64,000 nucleotides of DNA from Halococcus salsus (GTDB taxonomy: Archaea > Halobacteriota > Halobacteria > Halobacteriales > Halococcaceae): NCBI RefSeq assembly GCF_009900715.1, contig NZ_JAAAJC010000007.1, forward strand, positions 62,001-126,000. Direction: 5' to 3'. This document shows positions 1-64,000 of this stretch, one piece after another. The notes below the pieces were generated by a model, which saw only the letters and a list, made by a program, of their open reading frames with translations, was not told the DNA's origin and ran no database searches. Position numbers and translations under genes: made by a program. Each line of letters opens with the position of its first letter. Position 1 is the first letter of the stretch.

Positions 1-1
1 C

Positions 2-595
2 GCGCTGGCGGTCGTGATATCGGCACTGGTCGCGCGGGCGGCCTTCGGCTACCCGATCGTCGGGTCGGCGGCCGGGTCGTCGCTCCTCGACATGTCGCCG
101 TTCGAGCGCGGCGAGACGAAACCGATGACCGACGGCGGTGTCGAACGCGAACAGCTCACGGTCCAGCCGTGGCTCGGCCACCAGTACAAGTGGTCCGGCG
201 TCACCGCGATCGGCGTCGTGGGCGGCGTGCTCGGCGGGTTCATCTGGATCGAGACCGGGAGCGTCTTCCTCGGCTACGCGTTCTCCGCGATGACTTTGCT
301 CTTCTTGAACCTCGGCGTCGAGCGGATCCCCGTCACCCACCACATCACCCTGCTCGGCTCGGTCGGTGCGGTGATCGGTGCGGCGTGGTTCGGGAGTCCG
401 GTGCTCACGATCCTCGTCGCGGGCGTCTTCGGTGGCCTCACCGGGGTCATCGGCGAGGGCATGCAACGGATCCTCTACTCGCACTCGGGCACCCACGTCG
501 ACCCGCCCGCGATGGCGATCATGGTCGCGATGTTCATCGTGGGCATCGGCTACCTCGTGGGACTCTTCCCGACCTCGTCGTACCTCGGGCTCTAA
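2..595 (+). CDS. Haloarchaeal multi-pass membrane protein, C-terminal part (5' end outside window)
   Basis: The reading frame is open to the left edge, so the GTG at position 14 is probably internal and the gene begins upstream. The visible part has about six hydrophobic segments separated by short loops (residues 60-85, 90-105, 110-130, 133-150 and 165-185 from position 14) and a polar insert near residues 35-60. Glycine-rich membrane helices suggest a channel- or permease-like integral membrane protein. I do not recognise the family with confidence. It ends at a TAA about 20 bases before a convergent tiny membrane ORF. Confidence 0.7.
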   Translation, partial: ALAVVISALVARAAFGYPIVGSAAGSSLLDMSPFERGETKPMTDGGVEREQLTVQPWLGHQYKWSGVTAIGVVGGVLGGFIWIETGSVFLGYAFSAMTLLFLNLGVERIPVTHHITLLGSVGAVIGAAWFGSPVLTILVAGVFGGLTGVIGEGMQRILYSHSGTHVDPPAMAIMVAMFIVGIGYLVGLFPTSSYLGL

Positions 596-613
596 CCGGC
601 CCGAGACCCGTTC

Positions 614-703
614 TCAGGCGAACCCCAGTGCGACCATGACGACCAGCGCGACCACGATGGCGGTGACGACCGTCCCGAGGACGATCTTGGTTGGTTGACT
701 CAT
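614..703 (-). CDS. Tiny single-helix membrane protein (29 aa)
   Basis: A 29-codon ORF with ATG start encodes a charged N-terminal stub (MSQPTK) followed by one continuous hydrophobic helix of about 20 residues ending in GFA. Very short single-span proteins of this form are common in haloarchaea. It is convergent with the upstream membrane-protein gene. Function unknown. Support is the coherent membrane-helix composition and a good ATG; there is no homology evidence available here. Confidence 0.5.
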   Translation of the reverse strand: MSQPTKIVLGTVVTAIVVALVVMVALGFA

Positions 704-784
704 GGGATCGGGTTCGCGTGGCGGTGTGTTAAGTGCTTATTTTGTGGACCGCCGGGGTATTCGAACGTCGACTCGTGTGGGTTG

Positions 785-855
785 GGTTACTCGCTAAGCT
801 CGTTCGTTCGACGACTCGCTGTGGCTCGTTCGTTCGAAGACCCGCTGGCTCGTCG
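785..855. repeat. Short direct repeats in intergenic region
   Basis: The 14-base word GCTCGTTCGTTCGA occurs at 798-811 and again at 824-837, embedded in CTCG/TTCG-rich sequence just downstream of the zinc-ribbon gene oapC. It resembles the low-complexity extragenic hairpin/repeat sequences of haloarchaea. No gene is seen between 704 and 861. Confidence 0.5.
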
Positions 856-861
856 GTCGGA

Positions 862-1407
862 CTACGCTTCGTCGTCGCCGAGCCACGTCTCGGGAACCTC
901 GATGACGTACTGGCCGTCCTCCCGGAGCGCGATGATGTACTCCTCCCGGTTGTAGAGTTCCATCAGGTTGAGTTCGTACTGACCCGGTTCGAGGATCTTG
1001 ATGCTCTCGAACTGGTCGTCGAGCTCGCGCCGGAGCGCCGCCATGTCGGATTCGTCCGATGGGTCGGGCGTGTCCGTCGTCGACTCGGTCTCGGGGGGTG
1101 GGTCGCCGAGCTCGTTCGTCGGTGTCTCCGGTACCCTCTCGTTCGACACCCCTTCGTTTCCGGTCGAGTCGGGGTCGGCGGTGTCGGTGGGGTGGTCGTC
1201 CCCGGAGACGACCTCGCGTCGCGCGTCGGCCTGTGCCGGGTTCTCACCCGGTGCGGACGGTTCCGCGTCGGCGCTCGCGCCCTCGGCGCGTGCGTCGGCG
1301 GCGGGTTCGAACTTGAACTTGTTGCCCCCACACTCCGGACAGCCCGAGAGCATCTCCTTCGAGCCGTCGGGGAACGTGTGACCGCACTGAGTGCATTGAT
1401 GAGGCAT
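862..1407 (-). CDS. oapC: OapC, origin-associated zinc-ribbon protein
   Basis: The N-terminus carries a zinc ribbon with CxxC at residues 5-8 and a second CxxC near residues 23-26, followed by a long acidic, low-complexity linker (about residues 35-125) and a conserved C-terminal region (about 125-175) of mixed alpha/beta character. This is the third gene of the conserved haloarchaeal origin-linked trio oapA-oapB-oapC, transcribed away from the origin and divergently from orc1. The molecular role is not established; association with replication is inferred from conserved synteny. The long linker is variable in the family. Confidence 0.75.
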   Translation of the reverse strand: MPHQCTQCGHTFPDGSKEMLSGCPECGGNKFKFEPAADARAEGASADAEPSAPGENPAQADARREVVSGDDHPTDTADPDSTGNEGVSNERVPETPTNELGDPPPETESTTDTPDPSDESDMAALRRELDDQFESIKILEPGQYELNLMELYNREEYIIALREDGQYVIEVPETWLGDDEA

Positions 1408-1445
1408 AGGAGGCGTACGGGTGGGGGGCGGAACTAGGTTTGGAG

Positions 1446-1883
1446 TTACCGACGCGTGACGAGGGTGCTGATCAGCGTCTCGTCCTTATGGAGGGTTTCG
1501 AGCCGGTTGGCCGGGCCGATCACGGTGAGCTTGGTGTCGGAACTTCGACCCATCAGGCGGTCGAAGAGGCCGCCGCTCGATTGGCCGGCCCCGGGGTAGG
1601 TCTCGATCTCGATCCCGGTGAACCCGTCGGGGCTGATCTCGGTCATGGTGACCTCGATGAGTTTGGACTCCTCGTCGGGGTCGAGCCCCTCTTCCAGGAT
1701 CACGATGTTGCCGTCGTGGACCCCATCGAGGATCAGCCGGATCTTCTCCATGCTCGTGAGCTGGTCCATCCGCTCGCCGCTGATCATGTCGAGTTGGACG
1801 CTGTCGGACGGGGCGGGGCTCTCGTCCTCGCCGTTGCCATCGTCGCCGGCACCGATGCTCGGGTCGTCGTCTGCGTCGGCCAT
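1446..1883 (-). CDS. oapB: OapB, DUF2073 origin-associated protein
   Basis: A 145-residue DUF2073-type protein with an acidic, disordered N-terminal 25 residues followed by the conserved core. It starts with ATG overlapping the oapA stop codon (ATGA arrangement at 1881-1885), so it is translationally coupled to the GTPase gene and lies in the same operon. The family is archaeal and typically found next to an Era-like GTPase; function is unknown. The assignment rests on length, position and the phrases QLDMISGERMD and IRLILDGVHDGNIVILEEG. Confidence 0.8.
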   Translation of the reverse strand: MADADDDPSIGAGDDGNGEDESPAPSDSVQLDMISGERMDQLTSMEKIRLILDGVHDGNIVILEEGLDPDEESKLIEVTMTEISPDGFTGIEIETYPGAGQSSGGLFDRLMGRSSDTKLTVIGPANRLETLHKDETLISTLVTRR

Positions 1884-2515
1884 CAGCCGAAGTACTCCGC
1901 TATCTTTTCGTACACTTCGTCCATGTTCTCCCCTTCGAGCGCCGAGAGCGGCACCGTTTCGTGCTGCGGGAAGGCGTTCTTGATGCGCTGGATGCTCGAT
2001 TCCTCGAGGTCGATCTTGTTGGCGAAGATCAACACCGGAAGGTCCTGACTCTCGATGATGCCAACCAGCATGGTGTTGACCTGCGTGAACGGGTCCTCCG
2101 CCGAGTCGAGCACGTAGATCACGCCGTCGACGTCCTCGCGGAGCCAGTGCATCGCCTCCGCGACGCCCTCGGTGGCCTCGCGCGAGCGCCGGACGGCGTC
2201 GTCCTTCTCCATGTCGTGGTCGAGGAACTCGGTGTAATCCACCTTGGTGGCGACACCGGGCGTGTCCACGATGTCGATGGTCACCGACTTGCCGTTGCGC
2301 TCGATCTCGATGTCCTCCTTCCGGCGGGCTCGACGGGTCTCATGTGGAACCTGGCTTTCGGGCCCCACCGCGTCGCCGGTCCAATCGCGCGCGATCCGGT
2401 TCGCGAGCGTGGTCTTGCCGGCGTTCGGCGGTCCGTAGATCCCGATACGGCGCTGTTTCTGCCCGCCCGTGAAGAAGTTCGAAATGCTGTTCCGGAGTCC
2501 AGTGAGCAGTCCCAT
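1883..2515 (-). CDS. oapA: OapA, Era-like GTP-binding protein
   Basis: A 210-residue P-loop GTPase. G1 is GPPNAGKTT near residues 29-37, G3 is DTPG near 87-90, G4 is NKID near 166-169 and G5 is SAL near 186-188, so all nucleotide-binding motifs are present. The N-terminal amphipathic stretch (GLRNSISNFF) could associate with membrane or partner. It is the first gene leftwards from the origin, divergent from orc1, and leads the oapA-oapB-oapC operon. Era-like GTPases usually act in ribosome assembly or cell-cycle timing; its specific role in haloarchaea is inferred only from origin synteny. Confidence 0.85.
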   Translation of the reverse strand: MGLLTGLRNSISNFFTGGQKQRRIGIYGPPNAGKTTLANRIARDWTGDAVGPESQVPHETRRARRKEDIEIERNGKSVTIDIVDTPGVATKVDYTEFLDHDMEKDDAVRRSREATEGVAEAMHWLREDVDGVIYVLDSAEDPFTQVNTMLVGIIESQDLPVLIFANKIDLEESSIQRIKNAFPQHETVPLSALEGENMDEVYEKIAEYFG

Positions 2516-2720
2516 TTATCTCCCCCCGCCCGACCGTCGGGCGGATCTGGACGGAGAACGTCGGTGCATGCACTTAAACCCACGTCAGACACGTATCAGG
2601 CTTTGGATACCGTCCCCCTCCGGTCGAACGACCGTGCCACCCGTCGGATAGCACCTCTCCCGACGCTGTGAGGACGGTAGTCACGATGGATATTACCGTA
2701 GAGCATACCTCCTGCCGACA

Positions 2721-2747
2721 CCCCCACCCCTCCGTTTCGGGTGGAGC
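2721..2747 (-). repeat. ORB element (origin recognition box), minus orientation
   Basis: Reverse complement reads CTCCACCCGAAACGGAGGGG followed by TGGGGG. It is the mirror partner of the element at 3014-3040, matching it at almost every position, and so defines the left edge of the origin. Haloarchaeal Orc1 proteins bind such boxes through the winged-helix and AAA+ domains. Confidence 0.85.
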
Positions 2748-3013
2748 CGGGATCGACCCCGTCGACAGGGATGGGATGGAGGTGGTCGTTCGGTGCGGTC
2801 TCGATCGAACCGATGGCACTCCGTCCGAACTGGTCTAGAGATCATCAAGAACGACGAGCGAAGACGATCTAGGAACGAACTAGACGGAATCTAGAAACGA
2901 CTACAACCAACAAGAGCAACCCCTCTTCCTGTTCTTCGGTTACTGTTCTCAGGCTTCTCACTTAGTTCTTCCCCTGGTAAACTCCCTCTCCGAGCCCATC
3001 CTCCCTCTCCAAC

Positions 3014-3040
3014 GGTTCCACCCGAAACGAAGGGGTGGGG
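3014..3040 (+). repeat. ORB element, plus orientation
   Basis: Reads GGTTCCACCCGAAACGAAGG followed by GGTGGGG. It faces the minus-oriented box at 2721-2747 across about 265 bases of A/T-richer DNA, the usual inverted arrangement at haloarchaeal origins. Confidence 0.85.
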
Positions 3041-3086
3041 GGCTCACCGACATCAAACGACCATCACCAATCATATTCATATTCAA

Positions 3087-3131
3087 TCCGACACATCCGA
3101 CACATCCGATACGCTCGACACGCTCGACCAT
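3087..3131 (+). repeat. Tandem 9-base iteron-like array
   Basis: Five consecutive 9-base units: TCCGACACA twice, then TCCGATACG, CTCGACACG and CTCGACCAT. The array lies 46 bases beyond the right-hand ORB, inside the origin region. The units keep a YCCGAYACR/CTCGAC core, consistent with an iteron or a slipped repeat. Confidence 0.7.
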
Positions 3132-3577
3132 CGATGGAACCCGAACGGCGACGTACCACCTCTGCGAACGAAGATGGAAACCATCCTCACCGTTCGTCTC
3201 AGGCCGTTCAGTCGCTCAGCCGCTCTCACGTCGACCAGTCCTTCGCCTCGTTCGGGACGGGTTCCGTTCCGTAGCACCGAAATCGGCGGGCGTTGGGAGG
3301 AGTCAGTGGGAATCGAGGAGGATCGGGGAGGATCAGAAGCGGCCGGGTCCGGTGAAAATCGGGACGGTTCGAGGTCGGTGGATTCCTTCGATCGTTCGAT
3401 CGACAAGATTAATATACTCCCCACCTCTGGTTCCGCTGGACGATTCACGGCGGACGCACGCGCCACCGCTCATCTCATACCCCCGTAGCCGTCTTCTACA
3501 CCTGATATTCGCGCTCCTCCGGGTATGCGTGGTGCGTCCTCCATCCGAAAGCAAGGGGTTCTAAACACCGAACTGCT

Positions 3578-5350
3578 ATGACACGAGACGACCCGACACC
3601 CGACGACCACGACGGCGAGGAGCCCTTTCCGGAGGGAGAACGCGATACCGACGATGGGGAGGCCGACGCGAACGACCCCGGCGACACGGAGGATTCCGAC
3701 CTCCCGAACGAGTCCGCTGTCGGGGACGGCCTCGATATCCCCGACGACTCCGCCGCCGAGGAGACCACGAACGAGGCCAGCCGACCGGACCACCGGCCCG
3801 CGGCGGCCAACTCCACTGACCCCACTGACCCCACCGACTCCGACCCGTTCGCGGTCCACTCCGCGGACGAGCTCGGATCGGCGTCCGACCCGAGTGTCGA
3901 CGACGGGATGGCATCGGTCACGGACCCGAACCCCTCCCCGGAGGGCGGGGAGAGCGGGGGGAGTTCCTCCCAGGGGCTGTTCGACGACCTCCTGAGCGGC
4001 GACCCGATCTTCGAGAACAAGGACGTGCTGCGGCCCTCCTACACACCCGAGCGTCTCCCGCACCGCAACGAGCAGATCAACAACATGGCGACGATCCTCG
4101 TCGGCGCGCTCCGTGGGGAGACCCCCTCGAACATCCTGATCTACGGCAAGACCGGGACCGGGAAGACCGCGAGCGCGAAGTTCGTGAGCAACGAGCTCGA
4201 AACCACTTCGCAAAAATACGACGTCCCCTGCGAGGTCGAGTACATCAACTGCGAGGTCACCGACACCCAGTATCGGGTGCTCGCCCAGCTCGCGAACACC
4301 TTCATCGAGGCCAACCAGCGACACGTCGAGGAGCGCCTCGACGAGGTCCGTGCGCTCGCCGACCGCGCCGAGACGAACCCGGGGGCGCTCGACGGCACCG
4401 AGTTCGAGACCCCCGAGGCCGTCGAAAGCCGGATCGAGGAGTTAGAGACCGACCTCGACGAGTTCGAGCCGGTGCCGATGACCGGCTGGCCGACCGACCG
4501 GGTCTACGCCACCTTCTTCGACGCGGTGGACTACCGCGAACGCGTCGTGGTGATCATGCTCGACGAGATCGACAAACTCGTCGAGAAGTCGGGCGACGAC
4601 ACCCTCTACAACCTCTCGCGAATGAACTCCGAACTCGACAACTCACGGGTCTCGATCATGGGGATCTCGAACGACCTCAAGTTCACCGAGTTCCTCGATC
4701 CCCGGGTGAAGTCCTCGTTGGGAGAAGAGGAGATCGTCTTCCCGCCCTACGACGCCACCCAGCTCCGGGACATCCTCGCCGCGCGCGCGACGCTCGCGTT
4801 CGTCGACGACGCGCTCTCCGAGGACGTCATCCCGCTCTGTGCGGCCTTCGCCGCCCAGGAACACGGCGACGCCCGGCGCGCGCTCGACCTCCTCCGGACC
4901 GCCGGCGAACTCGCCGAGCGGAGCCAGACCGACCGGGTCGACGAGGACCACGTTCGCGAGGCCCAGGAGAAGATCGAGATCGACCGGGTGGTCGAGGTGG
5001 TCCGCACACTCCCCACCCAGTCGAAGGTCGTCCTCTTTGCCGTGATCCTCCTCGAACGCAAGGGCGCGAAGAACATCAACACCGGCGAGGTCTACAACAT
5101 CTACCGTCGACTCTGCGACGAGATCGACGCCGACGTCCTGACCCAGCGCCGCGTCACCGACCTCATCTCCGAACTCGACATGCTCGGGATCGTCAACGCG
5201 GTCGTGGTCTCGAAGGGTCGCTACGGCCGGACCAAGGAGATGAACCTCTCGGTCCCCATCGAGGACACCGAAGCCGTCCTCACCAGCGACTCACGGCTCG
5301 GCGACATCGAGGACGTCAAACCGTTCGTCCAGGCGCGCTTCGACAACTGA
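3578..5350 (+). CDS. orc1: Orc1/Cdc6-type replication initiator
   Basis: The AAA+ initiator that recognises ORB elements and recruits MCM. Residues 1-130 are an acidic, Asp/Ser/Pro-rich disordered extension, long for the family but known among haloarchaeal Orc1 proteins. The AAA+ core follows, with Walker A GKTGTGKT near residue 190, Walker B VVVIMLDEID near 323-332 and an arginine-containing sensor region after it. The C-terminal winged-helix domain (about 490-590) ends in the typical GRYGRTKEMNLSV region. It starts at ATG 3578, directly beside the origin and divergent from oapA, which strongly supports its role as the cognate initiator. Confidence 0.95.
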   Translation: MTRDDPTPDDHDGEEPFPEGERDTDDGEADANDPGDTEDSDLPNESAVGDGLDIPDDSAAEETTNEASRPDHRPAAANSTDPTDPTDSDPFAVHSADELGSASDPSVDDGMASVTDPNPSPEGGESGGSSSQGLFDDLLSGDPIFENKDVLRPSYTPERLPHRNEQINNMATILVGALRGETPSNILIYGKTGTGKTASAKFVSNELETTSQKYDVPCEVEYINCEVTDTQYRVLAQLANTFIEANQRHVEERLDEVRALADRAETNPGALDGTEFETPEAVESRIEELETDLDEFEPVPMTGWPTDRVYATFFDAVDYRERVVVIMLDEIDKLVEKSGDDTLYNLSRMNSELDNSRVSIMGISNDLKFTEFLDPRVKSSLGEEEIVFPPYDATQLRDILAARATLAFVDDALSEDVIPLCAAFAAQEHGDARRALDLLRTAGELAERSQTDRVDEDHVREAQEKIEIDRVVEVVRTLPTQSKVVLFAVILLERKGAKNINTGEVYNIYRRLCDEIDADVLTQRRVTDLISELDMLGIVNAVVVSKGRYGRTKEMNLSVPIEDTEAVLTSDSRLGDIEDVKPFVQARFDN

Positions 5351-5429
5351 GTTCTCACCCACCTCGACCGGCCGAATCAGAACTCATCAGCGGAGCCCAC
5401 CCCAAGCCCACACGCCGACAAGCAGGTCG

Positions 5430-6296
5430 TCAGGGCGCTGCCGCGATCGGGGCGGCTCCGTTCGCGGTCGGCGTGTTCGTTCCGTTTACCGCGGGACCAG
5501 CCGCCCCAACGGTCTCGTTCCCCGCGGGGCCGGTCGGTGCGGCGCTGCCCGGCGCGGCGCTCACCTGGCCGAAGAACAGTCGGATCTTCCCGAGCCACGG
5601 GATCCGGAGTTCGGCGGTGCCGACGACCCAGGCGGGTTCGACCGGACCGCTGATGGGGTCCAGACCGGTGCTGATCTGGTCGTAGGCGTCGTTGGCGTCG
5701 CCCTTGGTGACGAACCCGGCGTGCGGGGCGGGACAGTTCGCTAGCTCCTCGCAGTTCTCGGCGGTCCCGAGGTAGGACTCGTTGGCCTTCTCGTACCAGT
5801 TCTCGCTCTCGTTCACCCAGAAGCGCGCGCGGTGGATGATCGGCGTCGCCTGTGAGTCGCCGTCCGGCTGATAGACGATGACGTCGCCGGGCTCATCGAA
5901 CTGGGTGTACCCCGCGGCGGCCCCCGACCGATAGGTCACCACGCCGGTTCCGTCCTGGGCCGCCCCGCCCGCGAACCGGTGTTCCTCCATGACGAAGACG
6001 AGGTCGCCCTTCTGCATGTGGGGGGTCATGCTCTCGCTCTCGATGGCGACCAGCGGCGGCCAGAGCCCGCTCACCGCGAACAACACCAGCCCGATCACCA
6101 CGACGATCCCGAGGCTCGAAAGCACCTCCCGAACGAACACCACCCACTCCTCGTCGGTGTCGAAGAACCAGCGAACCCGCGAGAGCGGCCCGCCATCGCT
6201 CGCCTCGTTCCCGTCGCCGTCCTCGTCCCCGTCGCCCCCGGAGCCGGTCTCCCGGTCGTTCCACTCCCACGAATCCTCACCGTCTCCGGAAGCCAT
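5430..6296 (-). CDS. Signal peptidase I (archaeal Sec11-type)
   Basis: Membrane-anchored serine protease that removes Sec signal peptides. An acidic cytoplasmic N-terminus of about 45 residues precedes a transmembrane helix (about 63-85). The catalytic Ser lies in ESESMTPHMQKGD, followed by the His of IIHRA and the Asp of TKGDAND, which is the archaeal/eukaryotic Ser-His-Asp pattern. A Pro/Ala/Asn-rich tail ends in Ala residues. ATG 6296 is preferred over the GTG two codons upstream. It is divergent from the PolD small-subunit gene, an arrangement seen in other haloarchaea. Confidence 0.9.
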   Translation of the reverse strand: MASGDGEDSWEWNDRETGSGGDGDEDGDGNEASDGGPLSRVRWFFDTDEEWVVFVREVLSSLGIVVVIGLVLFAVSGLWPPLVAIESESMTPHMQKGDLVFVMEEHRFAGGAAQDGTGVVTYRSGAAAGYTQFDEPGDVIVYQPDGDSQATPIIHRARFWVNESENWYEKANESYLGTAENCEELANCPAPHAGFVTKGDANDAYDQISTGLDPISGPVEPAWVVGTAELRIPWLGKIRLFFGQVSAAPGSAAPTGPAGNETVGAAGPAVNGTNTPTANGAAPIAAAP

Positions 6297-6385
6297 TACC
6301 ACCCCTTCCGTTCACGGTCGTTTCAACGTTTCCTTCCGACGTCCGGGTCCGCTACGTTTTTGCTCCGCGCCGCGGAAGACCGTGT

Positions 6386-7969
6386 GTGCCGCGCTCGTCC
6401 TCGGTTCGGGTGGTCACCGCGCTCGCCAGCCACGGCTACAACGCCGACCGCGAGGCCGTCACCCTCATCGCGGGTGCGAGCGACCCCGAAATCGCGATCG
6501 AACGCGCCGTCGACGCCGCCCCGGACGACGCGCTCACGCTTACTGCCGACCACGCCCGGGCAGCCATCGACGAAACCGACCGCGCCCCCGTGTTCGAGGA
6601 GTCCACCCCCCCGGAAACCCCGACAATCGATCCCGACAACCCCTCTGTTTCGACTGGAACCCCCGACTCACCCGACGACGCCGAGACCCATTCTCCAGTT
6701 GAAACGAAGGGGTCGACCGACGGGTATGGGGCCGGAGCGGCCGGTAGAGGGGCGAACGACCCCGAACGACGTTCGCTCGCGGTGGCCGGCGACATCACCG
6801 GACGCTCCACCGGAACCGGAACCTACGAGGACTTCGTGCGGACCTTTCGTGACCGCTACGAGCAGCTCTCGGGGATGCTCCGTTCGCGGGTCAACCACCG
6901 ACCGGCCAGCGCCATCGACGCGATGGCGGGCGGGAGCGACGCCGCGATCGTCGGGATGATCTCGGACATCCGCTCGACCGCGAACGGCCACTGGCTCGTC
7001 GAACTCGAGGACACCACCGGGACCTTCCCCTGTCTCATCATGAAGGACCGCGATCTGGCCTCCGTCGTCGACGAACTCCTCCTCGACGAGGTCATCGCCG
7101 TCGAGGGCACCCTCGCGGGCGACGGCGGCATCCTGTTCGTCGACGACCTCCACTTCCCCGACATCCCCCGAAACCACCGGCCCTCGACCGCCGACCGCCA
7201 CGTCCGCGCCGCCCTCATTTCAGATGTGCACGTCGGCAGCCAGGAGTTCGCCCGCGACCGCTGGTCGGCCTTCGCCGACTGGCTCCACACCGACGAGGCG
7301 GCCGAGGTCGAGTACCTCCTGATCGCCGGCGACATGGTCGAAGGCGTCGGGGTCTACCCCAACCAGGACGAAGAGCTCGACATCGTCGACATCTACGAGC
7401 AGTACGAGCGCTTCTCGGAGTATCTGAAGGAAGTCCCGGGCGACATGGAGATCCTGATGATCCCGGGCAACCACGACGCCGTCCGGCTGGCCGAACCCCA
7501 GCCCGGCTTCACCGAGGAACTCAGGGATATCATGACCGCCCACGACGCCCGGATCTCGGGCAACCCCTCGATGGTTACCGTCGAGGGCGTGAAGATCCTG
7601 ATGTACCACGGCGTGAGCCTCGACGAGGTGATCGCCGAACTCCCCGAGTCGAAAGCCAGCTACGAGGAGCCCCACAAACCGATGTACCAGCTCCTGAAGA
7701 AGCGCCACGTCGCGCCCCAGTACGGTGGTCACATCCGGATCTCCCCCGAGGAGCGGGATTACCTCGTGATGGACGAGATCCCCGACGTCTTTCACACCGG
7801 TCACGTCCACAAACTCGGCTACGGCAAGTACCACGACGTGCTCGCGCTCAACTCGGGCTGCTGGCAGGAACAGACCGGTTTCCAGCGTAGCGTCAACATC
7901 GACCCCGACGTCGGCTACGCGCCGGTCGTCGACCTCGACACCCTCGACCTCACGATCCAGAAGTTCTGA
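6386..7969 (+). CDS. polB: DNA polymerase D (Pol II) small subunit DP1
   Basis: The exonuclease/accessory subunit of the archaeal replicative polymerase PolD. The variable N-terminal 160 residues are acidic and low-complexity. An OB fold follows (about 185-255), then a calcineurin-like phosphoesterase domain with ISDVHVGS, GDMVEG, GNHD, MYHGVSLDE and HTGHVHK motifs, so the 3'-5' exonuclease metal site is intact. The GTG start at 6386 is chosen because the conserved N-terminal helix begins directly after it. Unusually, two ORB-like boxes lie within the N-terminal coding part (6640-6713). Confidence 0.92.
   Translation: MPRSSSVRVVTALASHGYNADREAVTLIAGASDPEIAIERAVDAAPDDALTLTADHARAAIDETDRAPVFEESTPPETPTIDPDNPSVSTGTPDSPDDAETHSPVETKGSTDGYGAGAAGRGANDPERRSLAVAGDITGRSTGTGTYEDFVRTFRDRYEQLSGMLRSRVNHRPASAIDAMAGGSDAAIVGMISDIRSTANGHWLVELEDTTGTFPCLIMKDRDLASVVDELLLDEVIAVEGTLAGDGGILFVDDLHFPDIPRNHRPSTADRHVRAALISDVHVGSQEFARDRWSAFADWLHTDEAAEVEYLLIAGDMVEGVGVYPNQDEELDIVDIYEQYERFSEYLKEVPGDMEILMIPGNHDAVRLAEPQPGFTEELRDIMTAHDARISGNPSMVTVEGVKILMYHGVSLDEVIAELPESKASYEEPHKPMYQLLKKRHVAPQYGGHIRISPEERDYLVMDEIPDVFHTGHVHKLGYGKYHDVLALNSGCWQEQTGFQRSVNIDPDVGYAPVVDLDTLDLTIQKF
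6640..6713. repeat. Inverted pair of ORB-like elements inside the PolD small-subunit gene
   Basis: Minus-oriented box at 6640-6660 (reverse complement GTTCCAGTCGAAACAGAGGG plus G) and plus-oriented box at 6691-6713 (TCTCCAGTTGAAACGAAGGG plus GTC). Both keep the GAAACRRAGGGG core and face each other with 30 bases between. They encode part of the variable low-complexity segment of DP1, so the protein places little constraint on them. Confidence 0.7.
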
Positions 7970-7980
7970 CGCGCGGTCTC

Positions 7981-9012
7981 TCAGACGGTCTTGATCACGT
8001 GCGTGAGACCGACGGTCTCGGCCACGACCCACCCTACGAACAGCACGTAGGCAGCGAGCAGGGTGTACGACTCCAGCGTGGTGAGCGAGAGCTCGGTTCG
8101 CATGGCGGTGAACAGGAGTACCGTAGCGAGGGTCAACACCCCCAGCATCGGCACCGCGACCGCGAAGTCGACGGGCGCGCTCCCGACGATCAACACCCCG
8201 ACCGGGATCGCCACGAGGAGGTCGAACGTGTTCGAGCCGAGCACGTTCCCGAGGCTGGTGACGCCTTCGCCGTGGCGGGCCGAGCGCACGCTCACGAGGG
8301 TGTCGGGCAAACTCGTGGCCGCCGCGATGATCGTCACGCCCGCGAGGAACGCCGGGATCGAGAAGGTCGTGCTCAGCGACTCGACCCCGCTCACCAGCGC
8401 TTCGACCGCGACGAGGATCACGACCAGCCCGACGACGAGCTTCCCCCACGCGCGGAGCACGTTCGTCTCCCCCGTCCCCTCGGCGTCGTAGTCGCTGACG
8501 TCCTGATACTGGATGAAGAGGTAGAGCCCGTAGAGCAGGAGGGGGATCATCGCGAGCGGGCGGGTGATCTCCCCCACGAGCTCGGTCCCCGGAACCGGGC
8601 TGTAGATCACCGCGAGCGCGAACGTCACCACGACGGTCGCGACGGCGACCATGTAGAACTGGGCCTCCTTGTAGACGATCGTCCGGCTGGCTTCGAGGTC
8701 GTCGTCGGTGGTGAGGCCCGCGAGCGCGGGGATCACGAGGATGTTGAACACCGCCGACCCCACGATGGCCCCGACGCCCATGTCGAACGAGCCCGCGAGC
8801 GCGGTGAGCACCACGCTCGACAGTTCGGGAAAGCTCGATCCCACTGCAACTACTACCGATCCTTGTACTACTGCCGGCAGGCCGTAGTAGCTTCCGAGTC
8901 GCTCGGCCGACGCCTCCAGCCAGCCGCTCCCGAACCAGATGAACCCGGTGGCAACGAGGATCACGGCGACGTTCACCGGGGGTGTGCTCGGGAGGAGTCC
9001 GCCGAGTACCAT
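7981..9012 (-). CDS. Sodium/calcium exchanger (CaCA family, YrbG-like)
   Basis: A 343-residue cation antiporter with about ten membrane helices in two inverted halves. The alpha-1 repeat shows GSSFPELSSVVLTA and the alpha-2 repeat GTSLPDTLVSVRSA, followed by GSNTFDLL: these are the ion-binding signatures of the Na+/Ca2+ exchanger family. A charged cytoplasmic loop (about 170-185) separates the halves. It is convergent with the PolD small-subunit gene. Likely role: calcium or proton/sodium exchange at the cytoplasmic membrane. Confidence 0.88.
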   Translation of the reverse strand: MVLGGLLPSTPPVNVAVILVATGFIWFGSGWLEASAERLGSYYGLPAVVQGSVVVAVGSSFPELSSVVLTALAGSFDMGVGAIVGSAVFNILVIPALAGLTTDDDLEASRTIVYKEAQFYMVAVATVVVTFALAVIYSPVPGTELVGEITRPLAMIPLLLYGLYLFIQYQDVSDYDAEGTGETNVLRAWGKLVVGLVVILVAVEALVSGVESLSTTFSIPAFLAGVTIIAAATSLPDTLVSVRSARHGEGVTSLGNVLGSNTFDLLVAIPVGVLIVGSAPVDFAVAVPMLGVLTLATVLLFTAMRTELSLTTLESYTLLAAYVLFVGWVVAETVGLTHVIKTV

Positions 9013-9103
9013 TGGTGATAAAATGCAGCGATCACGGGTTTGAATCCACCGATGACGACGAGTTCGTCACCGGACCGCTCCACCCGCCAGCCGCGAGCGA
9101 CCC

Positions 9104-9487
9104 CTACGGGTCGCGTCGAAACGCGACGGTCTCCGCGCCGTCGAACCGCGGCCCGGAGCCGCGTTCCTCGAAGCCCGCGTCGAGGGCCGCGGCCCGGAGA
9201 CCTTCACGGTCGGCCTCGACGAGGAGTTCGACCGGCATCCCCTCGCCGTCGGCGAACCGACCGGGTTCGCGGAGGAGGCGTTCGGCGACCTCGCGATCCC
9301 CCTCGAACTGCGTGACGTGCACTGCGTCGCGCCGGGCGTCGAAGCTCACGAACCCGACCACTCGCCCCCCGTCGTCGGCCACCCGCACGGTCCTGTCGTG
9401 GACGAGGTTGCGCATGGTCTCGGCGGGCGCGTCCGCGAGCGCGGCCAGGGGCTCCGCGTCGGCCTCGACGGCATCGCGAACCTCCAT
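9104..9487 (-). CDS. GNAT-like N-acetyltransferase
   Basis: A 127-residue protein with the opening V-R-D-A-V-E-A-D pattern of the GNAT first strand/helix, a middle strand VVGFVSFDA and a C-terminal alpha/beta unit ending in LDAGFEERG. The acetyl-CoA loop (Q/RxxGxG/A) is not clear, so this may be a reduced family member; the substrate is unknown. It is transcribed divergently from the aspartate kinase gene. Confidence 0.65.
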   Translation of the reverse strand: MEVRDAVEADAEPLAALADAPAETMRNLVHDRTVRVADDGGRVVGFVSFDARRDAVHVTQFEGDREVAERLLREPGRFADGEGMPVELLVEADREGLRAAALDAGFEERGSGPRFDGAETVAFRRDP

Positions 9488-9626
9488 GGTCCTCGGAGGG
9501 GCGGTGCGCGCTTAAACCCTCAGCCGACCGGAGAACGGATGGAAGCAGTTATCCCCGGTCCGTCCAACCGGCAACCATGTCCTACATTCACACGCCAGCG
9601 AGGGTTTGCGGGCGACGGAGTCGACG

Positions 9627-10808
9627 ATGCGGGTCGTAGCCAAGTTCGGCGGCACGAGCCTCGGCAGCGGCTCGCGGGTGAACCGAGCGGCGGACTCGGT
9701 CGCCGCGGCGGTCGAGGCGGGCCACGAGATCGCGGTGGTCGTCAGCGCGATGGGCTCGACCACCGACTACCTCCTCCGGGAGATCCAGTTCGACGCCGAC
9801 GAGGCCGACCGCGCCGAGATCGTGAGCATGGGCGAGCGGACCTCGGCACGGATGGTGAAGGCCGCGCTCTCGGCCCGTGGGGTCGACGCGACCTTCCTCG
9901 AACCCGGCTCGGAGCACTGGCCGGTCGTCACCGACTCGCGGGGCGAGGTCGACGTCGAGGAGACCACCCGCCGCGCCCAGGCGCTCGCCGACCAGCTCGA
10001 CGGCATGGTCCCGATCATCACCGGCTTCCTCGCCGAGGACCACGCGGGCTCGGTCACCACGCTCGGCCGCGGCGGCTCGGACACGACCGCGGTGATGCTC
10101 GGCAACTACATGGCGGCCGACGAGGTCGTGATCGTCACCGACGTCGAGGGCGTGATGACCGGCGACCCCCGTGTCGTGGAGGGCGCACGCAACGTCGCGA
10201 AGATAAGCGTCGACGAACTCCGGAACCTCTCGTTCCGCGGCGCGGAGGTGATCGCGCCGAGCGCGCTCAACTACAAAACAACTGACCTCACCGTCCGTGT
10301 CGTCCACTACCAGCACGGCGACCTCCTCCAGGGCGGCACCCACATCGAGGGCACCTTCGAGACCCTGATCGACCTCCAGGAGGAGCCGCTGGCGTGTCTC
10401 ACCGTCGCGGGCCGGGCGATCCGCAACAGCCCCGGGATCCTCGCGGCGCTCTCGGGCGCGCTCGCGGAGGTCGACATCAACATCGACGCGGCGGCCAGCG
10501 GGCTGGACTCGGTGACCTTCTACGTCTACTCCAGCGAGAGCGCCGAGGCCGAGACCGTCCTCCACGAGCGGGTGATCAACGAGGACGCGCTCTCCAGTGT
10601 GACCGTCGACGAGGAGGTCGCGGCGCTCCGGGTCACCGGCGGCGAGCTCCCGACCCAGTCGGGGGTCGTCCAGGGGATGATCGAGACCCTCGCGGACGAA
10701 CGCATCGCGGTCCACGACGTGATCACCAGCGCCACCTCGGTCGCGGTGTTCGTCGACTGGGACGACCGCGAACAGGCGCTCTCGGTCATCCAGGACACGT
10801 TCCGCTGA
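9627..10808 (+). CDS. lysC: Aspartate kinase
   Basis: Phosphorylates L-aspartate in the first step of lysine/threonine/methionine synthesis. Begins MRVVAKFGGTS, where KFGGTS is the kinase ATP/aspartate signature; GRGGSDTTAV and TDVEGVMTGDPR follow in the amino-acid kinase fold (1-265). Two ACT-type regulatory modules occupy about 275-393. The ATG at 9627 is chosen over the in-frame TTG at 9606 because the conserved protein begins there. ACT domains imply feedback control by end-product amino acids. Confidence 0.93.
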   Translation: MRVVAKFGGTSLGSGSRVNRAADSVAAAVEAGHEIAVVVSAMGSTTDYLLREIQFDADEADRAEIVSMGERTSARMVKAALSARGVDATFLEPGSEHWPVVTDSRGEVDVEETTRRAQALADQLDGMVPIITGFLAEDHAGSVTTLGRGGSDTTAVMLGNYMAADEVVIVTDVEGVMTGDPRVVEGARNVAKISVDELRNLSFRGAEVIAPSALNYKTTDLTVRVVHYQHGDLLQGGTHIEGTFETLIDLQEEPLACLTVAGRAIRNSPGILAALSGALAEVDINIDAAASGLDSVTFYVYSSESAEAETVLHERVINEDALSSVTVDEEVAALRVTGGELPTQSGVVQGMIETLADERIAVHDVITSATSVAVFVDWDDREQALSVIQDTFR

Positions 10809-10855
10809 CCGGACGGCGAGCGTAGCTTTATCCCGTTCACCGCGACAGTTCCCGC

Positions 10856-11068
10856 ATGGGAACCGACACGAGCGGTGGGGTCGACGAGAACGGTGGCGAC
10901 GACGGCCCAGTGAACCCGAAGGGAATGGGGCTCGGTCTCGCGCTTGGCGTCGGGATCGGGGCCGCGCTCGGCGTCGCCACCGACGACGTCGGGATATGGC
11001 TCGCGGTCGGTGCCGGCATCGGCACGGCATTCGGAGCGGCGTTCAGCACTCAGTTCGACGACGAGTGA
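10856..11068 (+). CDS. Small glycine-zipper membrane protein (70 aa)
   Basis: An acidic polar N-terminus (about 22 residues) is followed by two Gly/Ala-rich hydrophobic stretches with GxxxG spacing (GLGLALGVGIGAALG and LAVGAGIGTAFGAAF), then an acidic end. The form suits a two-helix hairpin or glycine-zipper membrane protein. A TATA-like TTTATC lies about 25 bases upstream of the ATG, which fits a leaderless transcript. Function unknown. Confidence 0.6.
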   Translation: MGTDTSGGVDENGGDDGPVNPKGMGLGLALGVGIGAALGVATDDVGIWLAVGAGIGTAFGAAFSTQFDDE

Positions 11069-11146
11069 CCGAGAGCGCGCTCTGCGCGATACCGACCTCC
11101 TCCCGAACAGTACTCCCGAACACGATGCACCCGGGTCGAGGCTCGC

Positions 11147-11803
11147 TCACCGCCCCTTCCGAAGTCGGCTGCCGATGGCTTCGGGCAGGCCCGCCTCGGT
11201 CACCGCGCGCTCGACCGCGTCGATCTCGTACTCGACGCGGCGCTCCTCGACCGTCATCGCGTCGAGGTCCAGGATCGCGTACGCCGCCCGCGGGTCGCCG
11301 TCGCGGGGCTGGCCGATGCTGCCGGGGTTCATGACGATCCCCTCGTCGTAGATTTCGTGGTGTTGGACGTGGGTGTGCCCGAGCACGAGCACGTCCTCCT
11401 CGCCGAGCATCTCGGGGCCGAACAGGTCAGGGTAGGTGTAGCGGTCGGGGTCGTCGGGGTGGCCGTGGACGACCTTCACCCGGTCGAACTCCGTGCGCTC
11501 GTCCGGGAGTCCCCCGAGCCAGTCCATTTGATCGGCGTCGAGCTGCTCGCGGGCGTACTCGACGCCCGCGCCGGCCATGCTGTTGAAGCCGAAGGCGGTG
11601 CCGGTCGTGGTCGCCCGGTCGTGGTTGCCCATCACGGTCGGGATCGAACGCTCGCGGACGCGGTCGACGCACGCGCCGGGCCAGGGGTTGTAGCCCACGA
11701 CGTCGCCCGCACACACCAGCCCGTCGACGGGCGGCATGTCGTCGAAGACCGCGTCGAGCGCGACTCGATTCCCGTGGACATCCGAGATGACGCCGACGTT
11801 CAT
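11147..11803 (-). CDS. Metallophosphoesterase, YfcE/MJ0936-like
   Basis: A calcineurin-like phosphodiesterase of 218 residues. Metal ligands appear as ISDVHGN near residues 6-12, CAGDVVGYN near 31-39, GNHDRA near 60-65, VHGHPDD near 111-117 and LGHTHVQ near 140-146, followed by NPGSIGQPRDG typical of the family. Cytoplasmic; physiological substrate unknown. It is divergent from the APC permease gene. Confidence 0.85.
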   Translation of the reverse strand: MNVGVISDVHGNRVALDAVFDDMPPVDGLVCAGDVVGYNPWPGACVDRVRERSIPTVMGNHDRATTTGTAFGFNSMAGAGVEYAREQLDADQMDWLGGLPDERTEFDRVKVVHGHPDDPDRYTYPDLFGPEMLGEEDVLVLGHTHVQHHEIYDEGIVMNPGSIGQPRDGDPRAAYAILDLDAMTVEERRVEYEIDAVERAVTEAGLPEAIGSRLRKGR

Positions 11804-11918
11804 GCTCCCCCTCGACCCTCCACGGCCTTCAACGCGGGGTGCGAGGCCGGGACGGCTCGCGGTTCGCGTCGGACGGCGGGTTCAGGACGTATAAATCCGG
11901 GCCGGACCTGCAGTCGAC

Positions 11919-13226
11919 ATGACCGACGGCGGATTGAACCTCACGGAGACGGTCTCGATGGCGATCGGGGGGATGGTCGGCGGCGGGATCTTCGCGGCGC
12001 TCGGCGTCGTCGCGGTCACCGCCGACACCCTCGCGTGGTTCGCGTTCGTGGTCGCGGGGCTGATCGCGGCGTGTGCGGGCTACTCGTTCGTCCGGCTCAA
12101 CCGGCTCGCCGGCGGCAACGCCGGCCCGATGACCTACGTCGAGCGGTTCACCGGCAGCACGACGCTCGCCGGGATGGTCGGCTGGACGTTCGTCATCGGC
12201 TACGTCGGCACGATGTCGCTCTACGCCTTCGCCTTCGGTGGCTACTTCACCGAACTCGTCGGGGTCGCGAACGTCGCCGGAGTGCCGCTCCGTCCCCTGA
12301 TATCGGTCCTCGTGGTCGGGATCTTCGTGGCGCTCAACACCGCCGGGGCGCACGCTTCGGGCCGCTCGGAGGAACTCCTCGTCGGCGTCAAAGTCTCGAT
12401 CCTCCTCGTGTTCGGCGTCGCCGGCGTCTACTACGGCTTCACCAACGGCGAACTCGTCACCGGATTCGAGCACTTCGGGGTCGGGCCGGTCGTCGCCGGC
12501 GGCCTCGCGTTCGTCGCGTTCGAGGGCTGGGAACTCCTCTTCTTCGACCAGGACTCGATCGCGAACCCCGAGCGCACGGTTCGAAACGCGGTCTACATCG
12601 CGATCGCCGCCGCCACGGGGCTCTACGTGCTGGCCGCCGTCGTCACGACCGACCTCGTTCCCCTCCCGGTGATCCAGCGAAACGCCGACACCGCGCTCGC
12701 GGTCGCGGCCCGGCCCTTCTTCGGCCAGGCGGGCTTCGTGCTCGTCGCCATCGCGGCGCTGTTCTCGACCGCGAGCGCGCTCAACGCCACCCTGTTCAGC
12801 TCCGCGCGGCTCTCGAAACGGATGGTGGCCGACGACTTCCTCCCGAACCGACTCCGTGGCGCGACCGGCGACGAACCGACGCGCCTCCTCGTGGTGCTCG
12901 GGCTCCTCACCGCCGCCTTCGTGCTCGTCGGGAGCCTCGACGCCATCACCTCGTTCGCCTCGCTCGCGTTCATCACGATCTTCGGCGGGATGAGCGCGCT
13001 GGCGTTCACCCAGCGCGAGTCGCTCCTCGATACCGTTATCCCCGGGTTCGGGGCGGTCGGCGCGGTCGCGGCGGTGGTCTCGCTGCTCTCACACCTCCTC
13101 AGCACCGAGTTCGACACGTTCGTCGTGGTGGTCGCGCTCGCGGTCGGCGTCGTCGCCGTCGAACTCCTCTACTTCGAACGCGAACCGATCGCACGCGAAC
13201 TCCGCGAGGTCGAGGACTCGCTCTGA
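11919..13226 (+). CDS. APC-family amino-acid permease
   Basis: A 435-residue transporter with about twelve membrane helices. Helix 1 carries AIGGMVGGGIFAALG, the substrate-binding GxG region of APC transporters, and a mid-protein FEGWELLFFDQDSIANPER segment corresponds to the family's helix 6-7 region. Probable uptake of an amino acid or organic cation coupled to an ion gradient; the substrate cannot be read from sequence. A TATA-like GTATAAAT lies about 28 bases before the ATG. Confidence 0.85.
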   Translation: MTDGGLNLTETVSMAIGGMVGGGIFAALGVVAVTADTLAWFAFVVAGLIAACAGYSFVRLNRLAGGNAGPMTYVERFTGSTTLAGMVGWTFVIGYVGTMSLYAFAFGGYFTELVGVANVAGVPLRPLISVLVVGIFVALNTAGAHASGRSEELLVGVKVSILLVFGVAGVYYGFTNGELVTGFEHFGVGPVVAGGLAFVAFEGWELLFFDQDSIANPERTVRNAVYIAIAAATGLYVLAAVVTTDLVPLPVIQRNADTALAVAARPFFGQAGFVLVAIAALFSTASALNATLFSSARLSKRMVADDFLPNRLRGATGDEPTRLLVVLGLLTAAFVLVGSLDAITSFASLAFITIFGGMSALAFTQRESLLDTVIPGFGAVGAVAAVVSLLSHLLSTEFDTFVVVVALAVGVVAVELLYFEREPIARELREVEDSL

Positions 13227-13243
13227 ACTGACCGTCCCTCGGG

Positions 13244-13666
13244 TCAGTCGGCCGGGTCCGTCCGCCAGCGCCGATAGCAGAACTCGATGCTGGCGGAGAT
13301 GCCGTAGAGCACGAGGTAGAACGGTGCCCAGTAGATGGCCAGCGCGAACGCCGGCGCGTCGCCCCTTCCTGGAGCCACGAGTGGTGCAACGAACGTGAGA
13401 AACACGAGCACCAGGCCCATCAGCGCTATCGGCCCACGGTAGCCGAATCGCAGCCAGAGGACGACCGGCATGCCGACGGTCCCGAGCGTGAAACCGACGG
13501 TGGTCGGATAGCCCGTGAGGAAGCCCCCGGAGAAACGCAAGTCCTGCCCGACAGCCAACGCGAACCCGATCGCGACCAGCGGGTAGACCGCGGACGCGAC
13601 CGCACCCACGAGAAGCGCCTCGCGCCACGACGTCGGTGGTCGGATCGATCGGAAACGGATTGCCAT
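13244..13666 (-). CDS. Haloarchaeal four-helix membrane protein, unknown function
   Basis: The frame continues upstream, but ATG 13666 is the sensible start because the longer form would overlap alaS. The 140-residue product has four hydrophobic segments and a C-terminal basic tail (YRRWRTDPAD). It resembles small uncharacterised haloarchaeal membrane proteins. It is divergent from alaS and convergent with the permease gene. Confidence 0.65.
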   Translation of the reverse strand: MAIRFRSIRPPTSWREALLVGAVASAVYPLVAIGFALAVGQDLRFSGGFLTGYPTTVGFTLGTVGMPVVLWLRFGYRGPIALMGLVLVFLTFVAPLVAPGRGDAPAFALAIYWAPFYLVLYGISASIEFCYRRWRTDPAD

Positions 13667-13787
13667 TGCGTTTTTCCCGATCGATACCGCGAAAAAACTA
13701 CCGACGAGACCGGGTCGTCCTGGGTGAATCCGCTTCGGTGAGCGGGTACGCAACCGTTTTACGCGAACGCCGGTTTGACTGCGTATC

Positions 13788-16568
13788 ATGAGTACGCTCG
13801 AAGCCGAGTACCAATTAGCGTATTTCGAGGAGGAGGGGTTCACTCGGAAGGAGTGTCCGGGCTGTGGGTCGTTCTTCTGGACGCGCGACGAGGGCCGGGA
13901 GACCTGTGGCGAACCGCCGTGTGACGAGTACGCCTTCATCGGCGAGCGGAGCCTCGACGAGGCGCACAGTTTAGAGGAGATGCGCGAGGCGTTCCTCGCC
14001 TTCTTCGAGGAGCACGACCACGAACGGGTCGACCCCTACCCCGTGGCGGCGAACCGCTGGCGCGACGACGTCCTGCTCACCCAGGCGTCGATCTACGACT
14101 TCCAGCCGCTCGTCACCGCCGGCAAGAGCCCGCCGCCGGCGAACCCGCTCGCGATCAGCCAGCCCTGCATCCGGATGCAGGACATCGACAACGTCGGGAA
14201 GACGGGAAGACATACAATGGCCTTCGAGATGATGTCCCACACCGCGTTCAACGCACGAGAGGACCTCGAGGACCCCGGCCAGTACGCCTACGAGGGCGAG
14301 GTCTACTGGAAGGACCAGACCGTCCGCTACTGCGATTCGTTCTTCGAGGCGATGGGGGCAAACATCGACGAGATCACCTACATCGAGGACCCGTGGGTCG
14401 GCGGCGGCAACGCCGGACCGGCGATCGAGGTCATCTATCGCGGGGTCGAACTCGCCACGCTCGTCTTCATGTCGATGGAGCAGGACCCCGAGGGCGACTA
14501 CGAGCTGAAGGACGGCAACCGCTACTCGAAGATGGACACCTACATCGTCGATACGGGTTACGGCCTCGAACGCTGGACCTGGGTCTCCCAGGGGACGCCG
14601 ACCGTCTACGAGGCGATCTACCCCGAGATGATCGACTTCCTGAAGGAGCACGCGGGGATCGACCACACCGACGACGAGGAGGAACTCGTCACGCGCGCGG
14701 CGACGCTCTCGGGCCACATGGACATCGACGAGGCCGAGGACGCGGAGGCGGCTCGCGGCGAGATCGCCGACCAGCTCGGCGTCGAGGTCGACGAGCTGCG
14801 GGAGCTCCTCGAACCCCTCGAAGCCATCTACGCGGTCGCGGACCACTGCCGGACCCTCGCGTACATGCTCGGCGACGAGATCGTGCCCTCGAACGTCTCC
14901 ACCGGGTATCTCGCCCGGATGGTGCTCCGACGGACCAAACGCCTCTGTGACACCGTCGACATCGACGCGCCGCTCGACGAGCTGGTCGACATGCAGGCCG
15001 ACCGGCTCGGCTACGAGAACCGCGACACCATCCGCGACATCGTCCGGACGGAGCTCGAGAAGTATCGGGAAACCCTCGAACGCGGTGGGCGACGGGTCCG
15101 CCAGCTCGCCGAGGAGTACGCCGACCGCGACGAACCGATCCCCACGGACGAGCTCCTCGAACTCTACGACTCACACGGGATCCAGCCCGACATGGTGGCC
15201 GAGATCGCCCGCGAGAAGGGGGCCGAGGTCGCGGTTCCCGACGACTTCTACAGCCGGGTCGCGGCGCGTCACGGCGACCCCGAGGCCGACGAGACGGCGA
15301 CCGAGACGGTCGACGAGCGGATCGCGGACCTCCCCGAGACCGAGCTCGGCTACTACGACGACCAGGAGCGCATGGAGTTCGAGGCGATGGTGCTCGACGT
15401 CTTCGAGCGCGAGGACGGCTACGACGTGGTGCTCGACCGGACCCTCTTCTACCCCGAGGGCGGCGGCCAGCCCGCCGATACGGGCACGCTGAACACCGAC
15501 GACGTCACCGCCGACGTCGAGGACGTCCGACGGGAGGGCGACGTCGTGGTCCACCACACCGACGAGGACCCCGGTACCGGCGAGTTCGTTCGCGGGACCA
15601 TCGACGCCGGCCGGCGACGCCAGCTGATGCGCAACCACACCGCGACCCACATCGTCGGTCACGCCGCGCGCGAGGTGCTCGGCGACCACATCCGGCAGGC
15701 CGGTGCGCAGAAGGGGCTCGATAGGTCGCGGCTCGACATCCACCACTACGACCGGATCTCCCGCGAGGAGGTCAAGGCGATCGAACACCGCGTCAACGAA
15801 CTCGTCACCGAGAACGTCCAGGTCACGGCGGAGTGGCCCGACCGCAACGACGCCGAGAAGCGCTACGGCTTCGACCTCTATCAGGGCGGGATCCCGCCGG
15901 GCGAGCACATCCGGCTGATCCACGTCTCCGACGACGTCCAGGCCTGCGGCGGGACCCACGTTTCGCGTACCGGCGACATCGGGGCGATCAAGGTCCGCTC
16001 CACCGAACGCGTCCAGGACGGCGTCGAACGGCTGACCTTCGCGGCGGGCGAGGCGGCCATCGCGGCGACCCAGGACACCGAGGACGCCCTCTACGGTGCG
16101 GCCGAGACCTTCGACGTCTCGCCGGCGGAGGTGCCGGGGACCGCCGAGCGCTTCTTCAGTGAGTGGAAGGCGCGCGGCAAGCGCATCGACGACCTCGAAG
16201 CCGAACTCGCGGAGGCGCGCGCCGCGGGCGGCGTCGACGGCGAGGAGGTCGACGTCGGCGACGCGACGGCGGTGATCCAGCGCCTCGACGCCGCGGTCGA
16301 CGAGCTCCGCGCGACGGCGAACGCCCTGGCCGACGGCGGGCAGGTCGCGGTGGTCGGGAGCGGTGCGGACGGCGCGCAGTTCGTGGTCGCGGTCCCCGAC
16401 GGCGTCGGGATCGACGCGGGCGAGGTGGTCGGCGAGCTCGCCGCGAGGGTCGGCGGCGGCGGCGGCGGGCCCGCGGACTTCGCCCAGGGCGGCGGTCCCA
16501 ACACCGACGACCTCGACGCCGCGCTCGACGACGCACCCGACGTGCTCCGGCGTGTGCTGAACGCCTGA
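13788..16568 (+). CDS. alaS: Alanyl-tRNA synthetase
   Basis: The 926-residue class II synthetase charging tRNA-Ala. An archaeal N-terminal extension with Cys pairs ([15 protein letters not shown]; about residues 21-45) precedes the catalytic domain. The editing domain carries HTATHIVGH near 617-625 and CGGTH near 719-723, giving the zinc-binding HxxxH + CxxxH set that removes mischarged Ser/Gly. A C-terminal DHHA1/C-Ala region has a Gly-rich [15 protein letters not shown] stretch near 890-905. Length and motif order match the archaeal family. Confidence 0.96.
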
Positions 16569-17122
16569 CCCTCCACTTTTTTCGACGGGGGTTGAGGGCC
16601 GCGAAGCGGCCCGATGCCCCCGTCCAAAAACCTGTCTTGCTGAGCATCGCGAAGCAAGGCTCGGAAGACGCGAAGTCGTTCGAGAGAGCGAAGCTCTCTC
16701 GTGATGACGAAACGGCGAAGCCGTTTCGAACCACGTCTTCCGGCGGACTAAAAAGGCCGCTCGTTCGCCTCCGGCTCACTCGCGGGACGACCACTTCCTC
16801 CTCACCGCCACCGCCCCGCGTCAGCCACACCCTCCCCAGCCGACTGCGCTCCTCGTTCGCTCGGCTCACGGCTCACTTCGTTCGCCGTTCGCGACCGAGG
16901 TTCTCCTTTCAGTCGAACCTCGCGCCGCTCACTCCGGTGCTCATCCACTGGCAGAGCAAAGCTCTGCCAAGCCTGCACTCACTCCGCTCGTGCAGACCTC
17001 GCACGAGTCGCACGCTCCGCGTGCTCCCGCGCGCCACTGCGACCGAACCGCCACCGCTCCGCAGCCGAATCGCCTCACAACTGATTCGAACGGCTTTCCA
17101 CGCTGGCCGACCCACGCCGGCT
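16569..17122. repeat. Gene-free region with a cluster of GCGAAGC-type hairpins
   Basis: No gene is supported here. Perfect hairpins include 16681-16701 (CGAGAGAG/CTCTCTCG around CGAAG), 16708-16728 (CGAAACGG/CCGTTTCG around CGAAG) and 16949-16969 (TGGCAGAGC/GCTCTGCCA around AAA). More imperfect ones use CTCCG loops near 16973-16995 and 17012-17026. The repeated GAAG or CTCCG loops suggest a family of extragenic palindromes downstream of alaS. The last 30 bases hold the promoter of the FxLYD-type gene. Confidence 0.7.
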
Positions 17123-17587
17123 ATGGACCGCCGTACGTTCGTCGCGACCGGTGCCGGCGGAGCGGTGCTGCTCGGTACGGGGGGGATGCTCGGCGCGGAC
17201 GCGCTCCTGAGCGACGGACCGGAGAACGGGCCCGCCTACGGGTCGATCCCCGTCCCCGAACCGAGCGGGTCGACGACGCTCGACAACGGTCGGCGGGCGT
17301 CGCTCTACGCCGACGGCCGGGTCGCGCTGTTCGGCGCGTCGCTCGCGAGCCAGTACACGGGGGTGCCGGCGGTCGTCGGCCGGCTCCGAAACGTCTCGGG
17401 GTCGGCCATCGAACAGGTCCGGCTCGATATCCAGTTTCTCGACGACGCCGGCGAGCTGCTCGCCGGTGGCTGGGTCGGCAGCGACACGCTCGCACCCGGC
17501 GAGGTGTGGCGGTTCGTCGTCAACTACCCGAACAACGACCCGAAGAACATCGCCACCGCGCGGGTCGCCGGGATCGAGGTCGCCTGA
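17123..17587 (+). CDS. FxLYD-domain-like Tat-exported protein
   Basis: A 154-residue protein with an N-terminal twin-arginine signal (MDRRTFVATGAGG, then a hydrophobic stretch to about residue 27). The mature part (about 60-150) has the beta-sandwich pattern of FxLYD domains: GRLRNVSGSAIEQVRLDIQF, LDDAGELL, then LAPGEVWRFVVNY. Exported and probably attached outside the cell; function unknown. The start is placed at the ATG before the RR motif. Confidence 0.75.
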   Translation: MDRRTFVATGAGGAVLLGTGGMLGADALLSDGPENGPAYGSIPVPEPSGSTTLDNGRRASLYADGRVALFGASLASQYTGVPAVVGRLRNVSGSAIEQVRLDIQFLDDAGELLAGGWVGSDTLAPGEVWRFVVNYPNNDPKNIATARVAGIEVA

Positions 17588-17620
17588 GGAGCGCTCGAAC
17601 CGCGTGTCGCTCGCGTCGCC

Positions 17621-17821
17621 TTACCCTTCGACTTCGAACGAGACCTCGACCTCGGCCTGGTATTCGTGGCCGTCCGCCGAGGCGACCTCGACGCTCAATC
17701 CTTCGACCTCGATCCAGTAGACGTTCTCGAGGCTATCCGTGGCCTCCCGAGCCGCGTTGTCGACGGCATCCTCGAAGCTCTCGGGGCTCGTTCCGATCAG
17801 CGTGACCTTCTTGTACACCAT
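17621..17821 (-). CDS. Dodecin
   Basis: A 66-residue flavin-storage protein forming dodecameric shells in haloarchaea, where it binds lumichrome or riboflavin. Starting at ATG 17821 gives MVYKKVTLIGTSPESFEDAV with the conserved Trp of NVYWIEVEG and a final EVEVSFEVEG strand, the exact length of the family. The longer in-frame extension upstream is rejected. It is convergent with the FxLYD gene and divergent from the aldo/keto reductase. Confidence 0.92.
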   Translation of the reverse strand: MVYKKVTLIGTSPESFEDAVDNAAREATDSLENVYWIEVEGLSVEVASADGHEYQAEVEVSFEVEG

Positions 17822-17947
17822 TGCACTCCCCCGTGCGAGCAGGGACCGAATGAACGGTCGGTTCTCGGTGACGACGGCCGCCACTCACCCCTTTTAGTGG
17901 ACTGCCACGAACACCAGAGTCAAACCGTTCGACCGCCGAACGGGACC

Positions 17948-18754
17948 ATGCCGATCGATCTTCCCCGGCTCGGACTCGGGACCTATTCGAGCGACGAGGG
18001 CGACGACTGGGCCGACACCGTCTCCACGGCGCTCGATACGGGCTATCGCGCCGTCGACACCGCACAGGTCTACGGCAACGAGGAAAGCGTCGGCGAGGGC
18101 ATCCGGTCGTCGTCGGTCGACCGCGACGACGTGTTCCTCGCGACCAAGACGGTCCACGTCGACGTGCCACCCGAACCCGAGGAGGTCCCCGAGGCCATCG
18201 ACGGCTGTCTCGACCGGCTCGGGGTCGACGCCGTCGACCTGCTCTACGTCCACTGGCCCTCCGGGATCTACGACCATGAGGACGTGCTCCCCGCCTTCGA
18301 CGAGGCCTACGAGGCCGGCAAGGCCCACAACATCGGGCTCTCGAACTTCACCCCGGAGCTCCTCGACGAGGCCCGCGAGGTCCTCGACGCGCCGCTCGCC
18401 GCTCACCAAGTCGAGATGCACCCCCTCTGTCAGCAGGAGGAGCTCGTGGCCTACGCCCAAGAACACGACCACTGGCTGGTGGCGTACTCGCCGCTCGCCC
18501 GTGGCGAGGTGTTCGACCTCCCCGAGATCGAGGAGGTCGCCGAGAAACACGACGCGACGCCGGCCCAGACCACCATCGCGTGGCTGCTCGCGAAGGAGAA
18601 CGTCGCCGTGATCCCGAAGGCGAGTAGCGAGGACCACCTCCGCGACAACCTCGCGGCGCGCGACATCGAACTCGACGACGAGGACATCGACCTGATCGAC
18701 TCGGTCGAGGGCGACTACCGGGTCGTCGACCCCGACCACGCGCCCTGGAACTGA
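17948..18754 (+). CDS. Aldo/keto reductase (paralogue 1)
   Basis: A 268-residue NAD(P)H-dependent oxidoreductase. The catalytic tetrad is visible as AVDTAQVYGNE (Asp, Tyr), ATKTVH (Lys) and YVHWP (His). The cofactor-binding end shows VIPKASSEDHLRDN. ATG 17948 is chosen because the conserved first strand (RLGLGTYSS) follows. A second gene of the same subfamily lies at 56699-57511, close to it in length and motifs. The substrate is unknown. Confidence 0.9.
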   Translation: MPIDLPRLGLGTYSSDEGDDWADTVSTALDTGYRAVDTAQVYGNEESVGEGIRSSSVDRDDVFLATKTVHVDVPPEPEEVPEAIDGCLDRLGVDAVDLLYVHWPSGIYDHEDVLPAFDEAYEAGKAHNIGLSNFTPELLDEAREVLDAPLAAHQVEMHPLCQQEELVAYAQEHDHWLVAYSPLARGEVFDLPEIEEVAEKHDATPAQTTIAWLLAKENVAVIPKASSEDHLRDNLAARDIELDDEDIDLIDSVEGDYRVVDPDHAPWN

Positions 18755-18776
18755 ATTCGTCGAGTCGGCGAACCGT

Positions 18777-18947
18777 TCACTCCCCGACGGAGAACGTGGC
18801 CGTGCTGTTGCACTGTTCGCAGTCGAAGACCACCTGCTCCGCGTTCCATATCTCGATGTCCACGTCGCGGTTCTCACAGTAGGGGCACGTGATCCATTCC
18901 CGAACGGACCGGCGGTCGTCCGTCCCGGAGCCATCGAGCGGTCGCAT
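18777..18947 (-). CDS. Small CxxC zinc-finger protein (56 aa)
   Basis: The short product carries CPYC at residues 21-24 and CEQC at 43-46, separated by a beta-strand-like WNAEQVVFD, which is a minimal zinc ribbon. An ATG at 18947 starts it, and its first base overlaps the stop codon of a tiny upstream ORF (TGATG arrangement). Such miniature zinc-finger proteins are abundant in haloarchaea. Partner or target unknown. Confidence 0.7.
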   Translation of the reverse strand: MRPLDGSGTDDRRSVREWITCPYCENRDVDIEIWNAEQVVFDCEQCNSTATFSVGE

Positions 18948-19042
18948 CAGTGTGTGTACATCTCACACCCGCTATAGCCTTCTGCTTGCAAGGCCGCGAC
19001 GACCCCACCGACCGGGTTCCACTGAGCGAAACCACCGCGCAT
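18947..19042 (-). CDS. Possible 31-aa leader/small protein upstream of zinc-finger gene
   Basis: A 31-codon ORF whose TGA overlaps the ATG of the next zinc-finger gene (TGATG). Composition is mixed (Gly-rich start, NPVGGVVAALQAEGY core, single Cys). Coupling geometry is the main support; it could be chance. Confidence 0.35.
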   Translation of the reverse strand: MRGGFAQWNPVGGVVAALQAEGYSGCEMYTH

Positions 19043-19076
19043 CGATTCCCCCGACTCGACCGCGCTCGGTCGCTCG

Positions 19077-19223
19077 TCAGAACAGCGCCGTTCGATACCG
19101 TTCCCAGCACTCCTCGCAGACCCGAACGTCCCGTTCGTCCGCCGAACTCTCGCCGTCGCTGAGCGTGATATAATAGTGCGGTTGTTCTTCAGAGAGGGCC
19201 GTACCACAGAGCGGACAATCCAT
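19077..19223 (-). CDS. Small zinc-finger protein, MDCPLCG family (48 aa)
   Basis: Begins MDCPLCGTALSEEQ and ends VRVCEECWERYRTALF, so CPLC at residues 3-6 and CEEC at 34-37 form a zinc ribbon. It is clearly paralogous to the gene at 19280-19447 (same opening, same VRVCE-CW ending), which makes a tandem pair. Function unknown; probably nucleic-acid or protein binding by analogy with other haloarchaeal micro-zinc fingers. Confidence 0.75.
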   Translation of the reverse strand: MDCPLCGTALSEEQPHYYITLSDGESSADERDVRVCEECWERYRTALF

Positions 19224-19279
19224 GCCTCGCCTGGGGAGAGCCCCCTAATAAAGGCTCAGTATTCAAAGCCCGCTCGCCC

Positions 19280-19447
19280 TCACGAGAGCTCCGCCTCGAT
19301 CCCGTTCCAGCAGTCCTCACAGACGCGGACGGGGTCGGTCGTCCCGTCGTCGGATGCCGCCGAACGCGTCCCGTCGACCACCCTGAGCGCGACGCGATAT
19401 CCGGGACGGGCCGCCGGAAGCGTGGCCCCACACAGCGGACAGTCCAT
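19280..19447 (-). CDS. Small zinc-finger protein, MDCPLCG family (55 aa)
   Basis: ATG 19447 is preferred because it gives the same MDCPLCG opening as the neighbour at 19077-19223; an in-frame extension to 19480 is unlikely. CPLC at residues 3-6 and CEDC near 44-47 form the ribbon, with a slightly longer loop than its paralogue. Tandem duplication followed by loop divergence is the simplest reading. Confidence 0.72.
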   Translation of the reverse strand: MDCPLCGATLPAARPGYRVALRVVDGTRSAASDDGTTDPVRVCEDCWNGIEAELS

Positions 19448-19636
19448 ATCCCGGCGTGCGTCGTCATGTAAAATAAACATAAGTGATCCGTACCGCTACG
19501 GACCGTGGCCTTCCCATCGGGACGAGAACCGACGGATGGCGCTCGGCTCGCGGGTCAATCGTAACGATCCGACGACCGCGATATTTTCCGGATAGCCACA
19601 GGATAGCTTATACATCCCGCCCGAATATCCCCCCGA

Positions 19637-20878
19637 ATGACCGCACGCGACGACACGAGCGACGACCCGGAGTGGTCACTGCTCGGCCCCGGACTGCTCG
19701 TGGCCGCCACCGGCGTGGGTGCCGGGGACCTCGCCGCCGGCCTCGTCGCCGGGAGCCGGTACGGACTGAACTTCGTCTGGGCCGTCCTCGTCGGGATCGT
19801 CCTCAAGTTCGCGCTCAACGAGGGGGTCGGGCGCTACCACCTCGCGACCGACCGGACGATAATCGAAGGGATCCACTCGCTGGGGCGGTGGGCGAGCGGC
19901 TTCTTCGGTGGCTACTCGCTCCTCTGGGGGTTCGTCTACGGGGCCGCCGCGAGTTCGTCGTGTGCGCTGGCCGCGAACGCCCTCTTCCCCGGTATCCCCT
20001 TCTGGGTCTACGTCGTCGTCCATCCCATCGCGGGCGCGGTGCTCGTGCTCGCCAACCGCTACGAGGTCTTTGAAGACATCATCACCGCCTTCATCTCGCT
20101 GATGGTGGTCACCGTCGTCGGCGCTGCGGTCTTCGTCCTCCCGCAGCTCGGTGACATCATCGCGACCGGGCTCCCCGCCCTCCCCGAGGGTTCGACGATC
20201 TACGCGCTGGGGCTCATCGGCGGCACCGGCGGTACGATCACCATGGCCTCCTACGGCTACTGGCTCAGCGAGAAGGAGTGGGAGGGCTCGCGCTACATCC
20301 CCGTCATGCGCCGCGACGCCGCCTCGGCCTACATCATCACCGGGATCTTCGTGATCGCGCTGATCGTCATGAGCGCGGCGCTGCTCTACGGCACCGGGGC
20401 CTCGGTCTCCGGCGAGGACGGCCTGCTGACGCTGGCCGCCAACCTCGGCAACCAGCTCCACCCCGCCCTCCGGTACGCCTTCCTGATCGGCTTCTGGGCG
20501 GCCTCCTTCACCTCCGTGCTCGGGACCTGGCACGGCGTCTCGTACCTCTTCGCCGACTTCGTCGGTCGGTTCACCGGCGGCCCGACCGAGGAGACCCAAC
20601 TCCGGGAGACGACCGCCTACAAGTTCTACGTGCTCTGGCTGACGTTCCCGCCGATGCTGCTCTACTTCCTCGGCCAGCCGGTCTTCATCATCATCGTCTA
20701 CGGTGCGCTCGGGGCGGTCTTCATGCCGTTCCTCGCCATCTCGCTGCTCGTCCTCCTCAACTCGGACCGGGTCAACCCGGCCGACAGGAACGGCCCGGTG
20801 TTCAACTCGCTGCTGGTCGTCAGCGCCCTGCTGTTCATCGCGTTGCTGGTGAACGAACTCAGCAGTCTCCTCCTGTAG
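19637..20878 (+). CDS. Nramp-like transporter with atypical metal-site motifs
   Basis: A 413-residue membrane protein with about eleven helices and the overall Nramp (SLC11) pattern, opening with LLGPGLLVAATGVGAGDLAAG. In canonical Nramp the helix-1 site is DPGN; here the aligned place reads GAGD. The helix-6 site, usually MPHN, is replaced by a TITMASYGYW segment. The metal-binding residues are therefore not the classical ones, and the substrate may not be manganese or iron. A TATA-like CTTATAC lies about 30 bases upstream of the ATG. Confidence 0.8.
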   Translation: MTARDDTSDDPEWSLLGPGLLVAATGVGAGDLAAGLVAGSRYGLNFVWAVLVGIVLKFALNEGVGRYHLATDRTIIEGIHSLGRWASGFFGGYSLLWGFVYGAAASSSCALAANALFPGIPFWVYVVVHPIAGAVLVLANRYEVFEDIITAFISLMVVTVVGAAVFVLPQLGDIIATGLPALPEGSTIYALGLIGGTGGTITMASYGYWLSEKEWEGSRYIPVMRRDAASAYIITGIFVIALIVMSAALLYGTGASVSGEDGLLTLAANLGNQLHPALRYAFLIGFWAASFTSVLGTWHGVSYLFADFVGRFTGGPTEETQLRETTAYKFYVLWLTFPPMLLYFLGQPVFIIIVYGALGAVFMPFLAISLLVLLNSDRVNPADRNGPVFNSLLVVSALLFIALLVNELSSLLL

Positions 20879-20991
20879 AACCGGGGGCTCTCTCGATGTC
20901 GGATCCCGTGCGCGAACCCCCTCGACCGCCACGGGTGCGGGTGTCGCAAGCCGTGCCGGTTTCAGTGCCCGGCCGTGTGTATCGAGTGTTC

Positions 20992-21354
20992 ATGACCGAT
21001 TGGCGCTCCGTCGGTATCGGGTTCGGTTTCCAGGTCGTGTTCGGGGTCGTCGCGTTCGCGCTCCCCGGGCTCGGGACGATCATCGCCGGGTTTCTCGCGG
21101 GTCTCATCTCGGCGTATCTCACCAACAACGGTGCCAGGGAGGGCGCGTGGCACTCGCTGCTCTCCGGCGCGCTCGGCGGGGTCATCGTCGCGGTCCTCGC
21201 GGGTATTGCCATCTCCCTGCTCGGCCTCGCCTTCGGTTCGTCGGGACTCTGGGCGCTGTTCGGCGGTGGTGTCGTGGCCGTCGGCGTCGTGATAGCGTTC
21301 CTCACCGCGATCCCGAGCGCGGTCGGTGGCGCGATCGGCGGGTCCGTCAACTGA
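20992..21354 (+). CDS. DUF5518-type small membrane protein
   Basis: A 120-residue protein with four hydrophobic Gly-rich helices, matching haloarchaeal DUF5518 proteins in size and topology (opening MTDWRSVGIGFGFQV). The ATG at 20992 is used; the frame extends further upstream without a better start. It is the last clearly backbone-like gene before the integrase. Confidence 0.7.
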   Translation: MTDWRSVGIGFGFQVVFGVVAFALPGLGTIIAGFLAGLISAYLTNNGAREGAWHSLLSGALGGVIVAVLAGIAISLLGLAFGSSGLWALFGGGVVAVGVVIAFLTAIPSAVGGAIGGSVN

Positions 21355-21451
21355 GGTCCATAGACGACTGAGGGATCCCTCTTCGAGCACTACTATCCGT
21401 ACACCGTTCCGTTGAGCACCGCTGTTACGTTTCGATGGTACGAGAAGTCGA

Positions 21452-21470
21452 GTAGTCCCACCAGGACTAC
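21452..21470. terminator. Perfect hairpin between DUF5518 gene and integrase
   Basis: GTAGTCC-CACCA-GGACTAC forms a 7-bp stem with a 5-base loop. It lies about 100 bases after the DUF5518 stop and 40 bases before the integrase ATG, so it could be a terminator, an integrase-associated site or an operator. The evidence does not separate these. Confidence 0.45.
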
Positions 21471-21510
21471 GTCGCATAAATTGATAATCCAAACGGCCAT
21501 TCGCGTTTTC

Positions 21511-22761
21511 ATGGTCGACGCCACCGACGTCCAGGGCTACCGCGACAAGTACGACGGGCAGATGGACCAGCTCGATAGCGCCGACATCGACGACCGTGAC
21601 CGCGATGCCATCGAACGCTTCATCGTTCACTGCCGAACCAACGACTCCTCGATCGAATCGCTGGGGACGGTCGTCGGCCACCTCAATCGCCTCCGACTCT
21701 CCGCTGAACGCGCTCCCGAGCCGCTCGTCGATCTCGAAAGCGTCGACGATGTCAACGCCTTCAAACTCCACCTCGAAGACGAGCACGGCCTCTCCGAGGG
21801 GACGATCCGCAACTACGCGAAGGCGCTTCGCAAGTTCCTCGACTGGCGCGAACTCGACTGGGCGAGCGACGTCTCGGTCGGTCCACCACCGAAACGTCGC
21901 CACGACCCCGACGAGGAAATCGACGCCGACGAACTCGGAGCGCTCCTCGATGCCGCTGCAAACCCACGCGACAAAGCCCTCATCGCGATACTCAGCGATA
22001 CGGGCCTCCGAATCGGGGCGGTACTCTCCCTTCAGATGCGCCACGTCGACTTCGACGGACGGCGCGCGACGATCACCATCAACGAGCAGGCGAACGTCAA
22101 AGGCGACGACGGGCCCAAACCCATCACGTGGTCGCGCGGGTACGTCGCGAACTGGATCGATATTCATCCGCGACCCGACGATCCCGACGCCGCCCTGATC
22201 CACAAGCTGCGCCGCTGGGACGACGAGGATGACGCCGCGCTTGCCCAGCAGTATGCCGGCCGAATCATCTCCGAGACGGCCGAACGCGCTGGTCTGGATG
22301 TTGATCGCATCCAAGCGCGGTTGTTCCGTGCGACCTCGATCTCTCAGTGGATTCGGGATAACATGGGCGAACAGGCCATCAAACATCGTACTGGGTGGGA
22401 GAAGGACTCTCGAATGTTCGAGGTCTACTCGCGTGTCACCGACGAGGAGATGAACGACGTCGTCTTCGATCACTACGGCATCGACGGTATCGACAGCGAA
22501 CAGTCGGGTCCGTCGCTCGAAGAGTGCCCACAATGCCGAACGCCGCTGCGCGGGAGTGAGGCGTTCTGTCCGGGCTGTGCAACCCCCTTGTCTTCCAGTG
22601 CAACCGAAGCGACTGACAGGACGTCCTCGGCGCTGCGAGAATTCATGGTCGAAGCCGACGACGTCGACGCGCGGGCGGCCGCTGCGGGCGCTGCCGAAAC
22701 GGCCGAAAACGACCCGGCGTTCGCGAGCGCTCTCATCGAGGAACTCCAGAACCTCGGTTAG
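21511..22761 (+). CDS. Tyrosine recombinase/integrase with C-terminal zinc ribbon
   Basis: A 416-residue haloarchaeal site-specific recombinase. An N-terminal core-binding SAM-like domain (about 1-125) is followed by the catalytic domain with Arg in LSDTGLRIGAVLSL, a box-II region RLFRATSIS, HRTGW and the nucleophile Tyr in FEVYSRV. The usual HxxR His of box II is replaced by Arg. A zinc ribbon (CPQC...CPGC, about 335-355) and an Ala-rich tail complete it. ATG 21511 is chosen over an upstream in-frame start by domain position. It marks the left border of the accessory region. Confidence 0.9.
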   Translation: MVDATDVQGYRDKYDGQMDQLDSADIDDRDRDAIERFIVHCRTNDSSIESLGTVVGHLNRLRLSAERAPEPLVDLESVDDVNAFKLHLEDEHGLSEGTIRNYAKALRKFLDWRELDWASDVSVGPPPKRRHDPDEEIDADELGALLDAAANPRDKALIAILSDTGLRIGAVLSLQMRHVDFDGRRATITINEQANVKGDDGPKPITWSRGYVANWIDIHPRPDDPDAALIHKLRRWDDEDDAALAQQYAGRIISETAERAGLDVDRIQARLFRATSISQWIRDNMGEQAIKHRTGWEKDSRMFEVYSRVTDEEMNDVVFDHYGIDGIDSEQSGPSLEECPQCRTPLRGSEAFCPGCATPLSSSATEATDRTSSALREFMVEADDVDARAAAAGAAETAENDPAFASALIEELQNLG

Positions 22762-22762
22762 C

Positions 22763-22915
22763 TCACTCATCACTATCCTCTCGCTCCCCAGCAGCGGTTT
22801 TGAGTGCTCGGAAGATCGCGCCGATCTCATCGTCACGCTCGGCGAGATGCTCGACAGTCCCGCCATGTTCTTCGTAGACATCGGCCGCCATCGGCTGCTC
22901 GACGGCCCGGCTCAC
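22763..22915 (-). CDS. Small acidic protein, coupled gene 3 behind integrase (50 aa)
   Basis: The GTG start overlaps the preceding stop (GTGA at 22912-22915). The product is acidic and helical, with GTVEHLAERDDEIGAIFRALK in the middle. It ends two bases after the integrase stop, tail to tail. Last gene of a three-gene coupled set; function unknown. Confidence 0.55.
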   Translation of the reverse strand: MSRAVEQPMAADVYEEHGGTVEHLAERDDEIGAIFRALKTAAGEREDSDE

Positions 22916-23052
22916 CGGCACTCACCCCCGCTCTCGTGCTCCCACTCGTCTCGCGCGCGCGCCAGGTAGCCAGTGATGAATTCGGTGAGCACGCAAACCT
23001 CACACATGAGCACGATCAGCGTATTGACGGTAGCGATCGTGAGGGGACTCAT
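22912..23052 (-). CDS. Small protein with one membrane-like helix, coupled gene 2 (46 aa)
   Basis: Starts with ATG overlapping the stop of the upstream ORF (ATGA at 23049-23052) and its own stop overlaps the next start (GTGA). The N-terminal half is a hydrophobic helix with two Cys, the C-terminal half is charged (RARDEWEHESG). Function unknown; the double overlap supports real translation. Confidence 0.55.
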   Translation of the reverse strand: MSPLTIATVNTLIVLMCEVCVLTEFITGYLARARDEWEHESGGECR

Positions 23053-23327
23053 CCGCTCTTACTCCCTACAGTGATGATCTCTTGGGCGGTAATCCACTGA
23101 TCGCGGTCGACGTCAATTCGTCGAGAGAGCGTCTTCGCGGTAGCTTTACATGTGTTCGACGTGAAAGTGTGATTGCTCTGGTGCATTGTCTTAGGAGTCC
23201 GGTCTTGAATCCGCTGTGGATTCGTGATCGGGATCTGGTAGTGCCAGAGGTGTCCTGTGCGGGTTCGGCGGATTCTGAATGGCTGGTACCATTCAGAGCG
23301 TGAAATCGATTTAACCCGCACTGACAC
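23049..23327 (-). CDS. Small basic protein, coupled gene 1 behind integrase (92 aa)
   Basis: The frame extends to 23381, but GTG 23327 (giving a start V-S-V-R-V-K-S-I-S-R) is a plausible start. It contains a WYQPFRIRRTRTGHLWHY segment and ends with RRIDVDRDQWITAQEII. The basic, aromatic-rich character suggests DNA or RNA binding; I do not recognise a family. Its TGA overlaps the ATG of the next gene. A longer overlapping ORF in another frame (23066-23464) is less likely. Confidence 0.45.
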   Translation of the reverse strand: MSVRVKSISRSEWYQPFRIRRTRTGHLWHYQIPITNPQRIQDRTPKTMHQSNHTFTSNTCKATAKTLSRRIDVDRDQWITAQEIITVGSKSG

Positions 23328-23554
23328 AATACGCCCGTGAGCTGAGCGTCTGCGTACTCGCCAAACGACGCTTGCTGACATCGCTTGCGTTGATAGAGTG
23401 CGGTTTTCTGCATTCGATTGCCTCTGACAGTAGCTTCATTTGAGGTCGTCACTATTAAAAGCACGCATAGATGTTATTCATCAGTAGCTCAAAAAATGTG
23501 TCTACTGGTTAAGTCCAGCGATGTTAAGCGGAGGGGTGCTGGATTCCTGCACTA

Positions 23555-23872
23555 ATGCCGCCATGGGTACCGTGGATGAGCCGAGTTGACGAGCAAATCC
23601 TCCAAGTGCTCGATCAAGTCGGATTTCCTCTCCCACCGAAAGCTATCATGCTTGGTATCCGAGCACGATATGGGGAGGAGGCAACTCCGGGAGCAAACCA
23701 TGTCTCACGGAGAGTACGCGGGCCACTTTCTGAGCATGGATTGGTTGATCGCCCTCTCCCCAACGAGGCGAGGACTTACTACGGCGTTACAGAACTTGGC
23801 GAGCGGTATCTGCATGACTCCGACGCCGAACCCGGAGAATTCGTCGCCGATGTGGATACCTCCAAGGGGTGA
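23555..23872 (+). CDS. Winged-helix regulator, phiH1-repressor-like
   Basis: A 105-residue winged-helix protein. It opens MPPWVPWMSRVDEQILQVL, the typical start of haloarchaeal phiH1-repressor-like proteins, has the recognition-helix region HVSRRVRGPLSEHGLVDR and a wing followed by YYGVTELGERYL. Such genes are typical of proviruses and integrated elements and repress element genes. It is divergent from the small coupled genes behind the integrase. Confidence 0.78.
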   Translation: MPPWVPWMSRVDEQILQVLDQVGFPLPPKAIMLGIRARYGEEATPGANHVSRRVRGPLSEHGLVDRPLPNEARTYYGVTELGERYLHDSDAEPGEFVADVDTSKG

Positions 23873-24074
23873 TCGTGTCTGCATGGAGGCAAGTACACCC
23901 TCATCCATTCCCAGCCAGGCCTGTTTCATTTGTTTTGGCTCTGCTTGTCGCAAAGCAGGGACTACACTTATCGTATCGCCCCTTCGGACTCCGAAACTCT
24001 ATGTGACGTGAAAGAAGCTGCTCTTGAATTTATTCGAACAAACGTCACTCGTGTGATGCTAAAATAAAAGTGTA

Positions 24075-25196
24075 TTACCAGTGTCGTCCATCGAAGCTAC
24101 CAGAAGTCTCTGGTGGGTTTTCCTCCGGACAGTTGGCCATCTCTCGATATGAGTCATATATACCTTCAGCCCATTCAATGATTTCCGGGTTTTCGCTCAC
24201 GATCATGGCGATGTGTTTTCCCTCACCCTGTTCATTGTATGCGCCAACCGCAACTCTCCGGTCATCATATAGACCGACGCCAAGCGTGTGAGAATCTTCG
24301 AGATAGAGTGGCTGGTAGTGTTCGTATTTGGCGTGCGTAGCAAAGTCGAATGTATTCTGATCTGCCTTGATATAGCTTTGCCAATCAAGAATGCCCTCAG
24401 CCTCGACACCAAAATCGAGCATCGTTTTGTACGCAAAGAATAAAACGGGATTGTAGATTGAACAGATACACCGAAACCGGCTCACTCGAAGGTCGCAGAG
24501 TCTGAGAGCGGCCCCGAGTACGTCCGATGGGCTAGCTGTATCCGATGCGACAACGGTTGCATCAGCGAGTTTCTCAACTGGAACAGTTGCATTCTCCAAA
24601 GGAAGACGTTGTAACCATTCTGCTTTCTCTATGATCTGTTCAGCAGCAACCAATAATTCCTTGTAGGCGATCAGTGCCTCTTCCCCAGCATCAGTGATTC
24701 GATACGTGTGGCCTCTTTCGTCCGCTAGATTGTAGTCGGATTCGTCGAACCACTTGAGGTGATGCTTGACCGTCTGTTTGGTAGATGATATAGACGCTTT
24801 CCGCTGAATTTCCTCCGCATTCTGATACTCTCTGTGTAGATTCGAGAGAATCGTGAGCGCGATTTTAGTTCTGGTCAGTTCCGCAAATTCATCTCTTGGA
24901 ATTGGAATGGCTTGGAGACACTTGTCGACTGCTTCCAGGAGTACCTTTCCGCCAGCAGTTGGCTCAATATTCTCTCGGTAGGTTTTGATGATTCCGCGGT
25001 CTTGAAACTCTGAAAGGTGCTTTTTAGCTGTCTTACGCGATGTCCCTGCACGATCGGCAATCTCGTTTCGACGAGTCGGAAGCGAAAGATCGTTCACCGC
25101 ACGCAAAATATCCAATCGCTTCGTGTCAACAATATCGTTTATGACCTGTTGAACGTCGAGCTCTTGGCCAGATAGAGGATGCGTTTGTGTAGACAC
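24075..25196 (-). CDS. Two-winged-helix transcriptional regulator with FilR1-like sensor domain
   Basis: The product has a first winged helix (about residues 20-75), a second wHTH (about 120-185), and a C-terminal alpha/beta domain (about 220-365) resembling the FilR1/DUF1724 middle domain of archaeal regulators. The upstream TTG-initiated extension lacks support; GTG 25196 (opening STQTHPLSGQELD) gives 373 residues. It is divergent from the cytochrome P450 gene with only about 95 bases between starts, so it probably controls P450 expression in response to a ligand. Confidence 0.72.
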   Translation of the reverse strand: MSTQTHPLSGQELDVQQVINDIVDTKRLDILRAVNDLSLPTRRNEIADRAGTSRKTAKKHLSEFQDRGIIKTYRENIEPTAGGKVLLEAVDKCLQAIPIPRDEFAELTRTKIALTILSNLHREYQNAEEIQRKASISSTKQTVKHHLKWFDESDYNLADERGHTYRITDAGEEALIAYKELLVAAEQIIEKAEWLQRLPLENATVPVEKLADATVVASDTASPSDVLGAALRLCDLRVSRFRCICSIYNPVLFFAYKTMLDFGVEAEGILDWQSYIKADQNTFDFATHAKYEHYQPLYLEDSHTLGVGLYDDRRVAVGAYNEQGEGKHIAMIVSENPEIIEWAEGIYDSYREMANCPEENPPETSGSFDGRHW

Positions 25197-25292
25197 GTTC
25201 CATGGCGAAACGTGATTTATGGATTTATCTGGCGGTTTTCGTCTGGGTCTGATGTGAAGTGCTTTCAACGCTCCGGCGGCGAGGTGTAACCA

Positions 25293-26687
25293 GTGAATAG
25301 CAATACGCAGCTCCCGCCTTCACCCGAAGGTTACCCTATCGTTGGTCATGCGGTTGATTTCGGTAATGACCCCTTCGGATTTCTTGATCGCGCCACGAGC
25401 GAGTGTGGCGATGTCTACTGCATGGAATTGCCGGGTACAGATGTGTACGTCCTCGCGGGATCGGAGTACTTAGAACAGGCGCTCGTTACGGATGTCGATG
25501 CGTTCGGTAAGACAGATGATTTCAATCGAGTCTTTGGAAACGGGGTACTTTCAACGGAAGGCGAGCAGTGGAGTCGTCAGCGTGGTATTCTGCAACCGTT
25601 GTTTCATCCTGAGCGGGTGAGCGGCTATGCAGATGACATGGTTGCAGCGACTCAGCGCCGACTCTCAATATGGGAAGATGGTGAGAGTCGAGATATCGAA
25701 TCTGAAATGCAGGATCTCACGATTGAGATTCTGTTCGCAACACTGTTCGGTCGCGACTTGGCACCCGGTGATGGGGAGGACCTGCGTGATGCATCAGACG
25801 GTCTCAATAAATGGTTTGTTCCAACCTCCTGGCTGCTTCCTCACTGGGTGCCGACGCCATCCCGCCGAGAGTTCAGCAACTCGGAATCACGGTTGCGAGT
25901 CGAAATCCGTCAGTTGCTCGCAGAGTACGAATATGCCGGCAAATCAGGCACGGTAACGCTCGCCGATCAGATAGGAGACCCTCCATCCGAAAGCCAGTCA
26001 GGGGATTCAGAGAGCGAAACACTGCTCTCGAAACTGTCTGAAGCAGGCGAGGCAACAGGCGAGAACCATCTGAGTCGTGAAGAAATCGAGGATCAGATGC
26101 TGACGATGATTTTCGCCGGGTATGAGACGACCGCCGCCGCTATCGCGTTCGCTCTGTATTCACTGGCGACTGAACCCAACGTCTGCGACGCCTTCCACGA
26201 GGAACTCGATACAGTGCTCGATGGGAGCCCACCGACGCTGGACGACGTGAGTCGTCTCGATCTCACTAATCGGATCGTCACCGAGACGCTTCGTCTTTAC
26301 CCGCCTATCCATACGATCCCTCGGCAGACAACGAGAGAAGTCGATGTCGGCGATTATCGGCTTCCAGCCGACGAGCAGGTGCATCTCTCGGTGATTTCGG
26401 TCCATCGTGATCAACGATACTACGACGCTCCTCTAGAATTCCGGCCCGAGCGCTGGACGAACGGATTCGAGGAGGAGTTAGACGACTACGCCTTCATTCC
26501 GTTCGGAGGTGGACGACGGACATGTATCGGACGAGAGTTCGCTCGGCTTGAGGCAACGCTCGCGCTCGCAACCATCGGTCAGCGATTCGATCTCGAATGG
26601 ACCGGCGATGAGACGGACATGGCTATTGAGCCAGAAATGACGACGAAAACACAGAATGGATTGCCGATGACCCTTAGTCAGCGATAA
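25293..26687 (+). CDS. Cytochrome P450
   Basis: A 464-residue soluble P450 monooxygenase. The oxygen-activation helix reads AGYETTA (about 274-280), ExxR is ETLRLYPP (about 330), the PERW element follows, and the heme-thiolate loop FGGGRRTCIG places the Cys at about residue 411. No membrane anchor is seen. No ferredoxin or reductase gene lies beside it, so redox partners must come from elsewhere. The GTG start follows directly on the intergenic region shared with its regulator. Base composition is lower in G+C than the left part of the window. Confidence 0.93.
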   Translation: MNSNTQLPPSPEGYPIVGHAVDFGNDPFGFLDRATSECGDVYCMELPGTDVYVLAGSEYLEQALVTDVDAFGKTDDFNRVFGNGVLSTEGEQWSRQRGILQPLFHPERVSGYADDMVAATQRRLSIWEDGESRDIESEMQDLTIEILFATLFGRDLAPGDGEDLRDASDGLNKWFVPTSWLLPHWVPTPSRREFSNSESRLRVEIRQLLAEYEYAGKSGTVTLADQIGDPPSESQSGDSESETLLSKLSEAGEATGENHLSREEIEDQMLTMIFAGYETTAAAIAFALYSLATEPNVCDAFHEELDTVLDGSPPTLDDVSRLDLTNRIVTETLRLYPPIHTIPRQTTREVDVGDYRLPADEQVHLSVISVHRDQRYYDAPLEFRPERWTNGFEEELDDYAFIPFGGGRRTCIGREFARLEATLALATIGQRFDLEWTGDETDMAIEPEMTTKTQNGLPMTLSQR

Positions 26688-26896
26688 TTGTTTGTCGATA
26701 AGCTGCTCCCGAGGTACACCAGAGCTGGCGATAGGGGACTGTTATAGGGGCTCGCACTGATTTTAGAATTTATACATTACAAGTTATTGATCTTCCGAAA
26801 TCAACATACGAGATACAGGGCGCGTATGCAGGGCAGCGACAGCAAGCGTCTTGGTACTGAATAACTCTTTTTACAATCCCCGGCACCCGCTTACGC

Positions 26897-27868
26897 ATGG
26901 TCCGATATACTCGTGTTTGGCTTCTCAACGTTCGACAGAACCATTGGACGAAATGTATCCAAGGTCCAAAAGATCCGAGCATTCACGGTGACGAAAACGT
27001 TGGGAAGCCTTGGTACGGAAGGAGAGTAAAGGGTAATCCGGGTTTTAGGAAAGGAGACATAGCAATCGCCCGTTTAGCGTCACGTGGTGGAAATCGACCA
27101 TCTGGCGCCTACGGTATCTGGAGGTTCATGGATTCCGCTCAAGTTAACTCACAAAAATCCGTTCCCTGGAACGATGGACCGTACAAGCGCGTCCTCTACT
27201 GCAGAGCTATTCAACGAGAGCTCCCCCAGATCCTCACAGAACACTTCGAACACAATTCGGAGATTCCATTCGACCAGCGGACGATACAAGCGGACGCAAA
27301 GAGCTTAGAACCGGAGGACGCTTACGGCTATGTTAACTGGCTTCTAGGGCAAGATGGCCTAAATGAAGAAGCGGTTGAAGCACTTGAAGAGACGGTCTGG
27401 GCACTGAATGGAGCTTCGCCCATAACTGCTGGAGTAGGGAGTGGTTTGAGTAGTGGGAGTGGTTCCAGCAGTAACAGAGGCACTCGGCAAGGTCGTTATC
27501 AGTCAATCCTTGACCGTCGGTACCGGGATGAGACGTTAGTTCGGGAGCTTAAGGAACTCTATGGAAACGAGTGTCAAGTCTGCGGAGCTCGCCGGCAGAA
27601 AGGAGCTACTACAGGATATTCAGAAGTTCACCATATCCGGCCACTTGGGTCACCACATGAGGGTCCGGATGAGCGAGGCAATCTGCTAGTTCTCTGTCCA
27701 AATCACCATTCGGATTTCGACTACGGTACTATTGAGGTTGATCCCAATACCCTCAAGCTCAACCATTTGTACGAAGCTTCCGTTTCAGGTACGAAGCTTT
27801 ACGCTCAGCATAGTGTGAATCCAACGAGGATTAGCTACCATAACAAGACTATATCTCAAGTCTCCTAA
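26897..27868 (+). CDS. EVE/PUA-like plus HNH nuclease (probable modification-dependent restriction)
   Basis: The N-terminal half (about 1-115) has a PUA-superfamily look, with RVWLLNVRQNHW, FRKGDIAIARL and YGIWRF elements resembling EVE-type modified-base readers. A Gly/Ser linker (about 180-195) joins it to a C-terminal HNH nuclease: CQVC near 225, VHHIRPLG, then LLVLCPNHHSDFDYG. Fusions of EVE-like readers with HNH are known type IV, modification-dependent restriction enzymes, and I infer that role. The EVE assignment is tentative; the HNH part is secure. A TATA-like element lies about 30 bases before the ATG. Confidence 0.78.
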   Translation: MVRYTRVWLLNVRQNHWTKCIQGPKDPSIHGDENVGKPWYGRRVKGNPGFRKGDIAIARLASRGGNRPSGAYGIWRFMDSAQVNSQKSVPWNDGPYKRVLYCRAIQRELPQILTEHFEHNSEIPFDQRTIQADAKSLEPEDAYGYVNWLLGQDGLNEEAVEALEETVWALNGASPITAGVGSGLSSGSGSSSNRGTRQGRYQSILDRRYRDETLVRELKELYGNECQVCGARRQKGATTGYSEVHHIRPLGSPHEGPDERGNLLVLCPNHHSDFDYGTIEVDPNTLKLNHLYEASVSGTKLYAQHSVNPTRISYHNKTISQVS

Positions 27869-27918
27869 CCACGTCATTGGTTAAGGAACCGCTCAGACGT
27901 CAATCTCCATTGGCTCAA

Positions 27919-28101
27919 TCACTTGATCGATCTCGAGAAAGAGTTGAGCTGTCTGCTCAACACATCTTCTGTATCTCGCACGCCACTCTCAACAGAAACT
28001 TGCCAATTCTTCAAATGACGATAGAGAAATGGCGTAGGCCCTGTTCCGGGAGGAATGTGAACTTGGTGGCATACCCACCGAACTTCTTCCCCACCGTCCA
28101 C
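27919..28101 (-). CDS. Hypothetical small protein downstream of wHTH gene
   Basis: A GTG-initiated 60-codon ORF in which CHQVHIPPGTGPTPFLYRHL and SVESGVRDTEDVLSRQL look like ordinary protein sequence. The frame continues upstream into the 3' end of the wHTH gene in a different phase, without a clear start. It may be a coupled gene or a fragment frameshifted from the upstream reading frame. Confidence 0.4.
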   Translation of the reverse strand: MDGGEEVRWVCHQVHIPPGTGPTPFLYRHLKNWQVSVESGVRDTEDVLSRQLNSFSRSIK

Positions 28102-28111
28102 AGCTTCGGAG

Positions 28112-28336
28112 TCATTCGTCAGTTGCCATCCAGACGAGAGACGGTCCTACTTTCTTGCTGCGCACTTTCCCTTCCTCCTGGAGTTGACGAAGGCGATAGT
28201 CTGCATTCTGCCGCGCGAATCCAACTGCATTCGCGATCTCGGTCGTTGACGCGGGCTCATACTCGTGAACGGCAGCGAGAATCTCCTCTGTAGAATACTT
28301 TTTCGTGAATTGACCCTGCTCGTCACGTTCGTCCAT
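28112..28336 (-). CDS. Small winged-helix DNA-binding protein
   Basis: Starting at ATG 28336 gives MDERDEQGQFTKKYSTEEIL, the usual opening of a family of short haloarchaeal wHTH proteins found in accessory regions. The helix-turn-helix lies at STTEIANAVGFARQNADYRLRQL and the wing at GKVRSKKVGPSLVW. A further ATG at 28375 is possible but less typical. It is divergent from the SWIM cassette and may regulate it. Confidence 0.68.
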   Translation of the reverse strand: MDERDEQGQFTKKYSTEEILAAVHEYEPASTTEIANAVGFARQNADYRLRQLQEEGKVRSKKVGPSLVWMATDE

Positions 28337-28513
28337 ACTCGGATGCACCGACGCGAAGGACTTCACCCTTTGCATTGTGGCATACCGAAGCCTTTAACAC
28401 CGTATGCACTGTAGCATATGGTAGAGACAGACCAGTCCATCGGAGCGTTCTCATCGAGAGAATGCCCGCGTGCGCCAACACGCGGGCTGGCTGTCTTATG
28501 GAGCCAACAGCCA

Positions 28514-28951
28514 ATGTCCACTACGAACGCAGTTACGGAAAGTTGTATCGACCTGACCAACGCTCGTTTCGAGCGTGCGGTCACACAGGAATTCGATGTC
28601 GAGCGCACCGCGCCGCTCACCTACGAGGTCCACCACGACGGCGAGACGTACGCTATCGACCTCGAATCGGCAAGTTGCACCTGTCCCGACGCGCAGTACC
28701 GCTCTCTCGGGTGCAAGCACGCTATCGCGTGTGCTCTCTATGAGTTGTTTACCGACGGAACGCAGAGTCGCTTCGTCGCGCAGGTTGCCGCGCTCGCCCA
28801 CGAACAGGGCTGTCCGTTTGACTCGCGCGACTGTGACGGTCCCTGTGGAATCGGGAACTATCCCTGTCCGGACTGTGTTTCCGGCGTCAGGGTCGGTGAC
28901 TGGGCGGTTTGGACGCACCTCGTGCGGGATACGGGCGGTGAACGCCGATGA
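28514..28951 (+). CDS. SWIM zinc-finger protein
   Basis: A 145-residue protein with a SWIM motif CTCPDAQYRSLGCKHAIAC (CxCx(n)CxH), a zinc-binding DNA/protein interaction module. A second Cys-rich stretch (CPFDSRDCDGPCGIGNYPCPDC) follows near the C-terminus. ATG 28514 is chosen because typical haloarchaeal SWIM proteins begin shortly before the conserved region; an ATG at 28418 would add 32 unusual residues. Its stop overlaps the next start (ATGA), leading a four-gene cassette. Confidence 0.8.
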   Translation: MSTTNAVTESCIDLTNARFERAVTQEFDVERTAPLTYEVHHDGETYAIDLESASCTCPDAQYRSLGCKHAIACALYELFTDGTQSRFVAQVAALAHEQGCPFDSRDCDGPCGIGNYPCPDCVSGVRVGDWAVWTHLVRDTGGERR

Positions 28952-29094
28952 GAAAGTCCTGTGTCGGCTGTGGAAAGGACATGTGGGAGTACACTGAGGA
29001 AGCGAAAGCCGACGGCTGGTGTATTTCCTGCGCGCCTGAGTGCTACGTCGGCGGCGTCCACGCGGCCGCTTTGGAAAGGGAGGGGAGCCGATGA
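28948..29094 (+). CDS. Small CxxC zinc-finger protein, cassette gene 2 (48 aa)
   Basis: Starts in an ATGA overlap with the SWIM gene and ends in an ATGA overlap with the next. The product has CVGC at residues 5-8 and CISC near 25-28 plus a further Cys, giving a compact zinc ribbon. Function unknown; the double overlap argues for coordinated synthesis. Confidence 0.65.
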   Translation: MRKSCVGCGKDMWEYTEEAKADGWCISCAPECYVGGVHAAALEREGSR

Positions 29095-29450
29095 GCGCCT
29101 TCGCCTGTCGGCAGGCAACGCGGGGGACACCGGTCGGCCACGAGGACTCACTCCGATGCGTTCGTGCGAAGTGTGAGGCCGCGCTGACGGAGGGCAGTGA
29201 GGTCGCGGCGCTCGTCTATCGGCAGGGCGACGAATGTGCGTTCACCGTTGGTTCGCTGTTCTGTCGTGCCTGTCGCGTCGGGGAGGTTCGCAGCCCTACG
29301 CAGGGATCTGAGGAGTACGTCGTCTATGCACGGCTTGGTACGGTCGCTGACGTTGCCGAACAGCGTCACTGGCTAGTGATCGTCGACCCCGAGATCGTGG
29401 CCTCGTCGCTGGCTACGGATGGTTCGGGCGTTGCTAAGGAGGTTCGGTGA
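29091..29450 (+). CDS. Hypothetical protein, cassette gene 3 (119 aa)
   Basis: ATG overlaps the preceding stop. Contains CVRAKC near residues 23-28 and CRAC near 58-61, which could bind zinc, between beta-rich stretches (VAALVYRQGDECAFTVG, EYVVYARLG). No recognised family. It belongs to the SWIM cassette by overlap. Confidence 0.6.
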   Translation: MSAFACRQATRGTPVGHEDSLRCVRAKCEAALTEGSEVAALVYRQGDECAFTVGSLFCRACRVGEVRSPTQGSEEYVVYARLGTVADVAEQRHWLVIVDPEIVASSLATDGSGVAKEVR

Positions 29451-29451
29451 G

Positions 29452-29877
29452 ATGGCTCATACTCACTCTCCATCGGCGACTACGGACGACGGCGAGCAGT
29501 CTGCCGAGCATACAGACGCAGAGTACGTTCACGAGCTGCCCGATGCCGAGCGTGAACGCCGGATGTCTCCGTGGGGCTACGACAGTTGGGACGACGTCGA
29601 TCCTGAGGCGGTGGAGTGCAAGCGCTATCCTGGCAGCACTGAAGGAAGCCTCGCGTGCCACGCCTACGACTGTCCCGACGAGGAACTGGTCGAATTACTC
29701 GGCCAGCCCGTTGACTTCGAACCCGGTCATCCCGACGACTTCTGTGAGCAGTATGAGTGCGTTGGCTGCGGTCGCACCGGGAAGATGGTCATCGAGCATT
29801 ATCCCGTGGTGAACGAGTATTCGACCGTCCAACAGTTCGACACCCGAACCCGGTACACCGGAGTGCTTCGAGAATAG
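29452..29877 (+). CDS. Hypothetical acidic protein, cassette gene 4 (141 aa)
   Basis: Starts one base after the previous stop. Very acidic N-terminus, then a conserved-looking YDSWDDVDPEAVECKRYPG segment and a C-terminal CVGCGRTGKMVIEHYPV that could be half a zinc ribbon. Function unknown; last gene of the cassette, convergent with the helicase-nuclease genes. Confidence 0.58.
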   Translation: MAHTHSPSATTDDGEQSAEHTDAEYVHELPDAERERRMSPWGYDSWDDVDPEAVECKRYPGSTEGSLACHAYDCPDEELVELLGQPVDFEPGHPDDFCEQYECVGCGRTGKMVIEHYPVVNEYSTVQQFDTRTRYTGVLRE

Positions 29878-29975
29878 CGTCGACAGAGCGCACCACCTAA
29901 CATTTGGGTGCATGACTCGTTTCCCGTTTTCAAATCTCCTCAGCTGGAGAGAAGCCGATTAGAAAATAGAGAATC

Positions 29976-32873
29976 CTATCCGAGAGTTACTTCTTGTGAG
30001 TTGGCTATCTCCGCTTGTACGAGGTCTTTGAGTTCCGCTTCTGTGAGTGATTCCACTGGTTCCTGAGAACCGGTTTCAGTGTAAAGAACACTGGCTGAGA
30101 TATCCCGGTCAGGGAAGCTTTGTCTAACGACATGATAGTAGACGCTGATCTGTTTGCGGTATTCGGAGTGAGCGTGCTGACCACGATCAGTTTTATAATC
30201 GATGATTGTCACCTCATCTGGTGTCACACACAGCAAATCGATTACTCCGGAAATCGTCACCTGCTCGCCACCGATAGTGAGTGGAAGGTAGGCTGATTTC
30301 TCGGCGTGAAGCTCTCCATTGAGTGAGTCGATGAGCCGCTGCACGTTCTGTTCGTCCTCTTCAGTGTCGCCTGTGGCCGGCGCATCCACTTCGCCCAGTA
30401 TATATTGTTCTGCGAACTCGTGGACTCGCTGTCCGAATGCTGTTCCTTCTCCATTGGTGACGCCCTCGAAGACGCTATCGTCGATGAGGGAGTGTGGGGA
30501 TTGGCTGATTGGTCCAGTCTGTTTTGGAACCGTAATCTGGAGGTGGCTCTGTACGGTGTTGTCGGCTTCCGCCGATTGCACATCCGGCTCGATTCGAGCT
30601 GGTTTGAGCGGAAGGTTCTCGAAGAACGGGCTTGGTGCCGTCTCCGCCGAAAAGAGCAGGTGGTCTTTCGCTCGCGTCATCGCGACGTAGAGCAAGCGAC
30701 GTTCCTCGTCGTATTCGCGGGGTAGACACGAAGACCGGACATCATGTCGCCAGCTATGATAGACGTGCGGCAGTCCATGAGCAGTTGAGTACTCCTTCGT
30801 CTGCCGGAGTCCTACGATGTCGTTGTATCGAATAGCGTCGCCACCACCGCCCATCGATGGGAAGTTGTACTGGTTGAGGTTCGCAAGGATGACGATCGGG
30901 TGCTCGAGACCCTTCGCTGCGTGGATCGTCTGCACGGTGACCGCATCCGCACTCGGGCAGTCATCGACCTCGTGAGTGCTCTCTGCTTCGAGACTTCGTT
31001 CGATGAACTGGATCACTTCCCCGCGATTCAGATGGGTGCTCGAAAACACCTCTTCGAGCGTGGTCATCAGGGTGTCTGCGTAGGCGTCATCATAGCCATA
31101 TCTCTCGAAGACTCGATGAGCAATCCCACCGATGGTTTCGATACTCGCTAATTCATCGCGGAAGCGCTTCATGTTCGAGGGATAGACGCTCCGTTCAAGG
31201 ATCTGGTCCGCCTCCTCGATCGTGTAGCCTGCTCGCTCGAGCACGACTGCCCAACCACGGTCAGCATCGTTTTCGAGGATCCGAAGCCACGCTAACAGGA
31301 GTAGGGCCTGGTCAGTTTCGAACAGTTCAACGCCACCCTCGTAGGCCATCGGGAACCCATACTGACTGGCGCGTTTCTGGAACTCTCGGCCGAACCGTCG
31401 GGTCCGGGTAAGAACGGCGATATCGTCGTACTCGGGTGGACGAAAGCCACCCTCGGCTTCGCCGTCCGCGATCCTATACTCGGTGTTGCCGACGATCGTC
31501 TGTATTCGGTCAAGAAGCGCCTCGTGTTCGTCGTCGCCGGTTATCGCTTCGATTCGGGAGTGGGAAGCCTCCGAATTCGCTTCGAGCGAGACGATCCTCT
31601 CTTGGATAGCTTCGGTATCGAGTTCCTCGCTCTGTGTTGCCGGCAGTGTCAGACTACACTCCGAGAAATCCAGTATCTCTTGGGTCGACCGATAGTTCTC
31701 GACGAGCTCGATCTCGGTTACGTCATCGATAGGGTACTCAATGCGTACCGAGTCATCGTTGAGTTCGTCTCTGTACTGCTGAAGACGCTCCTCGAAGTGA
31801 CGGATGTTGTCGACGGAGGCATACTGGAAGCTGTAGATGCTCTGCTTCCAGTCGCCCACCACACAGATGTTGTCGGTCCCGGCGAGCAGGAGGGCGAGTT
31901 TGAACTGGATCTCGCTGGTGTCCTGGAACTCGTCGATCATCGTATACTCGAAGGCAAACTCCTCGCGAACTCCATGATCCTCACAGAGCAATGCGAACGC
32001 GAATAGCAGGAGGAAGCTGAAGTTGAGGTAATTCCGACTGAGAGCGAACTCGATATACTCGAAATAGAGGTCGTGGACGAACCCCTTCAGCTCCGAGCGC
32101 TCCTCCTCAAAGACACGGTCGGCCCAATCGGTATCGATCTGCTTCGTTCCACCCTCACCGCGAAGCTCCGTTTCCGAGGGTGCATCCGGGAGATAGCATT
32201 TGTTGTCGCCGTAGCCTCCAAGACTACTCCGGAGGTCAGACTGTGTTGGCCCAGATTTACCTTCGTTCGGGGCATTAGCATCTATGAAGCACTCTTTGAA
32301 CTCTTCGAAGTCACCGTCGAGATAGCGCTCGCCATGACGGAACCATCCCTCGCGAGTCGGAAAGACGCCCTTTGCGGCGAGCTGTTTGATCAGACCGAGG
32401 AGCGAGGAATCGTCCGAGAGAACCCGGAAGTAATCCTCGTACTCCGGGTGTTCACGAATGAAGCGATTCGTGAATTCTTGGAAGCGCTCGTTTTCGATGA
32501 CCTCGTTGTCGAGGAGCTGAGTCGTCGAGGTGATGCGGTCGTCGATGCCGAGAATCTGTGGCGCCTCGAAGCCGTACTGGAGCAGGATATCGTGTGCGAG
32601 ACTGTGGAAAGTACTGATAGGTGCATCTCGGAGCGCAGCCATGCTGTACTCACAATGGCTAACAATTCGATCTTTCATCTCGTCGGCAGCGTTGTTCGTA
32701 AAGGTCAACAGGAGGAGGTCGTCGGGTTCGACGCTATTCTGATCGAGAACATTTGCGTAGCGTCGGGTGACAGTGAACGTCTTCCCCGTGCCAGCGCCCG
32801 CATCAACGAGGTAGGTGCCTTCGGTTGCGTCGATCAACTTCTGCTGTTGATCGTTGGGTGTAACGTCGGTCAT
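29976..32873 (-). CDS. AddA-like UvrD-family helicase with C-terminal RecB-type nuclease
   Basis: A 965-residue superfamily 1 helicase. Walker A is AGAGTGKT (about 26-33) and the DEAD-box position reads MIDEFQDTSEIQ, followed by GDWKQSIYSFQYA. The C-terminal PD-(D/E)XK nuclease has RVHEFAEQYI, GVIDLL and IIDYKTDRG, so its catalytic residues look intact. Its start overlaps the stop of the upstream AddB-like gene (ATGA at 32870-32873). Together they should process double-stranded DNA ends, for recombinational repair or as an anti-invader nuclease. The sequence does not decide between these. Confidence 0.85.
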   Translation of the reverse strand: MTDVTPNDQQQKLIDATEGTYLVDAGAGTGKTFTVTRRYANVLDQNSVEPDDLLLLTFTNNAADEMKDRIVSHCEYSMAALRDAPISTFHSLAHDILLQYGFEAPQILGIDDRITSTTQLLDNEVIENERFQEFTNRFIREHPEYEDYFRVLSDDSSLLGLIKQLAAKGVFPTREGWFRHGERYLDGDFEEFKECFIDANAPNEGKSGPTQSDLRSSLGGYGDNKCYLPDAPSETELRGEGGTKQIDTDWADRVFEEERSELKGFVHDLYFEYIEFALSRNYLNFSFLLLFAFALLCEDHGVREEFAFEYTMIDEFQDTSEIQFKLALLLAGTDNICVVGDWKQSIYSFQYASVDNIRHFEERLQQYRDELNDDSVRIEYPIDDVTEIELVENYRSTQEILDFSECSLTLPATQSEELDTEAIQERIVSLEANSEASHSRIEAITGDDEHEALLDRIQTIVGNTEYRIADGEAEGGFRPPEYDDIAVLTRTRRFGREFQKRASQYGFPMAYEGGVELFETDQALLLLAWLRILENDADRGWAVVLERAGYTIEEADQILERSVYPSNMKRFRDELASIETIGGIAHRVFERYGYDDAYADTLMTTLEEVFSSTHLNRGEVIQFIERSLEAESTHEVDDCPSADAVTVQTIHAAKGLEHPIVILANLNQYNFPSMGGGGDAIRYNDIVGLRQTKEYSTAHGLPHVYHSWRHDVRSSCLPREYDEERRLLYVAMTRAKDHLLFSAETAPSPFFENLPLKPARIEPDVQSAEADNTVQSHLQITVPKQTGPISQSPHSLIDDSVFEGVTNGEGTAFGQRVHEFAEQYILGEVDAPATGDTEEDEQNVQRLIDSLNGELHAEKSAYLPLTIGGEQVTISGVIDLLCVTPDEVTIIDYKTDRGQHAHSEYRKQISVYYHVVRQSFPDRDISASVLYTETGSQEPVESLTEAELKDLVQAEIANSQEVTLG

Positions 32874-35524
32874 CGGTCGACCCCCGTGGTCTCGGAAGTG
32901 GATGTCTGAGGGTCATCGGGGGTTGGGGACTGAGCGTGTTCCTCCGTGAGGATGAGGTCGCGGTGGTCAACCCGATCAAAGTTCGGCTCGCCAGCAAGGT
33001 CGGTCGCGACTGGGAAACGAGACGTTCGCCAGTCGTTCAGGCTATCGATACGGTCATCCACGAATGCCTCGAAGGCGTCGACCTCCGGGGCGAAATAGTT
33101 CTCCATGCGGAGGGAGTGGAACTCGCGGAGCGCTTGCGAACAGCCCTTCTCGACGTATTTGTAATCGCCGACGGCGCTTTTCATTCGCGACATGAGCTCA
33201 TCAGCGAATGCTGATTCGAGCAGCTCGTCTTTCTCGTACGTCGTCGGGATCTCGTGCGCGTCGAGAAACGAGTGATACGTCTCGTAGTCGATCTTTCCGA
33301 ATGTCTTCTGACAATCGTTGTATCCCTCCTCGCGAAGTGTCTCGAAGGTCGTCTCGCGCTGAATGTACGCCTCGAACGAGGTCGGATGGTAGGTGACGCT
33401 CGTGAGTCCCGGTTCGAGATTGGGTGGGTCCTCGCCCGTGACCGCCTCATCGAGAGTTTCGAGGAAATGGAAAAGACGGAATCGTAGCTGTTCGTCCGGG
33501 CGTTCATCGCGGTGCTGAGCGATATAGAGCAACGCCTGGAAGTTCGGGGTGTCGCTAATCTCGTCGATCCGTGCGTTTTCGACGACTTTCTTTGCAGAGG
33601 TGTGTTTCCCACTTTTGTAATCGAGAAGCCGACTGGGAGTGCGAATCAGGTCGATAACGCCCTTGCCACCAACGTCGATGTTCTCGAACCACTGTTCGGT
33701 GATCGGTGAGTCTATCGGTTGGTTGAACTGATCGGCAAAGCGATTTCCCCAACCTGGACTCGTATAAGCCTCGTAGACTGACTCTTCCGGGGGATGTTCG
33801 TCGAGATATCGGATGATAGTCTCGGTGCCGATCCAGAGTTCGGTTTCGAGAGTCGCAAGATCATGGTCATCCACGTAGGGCTCCATGTCATCGAGCATGA
33901 TCTCGACGATGCTATCGAGGCCCTCCGCATCAACCGTCTCTGGGTGATCGACGTAGAACTCCGCGAAGTCGTGGAAGAGGTTGCCCTTCTCGATGTAGTC
34001 GCGATCCGGGCCATCAACGAGGCGGTCGAAGTAGTAGTCTCGGGGACAGTTGACCAGCGTACTCAGTGATGATTGGCTGATGGTCTCGACAGTATCTGGG
34101 GAAGTCTCGATTGACTCTTTCTCGAACCCGGAGGTAGCGGTCGCTGGTGTGGCGTGAGTGTACTCTCGATGCGGGAGGTCTGTGAATCGGTCGAACTCCT
34201 CGTCGAGAAGATCGTTGAAATAGAGGCAGGGTGTGATCGCTCTCCCTGCCTCAGTATCCTGGACGAGGTAGTACTGGTCGACGCCGTTCTGCAGCAGAAT
34301 CTGGAACTGCTCGAGATACTGCTGGTCTTTCTGGTCGGCGTCGATCCAGGGTTTGTCCGGGATTGGGTTCGTCCACCCAGTACCTAGCCCGAGATAGAAG
34401 ACAACCGGACGGTCGACGTAGGCCGCAGAGTTGACGGATGCGAGAAGCACCCCCTCCTGGCTCTCATCGGTCGGGATATCGATCGACTGGAAATAGTACT
34501 CTAAGTCGTCAAGAAGTTCTTCAGTCACTAGCTCGTCCAGGAGATCCAGGCGATCGAGTTCGGTACGGAGGTCAGTGAGCGAGGTGTCGGCCCAGCGTTC
34601 GTAGGTCGTGAGGGATTCTTCGAGAGTGTGGTCGTCGACGGTTCCATAGAACGCCTGGAACGGGACGAGTCGTGGTTCGTCGAGCGTCTGGAGTCGTTTT
34701 TGGTCGTCCTCGATCGCCTGGTCGATACCCATCGTAGTGAGGATCGGCCGAACATCGCTAACGCGTAAGCTCTCGCTCGAAAACGCTTTTCGAAGCAGTC
34801 TGAGAAACGTTCGGACGCGCGGTTGGTCAGTGAACCCTGGGCCACCGTAGTACGGAATGTCGGCAGATTCGAGTGCCGACTCGACGAGCGTTGGATACTC
34901 GCTCCCGCGGTCCATGACTACGGCGACGTCCTCGGCGGTTTCGGCAGTGGTGGTATCGACGACTGTCTCGACGATGGCGGTCGCCGAGTCGAACACGGAG
35001 AACGCCGGCAGGTCAAACGAATCTGTTGTGAATGGACTGATGGTATCGTAATCGTCGGGTAGAATGGAGCAATCGAGTGTCGTGAACTGTGCTTCACCGA
35101 TGACTGCGACGTCGAGATCGTTGTCGATGGTATAGTTGGCGAGCTCGAGATAGGAGCTTTCGGCCCGTTCGATGGCGGCGATCGCCTGCTGAGTTGCTTC
35201 GCTGTTGTATCGGTCGTGATTGAGAATTGCTTCAATATCGCCGGTTTCTGCCCAGCACTCGAGGATATTATCGATGAGATACGTTGTCTGTTTCCAGCTG
35301 AGGTTGGTGGTGGTGACGAGGTCCGCGAAGAGGCTGTGTCGGTCGTGTGGAACGAGCTCGTCCGACGCAAGCATTCGGGGTGTGGTAGCGAACCGGCCTA
35401 ATCGAGGTTGGTTGAGGCGGCGATTCAGGGCGAGACTCAGCGGGCCGTCTGTTGTGAGAACAAGGTCGTAATCCTCTGTTATTGCGTAGAGTTCGTCTAT
35501 AGAGCGGGCACGCTGGAGTGGCAT
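32870..35524 (-). CDS. AddB-like PD-(D/E)XK nuclease partner
   Basis: An 884-residue protein whose N-terminal part lacks an obvious Walker A, consistent with an inactivated helicase scaffold as in AddB. The C-terminal nuclease carries a conserved Cys (LVNCPRDYYFDRL), GNLFHDFAEFYVDH and GVIDLIRT/RLLDYKSGK, with intact nuclease residues. It is translated first and coupled to the AddA-like gene. Its first about 22 codons and upstream region are duplicated as a fragment at 56475-56705. AddAB-like pairs are uncommon in archaea, where HerA-NurA usually handles ends. Confidence 0.78.
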   Translation of the reverse strand: MPLQRARSIDELYAITEDYDLVLTTDGPLSLALNRRLNQPRLGRFATTPRMLASDELVPHDRHSLFADLVTTTNLSWKQTTYLIDNILECWAETGDIEAILNHDRYNSEATQQAIAAIERAESSYLELANYTIDNDLDVAVIGEAQFTTLDCSILPDDYDTISPFTTDSFDLPAFSVFDSATAIVETVVDTTTAETAEDVAVVMDRGSEYPTLVESALESADIPYYGGPGFTDQPRVRTFLRLLRKAFSSESLRVSDVRPILTTMGIDQAIEDDQKRLQTLDEPRLVPFQAFYGTVDDHTLEESLTTYERWADTSLTDLRTELDRLDLLDELVTEELLDDLEYYFQSIDIPTDESQEGVLLASVNSAAYVDRPVVFYLGLGTGWTNPIPDKPWIDADQKDQQYLEQFQILLQNGVDQYYLVQDTEAGRAITPCLYFNDLLDEEFDRFTDLPHREYTHATPATATSGFEKESIETSPDTVETISQSSLSTLVNCPRDYYFDRLVDGPDRDYIEKGNLFHDFAEFYVDHPETVDAEGLDSIVEIMLDDMEPYVDDHDLATLETELWIGTETIIRYLDEHPPEESVYEAYTSPGWGNRFADQFNQPIDSPITEQWFENIDVGGKGVIDLIRTPSRLLDYKSGKHTSAKKVVENARIDEISDTPNFQALLYIAQHRDERPDEQLRFRLFHFLETLDEAVTGEDPPNLEPGLTSVTYHPTSFEAYIQRETTFETLREEGYNDCQKTFGKIDYETYHSFLDAHEIPTTYEKDELLESAFADELMSRMKSAVGDYKYVEKGCSQALREFHSLRMENYFAPEVDAFEAFVDDRIDSLNDWRTSRFPVATDLAGEPNFDRVDHRDLILTEEHAQSPTPDDPQTSTSETTGVDR

Positions 35525-35722
35525 TGCCGTAACGATCAGGCGGTCTGAATCTAAAGCTACCGGTGGATGAGATCACTTTCGGTATCTCACTGACTGGCCT
35601 ACAGATATCGGCAGTTAACTCTGATTACTATCAGCTACAGTCAGAACACTCGAAACGAATAGAGAACCAGGGCTTTAGCGGTTGAAACAAATTCTCAAGA
35701 TACCCATATCGCGCTTGTCTCC

Positions 35723-36457
35723 TCACTGGGCGAGATACCCACCGTCGATAACCAGTTCGGATCCGGTCATGAAGCTGGCCTCGTCGCTTGCGACAAATAG
35801 AACGCCATTGGCGATTTCTCGTGGATCCGCCTGCCGTCCCATGGGTGTCGCAGCGATGACCGCTTCGTTGAGCTCATCGTCTTGCCGTTCCATAAGGGGT
35901 GTATCGATAGCACCCGGATGAAGCGAGTTGACACGAATATCGTCATCCGCGTAGGTAATTGCGGCGTTTTTCGACATGTTGCGGACTGCGCCCTTCGCTG
36001 CTTGGTACGCTGCCGTTCCTTCGGCCCCGACATTCCCCCAGATTGAGGAGCTATTGATAATCGACCCTCCACCTGTTTCTCTCATGACGGGGATACTGTG
36101 TTTCATCCCCAACATTACTCCCGTCTGATCGACGCTGATCTCGTTTTCCCAGGTCTCTAAGTCGATTTCTGTTATCGTATCGTATGCAATGATGCCCGCA
36201 TTGTTGAACAGAACGTCTAGTTGGCCGTACTCCGATTGGATGTGGTCTGCGACGTTCTCCCAGTCATCTTCATCGGCGACATTGAGCTCGACGAAATCAG
36301 CATCCCCAGCATCATACGGCTCTGGCTCTTCGATATCCCCGACCACCACCCTGGCACCTTCTTCCAGAAAGCGCTCCGTAGTCGCACGACCGATTCCGTT
36401 TGCACCGCCGGTGATCAATGCTACCTTGTCTTGGAGACGTCCCTGTTGTCCAGACAT
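35723..36457 (-). CDS. Short-chain dehydrogenase/reductase
   Basis: A classical SDR of 244 residues: TGGANGIG cofactor motif near residues 15-22, NNAG near 87-90, catalytic Ser in INSSSIWG and YQAAK with Tyr/Lys, then PGAIDTPL. NAD(P)-dependent oxidation or reduction of an unknown alcohol or ketone. ATG 36457 is preferred over one five codons upstream. It sits between the AddB-like gene and the GIY-YIG gene, the place taken by other cargo in the second copy of these flanks. Confidence 0.9.
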   Translation of the reverse strand: MSGQQGRLQDKVALITGGANGIGRATTERFLEEGARVVVGDIEEPEPYDAGDADFVELNVADEDDWENVADHIQSEYGQLDVLFNNAGIIAYDTITEIDLETWENEISVDQTGVMLGMKHSIPVMRETGGGSIINSSSIWGNVGAEGTAAYQAAKGAVRNMSKNAAITYADDDIRVNSLHPGAIDTPLMERQDDELNEAVIAATPMGRQADPREIANGVLFVASDEASFMTGSELVIDGGYLAQ

Positions 36458-36676
36458 GGTCAAATTGTCCACATTGAATCATGGTACCTATGCACAAGTA
36501 CTCTTGGTTGATTTGGCTGCAAAGCGGTGTTCGCGAGCGGCATGTAGTATCAACTCACCCCTGTACATCTACAGCACCAGGGGTCGTTGGCCCCGCACAG
36601 AGTGCCAAGGATTGATGTGCCCTTCACTCAGTAGGCGAGGAAAAGTGAATCCGATGACGGTAAACATGTGTTGTAA

Positions 36677-38047
36677 TTACTGAACACCCTCAAACGAGTA
36701 TTCACCCGAATTGATTGGAGCGTCATCAGGAACGTTGCTTTTGTTCAGCAGCCGATCCGGGAAGCTAGCCTGAGCAACGCCGATGAGCTGTGGCTCGACC
36801 TCGGCGAGATACGCCTCGTAACCATATGGTCCAATGTCCACGCCTTGTTTCCAAGCTCGCACCCAGAGGTACGTCTGTTCCTTGAGCCGGTGAGTCCCTG
36901 ATTCGAATAGTTCGCTTGCCCACGCCACTTTCCGCGAATCGTTTTCGAAGAGTGCCATGGAGAGTTCGCCGACGTGCCAGTAGTCTCCATCGCCCCAGCG
37001 AGCGAAGCTCCGAGTACTCGACCGATCGGCGGCGATTTCCGTGAAGTTCGCGCTCAGTTCGTTCTTCTTCCCGTACGCTTCCGCTTTCCCGATGTATCGC
37101 GGGACGATACCCGGTCGATTACCCTCTTCGGAGTCTTCGAGCTGATACATGAGGTAGATCAATCCCTCGCATCCATCCTCTCTCAGTCCCCCGGCGTGGA
37201 CGCACTTTTGGCCCTCTTCGCGAATTCGTTCGTCGATAGATGCCGAGCGTTTGAGACACCCGTTGTCGGTCAGTTCGACTTGTAGTTGCTCATCGGTGGC
37301 GAACAAAGGGATCGGGTCAGCTGTCGATTCGTCCGCGAGATCTGGGTAGACGTATTTCTCGAGCCAGTGGTCCCAGAGTTCGGCTTTCGAGTATCCCGTC
37401 GTGGGTGCTGTCTCTTGCGGGGGTGCGTTCGCAGTCCCTGGTCGCGTGAACTCAGTCGTGAGCCACTCGTGACCGGCGTTGCCGATCTCGTAGAGCGCTT
37501 GATTCGGCGCGAACTCACGATTGGTCATCGTCTGCCGATACTCCGGATGGGCGAAGATGAGTCCGACCAGTTTCGCTTCGAGCTCCTGGCGATACGTCTC
37601 GACACCATAAGGCGAGCTCTCTATCGTATCGACGTCGAGAATCCACACGTAGAGTCGTGAGTCGGCAGCATCCCGGACTGCGGCGATGTGGTCGTACTTC
37701 GAGAAGCTGCCCCACGAGCCGTCGTCTTCCCAATCATCGACCGGGAGTGCATCGTCGATTTTCTTGTAGTGTCGGTAAATTCGAGAGCCAATGTTTCGGG
37801 ATTCACCGACGTAGACGGGGGTGATGTCGGATGCAGTGTCGAGTGGTTCATTCGCTAGGTAGATGAGATACAGGTAATCGCCGTCGTTCTTCCCGTATCG
37901 ATAGCTATCGAGTGCATCAGTGGTGTCGAGCTGTCCGTCGACTCTCGTTAAGAATGGGACTGGGTCCGGATGCTCGGGGTTCTGGACATCTTGGAGGAGA
38001 GTATCTTCCAGCCACGTGGTCCACAAATCTGCCTTTGACCCCCGCAT
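36677..38047 (-). CDS. Double-module GIY-YIG nuclease-like protein
   Basis: The 456-residue protein consists of two similar halves. Each opens with an S-K-A-(D/E)-L-W-x-x-W-L-E motif (about residues 4 and 223), followed by a GIY-YIG-like region: LYLIYLA...VYVGESRNIGSRIYRH (about 50-95) and GLIYLMY...PRYIGKAEAYG (about 290-325). In the second half the catalytic Arg/Glu region is less clear, so it may be a degenerate module. Its last about 35 codons recur at 63733-63843 as a fragment. Probable nuclease; defence role inferred from neighbours. Confidence 0.7.
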   Translation of the reverse strand: MRGSKADLWTTWLEDTLLQDVQNPEHPDPVPFLTRVDGQLDTTDALDSYRYGKNDGDYLYLIYLANEPLDTASDITPVYVGESRNIGSRIYRHYKKIDDALPVDDWEDDGSWGSFSKYDHIAAVRDAADSRLYVWILDVDTIESSPYGVETYRQELEAKLVGLIFAHPEYRQTMTNREFAPNQALYEIGNAGHEWLTTEFTRPGTANAPPQETAPTTGYSKAELWDHWLEKYVYPDLADESTADPIPLFATDEQLQVELTDNGCLKRSASIDERIREEGQKCVHAGGLREDGCEGLIYLMYQLEDSEEGNRPGIVPRYIGKAEAYGKKNELSANFTEIAADRSSTRSFARWGDGDYWHVGELSMALFENDSRKVAWASELFESGTHRLKEQTYLWVRAWKQGVDIGPYGYEAYLAEVEPQLIGVAQASFPDRLLNKSNVPDDAPINSGEYSFEGVQ

Positions 38048-38219
38048 CTGATGTATCTTGGTTACCCTCAGGACTTATCCATTGTGTCCTTCATGAGAAA
38101 GGGAAGTGAGCGATAGAGTCAACTGTCCAGGAGCTCGCTCAAACTTCTTCTCGGAAAAACTGTTCTGCTAATCTGGCCCTATCATCCTTCCTCTGGGAAA
38201 ATAATCTACCTCGACCAAA

Positions 38220-40313
38220 TTAGAGCTTCTTCCGAACTAACGATCGGTTGCTCCCACTTCTCTTACGGAATGGGTTCCGACCAATAGCAGGACGACTCTT
38301 CCGCTGTTTGGATTTACGATGTGACGTTTTCTTTTTTGACGACGACTTAGAGGACCGATGCTTCGGAGTAGGGATCTGAAGCGAGCGGACTGTTTCATCT
38401 GCTGGCGGTGCTTCAATGGTCGCTTTTGCATATCCTGATCTCTTGTCCGTAATTCTCACAATCACGTTCTCTGAGTCGTGGCCTTCGGCGTCATCGATAT
38501 GCACTCGACCCCTTTTCGACAGTCCGAGCCCTGATTCTTTGACCCGATCAATTTTTACCTGGATGTAGGCACCCTCTTCGAGTTGTCGAAAGCTCACCTT
38601 TTCATCGCTTACTTCCACAGGCCACTCGACCGATCGGGTGGATGACGCAGGTGGTGGAAGCTCTATCTTGAATCTATCCGCAGCGATTTCAACCTCGTTG
38701 TCAAAGGCTGTCTTCGCTGCTTGACTGAATTCCTTCGATGGGGTCTCAGTCTCCGGCGCAAAGTTGGTCAAAACTAGCTTTTTGGCCTTTGCTCGTGCGG
38801 CAATTCGACCAGCATCGACTGCTGTCGAGTGACCTATCGTATGGGTCTGTTCAGCCACCCGCTTTGGCCCAGCGGATTCATGGATTAGTAAATCCGCGTT
38901 TTGAGAACCCTCAACAACTGTGTCTGCTGGCCGTGTGTCGCCAGTATATACGATATGTCGACCTGCTATCGGGTCCCCAAAGACTTGCCGAGGGTCGACC
39001 TCACGGCCACCCTCCAATGAGACCTTCTCGCCTTTACTCAGTTTTCTGTAGAGAGTTTTGTCGAGTACCCCGAGCGCCTTTGCATGGATCTCGTCGAACG
39101 CCCCTTGATGGGGCATCTCTTTCAGTACATACCCTATGGAGGGATCGTTTGAGGACGTCTCAATTGCCTCAATGCTGTACTCTCCTGTAGAGAGTACTTC
39201 TCCCTCGCTTACTTCGAGAACAACTATTGGGTAATCGAACTCACCGAATGCGTCGATAAGGCTCTCAATTCTCTCACCGGTCCCTACAGGGGTGTAGACA
39301 TGCAGCTTCCTTGTCCGCTTCTCAGCAGTGTATCTCCTGAGGAGAGGGCCTAATCCGCCAGTATGATCGATGGCTACCGACGTGAGGAATATTGCATCGA
39401 TGTCTATGTTAGAGCAATGTGACGTCAAACGCTGCTGGGTTCCCTCTCCGACATCAAACAGGAACTGCTCGTTTCCTCGTTTCAGAAGTATCGAACTCGT
39501 TATTCTGTCGTCTGTTGGACGTTCTCCGGCTGTTCCAAGGAATGTGATGGCGACGGGCTCATCGTATGTCTTTGCCTTTTGGAACTCAAAAAGTGAGGGG
39601 CGAGAATCAAACGTATCACTACGGATCTGGTGTCTTCGGTCTTTCAGCGTGGTACTTCCTTCACTGTTGACACCTGGTTGTACATGGGTTGCACGGGGCC
39701 CTTTCTCGGCGGTAGTGTGAACAAATGCTACCTTAGTGCCTTCTTGAACGTCAGGGCCACCGAGATCCTCCATGTGGTAGAAAACGTCTTCTGCGAGTTC
39801 CGAACATGAGATGAACCCGTATCCACCGGTGTCGTTAAAGAAATCTACAGTGCCATAGTAGATGGTTCCCGAGCGGGGTTTGTCGGGTCGCCATTTCGTA
39901 GTCCCCGATGTCGTCTGAGTTGGATTTTTCTCCGCCGTTTCTGTGGGGTGTCGTTCACGAAGGTAGTCGACCAGTTGGCCACGTTGGCTCTCACTTAGGT
40001 CCCCTTCTCGTAGAAGCAGCTCAAAAAACTCTTTTCGAGAGCTTGGAGATATCGCTTCTTCGGATATCGTTGGAATCTCTTTGAGCGATTTAGGCGGCTT
40101 AACTCCTGACCGGTGTGTGTAGATTAGTTTGAACCGATGGAGAGCGTAGAGGATCTCACCAGAGATGGTGTCACCATCCCTATATCCGAGTTTCTTGAGA
40201 ATCCGATACGCAATAGCTGTGACCTGATATGTGACGCTCTGGCCGTTATGATTGGCATAGATATAGAATCCATTCTTTTCGTTGTTGGGAGCATACCTGT
40301 GTAGCCTTGGCAT
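38220..40313 (-). CDS. Cold-shock/RNase Z-like/TRAM fusion with degenerate metal site
   Basis: A 697-residue fusion. Residues 1-130 are unrecognised; 149-212 form a cold-shock fold (GTVDFFNDTGGYGFI...EDVFYH); 255-545 match an RNase Z-type metallo-beta-lactamase (ITFLGTAGERPTDDR, LFDVGEGTQQRL, VYTGDTRPAD, GHST); 572-633 resemble a TRAM domain; a Lys/Arg-rich tail ends it. The zinc motif HxHxDH reads SVAIDH, the His before SIGY is replaced and the late LTHF reads LTNF. It is probably not a normal tRNA 3' processing enzyme but an RNA-binding pseudo-enzyme. ATG 40313 is preferred to TTG 40322. Confidence 0.72.
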   Translation of the reverse strand: MPRLHRYAPNNEKNGFYIYANHNGQSVTYQVTAIAYRILKKLGYRDGDTISGEILYALHRFKLIYTHRSGVKPPKSLKEIPTISEEAISPSSRKEFFELLLREGDLSESQRGQLVDYLRERHPTETAEKNPTQTTSGTTKWRPDKPRSGTIYYGTVDFFNDTGGYGFISCSELAEDVFYHMEDLGGPDVQEGTKVAFVHTTAEKGPRATHVQPGVNSEGSTTLKDRRHQIRSDTFDSRPSLFEFQKAKTYDEPVAITFLGTAGERPTDDRITSSILLKRGNEQFLFDVGEGTQQRLTSHCSNIDIDAIFLTSVAIDHTGGLGPLLRRYTAEKRTRKLHVYTPVGTGERIESLIDAFGEFDYPIVVLEVSEGEVLSTGEYSIEAIETSSNDPSIGYVLKEMPHQGAFDEIHAKALGVLDKTLYRKLSKGEKVSLEGGREVDPRQVFGDPIAGRHIVYTGDTRPADTVVEGSQNADLLIHESAGPKRVAEQTHTIGHSTAVDAGRIAARAKAKKLVLTNFAPETETPSKEFSQAAKTAFDNEVEIAADRFKIELPPPASSTRSVEWPVEVSDEKVSFRQLEEGAYIQVKIDRVKESGLGLSKRGRVHIDDAEGHDSENVIVRITDKRSGYAKATIEAPPADETVRSLQIPTPKHRSSKSSSKKKTSHRKSKQRKSRPAIGRNPFRKRSGSNRSLVRKKL

Positions 40314-40511
40314 ACCACACAACCCATGGATTTACCTAATGATAAAACTACCTACTGTTTTGGGTCTGTACCTTAACCTTCGTTCTGCAACCAGGAGTAT
40401 CTTAGAGACGTAAGGCGATAGCGTTGATGAAGGAACTCAATTCTTGAAGTCAGGGTAGTCCAAGAAGATCGGAGTTAGACTGATGAACGTGGCTGAATTT
40501 CTCATTTAGAG

Positions 40512-41864
40512 CTATAGGAAATGAGAGAGCACATCTTCTAATTGGGATTCTACCTCAGACGCTTGCAGTATCTTAATCTCACTTCCTGTTTGATCCTCAA
40601 GCGGGGCCGTTGGTTCGTCTAAGTCCTGCGCTACGAGAAGTCCATTCCATCCTTCTCCGAAATACTTGCTAGTTGATGTTTCTCGCCCAAAGACGAACTG
40701 TTCGTCGTGGCGCAAGAAGGCGAGATATTCGAGCGTCTCTTTGATACCCTGACGAATCGTCCCTTTGTTTGAACTGTTCTTGACTTCAGTGACCAGGTAA
40801 TCACGGTCATCCTCTTTCCGGCGAATCTCAATCACGATCAAGTCAGGGCGCCCAGTTTGTGTCCTGAAATTGTGATCCGTGAAATAGCTCTGTGCGACGT
40901 CGAATCCCGTTGTATGCACCTTCTCAGTTCGGGAGAGCTGCTCTTCGCCTTCGTTAGGGACGGGTATGAATGAAATACCTCGGTCGCCACCGGAGTTGTC
41001 GTGGTAAACTACTATCTCTGGTTGATCTTCCCCTGTGAGTCGAGCAACTTCTTGACGACCGGACTTGATCGTCTCAAAGCGCGCATCGGTTTCGCGGAGT
41101 TTCTCTAACGTTGCGATGAATCGGAAGAGAACGAATAACTCGAGTAGCGTTTCGTCGTCATCCGGCGTTATAGCTGTCTCAGTAAGGAGGCGTTCGAGCG
41201 GCTCCTTATCGCCGGCGAATAGATTTCGGCGCATTGTGAGCAGCTTAGCTGCCTCTCGATATACGTCATGACGTGACTCGCTGGCGGTGTTGAGCATGCG
41301 GTCGGTCGGCTCGTACGCTCTCGGCTCTCGAATACGCCGTACGTGGACGTTCTGTTCGATAACACGACGAAGGTTGTTGATCAGTGGGTCGTTCCAGCGC
41401 TCGTTGACCCAGGTGTAGTCCTGACGGAGGTACTCTTCAGCCTCCTCGAGCGTTCGCCGAATAACGGCGATAAGCTGCTTGAAGACGAGGTTTTCAGCGG
41501 TGTCGTAATCTTCGGAACGATGGTCGCAAACGAATGCTGACCGGTCACCGGGATTTCGGCTGTAGCGATGTTTGATAGTGGCCGCCCAGTTGATCTTTCC
41601 ATTAGTCGCACCCCGAGTCGTGCGTGATACCGATTCTGTTTCGGTCTTCAGCGTTCGCACACGTCGCGGTAGCGATTCAACGAACTCGACTACCTCGGGG
41701 AGTAGAATGAAATGCAGGTCGAGTAAGAGCTCATACTCAATGAAGCGCTCATCCAGCGCTTCGGGCTTGATCGCGGCGGCGAACTCGCGCTCGGGGAAAG
41801 CGCCGTGCATGACATACGCTAGTACATCATCGGTCAGATTGTCGAGGAGCTCTTGTCTATCCAT
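40512..41864 (-). CDS. mcrC: McrC-like nuclease subunit
   Basis: A 450-residue partner of the McrB GTPase. The N-terminal helical DUF2357/McrC-like region is followed by a PD-(D/E)XK core, RPDLIVIEIRRK...YLVTEVKNS, with Asp, Glu and Lys in place. Its start overlaps the mcrB 3' end by 8 bases. In McrBC the AAA+ ring loads the nuclease on modified DNA, and the same is inferred here. Confidence 0.78.
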   Translation of the reverse strand: MDRQELLDNLTDDVLAYVMHGAFPEREFAAAIKPEALDERFIEYELLLDLHFILLPEVVEFVESLPRRVRTLKTETESVSRTTRGATNGKINWAATIKHRYSRNPGDRSAFVCDHRSEDYDTAENLVFKQLIAVIRRTLEEAEEYLRQDYTWVNERWNDPLINNLRRVIEQNVHVRRIREPRAYEPTDRMLNTASESRHDVYREAAKLLTMRRNLFAGDKEPLERLLTETAITPDDDETLLELFVLFRFIATLEKLRETDARFETIKSGRQEVARLTGEDQPEIVVYHDNSGGDRGISFIPVPNEGEEQLSRTEKVHTTGFDVAQSYFTDHNFRTQTGRPDLIVIEIRRKEDDRDYLVTEVKNSSNKGTIRQGIKETLEYLAFLRHDEQFVFGRETSTSKYFGEGWNGLLVAQDLDEPTAPLEDQTGSEIKILQASEVESQLEDVLSHFL

Positions 41865-44841
41865 TAGAATCGGAGACTATTGTCGTCTGTAAGATGTCCC
41901 GTGCTGCCTCCTCTAGTAGGTCTCTCTCAATGTGGTCGATATCGGCGATCTCCTTGACAATTGTACCTCGCTTCGGAACTCCTTCGAGCTGCGGGAAGAT
42001 ATACGAGATAACGGCTTGTGTTAGTCGACGTTGCCACGGAATGGTGGGGGTTTCGGCGAGAAAGCCGAGAATATCCTTTACGACAGCTGGGCCGATAGCA
42101 CGGTCATCGATAGCGGTGTTTACAGCTTGCCAGACCTTGGCTACATCTAGAAGTGGGTTGACTCCGGCTCCTGCTTGTAGTTCTTCGGAGGTAATATCCC
42201 AAACTGCAGCGTCGGTATAGGATTCGATGAGCGTCTGGAGCTCCTCCGGACTCCGTTCTTCCAAGGTAGGGACTGGGACGCGAATAAACGCAAATCGGCG
42301 CATGAATGCGTAGCTCATCTCGTAGAGAGACGTCTTATCGTAGGTGTTGAGCGTCGCAAACAGGGTCCAGGAGGTCGGGATCCCGTACTGGTGCGGAGAG
42401 AGGTCGGGGCGACCATTGAGTGGCGCAATTTCGACCTCATCCCCGTTCTTCGTGTATGGGAGGTGAACCTGCTGTCCGGAAAGGACAGTAAATAGTTGAC
42501 CGAACGCCTTGTCGATATCAGCTCGATTGAGCTCGTCGATGACAAGCGGCTCGTTGCGTTGGATGTTCCTCGAACGCGTCTTGAAGCGATTTAGTACGAG
42601 ACCAGGGGTGAACTCAAGCTGATTGTTGTTTGTGCCGTCTTCGCCCGGCATGTAGCCGCCGACAGTATCGAAGGTCGACCAATCGGCTGTCGCTGTTGTG
42701 ATCTGCGAACCAGAGTAGAGGTAGGGATAGTGCTCGACGAGGTACGTTCCAATACGCCGAGCGATTTCCGTCTTGCCCGTCCCGGGCGGGCCAGTAAGGA
42801 TCACATGCTTCCTCGAACGAAGAGCCCCTCCGATCTGTGCGATGATCTCTTCGCCAGTGTTGTTGGGGAAGTAGAGCCCATCGAGGATTTCGTCGGTCTC
42901 TAACTTTCCATCGAATGCTTTGTTCAGTGCGACTGGTGGCGACTCACGGAGTGAGTTTGCGAGTTGTCCTACCAGTGCGATTGCTTGGTCGTGGTTACTG
43001 AGGGGAACGACTGTACGTTGACCGGGGAAGCCGGAATCGCCAGTTGCGTTATAGATCTCGTTGGCTTCTGCGAATGGAACTGAGTTAGCTGTGAGGGCTG
43101 TGAGTTCGGCGTTGATGGCTGTGGATTCTTTGGCGAAGATTTCCTGCGTGAAATCGATATCGGCGAGGTTGCCGCTCGTATAGAGATGCTCAAAGCTCAC
43201 CAAGTACGGGAATGTGTCGTCCTTTGGTCGTCCCTCTTGCTCGTCATACCACCACGAATCCTCTCTAGCTTTAGTCGACGTATTTCCGATAATCCCGCCG
43301 CCGATAATACTCGAGTTTTGCTCGTCGAGCTCTTCCCATCCTGGTGCAGCTGTCGAGTGAAAGAGCAGCACGTCACCGGGCTCGAGATCGTTCCAGATAT
43401 CTTGGTCGTCCGGTTCGAACCCAACAGCTGCATGTTCGTAGGCCGTGAGCCAGTAGTCCGGTGGTGCAGTGAATTTGTAGACTGACGGGTTTGTCGAGCG
43501 AATGTGGTTGGCTAGTGGATGTGTGGAGTCTGTCTTGGGTTGAGTGTTAATTTCTTCTTCCCCTGAAAGATGATTTGGCTTGTCCGGATAACCGTCGTCT
43601 CCACGAGAGACACCAAGATGATCAGCTACGTCGTCAATTGGTTTCTCGAAATCATTACTCAAGTCCGCTGCTTCCATGCGACGACCCACTGCACCAACAA
43701 AATGATCCACCTCAGCTACGAACTCCTCAAGAGTCCAATTGTGGAACAGCTTTTTTCCTTGTTTGAGACAGTTGACGGCAATACCCTGCTCTGGGAATGA
43801 ATGCCAGTCAACCTCAAGAAAGTGCTCGTGGTCGAACTCGGGGGGACCAATAGTAGCCGGGTCCTCAAACTCCTCCATTGTCTCGAAATAAGACTTCGTG
43901 ACGCGTCCTATACCAAATGTGACGTCGATTTTCTTCTTGGGTGACCCTGCAATAATAACATCGCCGGCCTCGATCTCTTCCTGGAAACTATATACCTGAT
44001 TTTCAGGGGAATTGTGGGGCGACGAGGGACTCTCAACCAAATCCTCGAAATCAAATGATTTGCCTTTCCACCCTACTGAGGCAATACTCTCTTCCTGCCA
44101 AGTATCCCAGTAGGCTTCTTCTCCTCCTTCAGGTGAAATCTTCCAGACATTCGCGTCGCCGATATTGAACTGTGGAACTGAATATAGTGTGTTGAGAAAC
44201 TTCTCGTATATATCGATAAGAGTTGTTAAGTCAGAAACTACTGTTTCATCTGCTAAGTCTCCCAATTCATCGAGGTCATACGTACGACACAGAATTGTGC
44301 CCGCATTGTAGGGTTTTGCTCGCGATACTTCCTCGGGCTCTCCAGCAACCGCGATTTCCTCAGAAAGGGAAGCGGCCTCATTGGTAAACTGCTCTGGGCA
44401 GTCGATGAGTTCTCGATACATTGCAGCATGTTTCCTGAGAATTTCATTCGCGTATGGCTTACCTGACAACAACCCCGAGGCTCGCTGTGCCTCAGTAGCT
44501 CCCTGATTCAGAGTGAGATAGAGATTTCTGGCGTCTGTATCAAACAGATAAACAATATAGATACCCTTCTGTGTCGTCTGTGTTTCGTCAGGACGAAGGA
44601 TTGGAATATACGGGATATCGGCCATCGTGGTCTGGCCGATTGTCGGATTGATTTTGAACTCATCAGCTCGATTGCCAAGCGCATCAGCAACTGCTATCTC
44701 AGCTGTTCCTGTAACTAATTCATGCAGATCCGGATCCGAGTTGATTCGGTGGTATTCGCGACCTTCCCCAATATCCTTTGGAGAGGGGTACTCCTGAAGA
44801 ATCGATCGTAGAACCTCACCTAAGCGAGGTGTTGAATCCAT
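41857..44841 (-). CDS. mcrB: McrB-like AAA+ restriction subunit with two EVE-like sensor modules
   Basis: Domain order: an MrcB-type N-terminal domain (about 1-170, GIYIVYLFDTDARNLYLTLNQG), a PUA/EVE-like module (about 230-330, NVWKIS...SIASVGWKG...AGDVIIAG), a second EVE-like module (about 455-575, WLTAYEHAAVGFEP...LEPGDVLLFHS) and an AAA+ motor with Walker A LTGPPGTGKTEIARR (about 684) and VIDELNRADIDKAFG (about 764). The GTP-specific McrB signature is plausible. ATG 44841 gives MDSTPRLGEVLRSI; another ATG at 44856 is possible. Two sensor modules are unusual and may widen the set of modified bases recognised. Confidence 0.82.
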   Translation of the reverse strand: MDSTPRLGEVLRSILQEYPSPKDIGEGREYHRINSDPDLHELVTGTAEIAVADALGNRADEFKINPTIGQTTMADIPYIPILRPDETQTTQKGIYIVYLFDTDARNLYLTLNQGATEAQRASGLLSGKPYANEILRKHAAMYRELIDCPEQFTNEAASLSEEIAVAGEPEEVSRAKPYNAGTILCRTYDLDELGDLADETVVSDLTTLIDIYEKFLNTLYSVPQFNIGDANVWKISPEGGEEAYWDTWQEESIASVGWKGKSFDFEDLVESPSSPHNSPENQVYSFQEEIEAGDVIIAGSPKKKIDVTFGIGRVTKSYFETMEEFEDPATIGPPEFDHEHFLEVDWHSFPEQGIAVNCLKQGKKLFHNWTLEEFVAEVDHFVGAVGRRMEAADLSNDFEKPIDDVADHLGVSRGDDGYPDKPNHLSGEEEINTQPKTDSTHPLANHIRSTNPSVYKFTAPPDYWLTAYEHAAVGFEPDDQDIWNDLEPGDVLLFHSTAAPGWEELDEQNSSIIGGGIIGNTSTKAREDSWWYDEQEGRPKDDTFPYLVSFEHLYTSGNLADIDFTQEIFAKESTAINAELTALTANSVPFAEANEIYNATGDSGFPGQRTVVPLSNHDQAIALVGQLANSLRESPPVALNKAFDGKLETDEILDGLYFPNNTGEEIIAQIGGALRSRKHVILTGPPGTGKTEIARRIGTYLVEHYPYLYSGSQITTATADWSTFDTVGGYMPGEDGTNNNQLEFTPGLVLNRFKTRSRNIQRNEPLVIDELNRADIDKAFGQLFTVLSGQQVHLPYTKNGDEVEIAPLNGRPDLSPHQYGIPTSWTLFATLNTYDKTSLYEMSYAFMRRFAFIRVPVPTLEERSPEELQTLIESYTDAAVWDITSEELQAGAGVNPLLDVAKVWQAVNTAIDDRAIGPAVVKDILGFLAETPTIPWQRRLTQAVISYIFPQLEGVPKRGTIVKEIADIDHIERDLLEEAARDILQTTIVSDSNG

Positions 44842-45023
44842 GTTGACTAATACCATGAGTATAGCATGAAGCCTTTGATTCATACAAAACTCTATGAGCA
44901 CGAGGAGATGCTCCGATGAGATTGTTAGATGATTGAGATATCGACTCAATATGCTCCTCAAAGAGCAACTGATACTCACTGACTGCTGGTCGACCTGATT
45001 CACTGGCCGACAATTGCAGAGAT

Positions 45024-45070
45024 TCTTACCTAACATTAGAACGAGGATGTCGACCTGACGTTTGGTAAGA
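45024..45070. promoter_or_regulatory. Inverted repeat TCTTACCTAAC...GTTTGGTAAGA upstream of mcrB
   Basis: Left arm 45024-45034 and right arm 45060-45070 are inverted copies with one mismatch and a 25-base spacer, about 185 bases before the mcrB start. The same arms recur at 50475-50520 with a 24-base spacer. No gene lies in 44857-45250; a TATA-like ATATAC for the gene at 45251 lies near 45219. Confidence 0.5.
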
Positions 45071-45250
45071 TACTTCGGAATCTACCAGTGACCAGGGAGT
45101 GATTTTGAGAGAAGAGCCAACGATTCGGAGAGGATGGCAACTTACACTCATTATTGGACAGTGATTCTCCCCACACAGATCATATTGATTACATTACCCA
45201 GCGAAATTGCCAACAGAAACAATATACATAGTGTATGAGAAGATCACCCT

Positions 45251-46288
45251 ATGATGTTCAGCGTGGATCGTGAGGCAGGCCGTCTTGACGACGTTATCGA
45301 GCGGTCGTTCCACGATCTCGATGTCCTCGAACGCTACGACCTCCAAGAGTGGGTTATTGAGAAGCCGCGTATTCTCGGAGAGGAGTTGCTGATCGTCACT
45401 TCGGAGTTTCAGAACTTCGTCCACACGCGCGAACGGCTGGACGTGCTCGCCCTCGACCCCGCAGGAAAGCTAGTCGTAGTAGAGCTAAAGCGGGACAAGG
45501 CCGATGAGACTACCGACCTCCAAGCGATCAAGTATGCGAGCTACTGCGCGACACTCACTGCTCAAGATGTTCAAGAAGAATACCGGAAATTTCACCGAAA
45601 ACGTACGGATAGTCCGATGCCACCAGAGGATGTCGGGGATCGCTTTATCTCTTTTCTTGATGAGCCAGATGAACCGTTCACCATAGATGAAGAGGGCTGG
45701 GCAGAATTCGAGCTCGATGACCGTCCTCGTATCCTGCTGGCAGCAGGCGAATTCGGCAGAGAGATCACTGCACCAGTCATTTGGCTCACGAGAGAATTCG
45801 GGATGGAGATCACCTGCATCCGCGTCGATGCCTATGAGCACCAAGACCGAGTCCTACTGAATAGCCGGCAGATCATCCCCACTCCAGAAGTTGAGGAGTA
45901 TCTGACACGCCGTCAAGAGAAGGAACGAAGACAAAGTGAGACGCGGCGTGGACGGACAATCAACGCGCTTCTCGACAGTGGAGCACTTGAATCGGGCCAG
46001 CAGGTAGTCTATAACCCAGATCAGGTTCCAAAGAGCATCGACAGAGAGTACGATCCTTTGAACGAATTCTGGCAAGCGGAGGTAACAGGCAATACAGGCC
46101 AGAGCAACAACGTTCGGTGGCTCCACAATGGTAAGACCTACTCATTCACTGGCCTTACGAAAGAGCTGCTCAACGAACTCATCGACCGCGATAGAGGGCT
46201 AGCGCTCAACGGTTACAATTACTGGATACAACCGGACTACGACCGAACGCTCGCGGACCTTAGAGACGAACCTGTGCGCGCAGAATAA
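45251..46288 (+). CDS. PD-(D/E)XK nuclease, NucS/DUF91-like core
   Basis: A 345-residue protein whose N-terminal half has the nuclease signature ERLDVLALDPAGKLVVVELKRDK (Asp, Glu-x-Lys) followed by DLQAIKYASYCATL, typical of NucS/DUF91-like and other stand-alone restriction nucleases. A charged coiled segment (about 215-240) precedes a C-terminal module (VRWLHNGKTYSFTGLTKELL) resembling RAMA/reader domains of restriction proteins. It is divergent from mcrB. Defence nuclease inferred. Confidence 0.72.
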   Translation: MMFSVDREAGRLDDVIERSFHDLDVLERYDLQEWVIEKPRILGEELLIVTSEFQNFVHTRERLDVLALDPAGKLVVVELKRDKADETTDLQAIKYASYCATLTAQDVQEEYRKFHRKRTDSPMPPEDVGDRFISFLDEPDEPFTIDEEGWAEFELDDRPRILLAAGEFGREITAPVIWLTREFGMEITCIRVDAYEHQDRVLLNSRQIIPTPEVEEYLTRRQEKERRQSETRRGRTINALLDSGALESGQQVVYNPDQVPKSIDREYDPLNEFWQAEVTGNTGQSNNVRWLHNGKTYSFTGLTKELLNELIDRDRGLALNGYNYWIQPDYDRTLADLRDEPVRAE

Positions 46289-46650
46289 GAATAATACGGC
46301 ATTTGATTTCGATGGCTCAACCGCTTGGAGTGTCTGATAGCAATCATATCTCAAATGCACTTGAAGCCAGCTACCCTTCTAGGGTTGCGCGGTCGAAGCG
46401 AATAGAATCCAGCTTGTCGCCGTACAACAGTTCAGGGCCATGCTTGAGGCATACGGTGCCGCCGACATCAGTGACGACTTAGATAGCGTTCAATCACCAG
46501 ATGCAGTGGTCGACGCTGATACTGGCGGAACCACGATCTTACGTCCTCTCTTCCCACCATAGCTCGCGTACGGCTCATGCCATGCATTTCAGGTGAACAG
46601 AGGTTAAGAAACGTTCAACCCTTTTGTTTTCGTAGAGGAAGCTACCAATC
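46289..46650. other. Gene-free stretch with a short ORF remnant
   Basis: No intact gene is seen. A 40-codon ATG ORF at 46440-46562 ends LRPLFPP and continues upstream in frame without a start, so it may be the tail of a lost gene. A promoter for the DUF4268 gene probably lies near 46605-46630. Confidence 0.4.
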
Positions 46651-47613
46651 ATGGTGGAATCCGAGGAACCGGTTTTCCACGAACTTGTGCCTCAAGCTGT
46701 TCGGGACTACTGGACACACGAAGCTCACGACTTCACTCCCTGGTTAGCGGACTCAGTACGAAACGAGAAGGTGTCTCACTTAGAGGACGAACTGGGTCTG
46801 GATTTAGAAGTGATTGAGACAGAGCGGAGCGTCGGAAGGTACAATCTCGATATCCTTGCCGAGGTCATCGACGATGGGCGGCAGGTCGTGATTGAGAATC
46901 AGTTGGAGCAGTCCGACCATGACCATCTCGGGAAATCCATCGCGTATGCAGCCGGTGTGGATGCTGATATAATTGTATGGATTGCACCTGAATTCAGCGA
47001 TGAGCACTGCGATGCCTTTCAGTGGTTAAATCAGAATAGCCGGGAAGGTATCGACCTCTTCGCAATCAGACTGGAAGTCTGGAAGATTAGCGAATCCCCA
47101 CCAGCGGTTCGGCTGAATTCCATTGAAGATCCAAGCGAATGGAAGAAGAAAGCCCAGCGATCCGATGGTGAGATAACGGACGTGAAGCAGCTCCAAGAGG
47201 AATTTTGGACTCAGTTTCGTGACCGAATCGAGCAGTCTTCGACCCAACTCAGCTCTCGAAAGCCGAAACCACGCCACTACTACAGCAACCCGATTGGGAA
47301 AAGCGGATTCCATATCTCGTTTGTAAATTTGTTCAGCGAGGATGAGCTGTTTGTAGATTTCATTATTGAGGACAATGAAGCGGCATTTTGGGATTTGAAA
47401 TCTAATGAGGAAACAATCGAAGAGGAGCTTGGATACGAGGTACAGTGGGAAGAGCCCCGAGAAACACACGGTGGAAACATGCGAAGTAACATCAGGGTAG
47501 TCCGGGGTGCCGACCTCGAAAACCGAGAGCAGTGGGAGGAGTATCTCGATTGGCTCTTAGAGTACGGCGAACGATTTCACGAAGTGTTCCGTCATCGGAT
47601 TCAACAGTTCTAA
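46651..47613 (+). CDS. DUF4268-type PD-(D/E)XK nuclease-like protein
   Basis: A 320-residue protein with the nuclease-like core RYNLDILAEV...RQVVIENQLEQSDHDHLGKSIAYAAG (Asp, Glu-Asn-Gln), where the usual E-x-K reads E-N-Q as in several DUF4268/Mrr-like families. The C-terminal DUF4268 part contains HISFVNLFSEDELFVDFII. Such proteins are common in defence islands. Function inferred as DNA cleavage or binding. It follows the NucS-like gene on the same strand. Confidence 0.72.
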   Translation: MVESEEPVFHELVPQAVRDYWTHEAHDFTPWLADSVRNEKVSHLEDELGLDLEVIETERSVGRYNLDILAEVIDDGRQVVIENQLEQSDHDHLGKSIAYAAGVDADIIVWIAPEFSDEHCDAFQWLNQNSREGIDLFAIRLEVWKISESPPAVRLNSIEDPSEWKKKAQRSDGEITDVKQLQEEFWTQFRDRIEQSSTQLSSRKPKPRHYYSNPIGKSGFHISFVNLFSEDELFVDFIIEDNEAAFWDLKSNEETIEEELGYEVQWEEPRETHGGNMRSNIRVVRGADLENREQWEEYLDWLLEYGERFHEVFRHRIQQF

Positions 47614-47835
47614 CGGGCACATCTGCCGAACTTGGTGCCGCCGGATTACAACCTTGAGCTTGCCATCGTAAAAGCGTGCTTCCGAGCTATGCAGCTCGTC
47701 GACGACGAGACCATATTCCGAGGCGACGGCTGCGAGCGCGCGGTCGGGTGGGGGGATCTCCATCGCGGATGAGGTTGGCGCGCTCTCCCTGGGGATCGTG
47801 ACGAGCCACCAGCGCTCGCGACGTTCGACGTTCAC
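47557..47835 (-). pseudogene. Possible gene remnant
   Basis: The central part (RERWWLVTIPRES...YGLVVDELHSSEARFYDGKLKVVIRR) reads like real protein, while the C-terminal end runs 57 bases into the DUF4268 gene. It is probably the internal part of a truncated gene rather than an intact one. No family recognised. Confidence 0.3.
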
Positions 47836-48106
47836 TAGTGGAGTTCAATGGTCGGCTATCGAAAGCTCATACGTTTAGTAATCCACGCATATAGTTTCTA
47901 TTGGCGAGGGGGAAAATTGGGCAACACAGTTTCATTCACCCCCCGATGACCCATCCCTGCTCCTGCTAGTGCTCTTCTCAAGTGGCGAGTGCCGCTCGCG
48001 CGGGGTCTGGCCGCGGGCATCACTGGCGAAGGCGATTAGCGCCTCGGTAACAAGTAAGCAGTCTTGCGAATGCATGGGTGCGGTGGTCACGTTATCGCAT
48101 AAGAAG

Positions 48107-48315
48107 TTATCTCGTTAGCTGACGAGCGAGTCGTCGAATCTCGTCGGTCTCTTCGATGGCGCTCGTCCAGCACTCGGGGAGAGCATCCACGCCGAACCGT
48201 CCGCCGGCCACAGCTCCTGCCACTGCACCAATTGTATCGGTGTCGCCACCCATCGCGACAGCGTCCACGGTAGCAGCTTCCGCGGAGTCAGCACTCAGCG
48301 CGTGATATTTTTCGC
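48107..48315 (-). pseudogene. ADP-ribosylglycohydrolase C-terminal remnant
   Basis: The minus strand encodes about 68 codons ending at TAA 48107-48109 that include AVAMGGDTDTIGAVAGAVAGG, the metal-binding signature of the C-terminal part of DraG/ADP-ribosylglycohydrolases. The rest of the roughly 300-residue family is missing and a stop lies just upstream, so it is a decayed fragment. The surrounding 47836-48490 has no intact gene. Confidence 0.7.
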
Positions 48316-48490
48316 ATAATATCTACACACTACCGATTGCAGAAGGCGCATCATTGGAAAGGGAACCTCGGTAGCGGTGGGGAGTCACCGACCCTCTTGT
48401 CACGAATCTCGGTGCCGAAACTCTGAGCTTTCTAAGAACTGGTGCTGAGTGAGAGATAGATTTATGTGAATCAGATTACGTGTATAGTAC

Positions 48491-48979
48491 ATGGAGTTCT
48501 GCGAAAGATGTGGTGTTCTCCTCGTTCCGAGTGCGAAAACGACGACTTGCGACAGATGCGACCCACGAAGTGGTGCCCCGATATTTTCGCGACAAGTCCG
48601 ACCAGGGGTAGAGACAGACCTCGAGGACCTTCGATCCACGAAGAGCGGTCATATCCGTAAACGGGACAGTATGAAGTGGCTCCACGACCGTGAACTGCCG
48701 AATTCAGTAGAACTCAAACGCTCGGTCCTTCCGAAGCCAGATGGATTTAGCGGGAGTAGTTTCGAGACCGATATCTCGAATATTCGAATAACTGGCGATG
48801 CACGGTTTATCGAAACAGCTGCGGGACTTCTCAAGCCGCTCCTCGATTTGGAGAACGACGAAACGCGTCTCGAGATCAATCTTCAGCGCACGAAGGTACG
48901 AGATACCAAACAATATACGGGAAACTACGCTCTTTATCTCTCTGTCGCCGAACGTGGTGGGGAAGGCTTGCACGGGTAG
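48491..48979 (+). CDS. Zinc-ribbon protein of unknown function
   Basis: The N-terminus MEFCERCGVLLVPS...TCDRCDPR forms a zinc ribbon of the RPB9/TFS type (Cys pairs at residues 4-7 and 20-23). The rest has alternating charged and beta-like stretches (NIRITGDARFIETAAGLLKPLL, YTGNYALYLSVAERGGE). No recognised family. The HNH ORF 44 bases downstream may be its partner or a detached domain. Confidence 0.55.
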   Translation: MEFCERCGVLLVPSAKTTTCDRCDPRSGAPIFSRQVRPGVETDLEDLRSTKSGHIRKRDSMKWLHDRELPNSVELKRSVLPKPDGFSGSSFETDISNIRITGDARFIETAAGLLKPLLDLENDETRLEINLQRTKVRDTKQYTGNYALYLSVAERGGEGLHG

Positions 48980-49023
48980 AGTGTAGCTGGAAGTAACTCT
49001 CGTCACTGAATCTTCAGATTAGG

Positions 49024-49416
49024 ATGTTTTGCATGCTCAACCCACCTTACGGTATCATAGTGAAAATACAGACTATCTTCGCTCCATTCGACAGCGAGTG
49101 CACACTGACCGGGACCCAGGAAGACGAGTTGCTAGACTTGGCTCACGTCCTCCCAGGAAGTCAGCGTCCCGACCTCGCGGAGAATCCAAGCAACGTGCTG
49201 GTGTTGAACTCGCTACACCACCGCGCGTTCGACGCTGCCCTGTTCACTATCGATAGCGACTATCGGATCCGAGTGAGCCCCGCGTTCGATCCTGCCCATC
49301 CTTTCCTCCATGAGACGACCGTCGAGCGACAAGGCGAGCAACTCTCGTTCCCGCCGACTACGGCGATCGAGCCGTCGTTTCTCGAGGAGCTCAACACTGG
49401 TCTATCGTGGCTGTAG
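49024..49416 (+). CDS. HNH endonuclease domain protein, probably 5'-truncated
   Basis: The 130 residues are mostly an HNH_2-type nuclease: CTLTGTQEDELLDLAHVLPG...NVLVLNSLHHRAFDAALF, with His in LAHV, Asn in SNVLVLN and His pair in LHHRAF. Related proteins carry a DNA-recognition domain before this, which is absent here, so the gene is probably truncated or was once joined to the preceding zinc-ribbon gene. Start codon uncertain. Confidence 0.6.
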   Translation: MFCMLNPPYGIIVKIQTIFAPFDSECTLTGTQEDELLDLAHVLPGSQRPDLAENPSNVLVLNSLHHRAFDAALFTIDSDYRIRVSPAFDPAHPFLHETTVERQGEQLSFPPTTAIEPSFLEELNTGLSWL

Positions 49417-49573
49417 TCGTCCTCAGCGACGCGCTTGGAGTAGAAACGTTGTCGAAGGACCTCTGGTGGCTCATCGAAACTGTGAGCAATATCGGTGTCG
49501 ACGTCTCACAAGGTGAGTGAATGACACCAACCTCTGTGCCAAAGGGTGACTGAAATCGAGCGAGGGTATCAAA

Positions 49574-50311
49574 TCAAGCCGAGGAACGAATTTCGGCACT
49601 CGGGAGGCTCGGGTCACGGTAGGGATTGTGACCATAGACCGCATCGTGGAGGTCACGTTCGTCGAGTTGGTCGACGAGGGTCCGGCGGAGCCGATTGAGA
49701 CTGGTGGTGTCGAGGTCGTGGTTCTCGCAGAGGCTCGTGAATCGCTCCTCGTCGGTAATGGAGTGAAATTGCTCGTAGAGGGCTGCGAGTTTCTCTGGGG
49801 ACTGATCGGCGATCCACTCGTCGTCGTGGAGACCGAGATGATGCTCACGTTCGCGGTCGACGACGTGGCGGATCACGACGAGTGCGACCTTCGGGATGGC
49901 ACGCTGACTGCCGAAGGCAGTGAGGTCAAGATCGACCATAGTGCCGATAGCGCGATCACGTTGCCACGGGGTGAGATCCAGACTGCTACACAATGCGTGG
50001 GTTAATCGGAGTTTTTCGAGACGGTGAGCCCGCCGGCTGTAACCCTCCATCGCGGGATGGCGTTCGTCGTGGAGCCGCCGAACGTTCTCGCTGAGGTCAT
50101 GTTCGGGTGCGTCCGCGCGGCCGATACGCGTCGCACTCGGCGTCACGAGCCCCCATCGCCGGACGGTTTCGTCGCGCTGGAGGTCCGCCCGTGAGACAGT
50201 ACTATCCCCAGGAAGCTGGCTGAGCGGCGAGATATCGCGTTCGCTAAGCAGCTCCGGGTGGCGGTCCTCGACCGCTGGGAGCAAATACCGGCCAGCATCC
50301 TCATCGGTCAT
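49574..50311 (-). CDS. Haloarchaeal RNA polymerase subunit epsilon paralogue
   Basis: A 245-residue protein that matches haloarchaeal DNA-directed RNA polymerase subunit epsilon in its conserved block: TPSATRIGRADAPEHDLSEN, then RRLHDERHPAMEGYSRR, then TPWQRDRAIGTMVDLDLTAFGSQRAIPKVALVVIRHVVDRERE. The N-terminal 60 residues differ from what I recall of the housekeeping protein. An extra copy inside a nuclease-rich accessory region would be notable. The identification rests on memory of the family, not on a search. Confidence 0.65.
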   Translation of the reverse strand: MTDEDAGRYLLPAVEDRHPELLSERDISPLSQLPGDSTVSRADLQRDETVRRWGLVTPSATRIGRADAPEHDLSENVRRLHDERHPAMEGYSRRAHRLEKLRLTHALCSSLDLTPWQRDRAIGTMVDLDLTAFGSQRAIPKVALVVIRHVVDREREHHLGLHDDEWIADQSPEKLAALYEQFHSITDEERFTSLCENHDLDTTSLNRLRRTLVDQLDERDLHDAVYGHNPYRDPSLPSAEIRSSA

Positions 50312-50867
50312 TACACAGCCAGTACTGCCTGCTCGTAGTTGAAAGGCATGGCTACGTGCAGTAATCCTCCACCGAGAAACCAGCGCGTTCCTCCCTCGTA
50401 TCTACACCTTGTCGCCAGAAGCACTTAAAGAATCTGCGACCCTTACATATCTCCGATTTTCCTTGGTCTTTGTATCTTACCAAACAGTTAGCACATCGAA
50501 AGAACTGGAGTTTGGTAAGACAAAACTTACTTCTCGTAGTAGCAAGATGACCATCTTCAGGACTCTCGCTGCGTGAAGTACGCGTCCAAGTGAAGTTCGT
50601 AAGTGATTCTTCTCAGCGATGACTCACCACAATCGTCGCATTTGGCTGGCGTATCGGGCGACGCGTAGACCCTCCTCCACTGCCTCTACCCTCGCGTGAT
50701 TATATGTTGCGAGTAGAGACCACCAACGAAGGTCATCTCACTTATCTGTAAAGTAGAGCAGCACCATTTCATTAGGCTGGATATGAAGCGGATCGTATGA
50801 TTCGATAGCAAATGAGTCGTCAGCACGATCGGTCTTCGTGAATACAACAGCGAGAAACAGTTATGGA
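50312..50867. other. Gene-free region with a paired inverted repeat
   Basis: About 555 bases without a supported gene on either strand. The clear structure is the inverted pair TCTTACCAAAC (50475-50485) and GTTTGGTAAGA (50510-50520), shared with the region upstream of mcrB. The right end leads into the promoter of the VapB-like gene. Confidence 0.55.
50475..50520. promoter_or_regulatory. Inverted repeat TCTTACCAAAC...GTTTGGTAAGA
   Basis: Perfect 11-base arms with a 24-base spacer, about 165 bases upstream of the RNA polymerase epsilon paralogue. It matches the pair at 45024-45070 upstream of mcrB in arm sequence and nearly in spacing, so it is a candidate regulator- or recombinase-binding site. 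Confidence 0.5.
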
Positions 50868-50884
50868 TGTGTAGAACTTACACA
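50868..50884. promoter_or_regulatory. Palindromic operator before VapB-like antitoxin
   Basis: TGTGTAGAACTTACACA: 6-base arms with a 5-base centre, ending 6 bases before the ATG. Position just downstream of a TATA-like element (GTTATGG) suits autorepression by the antitoxin or toxin-antitoxin complex. Confidence 0.6.
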
Positions 50885-50890
50885 CGAATC

Positions 50891-51286
50891 ATGGCAGAAG
50901 AGAAAACTCGCGTCGATTTCAATGCCCCGGCGTCGATTGTCGAGCGAGCCGACAATGCTGCCGAGTTACTCGACATCTCTCGAACGCAACTTCTCATTGA
51001 CGCTCTCCAAGACGAACTCGATGGACTCGCCGACGACGACGGGTTTCGCAGTCGTCTCCGAGACGCCTACTATGATGAGCGGGTCGACTTCCAGACCGTG
51101 AAATCCGTTCTCGGACAGGAGGAAGCCATGCGAATGAAGCTCCTTCGGGCATCGATCGATCGCGAACCACCCGAACCCCAGCTGAAAGCGGAGCTCCCCA
51201 CGGACGAGGAGTTCTACGATGGTGAGGTTCCCGTGTGGCGGTCCGATGAAGCAGGCGACGGGGACGACGCTGAGTCGACCGCCTAA
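50891..51286 (+). CDS. VapB-like antitoxin
   Basis: A 131-residue protein whose N-terminal RVDFNAPASIVERADNAAELLDISRTQLLIDALQDEL has the ribbon-helix-helix pattern (strand, helix, turn, helix). The long acidic C-terminal part would wrap the toxin. It is followed after 2 bases by the PIN-domain gene and preceded by a palindrome. ATG 50891 is used, consistent with a leaderless transcript. Confidence 0.72.
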   Translation: MAEEKTRVDFNAPASIVERADNAAELLDISRTQLLIDALQDELDGLADDDGFRSRLRDAYYDERVDFQTVKSVLGQEEAMRMKLLRASIDREPPEPQLKAELPTDEEFYDGEVPVWRSDEAGDGDDAESTA

Positions 51287-51288
51287 CA

Positions 51289-51849
51289 GTGGACGACAAA
51301 CCCATCAGTGTCGTCGATACCAACGTCCTGTTGAACCTCGCAACGCCGGTTGTGGATGGACGCCCAGCGGCCCCAACCGGTGCCGACCCACTCAAAGCGT
51401 TGCTTAGCTCCTACCACGTTCATGTGCCTACGAGCGTTATCGGAGAGCTGAGTGCTGCGACGGGGAGTGATGACTTGCTCTCGGCAGCAGCGGATCTGGT
51501 CTTGAAGGCGTCTCATCACCTGACGACACACGACGTCGAAGCGAAAATCGATGAACCCCTCGACTATGGGCTAGATCAGGGCGAATCAGACGGGATCTGG
51601 CTCGCGAACACTCTCGATGCACCGTTATTCATCACCGACGAGTTCAATTCGACGAATTACCTGTTCGTGAGTCTAGCACTCGACGACCGCAATACACTGT
51701 TCACGACGCCACACGTACTCTGTAAACTCGCGTCGCACGAGGTTCTCCCTTCCGAATACGTCGACGCCGCACTCAGTTACTATGTTGATTCGAAAGGGTG
51801 GGACGAACAGTACCTCAACCAACTCCGCCACAAGTATCTGAGAGACTGA
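51289..51849 (+). CDS. VapC-like PIN-domain toxin
   Basis: A 186-residue PIN ribonuclease-like protein. The acidic ligands appear in VVDTNVLLNL (first Asp), SVIGELS (Glu), LDQGESDGIWLANTL (Glu/Asp) and FITDEFNS (Asp). The GTG start follows the antitoxin stop by 2 bases. It is longer than a classical VapC (about 130 aa). RNA cleavage during stress or invasion is inferred from the family. Confidence 0.72.
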   Translation: MDDKPISVVDTNVLLNLATPVVDGRPAAPTGADPLKALLSSYHVHVPTSVIGELSAATGSDDLLSAAADLVLKASHHLTTHDVEAKIDEPLDYGLDQGESDGIWLANTLDAPLFITDEFNSTNYLFVSLALDDRNTLFTTPHVLCKLASHEVLPSEYVDAALSYYVDSKGWDEQYLNQLRHKYLRD

Positions 51850-51962
51850 TCGTCTGATCCAACGTTCACCGAGAGTATGGCGTGCTCAGGATGGCCAACA
51901 CGTCACGACCGAAGCGGATTCCGGCCACACACTACTAATCGCTCGCGGGCATCACCTAGATC

Positions 51963-52889
51963 ATGGCGGAGATCACGATCACGGAAGACGACGGTTGGTT
52001 CGTGGTCAGCGACGAGGAAAGTGGAGTCACCACACAGGGTGAAACCAAGCTGGAAGCGTTGTTGATGCTCGCGGATGCGCTCGCTGCTTACGAGGATAGC
52101 GACGAGGACCTCCTGGCGACTGCGCTGGAGGTATTCGTCCCCGACCCCGAGGACGAAGAACTCTACGCGGAACTCGAAGACGAGGAGTACGAACTGCCGG
52201 AGGTGAGCGACGAACAGGTGTCCCGTCAGCGCGAGGCAACCCTCTGGCTGGCGAAGTCCCACAAACGCACCGACTACTCCGAGCCACATCGATTCGGGAT
52301 GCTCCGCGCGCTCGTGTTCGGTGACTCGTATGGGATGGCGATCGAGCAGTTCGGGGACCTCGTTTCGACCGGGTACTGGGACGTATTCGAAGCGATCGCG
52401 ACTAGGGTGCGGGATCCCGATACACTCGCTGAACAGCTCAACGTAGATCGGGAGTTCATCAACGAGGCCGTTACGGAGTTGAAGATGGGATTGGTCGGCG
52501 AAGCCAGCGACGGCTCGCTGTACGCTGCCCATCGCGTCGTCGGCATCAGCCCATATCCCATCGATGACGAGAACATCATCGACTGGGAGGCCCACTACGA
52601 GCATACGCTGGCCCGGAATATCGATGAAGAGGAGCTACCGACAACCGTCGAGGAAGGCGTCTTCGTGGAACGACAGGGGACGGAATATGGATGGTGTCAC
52701 GATCCCGACTCCTACCAGCCCCACCCCGACGAGGTCGTGATGACATTTGAGGAGGCGGATCAGAACGGAGCGCATTCCTGTCCACGATGCTTCCCGGAGA
52801 GCGACTACGGTAGCCGGTTCGACGTCACCGAGATGCCCGGTGGAACCACGAAATACATCCAAAGAGATCCAGAGGAAGACGGCAGGTGA
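51963..52889 (+). CDS. HicB-like N-terminal domain fused to large unknown protein
   Basis: A 308-residue protein with a HicB-type partial RNase H fold at the N-terminus (GWFVVSDEESGVTTQGETKLEALLMLADALAAY). A middle helical part contains a helix-turn-helix-like DPDTLAEQLNVDREFINEAV. The C-terminal part has HCxxC-like residues (WCHDPDSYQPHPDE...SCPRCFPE) that could bind zinc. No HicA toxin lies beside it. Possibly an orphan antitoxin-derived regulator; function unknown. Confidence 0.6.
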   Translation: MAEITITEDDGWFVVSDEESGVTTQGETKLEALLMLADALAAYEDSDEDLLATALEVFVPDPEDEELYAELEDEEYELPEVSDEQVSRQREATLWLAKSHKRTDYSEPHRFGMLRALVFGDSYGMAIEQFGDLVSTGYWDVFEAIATRVRDPDTLAEQLNVDREFINEAVTELKMGLVGEASDGSLYAAHRVVGISPYPIDDENIIDWEAHYEHTLARNIDEEELPTTVEEGVFVERQGTEYGWCHDPDSYQPHPDEVVMTFEEADQNGAHSCPRCFPESDYGSRFDVTEMPGGTTKYIQRDPEEDGR

Positions 52890-52950
52890 CTGAAGACAGT
52901 ATCGACGGTGAGCATACGACTGGGAGCGAGGAGTACTATACTCCTCGTTA

Positions 52951-54108
52951 TTATTCACCGCTCTCTGAGGATTGCTGGCTATCAGCTTCTTTGAAGGCGT
53001 CAGTCATTTGATCAGCTAGATCACCGGCTTCGATGTGTGAGTAGTGCTCCCGAACTACTTCTTCAGAGTTATCGAGAGCACGTGCAGCAGCCGCGTGGCC
53101 TGAGGTGCGAACGAGGACCTCGCCAGCACCGCGTCGAGCTCCATGGGGCATCAGATACTCGTCGTCATCATCGAGTTCGATATCTGCCTGGTCACAAAGC
53201 CGCTTGAGAACGTGGCGTCCAGCGTCGGTCGTGATCGAGGGTGGTGCGACATCGAATTCGATACAGGACTCGATAAGCGACTGGTCTACTTTGATCTCCT
53301 CTATTTCCGTCTCGGTATAGCCACGCTCGGCGAGCGTCTCGGTAATCCGTTGAGACAGCGTCGGGCGGTGGAAGGAGGGGAAGACCGGCCAATTCGGACT
53401 TGGTACGTCGAGAATACGCTGGTAGGCCTCGAAGGGATAGACCACAGGCCCTGGAAGACCGCGGTCGTCAAGGCGCTGTTTTTTCGCGAACACCGTCACG
53501 TAGCGGTCCTTGAGGTGAACGTCCTCCCAGCGGAGTCCCTGGCGACGCTCATCGCTCTTGTCGCGGAGAACCTCGGCTCCTCGAACACCTGAGTATGACA
53601 GAAGATACACGAGAACGCGGTCGCGACAGGCTTTGATTGCAGCCTCTCGGTCCTCACTGACGTTATCAATAGCTTCGTGTGCCTGCTCATCGACGAACGC
53701 AGTGACCCGTTGACGATCGTCGGCAGACCAGGCCTGTTGCTCTCCGCTCTTGTGCCCGCCATCATCGGGGATGGGTTCGGTGGCGTTGCGTCGCTGGGCG
53801 ACGTTCTCAGCGAGGTGACCTTCGCGAACGGCCCAGCCACAGAACGCGGAGACGTATGCGTAGTAAGTTCGGACTGTGCCCGTCGCCCAGCCCTGGCGGG
53901 TGAGATGTCGGGCGTACTTACGGAGATGGCCTGACTCCAACTCCTCGAACGTCGTCACGGCGTCCTCGTGCTGAGCGAGGAACTCGACGAAGCGATTGAG
54001 CTCCCTGTTAGCGTCGCTACGATAGTTCCCGCTCTTGCCACCCTGACCTTTCCCTTTGTCCGTCAGGAAATCCTCAGTAACTGCGTCGATACGAACGATA
54101 CTACACAC
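52951..54108 (-). CDS. Tyrosine recombinase/integrase (second)
   Basis: A 385-residue XerC/D-like recombinase. Core-binding domain about 1-120; catalytic Arg in SGVRGAEVL, Lys in AKKQRL, HGARRGAGEVL for HxxR, SGHAAAARAL for the second His and the nucleophile in VREHYSHIE. All catalytic residues are present. The GTG at 54108 is used as start although a later one is possible. It lies about 30 kb from the first integrase in the opposite direction and could belong to a different inserted element. Confidence 0.88.
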   Translation of the reverse strand: MCSIVRIDAVTEDFLTDKGKGQGGKSGNYRSDANRELNRFVEFLAQHEDAVTTFEELESGHLRKYARHLTRQGWATGTVRTYYAYVSAFCGWAVREGHLAENVAQRRNATEPIPDDGGHKSGEQQAWSADDRQRVTAFVDEQAHEAIDNVSEDREAAIKACRDRVLVYLLSYSGVRGAEVLRDKSDERRQGLRWEDVHLKDRYVTVFAKKQRLDDRGLPGPVVYPFEAYQRILDVPSPNWPVFPSFHRPTLSQRITETLAERGYTETEIEEIKVDQSLIESCIEFDVAPPSITTDAGRHVLKRLCDQADIELDDDDEYLMPHGARRGAGEVLVRTSGHAAAARALDNSEEVVREHYSHIEAGDLADQMTDAFKEADSQQSSESGE

Positions 54109-54362
54109 CCTCTCTTTTCACTGACTTTTGCATTCTCTTGGCCCGCGTAACCCCGGTCCTGAGTCGTTGCATCGTGTTGGCTGTGGGAGAGGGCGGGGTT
54201 ATGGGTAAAGTTACTGGTCCTTAATTAATCTAAGCACGAGTAATCTGCTTTAGCCCTGATTCCGCCGGTTACGGCTATCTCAGGTGCCTCAAGAGGTATT
54301 ATCGCCACTTATACACTGTGTAGAGGTGCATCGAATCTTGAGCGCTCCGCCAGACTTATTGC

Positions 54363-54378
54363 AGATTACGCATAATCT
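54363..54378. promoter_or_regulatory. Palindrome overlapping the TATA box of the wHTH/PIN pair
   Basis: AGATTA-CGCA-TAATCT, a perfect 6-base inverted repeat ending where a TATA-like CTATAAAC begins, about 20 bases before the ATG at 54398. Binding there would block TBP, so autoregulation by the winged-helix protein is likely. The rest of 54109-54362 shows no gene. Confidence 0.62.
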
Positions 54379-54397
54379 ATAAACAGAGCTTTCACCC

Positions 54398-54985
54398 ATG
54401 TCACAGACCGCTCCACGGGAGGAAGACAACATCGTTCGTGACTTTCTCTCGATCGCCGACCTTCTCGAAGAGACCCAGCTCGCTCGCATCTACACGCATG
54501 TCTACTGTGAAGACGAGGCGACCGTCGGCGAACTCATCGACGCTCTTGAGATTTCACAGGGGACAGCCTACACGTACGTGAACCAGCTCGTCGACGCTGG
54601 CGTTCTCACTTCGACGAGCGACACACAACCACAGCGGTACACAGCCGTCAATATCGAACTCACATTGACCGCCGACAACAAGCGTGAGTACACGATCTCA
54701 CCCGCTCTCATTGCCGCGGTCGCACGCCGGGCAAGTAACGAGACCATCGATTCGTATATCGACCGTCGTGGGATTCACGGCCTCGCGACCGCGCTCACCC
54801 ACGCCCTCGCTCGTGAACAGGGTGAAACCACTCACCGCCTCGTGGCCGAGGACCTCGAGATGTCGCCACTCGAAGCCGAGGTGATCCTCCAGGCTCTCCG
54901 ACCGGTCGTCCACGAACACTTCTCGCTCGAAGACTCCGGTGCCTCGCTCGCAGATGTGGTCGATGCCGAAAACCTCGACGAGTGA
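54398..54985 (+). CDS. Winged-helix regulator/antitoxin partnered with PIN protein
   Basis: A 195-residue protein with an N-terminal winged helix (EDEATVGELIDALEISQGTAYTYVNQLVDAGVLT) and a C-terminal helical part. Its stop overlaps the start of the PIN-like gene (GTGA at 54982-54985), a pattern typical of archaeal toxin-antitoxin or regulator-nuclease pairs. The palindrome over its TATA box supports self-control. Confidence 0.72.
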   Translation: MSQTAPREEDNIVRDFLSIADLLEETQLARIYTHVYCEDEATVGELIDALEISQGTAYTYVNQLVDAGVLTSTSDTQPQRYTAVNIELTLTADNKREYTISPALIAAVARRASNETIDSYIDRRGIHGLATALTHALAREQGETTHRLVAEDLEMSPLEAEVILQALRPVVHEHFSLEDSGASLADVVDAENLDE

Positions 54986-55503
54986 GCGTCCTCCACATTG
55001 CGGACACTGGGTTCTTCGTCGCGCTCGGAGCGCCCAACAATCAGCGCTATCGGCGGGTTCGAAGGTTCGCTCACCGAAACGAGATCATGTTCGTCGTTCC
55101 AGAACGTGTCTACGGAGAACTGACTACGACCGACACCAGCGAGAGTATCGAAATCGAAACGGTTCCGGTTGATGCTGCCATTGATGACGGATGGGTTCGC
55201 ATCGCTGAGCCACTGGATTACACGAACCCGGCCGTTTCGAAGACGATGGACGGCATTCAACGCTATATCGCGAATGCTGACGGTCGGCCAGCTGATGAGA
55301 TCGAGCGTGCTGACCCGGCTCTCGGTGCGCTCGCGATACAGGCACTCAGTTCAGGCGATGCGAGTCACGCCTATATCTACACCACCGATATTGCCGCCGG
55401 AGAGGGAGCAGAGACCGTTCTCACGAGTGAGGGGTATGGCGGCACAGTGACGTTCGTCAACGGCTTCAGATTCATCGACGACCTTCTAGACGAGCAGGAG
55501 TAA
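54982..55503 (+). CDS. PIN-like domain protein
   Basis: A 173-residue protein with PIN-type acidic positions: ADTGFFVALG near residues 7-16, VPERVYGEL (Glu), RADPALGALAIQAL (Asp) and YIYTTDIAAGEG (Asp). It is coupled to the upstream winged-helix gene. A toxin-like ribonuclease function is inferred; it lies outside the standard VapC length. Confidence 0.65.
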   Translation: MSVLHIADTGFFVALGAPNNQRYRRVRRFAHRNEIMFVVPERVYGELTTTDTSESIEIETVPVDAAIDDGWVRIAEPLDYTNPAVSKTMDGIQRYIANADGRPADEIERADPALGALAIQALSSGDASHAYIYTTDIAAGEGAETVLTSEGYGGTVTFVNGFRFIDDLLDEQE

Positions 55504-55618
55504 CGAGATTCTCTCCATGAGGCGAGAGGGTGAGTCCCGAGGACTGCCACCAACCGCTGAAGCCTCTCTCAACTCCGCAAAAACTAAGATAAGCAACCGT
55601 GATCTATCGGTAATGAGA

Positions 55619-55664
55619 GTCGCTTCTCATCCCAATATGTGTGGACGCCACACAGAGAAGCGAC
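55619..55664. repeat. Bipartite hairpin
   Basis: Outer arms GTCGCTTCTC (55619-55628) and GAGAAGCGAC (55655-55664) are perfectly inverted; an inner perfect hairpin TGTGTGG-ACG-CCACACA occupies 55638-55654. It is between the PIN gene and the acetyltransferase gene and could be a terminator for the first or an RNA element for the second. Confidence 0.6.
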
Positions 55665-55772
55665 CAGTTTCGCGGTAGCGGCCATTCGAGCGTCACTCGG
55701 CGGCCGGTCCCCGTTGCTCCCTCGTTTCTTCGCTCGTCTCACTCTCCGAGTAGCCGCTACCAACATATTGAC

Positions 55773-56381
55773 ATGGACCACGACACGCTGTTTCCGACAC
55801 GCATCGAAACTGACCGCCTCCTACTCGAACGCCTCTGCCACGACAACGTGGGTCTGCAGGAGTACTACCGTATCTGCTCGAACGATGAGGCTATCGACGA
55901 GGTCACTGAGTACGTCACATGGTCACCCCACGAGACGCTCAAAGAGACCAAAGAGTACATCGACACCGTCGAATCCGAGTGGAACGACGGCGACGGAGCT
56001 TCGTACCTCATTCGACCGGTTTCACCGGACACCGACGAGATCGTCGGAGCAGCCGGGCTAAGCATCGATTGGGATCGCCGGGCGGGGACACTCGGCACAT
56101 GGCTCCGCAAACCCTACTGGGGGCGGGGCTACTCGGGTGAGCGCGCGACCGCACTCATCAGCCTCGCGTTCGAGCAACTTGATCTCGACGTCATCGAGGT
56201 GAGTCATCACCCTGACAACGACAAGTCACAGCGTGCGATCGAGAAATACATCGAGGCGCACGGTGGCCGACGAGATGGTGTCCTCCGAAACGGTCTGGTC
56301 TATCAAGATGGCACCGTCGTCGATATCGCCCACTACAGCATCACGCGAGATGAGTATCGGGAGGCGGCTGAAACTGAGTAG
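55773..56381 (+). CDS. GNAT acetyltransferase, RimJ/RimL-like
   Basis: A 202-residue protein opening with the RimJ/L pattern TRIETDRLLLERL, with IVGAAGLSIDWDRRAGTLGTWLRKPYWGRGYSGERATALI containing the acetyl-CoA loop (RGYSGE) and DNDKSQRAIEKY near the end. ATG 55773 is chosen because the conserved opening follows directly. It probably acetylates a protein N-terminus or small amine; target unknown. Confidence 0.85.
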   Translation: MDHDTLFPTRIETDRLLLERLCHDNVGLQEYYRICSNDEAIDEVTEYVTWSPHETLKETKEYIDTVESEWNDGDGASYLIRPVSPDTDEIVGAAGLSIDWDRRAGTLGTWLRKPYWGRGYSGERATALISLAFEQLDLDVIEVSHHPDNDKSQRAIEKYIEAHGGRRDGVLRNGLVYQDGTVVDIAHYSITRDEYREAAETE

Positions 56382-56474
56382 TCACCGCAGATGCGAAGCG
56401 CCACGGCCAGCAGATCGTCGTCCCACGACCCTCCGCCCCACGTTTTTTGATGGTTCTACTCAGAGTGGTAGATA

Positions 56475-56705
56475 TGAGAAGACGAGATCGTAATCCTCTG
56501 TTTCCGCGTAGCGTTCGTTTATAGAGCGGGCTCGCTGGAGTGGCATTGCCGTAACTATCAGACGGTCTGAATCTAAAGCTACCGGTGAGTGAGATATGGC
56601 TACGGTAACTCACAACTCACTGAATAGAATAGGGTGGCCACAATCGAATTCGATTACTATCAGCTACAGCAGGAATGATGGAAAACGAATAGCTTCAGCT
56701 AGCGA
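56475..56705 (-). pseudogene. Duplicated 5' end and upstream region of the AddB-like gene
   Basis: Closely matches 35455-35665. The AddB-like start (ATG at 56546) and about 22 codons are preserved (MPLQRARSIN then ERYAETEDYDLV), after which the frame diverges to a stop. The upstream intergenic part also matches, for example TCTGAATCTAAAGCTACCGG and GATTACTATCAGCTACAG. It is a remnant next to the aldo/keto reductase gene. Confidence 0.8.
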
Positions 56706-57511
56706 TTCCAGGGTGCGTAATCCCGGTCAATGATGCGCTTTTCGCGCTCGATTTCATCTATCTGGACGATATCCTCATCGCTCAAGTTGAGTTCCTGAGC
56801 GGCGAGATTGTCGTGGAGATGACCTAGACTAGATGCCTTCGGGATTACGGCGACATTGTCTTTTGAAAGAAGCCAGGCGAGGCTCACCTGTGCTGGTGAT
56901 GCATCGTGACGCTGCGCAATTTCTTGAATTTCTGGGACATCGAATACTGCTCCTTGTGCTAAGGGACAGAACGCAACGATCCACTGGTCGTGGTCTTGGG
57001 CGTATGCAACGAGCTCCTCCTGCTGAAGAAGCGGATGCATCTCGATTTGGTTCGCGAACAGTGGCGAATCGAGAACTTCCTGTGCGCGATTGAGCTGGTG
57101 AGGTTCGAAATTACAGACGCCAACGCGTTCGATCTTTCCCTTCTCTCGGAGTTCGTCAAAGGCGCCAAGGGTGGTTTCTGGGTCGTATAGGTCAGCCGGC
57201 CAGTGCACATACAGCAGATCGATATAGTCTGTACCCAGTCGATCAAGGCTACCTTCGACGCCGCTTAGTATATCCTCGTGCTCTGGACCCGGTTCCACCT
57301 CGTGAACTGTCTTTGTCGCCAGGAAGATGTCCTCCCGGGGCACTTCGGATTGGTCAATTCCCTCCCCAATATACTCCTCGTTTCCATACACTTCAGCCGT
57401 ATCAATAGCCCGATAGCCTGCATCAAGTGCTTGAGACACGTTTTCTCGCCACTGCTCTCGGTTCTCTTCGGAGTAAGTCCCTAGCCCAATCCGCTGAAAG
57501 TCTGCGGGCAT
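56699..57511 (-). CDS. Aldo/keto reductase (paralogue 2)
   Basis: A 270-residue AKR. The tetrad is seen as AIDTAEVYGNE, ATKTVH and YVHWP, and VIPKASSLGHLHDN forms part of the cofactor site. It is clearly paralogous to the gene at 17948-18754 (shared EMHPLxQQEELVAYAQ and a final YAPWN/HAPWN) but less G+C rich. It sits inside the second copy of the duplicated flanks, next to the transporter operon. Possibly metabolises the imported carboxylate or a related carbonyl compound. Confidence 0.9.
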   Translation of the reverse strand: MPADFQRIGLGTYSEENREQWRENVSQALDAGYRAIDTAEVYGNEEYIGEGIDQSEVPREDIFLATKTVHEVEPGPEHEDILSGVEGSLDRLGTDYIDLLYVHWPADLYDPETTLGAFDELREKGKIERVGVCNFEPHQLNRAQEVLDSPLFANQIEMHPLLQQEELVAYAQDHDQWIVAFCPLAQGAVFDVPEIQEIAQRHDASPAQVSLAWLLSKDNVAVIPKASSLGHLHDNLAAQELNLSDEDIVQIDEIEREKRIIDRDYAPWNR

Positions 57512-57803
57512 ATCCCGAATCGTTCGAGCTATGCTATTTTAATAATAATGGTTGGCGAAAAACTATTTCTAATCGATTCTCCACTTGGATCTGCCTGCTC
57601 TCCGAAGAGACACTACCTTCGAACTTATTTCATTGCGTTTCTCGCAATCTTCTTACTTTTCAATTCTTCAATTATCAAAATTCAAGGTGCAACTACCGAT
57701 GATACGCCGTTGTGACATCCTCTTCTTGCAGTATTCTATAATGGTTATGCGGGATATACCCTGATCGTTAGAACTTTATTTGAGCAGTAAACCTCTGTAA
57801 GGT
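57512..57803. promoter_or_regulatory. A/T-rich divergent intergenic region
   Basis: About 290 bases between the divergent aldo/keto reductase and tctC genes, clearly A/T-rich, holding both promoters. A TATA-like CTTTATTTG lies about 32 bases before the tctC ATG, and TTTTAATAATAAT lies about 20 bases upstream of the reductase start. No ORF of note. Confidence 0.5.
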
Positions 57804-58934
57804 ATGGGTGACAATCACAATACTCGTGGCCGTCGTAAGTTTTTGAAGTCAGTCGCTGGTGGGTCTGGTGTAGCACTGACTGTTTTCAGTGGATGTCTCA
57901 GTGGAGGAGGCGGAGGGAGTGAAAGTGGAACTGGAAACAGCAGTACCAGCGGTGACAGCAGTGGAGGAAGTGCTAATAGTACCAGTGGCGGTTCCAGCAC
58001 TAATAGTGGAACGCAGAGTGGGAGTTCCTCCTCGCTTCAGAACCTTCCGGATGGGAAAATCCAGATGATCGTACCGTGGGCGGCAGGTGGTGGTACTGAT
58101 CGGACTGCCCGAAAACTAGCATCAGAAGCGAAGAAAAAGAGCGACTCCTCGTTCTACGTGTCGAATATCACGGGAGGAAGCGGCAGTGCTGGTTTCCGAC
58201 GAGCAGCGAACGCTGAACCGGATGGAACAACCATGGGTGTTCTCACCGTCGAGATCTGTACCATCTCTCATATCGGCATCTCCGACGTTACTCCCGAAGG
58301 ATTTGCTCCAGTAATTCAGTACAACTTCGATCCAGCGGCACTGACGGTTTCCAAAGATGCTCCATACGATACTGTAGAGGGGTTCGTCGATTACGCCAAG
58401 AACAAGAGCGATGGGCCGGTGAAGATTTCGAACTCCGGAATCGGAGCGATCTGGCATCTCTCTGCGGCCAAATTTGCACAACAAGTTGGCATCAGCGATA
58501 GCGTTCAGCACATCGGCTATGAGGGCGGTGCACCGGCCATAAAAGCAGTTGTCGGTGGAGAAGTAGATGCTACAGCAGCAAGTGCTGCTGAAGTAGCCCC
58601 ACAGGTCAAAGATGGGCCTCTCAAGACACTTGGCGTCATGGGCGAGAATCGGGTTAACCTCTTACCAGACGTAAAAACCTTCCAACAGCAAGGTTTCGAC
58701 GTGAAGATCGGCGCATGGCGGGGGCTAGGTGTCCCTGCAGAGACACCAAAGCCAAAGGTGCAGGCACTCGCTAATCTGTTTTCATCAATCTACGATTCCA
58801 AAAGCTTCCAGAGCTTCATGAAAAACAACGGATTTGGGATGGTCTATCGGAACTCCAATCAGTTCGGTCAGTTCATGTCCTCCGAATACGACCGATTCGG
58901 GAACCTCATCAACCGACTTGATCTGAACAAATGA
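57804..58934 (+). CDS. tctC: TctC-like substrate-binding lipoprotein of a tripartite tricarboxylate transporter
   Basis: A 376-residue Tat-exported protein: RGRRKFLKSVAGG twin-arginine signal, hydrophobic stretch and lipobox FSGC with Cys near residue 32, then a Ser/Gly-rich linker typical of haloarchaeal lipoproteins. The Bug/TctC fold follows, opening with GKIQMIVPWAAGGGTDRTAR and containing NITGGSGSAGFRRAANAEPDGTT. It captures a carboxylic acid such as citrate outside the cell. First gene of the tctCBA operon. Confidence 0.9.
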   Translation: MGDNHNTRGRRKFLKSVAGGSGVALTVFSGCLSGGGGGSESGTGNSSTSGDSSGGSANSTSGGSSTNSGTQSGSSSSLQNLPDGKIQMIVPWAAGGGTDRTARKLASEAKKKSDSSFYVSNITGGSGSAGFRRAANAEPDGTTMGVLTVEICTISHIGISDVTPEGFAPVIQYNFDPAALTVSKDAPYDTVEGFVDYAKNKSDGPVKISNSGIGAIWHLSAAKFAQQVGISDSVQHIGYEGGAPAIKAVVGGEVDATAASAAEVAPQVKDGPLKTLGVMGENRVNLLPDVKTFQQQGFDVKIGAWRGLGVPAETPKPKVQALANLFSSIYDSKSFQSFMKNNGFGMVYRNSNQFGQFMSSEYDRFGNLINRLDLNK

Positions 58935-59470
58935 GCCCGGCCCAGGAGGGGTCGGAAGAGGTGAGAGCAATACGTCTCTCACACACGGACGAAGTGGCCT
59001 CGATATTGCTTTGTTTGATGGCGATCGGGGTCTTCTTCGTTAGTCGCGGCTTCCCAGAAAGCCCTACCAGTGCCCCTGATCCCGCGTTCTTCCCGCGAGT
59101 CATTGCTGGTGGGATCGCGCTACTAGCCGTCATCCAGTTTGGGTCCGCTCTCTCTAGTGACGAGACACGCGTGGTAACAGTAACCACGAGAAAGGTTCGT
59201 CGGGTAGTCATACCGCTACTCTTCCTCGTTGGCTACGTGGTTCTCCTTCCCGTACTTGGGTTCATTATAGCCACTATCGCGTTTCTCCTGTTAGTGATGT
59301 ACTATTCGGGAGCACGTGACGTCCGCTTAACAATTCCCATAGCGCTCGTTGCGGGCGTCATTCTACAAAACCTATTTGTGGGGTTCTTGCACGTCCCACT
59401 GCCGACAGGAATGATTCCCATTCGAGAGTGGCTATCGCTAACAATAGTCAGTTTCTGGGTGCCTCTATGA
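58931..59470 (+). CDS. tctB: TctB-like small membrane subunit
   Basis: A 179-residue protein with four hydrophobic segments, including LLCLMAIGVFFVSRGFPES followed by the TctB-typical PDPAFFPRVIAGGIALLAV. ATG overlaps the tctC stop (ATGA at 58931-58934). It supports the large TctA permease in the membrane. Confidence 0.85.
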   Translation: MSPAQEGSEEVRAIRLSHTDEVASILLCLMAIGVFFVSRGFPESPTSAPDPAFFPRVIAGGIALLAVIQFGSALSSDETRVVTVTTRKVRRVVIPLLFLVGYVVLLPVLGFIIATIAFLLLVMYYSGARDVRLTIPIALVAGVILQNLFVGFLHVPLPTGMIPIREWLSLTIVSFWVPL

Positions 59471-60966
59471 GTCCATTAGCGAACCTGATCGACGCGATCG
59501 CCATCGTTTTCCAACCGATGCCGCTTTTGCTCATCACCATCGGCGTCGTTATCGGGATCACGATGGGGTCACTTCCGGGGATGACTGCCACGATGACGGT
59601 TGCTGTCCTCGTTTCGTTTACCTTCGGCATGGAACCAGTCCATGGGATGATGCTGCTTCTTGGAATCTATGGGGGCGCATTGTACGCCGGTTCGATCCCG
59701 GCCATTCTCATTCGGACGCCAGGGACTCCTAGCGCCGCCGCTACTGTCTTTGATGGATTTCCGCTCGCTCAGCAAGGTCGTGCGGGTGAAGCCATCACCG
59801 TCGCTACTGTCGCCTCATTCATTGGAGGCGTAGTCAGTGTGATCGTGCTTGCGCTGTTGTCCCCTCAAATCGCCTCATTCGCCCTTGACTTCGGCTCGCC
59901 AGAATTCTTCGCTCTCGCCGTCTTTGGACTTTCTATAATTGCAAGTGTCAGTGGCGATTCTTTGGTGAAGGGCCTTATCTCCGGTTTGCTGGGGATATTA
60001 CTCGCGACTGTCGGACTGGATCCAGTACTCTCCGCTCCACGGTTCACATTCGGCATTACAGCACTCACGTCCGGCATCCAATTCATTGCGGTAATGATCG
60101 GGCTGTTCGGCATCTCTGAAGGTCTGTATCGGTACCAACAAGGGCTCGGACGTAACGATACGACACAGAACATTACTAATCTCCTTCCCGGGAGAAACCT
60201 CCTCAAGAAGATCGCTCCGGTCACGCTTGGGTCCAGTGTTGTCGGTGCGATTGTCGGGGCTATTCCGGGAGCGGGTGGTGACATTGCATCATTTTTGACC
60301 TATAACGAATCGAAACGCTGGTTTGACGACGGTTCGTTCGGTAATGGCGATGTTCGCGGGGTAGCATCGGCAGAATCGGGGAACAATGCCAGTACTGGAG
60401 GTGCGTTGATCCCGACTCTTACTCTCGGGATCCCCGGCGATTCGGTTACAGCCATCCTCATTGGTGCACTAACGGTTCACGGAATTCGGCCGGGACCGGG
60501 TTTGTTTCGCAGCAATCCGGACCTCGTGTACTCTATATTTGTGGGCTTCTTTGTCGTCTACGTCTTCATTCTCGTCATTGGACTCATTGGTGCACGATTC
60601 TGGGCTCGAATTATCGATTTCCCTGCGAAATACCTCTGGCCAGTCATCTTCATCCTTTCTCTGGTCGGTGCGTACGCACTGCGAGGAAACCTGCTTGATG
60701 TGTGGGTTACGATCGGTGCCGGCGCGCTCGGGTACATCTTGCGAGTTGAAGATTACCCGCTTGCACCAATGGTTCTTGGACTCATCTTGGGTCCGATTGC
60801 GGAGGTCAATCTCCGACGCGCTCTTGAACTCTCCGGTGGTTCGTTAGACATCTTTTTCGAGAATACGTTCGCTTTGGTGATCCTACTTGCGACCGTTCTC
60901 TCGCTAGCCTACCCGATCGTACAACAGTGGCGTGGGTCGTCGAGTAGTAGTGCTGACGCTTCCTGA
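59467..60966 (+). CDS. tctA: TctA-like large permease subunit
   Basis: A 499-residue permease with about twelve helices and family signatures GSLPGMTATM, YGGALYAGSIPAILIRTPGTPSAAATVFDG and IPGAGGDIASFLTYNESKR, then ASTGGALIPTLTLGIPGDSVTAIL. ATG 59467 overlaps the tctB stop (ATGA), so the three genes are coupled. Proton- or sodium-driven uptake of a tri- or dicarboxylate is the family function; the substrate is unknown. Confidence 0.92.
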   Translation: MSPLANLIDAIAIVFQPMPLLLITIGVVIGITMGSLPGMTATMTVAVLVSFTFGMEPVHGMMLLLGIYGGALYAGSIPAILIRTPGTPSAAATVFDGFPLAQQGRAGEAITVATVASFIGGVVSVIVLALLSPQIASFALDFGSPEFFALAVFGLSIIASVSGDSLVKGLISGLLGILLATVGLDPVLSAPRFTFGITALTSGIQFIAVMIGLFGISEGLYRYQQGLGRNDTTQNITNLLPGRNLLKKIAPVTLGSSVVGAIVGAIPGAGGDIASFLTYNESKRWFDDGSFGNGDVRGVASAESGNNASTGGALIPTLTLGIPGDSVTAILIGALTVHGIRPGPGLFRSNPDLVYSIFVGFFVVYVFILVIGLIGARFWARIIDFPAKYLWPVIFILSLVGAYALRGNLLDVWVTIGAGALGYILRVEDYPLAPMVLGLILGPIAEVNLRRALELSGGSLDIFFENTFALVILLATVLSLAYPIVQQWRGSSSSSADAS

Positions 60967-61021
60967 ACTCTCACTCTCTTTGAGGGCGGGTTCGTGTATT
61001 CGGAGTCGTCGCTATTGACAT

Positions 61022-61070
61022 TCTCCCCCTCCGTGAACGGCGAGGATTTCCGATCGTGGTTGGGATATTA
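61022..61070. mobile_element. Decayed IS200/IS605-type end
   Basis: Contains CCTCCGTGAACGGCGAGG (61028-61045), an imperfect version of the hairpin CCCGCCGTGAACGGCGGG seen at 63698-63715 beside tnpB; the left arm has lost two bases. It lies after the tctA stop with no transposase gene, so it is a solo, eroded element end. Confidence 0.5.
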
Positions 61071-61139
61071 GGGTTTGAGGGTCGCCTGTTCTCGCGGGAG
61101 GAATCCTCTGGCGCGATAAGCGGAATAAATGTGTTACTC

Positions 61140-61547
61140 TCAGCGAGGTCGGGGTGCGTTTTCGTATTTGACCATCTTCTCAGGCTTGTCGGATATCGTC
61201 TCGTAGATACGCTGGAGCGTCTCCTCGGCCTTCAGCAGGTTGTGCTCGTCAAGGAACTCCCGACCTTCGTCGCTCAGACCGTAGAATTTCCATGGGTAGC
61301 CCTGCCGGTGTTCACCATCGGGGAGCGCAGCCTCTTCGACAATACCAGCGTCTATCAGTTTTTGAGTGTGTTTGTAGACGGTAGCATCGCTGAGGCTTGG
61401 ATTCAGCTCCTCGAGCTCGTACATTGAGGGGAGCTGTTCGGGGTGCTGGAGAATATTATTGAGGAGCGTGAATCGCGTCTGTTGGGTCACGAAGTGGAGG
61501 AGTTCATGTGATTCCATCCCCCCAACAGCACTCGCGTCGGTACTCAT
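61140..61547 (-). CDS. Winged-helix transcriptional regulator
   Basis: A 135-residue wHTH protein. MESHELLHFVTQQTRFTLLNNIL is the opening of a common haloarchaeal regulator family, followed by SLSDATVYKHTQKLIDAGIVEE (recognition helix) and a wing leading to YGLSDEGREFLDEH. ATG 61547 is preferred over the far-upstream frame start. Tandem palindromes lie 27 bases upstream of its start. It may control the tct operon or the divergent 61715 gene. Confidence 0.75.
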   Translation of the reverse strand: MSTDASAVGGMESHELLHFVTQQTRFTLLNNILQHPEQLPSMYELEELNPSLSDATVYKHTQKLIDAGIVEEAALPDGEHRQGYPWKFYGLSDEGREFLDEHNLLKAEETLQRIYETISDKPEKMVKYENAPRPR

Positions 61548-61573
61548 ACGAGCAACTACACACCGAATCGACA

Positions 61574-61599
61574 AGTAGTTTACTCTCAAGTAATTCACT
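61574..61599. promoter_or_regulatory. Tandem palindromes upstream of the wHTH regulator
   Basis: AGTAGTTTACT (61574-61584) and AGTAATTCACT (61589-61599) are similar inverted repeats, 15 bases centre to centre, in the divergent region 61548-61714. They are candidate operators for the adjacent regulator. Confidence 0.5.
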
Positions 61600-61714
61600 C
61601 CCGAGTAGATCACAGACTAGTTAACCAAATGATTCGATAGGTAAAACATATTCTTTGTGATACGCTATATGTGGTATATCTGATGAAGGGTCGCCAGTTC
61701 CTGATGAAATTCTC

Positions 61715-62224
61715 ATGAGTGCGAAAGAAGAGCTCGACCAAGACGAACTCTCGCTAGCGGATAACGAGGAGATTCTTCACGCAGTAGGCGAGCTCACACC
61801 GATCTACGAAAACGATCGGTCGTATTTCGTCCTCGGAAACTACGACCGGAAACCGATTCGGCGACTAAATTTAGTCGTTGATCGGCTCAATCGGCGTCAG
61901 GATGCCTACGCGTTCCGTATGGTGGATATCCGTGGAGAATGGGATAATAGCATCCAGAAGTTCTGTTTGATTGCCGATTTCGTCACGTATCTGGTCGGCG
62001 TCGCCGAAAAAGATCCCAGTGACTTTCTCGTTGAACAGGGCTTGCTCGTCGGGACAGTAGAGTACTTTGCGAAGAGTCATGTCCTCAAACGGGTCTACGA
62101 AGACGAAGAGCATCCGTTCGGATGGATGCAGGATGGTATTTTTGATCAATTCGAGAAAGAAGGCCGGCTTTACCGATGGCGCACTGAAGACGATCTCGTC
62201 GAAGTCGCCAAAGAGATCCCATGA
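61715..62224 (+). CDS. Conserved haloarchaeal hypothetical protein
   Basis: A 169-residue acidic protein with no membrane segment. Segments LTPIYENDRSYFVLGNYDRKPIRRL and FCLIADFVTYLVGVAEKDPSDFLVEQG look like a conserved alpha/beta domain, but I do not recognise the family. It is divergent from the wHTH gene, sharing the palindrome-bearing region. A TATA-like CTATATG lies about 45 bases before the ATG. Confidence 0.6.
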   Translation: MSAKEELDQDELSLADNEEILHAVGELTPIYENDRSYFVLGNYDRKPIRRLNLVVDRLNRRQDAYAFRMVDIRGEWDNSIQKFCLIADFVTYLVGVAEKDPSDFLVEQGLLVGTVEYFAKSHVLKRVYEDEEHPFGWMQDGIFDQFEKEGRLYRWRTEDDLVEVAKEIP

Positions 62225-62333
62225 TTGAGAAAGGTAGAAGAATACTCGTAGGGTAGCGTCTCACTATCTAACGTAAATACATCAGATCAACCGGCCTCTC
62301 TATCGGCTTCCATAGCTACCGAGTCAACTTCCC

Positions 62334-62349
62334 CGGCCTAAAGGCCGGT
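62334..62349. terminator. Hairpin at the 3' end of tnpB
   Basis: CCGGCC-TAAA-GGCCGG overlaps the tnpB stop codon. On the tnpB strand it forms the hairpin typical of the right end of IS200/IS605 elements, where the guide (omega) RNA is made. Confidence 0.6.
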
Positions 62350-63588
62350 GCTTGTCGGTGGACTCCCGCTCTGGCCGATATTCTCGGCAGGTGTGAAATC
62401 ACCATTCGCGTTCACCGTCCCCGACTTTAGGGCCAGTTGACGTGCGGCCCGTCCCGACCGAGACTTTTGCCCGGTCCGGACATACTTCCATCCGATGTTC
62501 TTCGCCGCGTTGTAGTCCGCGTGAAGCTCGTAGCCGCATTTCTGGCAACCAAACTCGTCGTCGCCGTTCGATCGGTTGCCCTTCGCGGTGTGCCCGCACG
62601 CAGAACACCGCTGACTCGTGTACTGTGGCGGAACCTTCGTTACGTCGATACCGACCGCTTCGGCCTTGTACTCAACGTACTCGTACAACTGGTTGAACGC
62701 CCAAACGTGAAACTTCTTCGCGCCGAGCATACGGTTTCGGATACCGTTCAACCGCTCGAATACGATAGCCGAACACTTGTATTCGATTGCTTCGGCGACC
62801 AACTCTTTCGAGACGTTGTGCAAGAGGTCTTTCGCCCATCGACTTTCGCGGTCGCCGATGGACTGAATCGTTCGATGTGCCGATTCCGTTCCGGTTCGCT
62901 GAAGGTCTCCGCGAAGTTTCTCGTAAGCGTTGCGACGGTGGTTCAACAGTCCGCCAGACCAGAACCCGCCGGTCGAAGTAACCGCCAGATTGTCGATGCC
63001 GAGGTCCACACCGAGGACCGTGGGGTGCTCGGAGGTTTCGGTATCGTCCACGTCCGCCTTTGTTCGGACGTGAAGATAGAACACACCGTCGCGGTGGTGG
63101 AGTGTCGCGCCGCCGATGTTGAAGTCGCCGGAAAAGAGGTATTTGCCGTGTGGCGTGTCGTTGAGGTCGTCTTCGTGTGGCAGAACGTACTCGGCGTCGA
63201 TTCGCCCATCGACGGTTGAAAGCGACACATGGTCGTCGTGAAACGTCGCGGCGCGCTTGTTGTAATCGATGAAATCGGCGGTGAACGTCGGAAGTTCGGC
63301 GTACTCGCCGTCCTTCCATCGGGCGACGACGCCTTTGAGGGCGTCCGCCGCTCGGTTACGCGCCGTTTGGACGAGGTTCGCTTGGAGGTCTGGAACGCGC
63401 TCGCGGACTTCGCGGTAGGTGCGTTCGTGGAGACCTTGTTTTGTCGTTTCGACGTAACCGTTTTCTTTGCGCGCACGGTCCACAGCACAGTTCGCGGCAA
63501 AACGGAAATCCAGAATGGTCGCAAACAGGGATTCGGCGGCACTGTCGCTCACGTCGAGCTTGACCGGCACGGTGCGACGAATCGCCAT
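62338..63588 (-). CDS. tnpB: TnpB, RNA-guided transposon nuclease (IS200/IS605, IS1341-type)
   Basis: A 416-residue TnpB. The RuvC triad is visible as GVDLGIDN (Asp near 194), VFERLNG (Glu near 279) and HADYNAAKN (Asp near 357); the zinc finger CSACGH...FGCQKCGYE is intact, so the nuclease looks active. No TnpA transposase lies beside it, as in IS1341-type elements, so it would need TnpA in trans. It directly borders the GIY-YIG gene fragment. Confidence 0.93.
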   Translation of the reverse strand: MAIRRTVPVKLDVSDSAAESLFATILDFRFAANCAVDRARKENGYVETTKQGLHERTYREVRERVPDLQANLVQTARNRAADALKGVVARWKDGEYAELPTFTADFIDYNKRAATFHDDHVSLSTVDGRIDAEYVLPHEDDLNDTPHGKYLFSGDFNIGGATLHHRDGVFYLHVRTKADVDDTETSEHPTVLGVDLGIDNLAVTSTGGFWSGGLLNHRRNAYEKLRGDLQRTGTESAHRTIQSIGDRESRWAKDLLHNVSKELVAEAIEYKCSAIVFERLNGIRNRMLGAKKFHVWAFNQLYEYVEYKAEAVGIDVTKVPPQYTSQRCSACGHTAKGNRSNGDDEFGCQKCGYELHADYNAAKNIGWKYVRTGQKSRSGRAARQLALKSGTVNANGDFTPAENIGQSGSPPTSTGL

Positions 63589-63732
63589 ACTGCATATACA
63601 ACAGTGGGATACTTAAAGACACCACTCGGGAGTCGGGCTGCCGACACCGATCAAACGGCGGTTGCACAGTCGCAAAACCAAGCTTACGCAATTCCAGCCC
63701 GCCGTGAACGGCGGGATTGCCTTGCTGATTAA

Positions 63733-63843
63733 AGATGCTCTCAAACGAGAATTCAGCCGAGTTGATTGGAGCGTCATCAGGGACGTTGCTTTTGTTCAGC
63801 AGTCGATCCGGGAAGCCGGCTTGAGCAACGCCGATGAGCTGTG
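63733..63843 (-). pseudogene. Fragment of the GIY-YIG gene 3' end
   Basis: About 105 bases nearly identical to 36689-36791: the encoded segment PQLIGVAQAGFPDRLLNKSN then VPDDAPINSAEFSFE matches the C-terminus of the intact protein. Similarity stops at GATGAGCTGTGG (63832-63843). At its other end it runs into the tnpB element, which replaces the stop codon. It is a gene remnant. Confidence 0.85.
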
Positions 63844-64000
63844 GCAAGATAATGTCGCAGTTCACTCGAGTGCTCCAGTTAACCCATCAGAAGAAATCCC
63901 CCGCACAGGACAGCGCGAAGCACGCGAAATGAGGTTTCTGACGGTTACGAAGACCATCTACTTCATCAACGCTTTCTTCGAGGGGTTAGAAATAGCGGGT
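63844..64000 (+). CDS. Possible partial ORF at right edge
   Basis: The plus strand is open to the edge; with an ATG at 63929 it would begin MRFLTVTKTIYFINAFFEGL, and the frame is also open further upstream. The minus strand is closed in all frames. Too short to identify; it may be the start of a gene outside the window. Confidence 0.3.

Follow-up and report, generated by a model that had tools for sequence, protein, structure and literature searches.

The window analysed here is a stretch of 64,000 nucleotides from contig C7 of a haloarchaeal genome (G000). The gene under study encodes a multidomain protein in which an N-terminal domain (NTD) is followed by a cold-shock domain (CSD), an RNase Z fold, a TRAM-like segment and a basic tail (Table 1). 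The open reading frame is intact and real, with 697 codons open. It starts with the ATG at 40313, a start that is kept in a relative; an in-frame TTG lies 3 codons upstream. The gene lies directly downstream of McrB-McrC, with a gap of about 198 bp, and the McrB is the sole MrcB_N match in G000. The original prediction had placed the gene between a GIY-YIG nuclease and McrBC. The McrB part of that assignment is firm, while McrC is represented by a weak PDDEXK_9 match and the score of the GIY-YIG neighbour stays under the threshold. Beyond these genes the window resembles a genomic island, with an AddAB-like pair, a PDC-S11 pair, an integrase and a lower GC content from about 24 kb on. The AddAB-like pair consists of a UvrD helicase and a PD-(D/E)XK nuclease (29976-35524). 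The two genes at 45251-47613 match PDC-S11, a candidate defence family in PADLOC (best E 3e-69 and 2e-105).

Table 1. Features of the fusion gene and its neighbours (positions in the window).
Feature	Position	Strand	Details and evidence
GIY-YIG-like protein, downstream neighbour	36677..38047	-	14.5 bits, sub-threshold
Multidomain protein, 697 aa	38220..40313	-	NTD - CSD - RNase Z fold without Zn1 ligands - TRAM-like - basic tail
Basic tail	38223..38378	-	aa 646-697; net +20; ends RSLVRKKL
TRAM-like domain, sub-threshold	38388..38600	-	aa 572-642; Pfam TRAM 14.0 bits, gathering score 21
RNase Z-like metallo-beta-lactamase fold, Zn1 ligands lost	38643..39554	-	aa 254-557; sequence models, AlphaFold2, fold match
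H269 -> N517, Zn2 ligand	38763..38765	-	Asn in both family members
D211 = D459, bridging ligand kept	38937..38939	-	ligand alignment
Flexible arm / exosite, kept	38976..39116	-	aa 400-446; arm conservation, AlphaFold2 pLDDT 85-93
H140 -> S388, Zn1 ligand lost	39150..39152	-	ligand alignment
HxHxDH motif reading SVAIDH	39363..39380	-	H63 -> S312, H65 -> A314; D316, H317 kept
Cold-shock domain (CSD)	39678..39857	-	aa 153-212; Pfam CSD
N-terminal domain (NTD), unnamed modular haloarchaeal family	39939..40313	-	aa 1-125; 28-member alignment
McrC-like protein, PD-(D/E)xK motif, directly upstream	40512..41864	-	PDDEXK_9 18.6 bits, sub-threshold; position beside McrB
McrB GTPase with MrcB_N	41857..45036	-	MrcB_N 1e-29, AAA_5 3e-13; GTPase motif NTYD (NxxD)

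The predicted CSD is confirmed by Pfam (49.1 bits, E 5e-13; gathering score 27 bits). It also carries the sole PADLOC match of the protein, to the model CSD_V; no system-specific PADLOC model matched, and neither Pfam nor PADLOC matched an ABC ATPase or anticodon nuclease domain in the protein. The RNase Z region scores 225 bits with the NCBIfam ribonuclease Z models, below the curated cut-offs of 252 and 293, and is matched by B. subtilis RNase Z with an E-value of 1e-33 (phmmer). AlphaFold2 models this part with pLDDT mostly above 90, flexible arm included; confidence is low for the TRAM-like part and the tail. The top PDB fold match of the RNase Z part is the B. subtilis RNase Z-tRNA complex 2fk6 (Foldseek, E 3e-28). 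The model and the fold match bear out the proposal that much of the RNase Z fold is kept. The protein has a single MBL domain, not the two that are required of a tRNase ZL / ELAC2. The predicted TRAM domain stands as a TRAM-like segment, but its score does not reach the Pfam gathering score; that of the relative L044 is likewise under the 21-bit cut-off (18.9 bits). A PDB search with the TRAM segment of the window protein gave no match, and a search for further copies of the segment in its own genome gave only a weak one (E 0.2). The tail is as basic as first described, with 20 K/R and 0 D/E in residues 646-697.

A second full-length member is encoded on a plasmid of Natronococcus sp. AD-5 (NZ_CP132295, L041:15010-17099). 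It is 45% identical to the window protein across all domains (73% in the CSD), shares its architecture and its pattern of ligand loss, and has a tail ending in RNLVRKKQ. A single frameshift at an A-run separates its CSD from its RNase Z part; the cause is either a mistake in sequencing or a recent mutation. In about 450 haloarchaeal genomes no further full-length member came to light. The search proposed for homologues with the full domain order thus yielded a second genus with the same ligand losses, but just this one further member. A homologue of the same architecture with an intact HxHxDH motif, which the original prediction had named as evidence against itself, was looked for in the same set of about 450 genomes and none was found. 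The two-member alignment recovered just an ordinary Mesonia RNase Z and a Halococcus CSD in a species-level (GTDB-wide) contig search and no match in viral contigs; a phage collection held RNase Z domain matches alone, none of them full-length.

In the tree, the window and Natronococcus proteins make up a single clade (100/100) with long branches, which falls within haloarchaeal RNase Z. The RNase Z part of the pair, as placed by this tree, is of single origin from a haloarchaeal RNase Z. RNase Z is usually an essential tRNA enzyme. An RNase Z-like match was present in 291 of 292 haloarchaea, nearly always just one, and G000 encodes its own intact RNase Z, 39% identical to the window protein; therefore, the fusion is not the housekeeping enzyme.

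Zinc ligands were compared in an alignment of 31 distinct haloarchaeal RNase Zs, one Mesonia RNase Z and both fusion proteins. H63, H65, D67, H68, H140, D211, H247 and H269 are retained in all 31 haloarchaeal enzymes and in that of Mesonia. At these eight positions the window protein reads S, A, D, H, S, D, H and N, and the Natronococcus protein A, E, D, H, A, D, H and N. The full ligand set of a catalytic ribonuclease Z (H63 H65 D67 H68 H140 D211 H269) is therefore incomplete in the window protein: four of the seven are gone (H63, H65, H140 and H269), as had been read from SVAIDH, Ser at H140 and Asn at H269, and three are retained (D67 as D316, H68 as H317 and D211 as D459). Retained beyond the ligands are H247 (H495) and the HEAT-motif E479. 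The three Zn1-only positions (63, 65 and 140) are all replaced, by different residues in the two proteins; D67, H68, D211, the HEAT-motif E, H247 and N269 are identical in both. The probability of exactly this split by chance is 1/84. Judged from the alignment, the Zn1 site is gone and three of four Zn2 ligands remain, which makes the site remodelled and not plainly dead. Together with the domain matches and the neighbours, the ligand losses bear out one part of the original prediction, that of a degenerate RNase Z within an RNA-binding-type fusion in a defence-rich island; catalytic death, binding of tRNA 3' ends and sensing or blocking of RNA damage are its more conjectural parts.

Because D67, H68, D211, the E and H247 are identical in both copies, the alignment suggests that the active site may still do something. 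D316, H317, D459 and N517 (D67, H68, D211 and N269) could still hold one metal, and mono-zinc B2 beta-lactamases hold a single metal of the Zn2 type. The protein would then be a remodelled single-metal enzyme that serves the restriction locus as an active effector, an RNase or phosphodiesterase and perhaps a toxic one. The 3/6 split described above is in its favour, as is the residual activity of the H65A variant of B. subtilis RNase Z, for which PMC12663964 gives a citation. Four of seven ligands are lost, however, classical RNase Z chemistry uses two metals, and the conserved SSRY loop after H269 has also disappeared. A single-metal enzyme is a real, if unlikely, possibility.

The Natronococcus copy lies directly downstream of hsdM-hsdS-hsdR, a type I RM operon, with a gap of 143 bp. 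This hsdM is the sole PF02384 match in the Natronococcus genome (E<=1e-10), and the MrcB_N match of that genome lies elsewhere, away from the fusion copy. Because the second copy is beside type I RM, what the family is linked to is restriction, rather than McrBC as such. A rough estimate puts the same position in both genomes by chance at about 2e-5, if 20 candidate defence loci per genome are assumed; the position behind two different restriction systems is hard to ascribe to chance, with two loci only. The neighbourhoods of both copies share a restriction operon, but not the GIY-YIG neighbour. As a system partner the GIY-YIG protein was rejected, being absent from the Natronococcus locus. 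Co-location with restriction genes could also reflect hitch-hiking in mobile islands. The gaps of about 198 and 143 bp weigh against presuming co-transcription with the restriction operon.

The same position may be read as that of a neighbour regulator, a CSD/TRAM RNA chaperone that would control expression of the restriction operon or would act on mRNAs in general, its RNase Z part serving as a scaffold for RNA binding. The pairing of CSD and TRAM is typical for RNA chaperones; for one archaeal TRAM protein, sequence-independent RNA binding and an effect on expression have been described (PMC6705878); and the gene sits directly behind restriction genes in both genomes. This reading accounts neither for the recruitment of an RNase Z fold, arm included, nor for the recurrence of the arrangement beside two unrelated restriction systems, and we regard it as rather unlikely.

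The flexible arm, through which RNase Z grips tRNA, is kept. The window copy retains 14 and the Natronococcus copy 20 of the 26 strongly conserved arm columns; absence of the GP motif of the arm from the window copy counts against tRNA gripping. The sequence of 2fk6 has Ala at H65, so an RNase Z with such a substitution can hold tRNA. The amino domain of tRNase ZL has lost its metal site, keeps the arm and has a role in tRNA recognition (PMC3714273; PMC12663964). In the RNase Z dimer the arm of one subunit places tRNA in the active site of the other (PMC12663964), and the metal-less, arm-bearing domain of tRNase ZL serves the catalytic domain likewise (PMC12663964; PMC3714273).

These precedents would also suit a protein that pairs in trans with the intact RNase Z of the host, lending it an arm or poisoning it, as a split version of the two-domain design of tRNase ZL. 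G000 does hold the necessary intact enzyme, but strong sequence divergence and the lack of a link to the host rnz locus make such pairing improbable. That the gene is a decaying duplicate carried in a mobile island without present function is very improbable: its fast branches, the frameshift in Natronococcus and its rarity would fit, but 697 codons are open, and domains, arm, tail and residual site are all kept in two proteins just 45% identical.

Pfam has no model for the NTD, and its fold (AlphaFold2 pLDDT 84) matched nothing in PDB or BFVD, in agreement with its earlier description as an unknown domain. It was detected in 30 of 292 haloarchaeal genomes (E<=1e-4); every match in a 295-genome sample of the phylum falls inside the same order, and in the proteins read it lies at or near the N-terminus. 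L044 (G280) is an NTD-CSD-TRAM relative without the RNase Z part, L083:7486-9294 (G180) an NTD-CSD-macro domain protein, and L086 (G040) joins the NTD to a CSD-like stretch and an RHH domain. Insertion of an RNase Z domain into a pre-existing NTD-CSD-TRAM chassis would be the parsimonious reading of these architectures. Among the parts of the window protein, the NTD would be the likeliest candidate for binding a partner or a signal.

The neighbours of 19 NTD genes (the nearest genes of 120 aa or more, up to three per side; 110 proteins; Pfam E<=1e-5) were compared with a control of 112 proteins from hand-picked arbitrary positions in the same or related genomes. Families found among the neighbours included Helicase_C (5), DEAD (4), ResIII (3), Phage_integrase (3), PLDc_2 (3) and HNH_2 (2). 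Eighteen families had at least two proteins in the control; none of these six was among them, each being found in at most one control protein. The enrichment is modest, from a small sample with hand-picked control positions, and some neighbours, e.g. MrfAB-like helicase pairs, need not be defence genes. One NTD gene lies near HsdR genes on a Haloquadratum walsbyi plasmid and another near an HNH restriction-type gene. An NTD protein with zinc-finger-like stretches (L074:9020-11551, G033) adjoins a beta-CASP-like MBL protein and a helicase-PD-(D/E)XK protein; on inspection, that MBL protein has an intact HxHxDH and seems to represent another branch of the MBL proteins. The integrase-like gene of the window (52951-54108) has a near-identical copy on contig C24 of G000 (L093), which adjoins a second NTD gene.

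Our preferred reading, held tentatively and at a little less than even confidence, is that a non-cleaving, tRNA-gripping RNase Z module in an RNA-binding chassis serves as an accessory of restriction systems. A haloarchaeal RNase Z would have been duplicated, would have lost the Zn1 half of its dinuclear centre and would have been built into the NTD-CSD-TRAM-basic tail chassis. With normal cleavage gone, the RNase Z part would now grip tRNA at the acceptor/T-arm via the flexible arm, and CSD, TRAM and basic tail would contribute general RNA affinity. The protein would act as an RNA-level accessory of the adjoining restriction system, its most likely task being sequestration or monitoring of tRNA or tRNA fragments during infection. 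The logic would be that of PrrC tied to EcoprrI, yet the window protein is not a PrrC. Binding of tRNA, response to infection and contact with a partner are inferred. In favour of this reading are the loss of the same four His in both members against 31 fully liganded RNase Zs, the single clade inside haloarchaeal RNase Z, the separate intact RNase Z of G000, the kept arm, the fold match to RNase Z with tRNA, the tRNase ZL precedent, the NTD-CSD-TRAM form, both restriction-operon positions and a +20 tail in a halophile. Against it counts that just two members are known, one of them frameshifted. A bolder extension, which seems unlikely, would make the protein part of an RNA-directed second defence line coupled to DNA restriction: upon breach the pseudo-RNase Z would grip tRNA, either by itself or in a trans pair with the RNase Z of the host that amounts to a split tRNase ZL. 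Its chassis would be a modular haloarchaeal one, with an NTD that carries other modules elsewhere (macro domain, CSD arrays).

Several known systems share parts of this design. With RNase Z / tRNase ZS (ELAC1-type, B. subtilis RNase Z) the protein has in common the fold, the flexible arm, D67, H68, D211 and H247; it differs in the four lost ligands, the sub-cut-off RNase Z score and the fusion to NTD, CSD, TRAM and basic tail, and is not the housekeeping copy. The amino domain of tRNase ZL / ELAC2 is likewise an RNase Z copy without metal site and with a tRNA-gripping arm, whereas the window protein is of independent archaeal origin, has no catalytic partner domain in its chain, and combines other fused domains with a genomic link to restriction. 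PrrC and RloC are tRNA nucleases, of which PrrC is tied to type I RM; PrrC is silenced by the linked type I RM enzyme and released once a phage blocks that enzyme (PMC2610378). The likeness lies in a suspected tRNA-directed protein beside a type I RM operon, but no ABC ATPase or anticodon-nuclease domain was detected in the window protein, no cleavage is expected of it, and the present family is also found beside McrBC.

CoCoNuTs are McrBC relatives with predicted RNA targeting, defined by an NxD GTPase motif in McrB (PMC11090510). Type IV CoCoNuTs resemble the window in having an McrBC locus with cold-shock/OB and RNA-binding parts, but the CSD of the window sits on a separate protein. The window McrB was rejected as a CoCoNuT, as it reads ATLNTYDKTS, with NxxD and not NxD. 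Apyc1-type phosphodiesterases belong to the same MBL fold class as RNase Z; unlike the window protein, in which the Zn1 ligands are lost, Apyc1 keeps HxHxDH and degrades cyclic nucleotides. Archaeal stand-alone TRAM or CSD RNA chaperones share the TRAM-like and CSD modules, but the window protein has several domains, among them a pseudo-RNase Z and an unnamed NTD.

A literature search found no description of this architecture, in keeping with the initial statement that no described system of such architecture was known. A metal-less RNase Z domain is already known in the amino domain of tRNase ZL, and RNA-directed restriction accessories are known in bacteria; a stand-alone, restriction-linked archaeal metal-less RNase Z on this chassis is undescribed in the literature searched. 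If the preferred reading is true, the family would be a second, independent case of the solution found in the tRNase ZL amino domain, here beside restriction operons. It would also connect DNA restriction in archaea with tRNA; in bacteria PrrC makes this connection, though by another route. Through the unnamed NTD, a wider family of haloarchaeal proteins becomes accessible, probably RNA-binding and with interchangeable modules.
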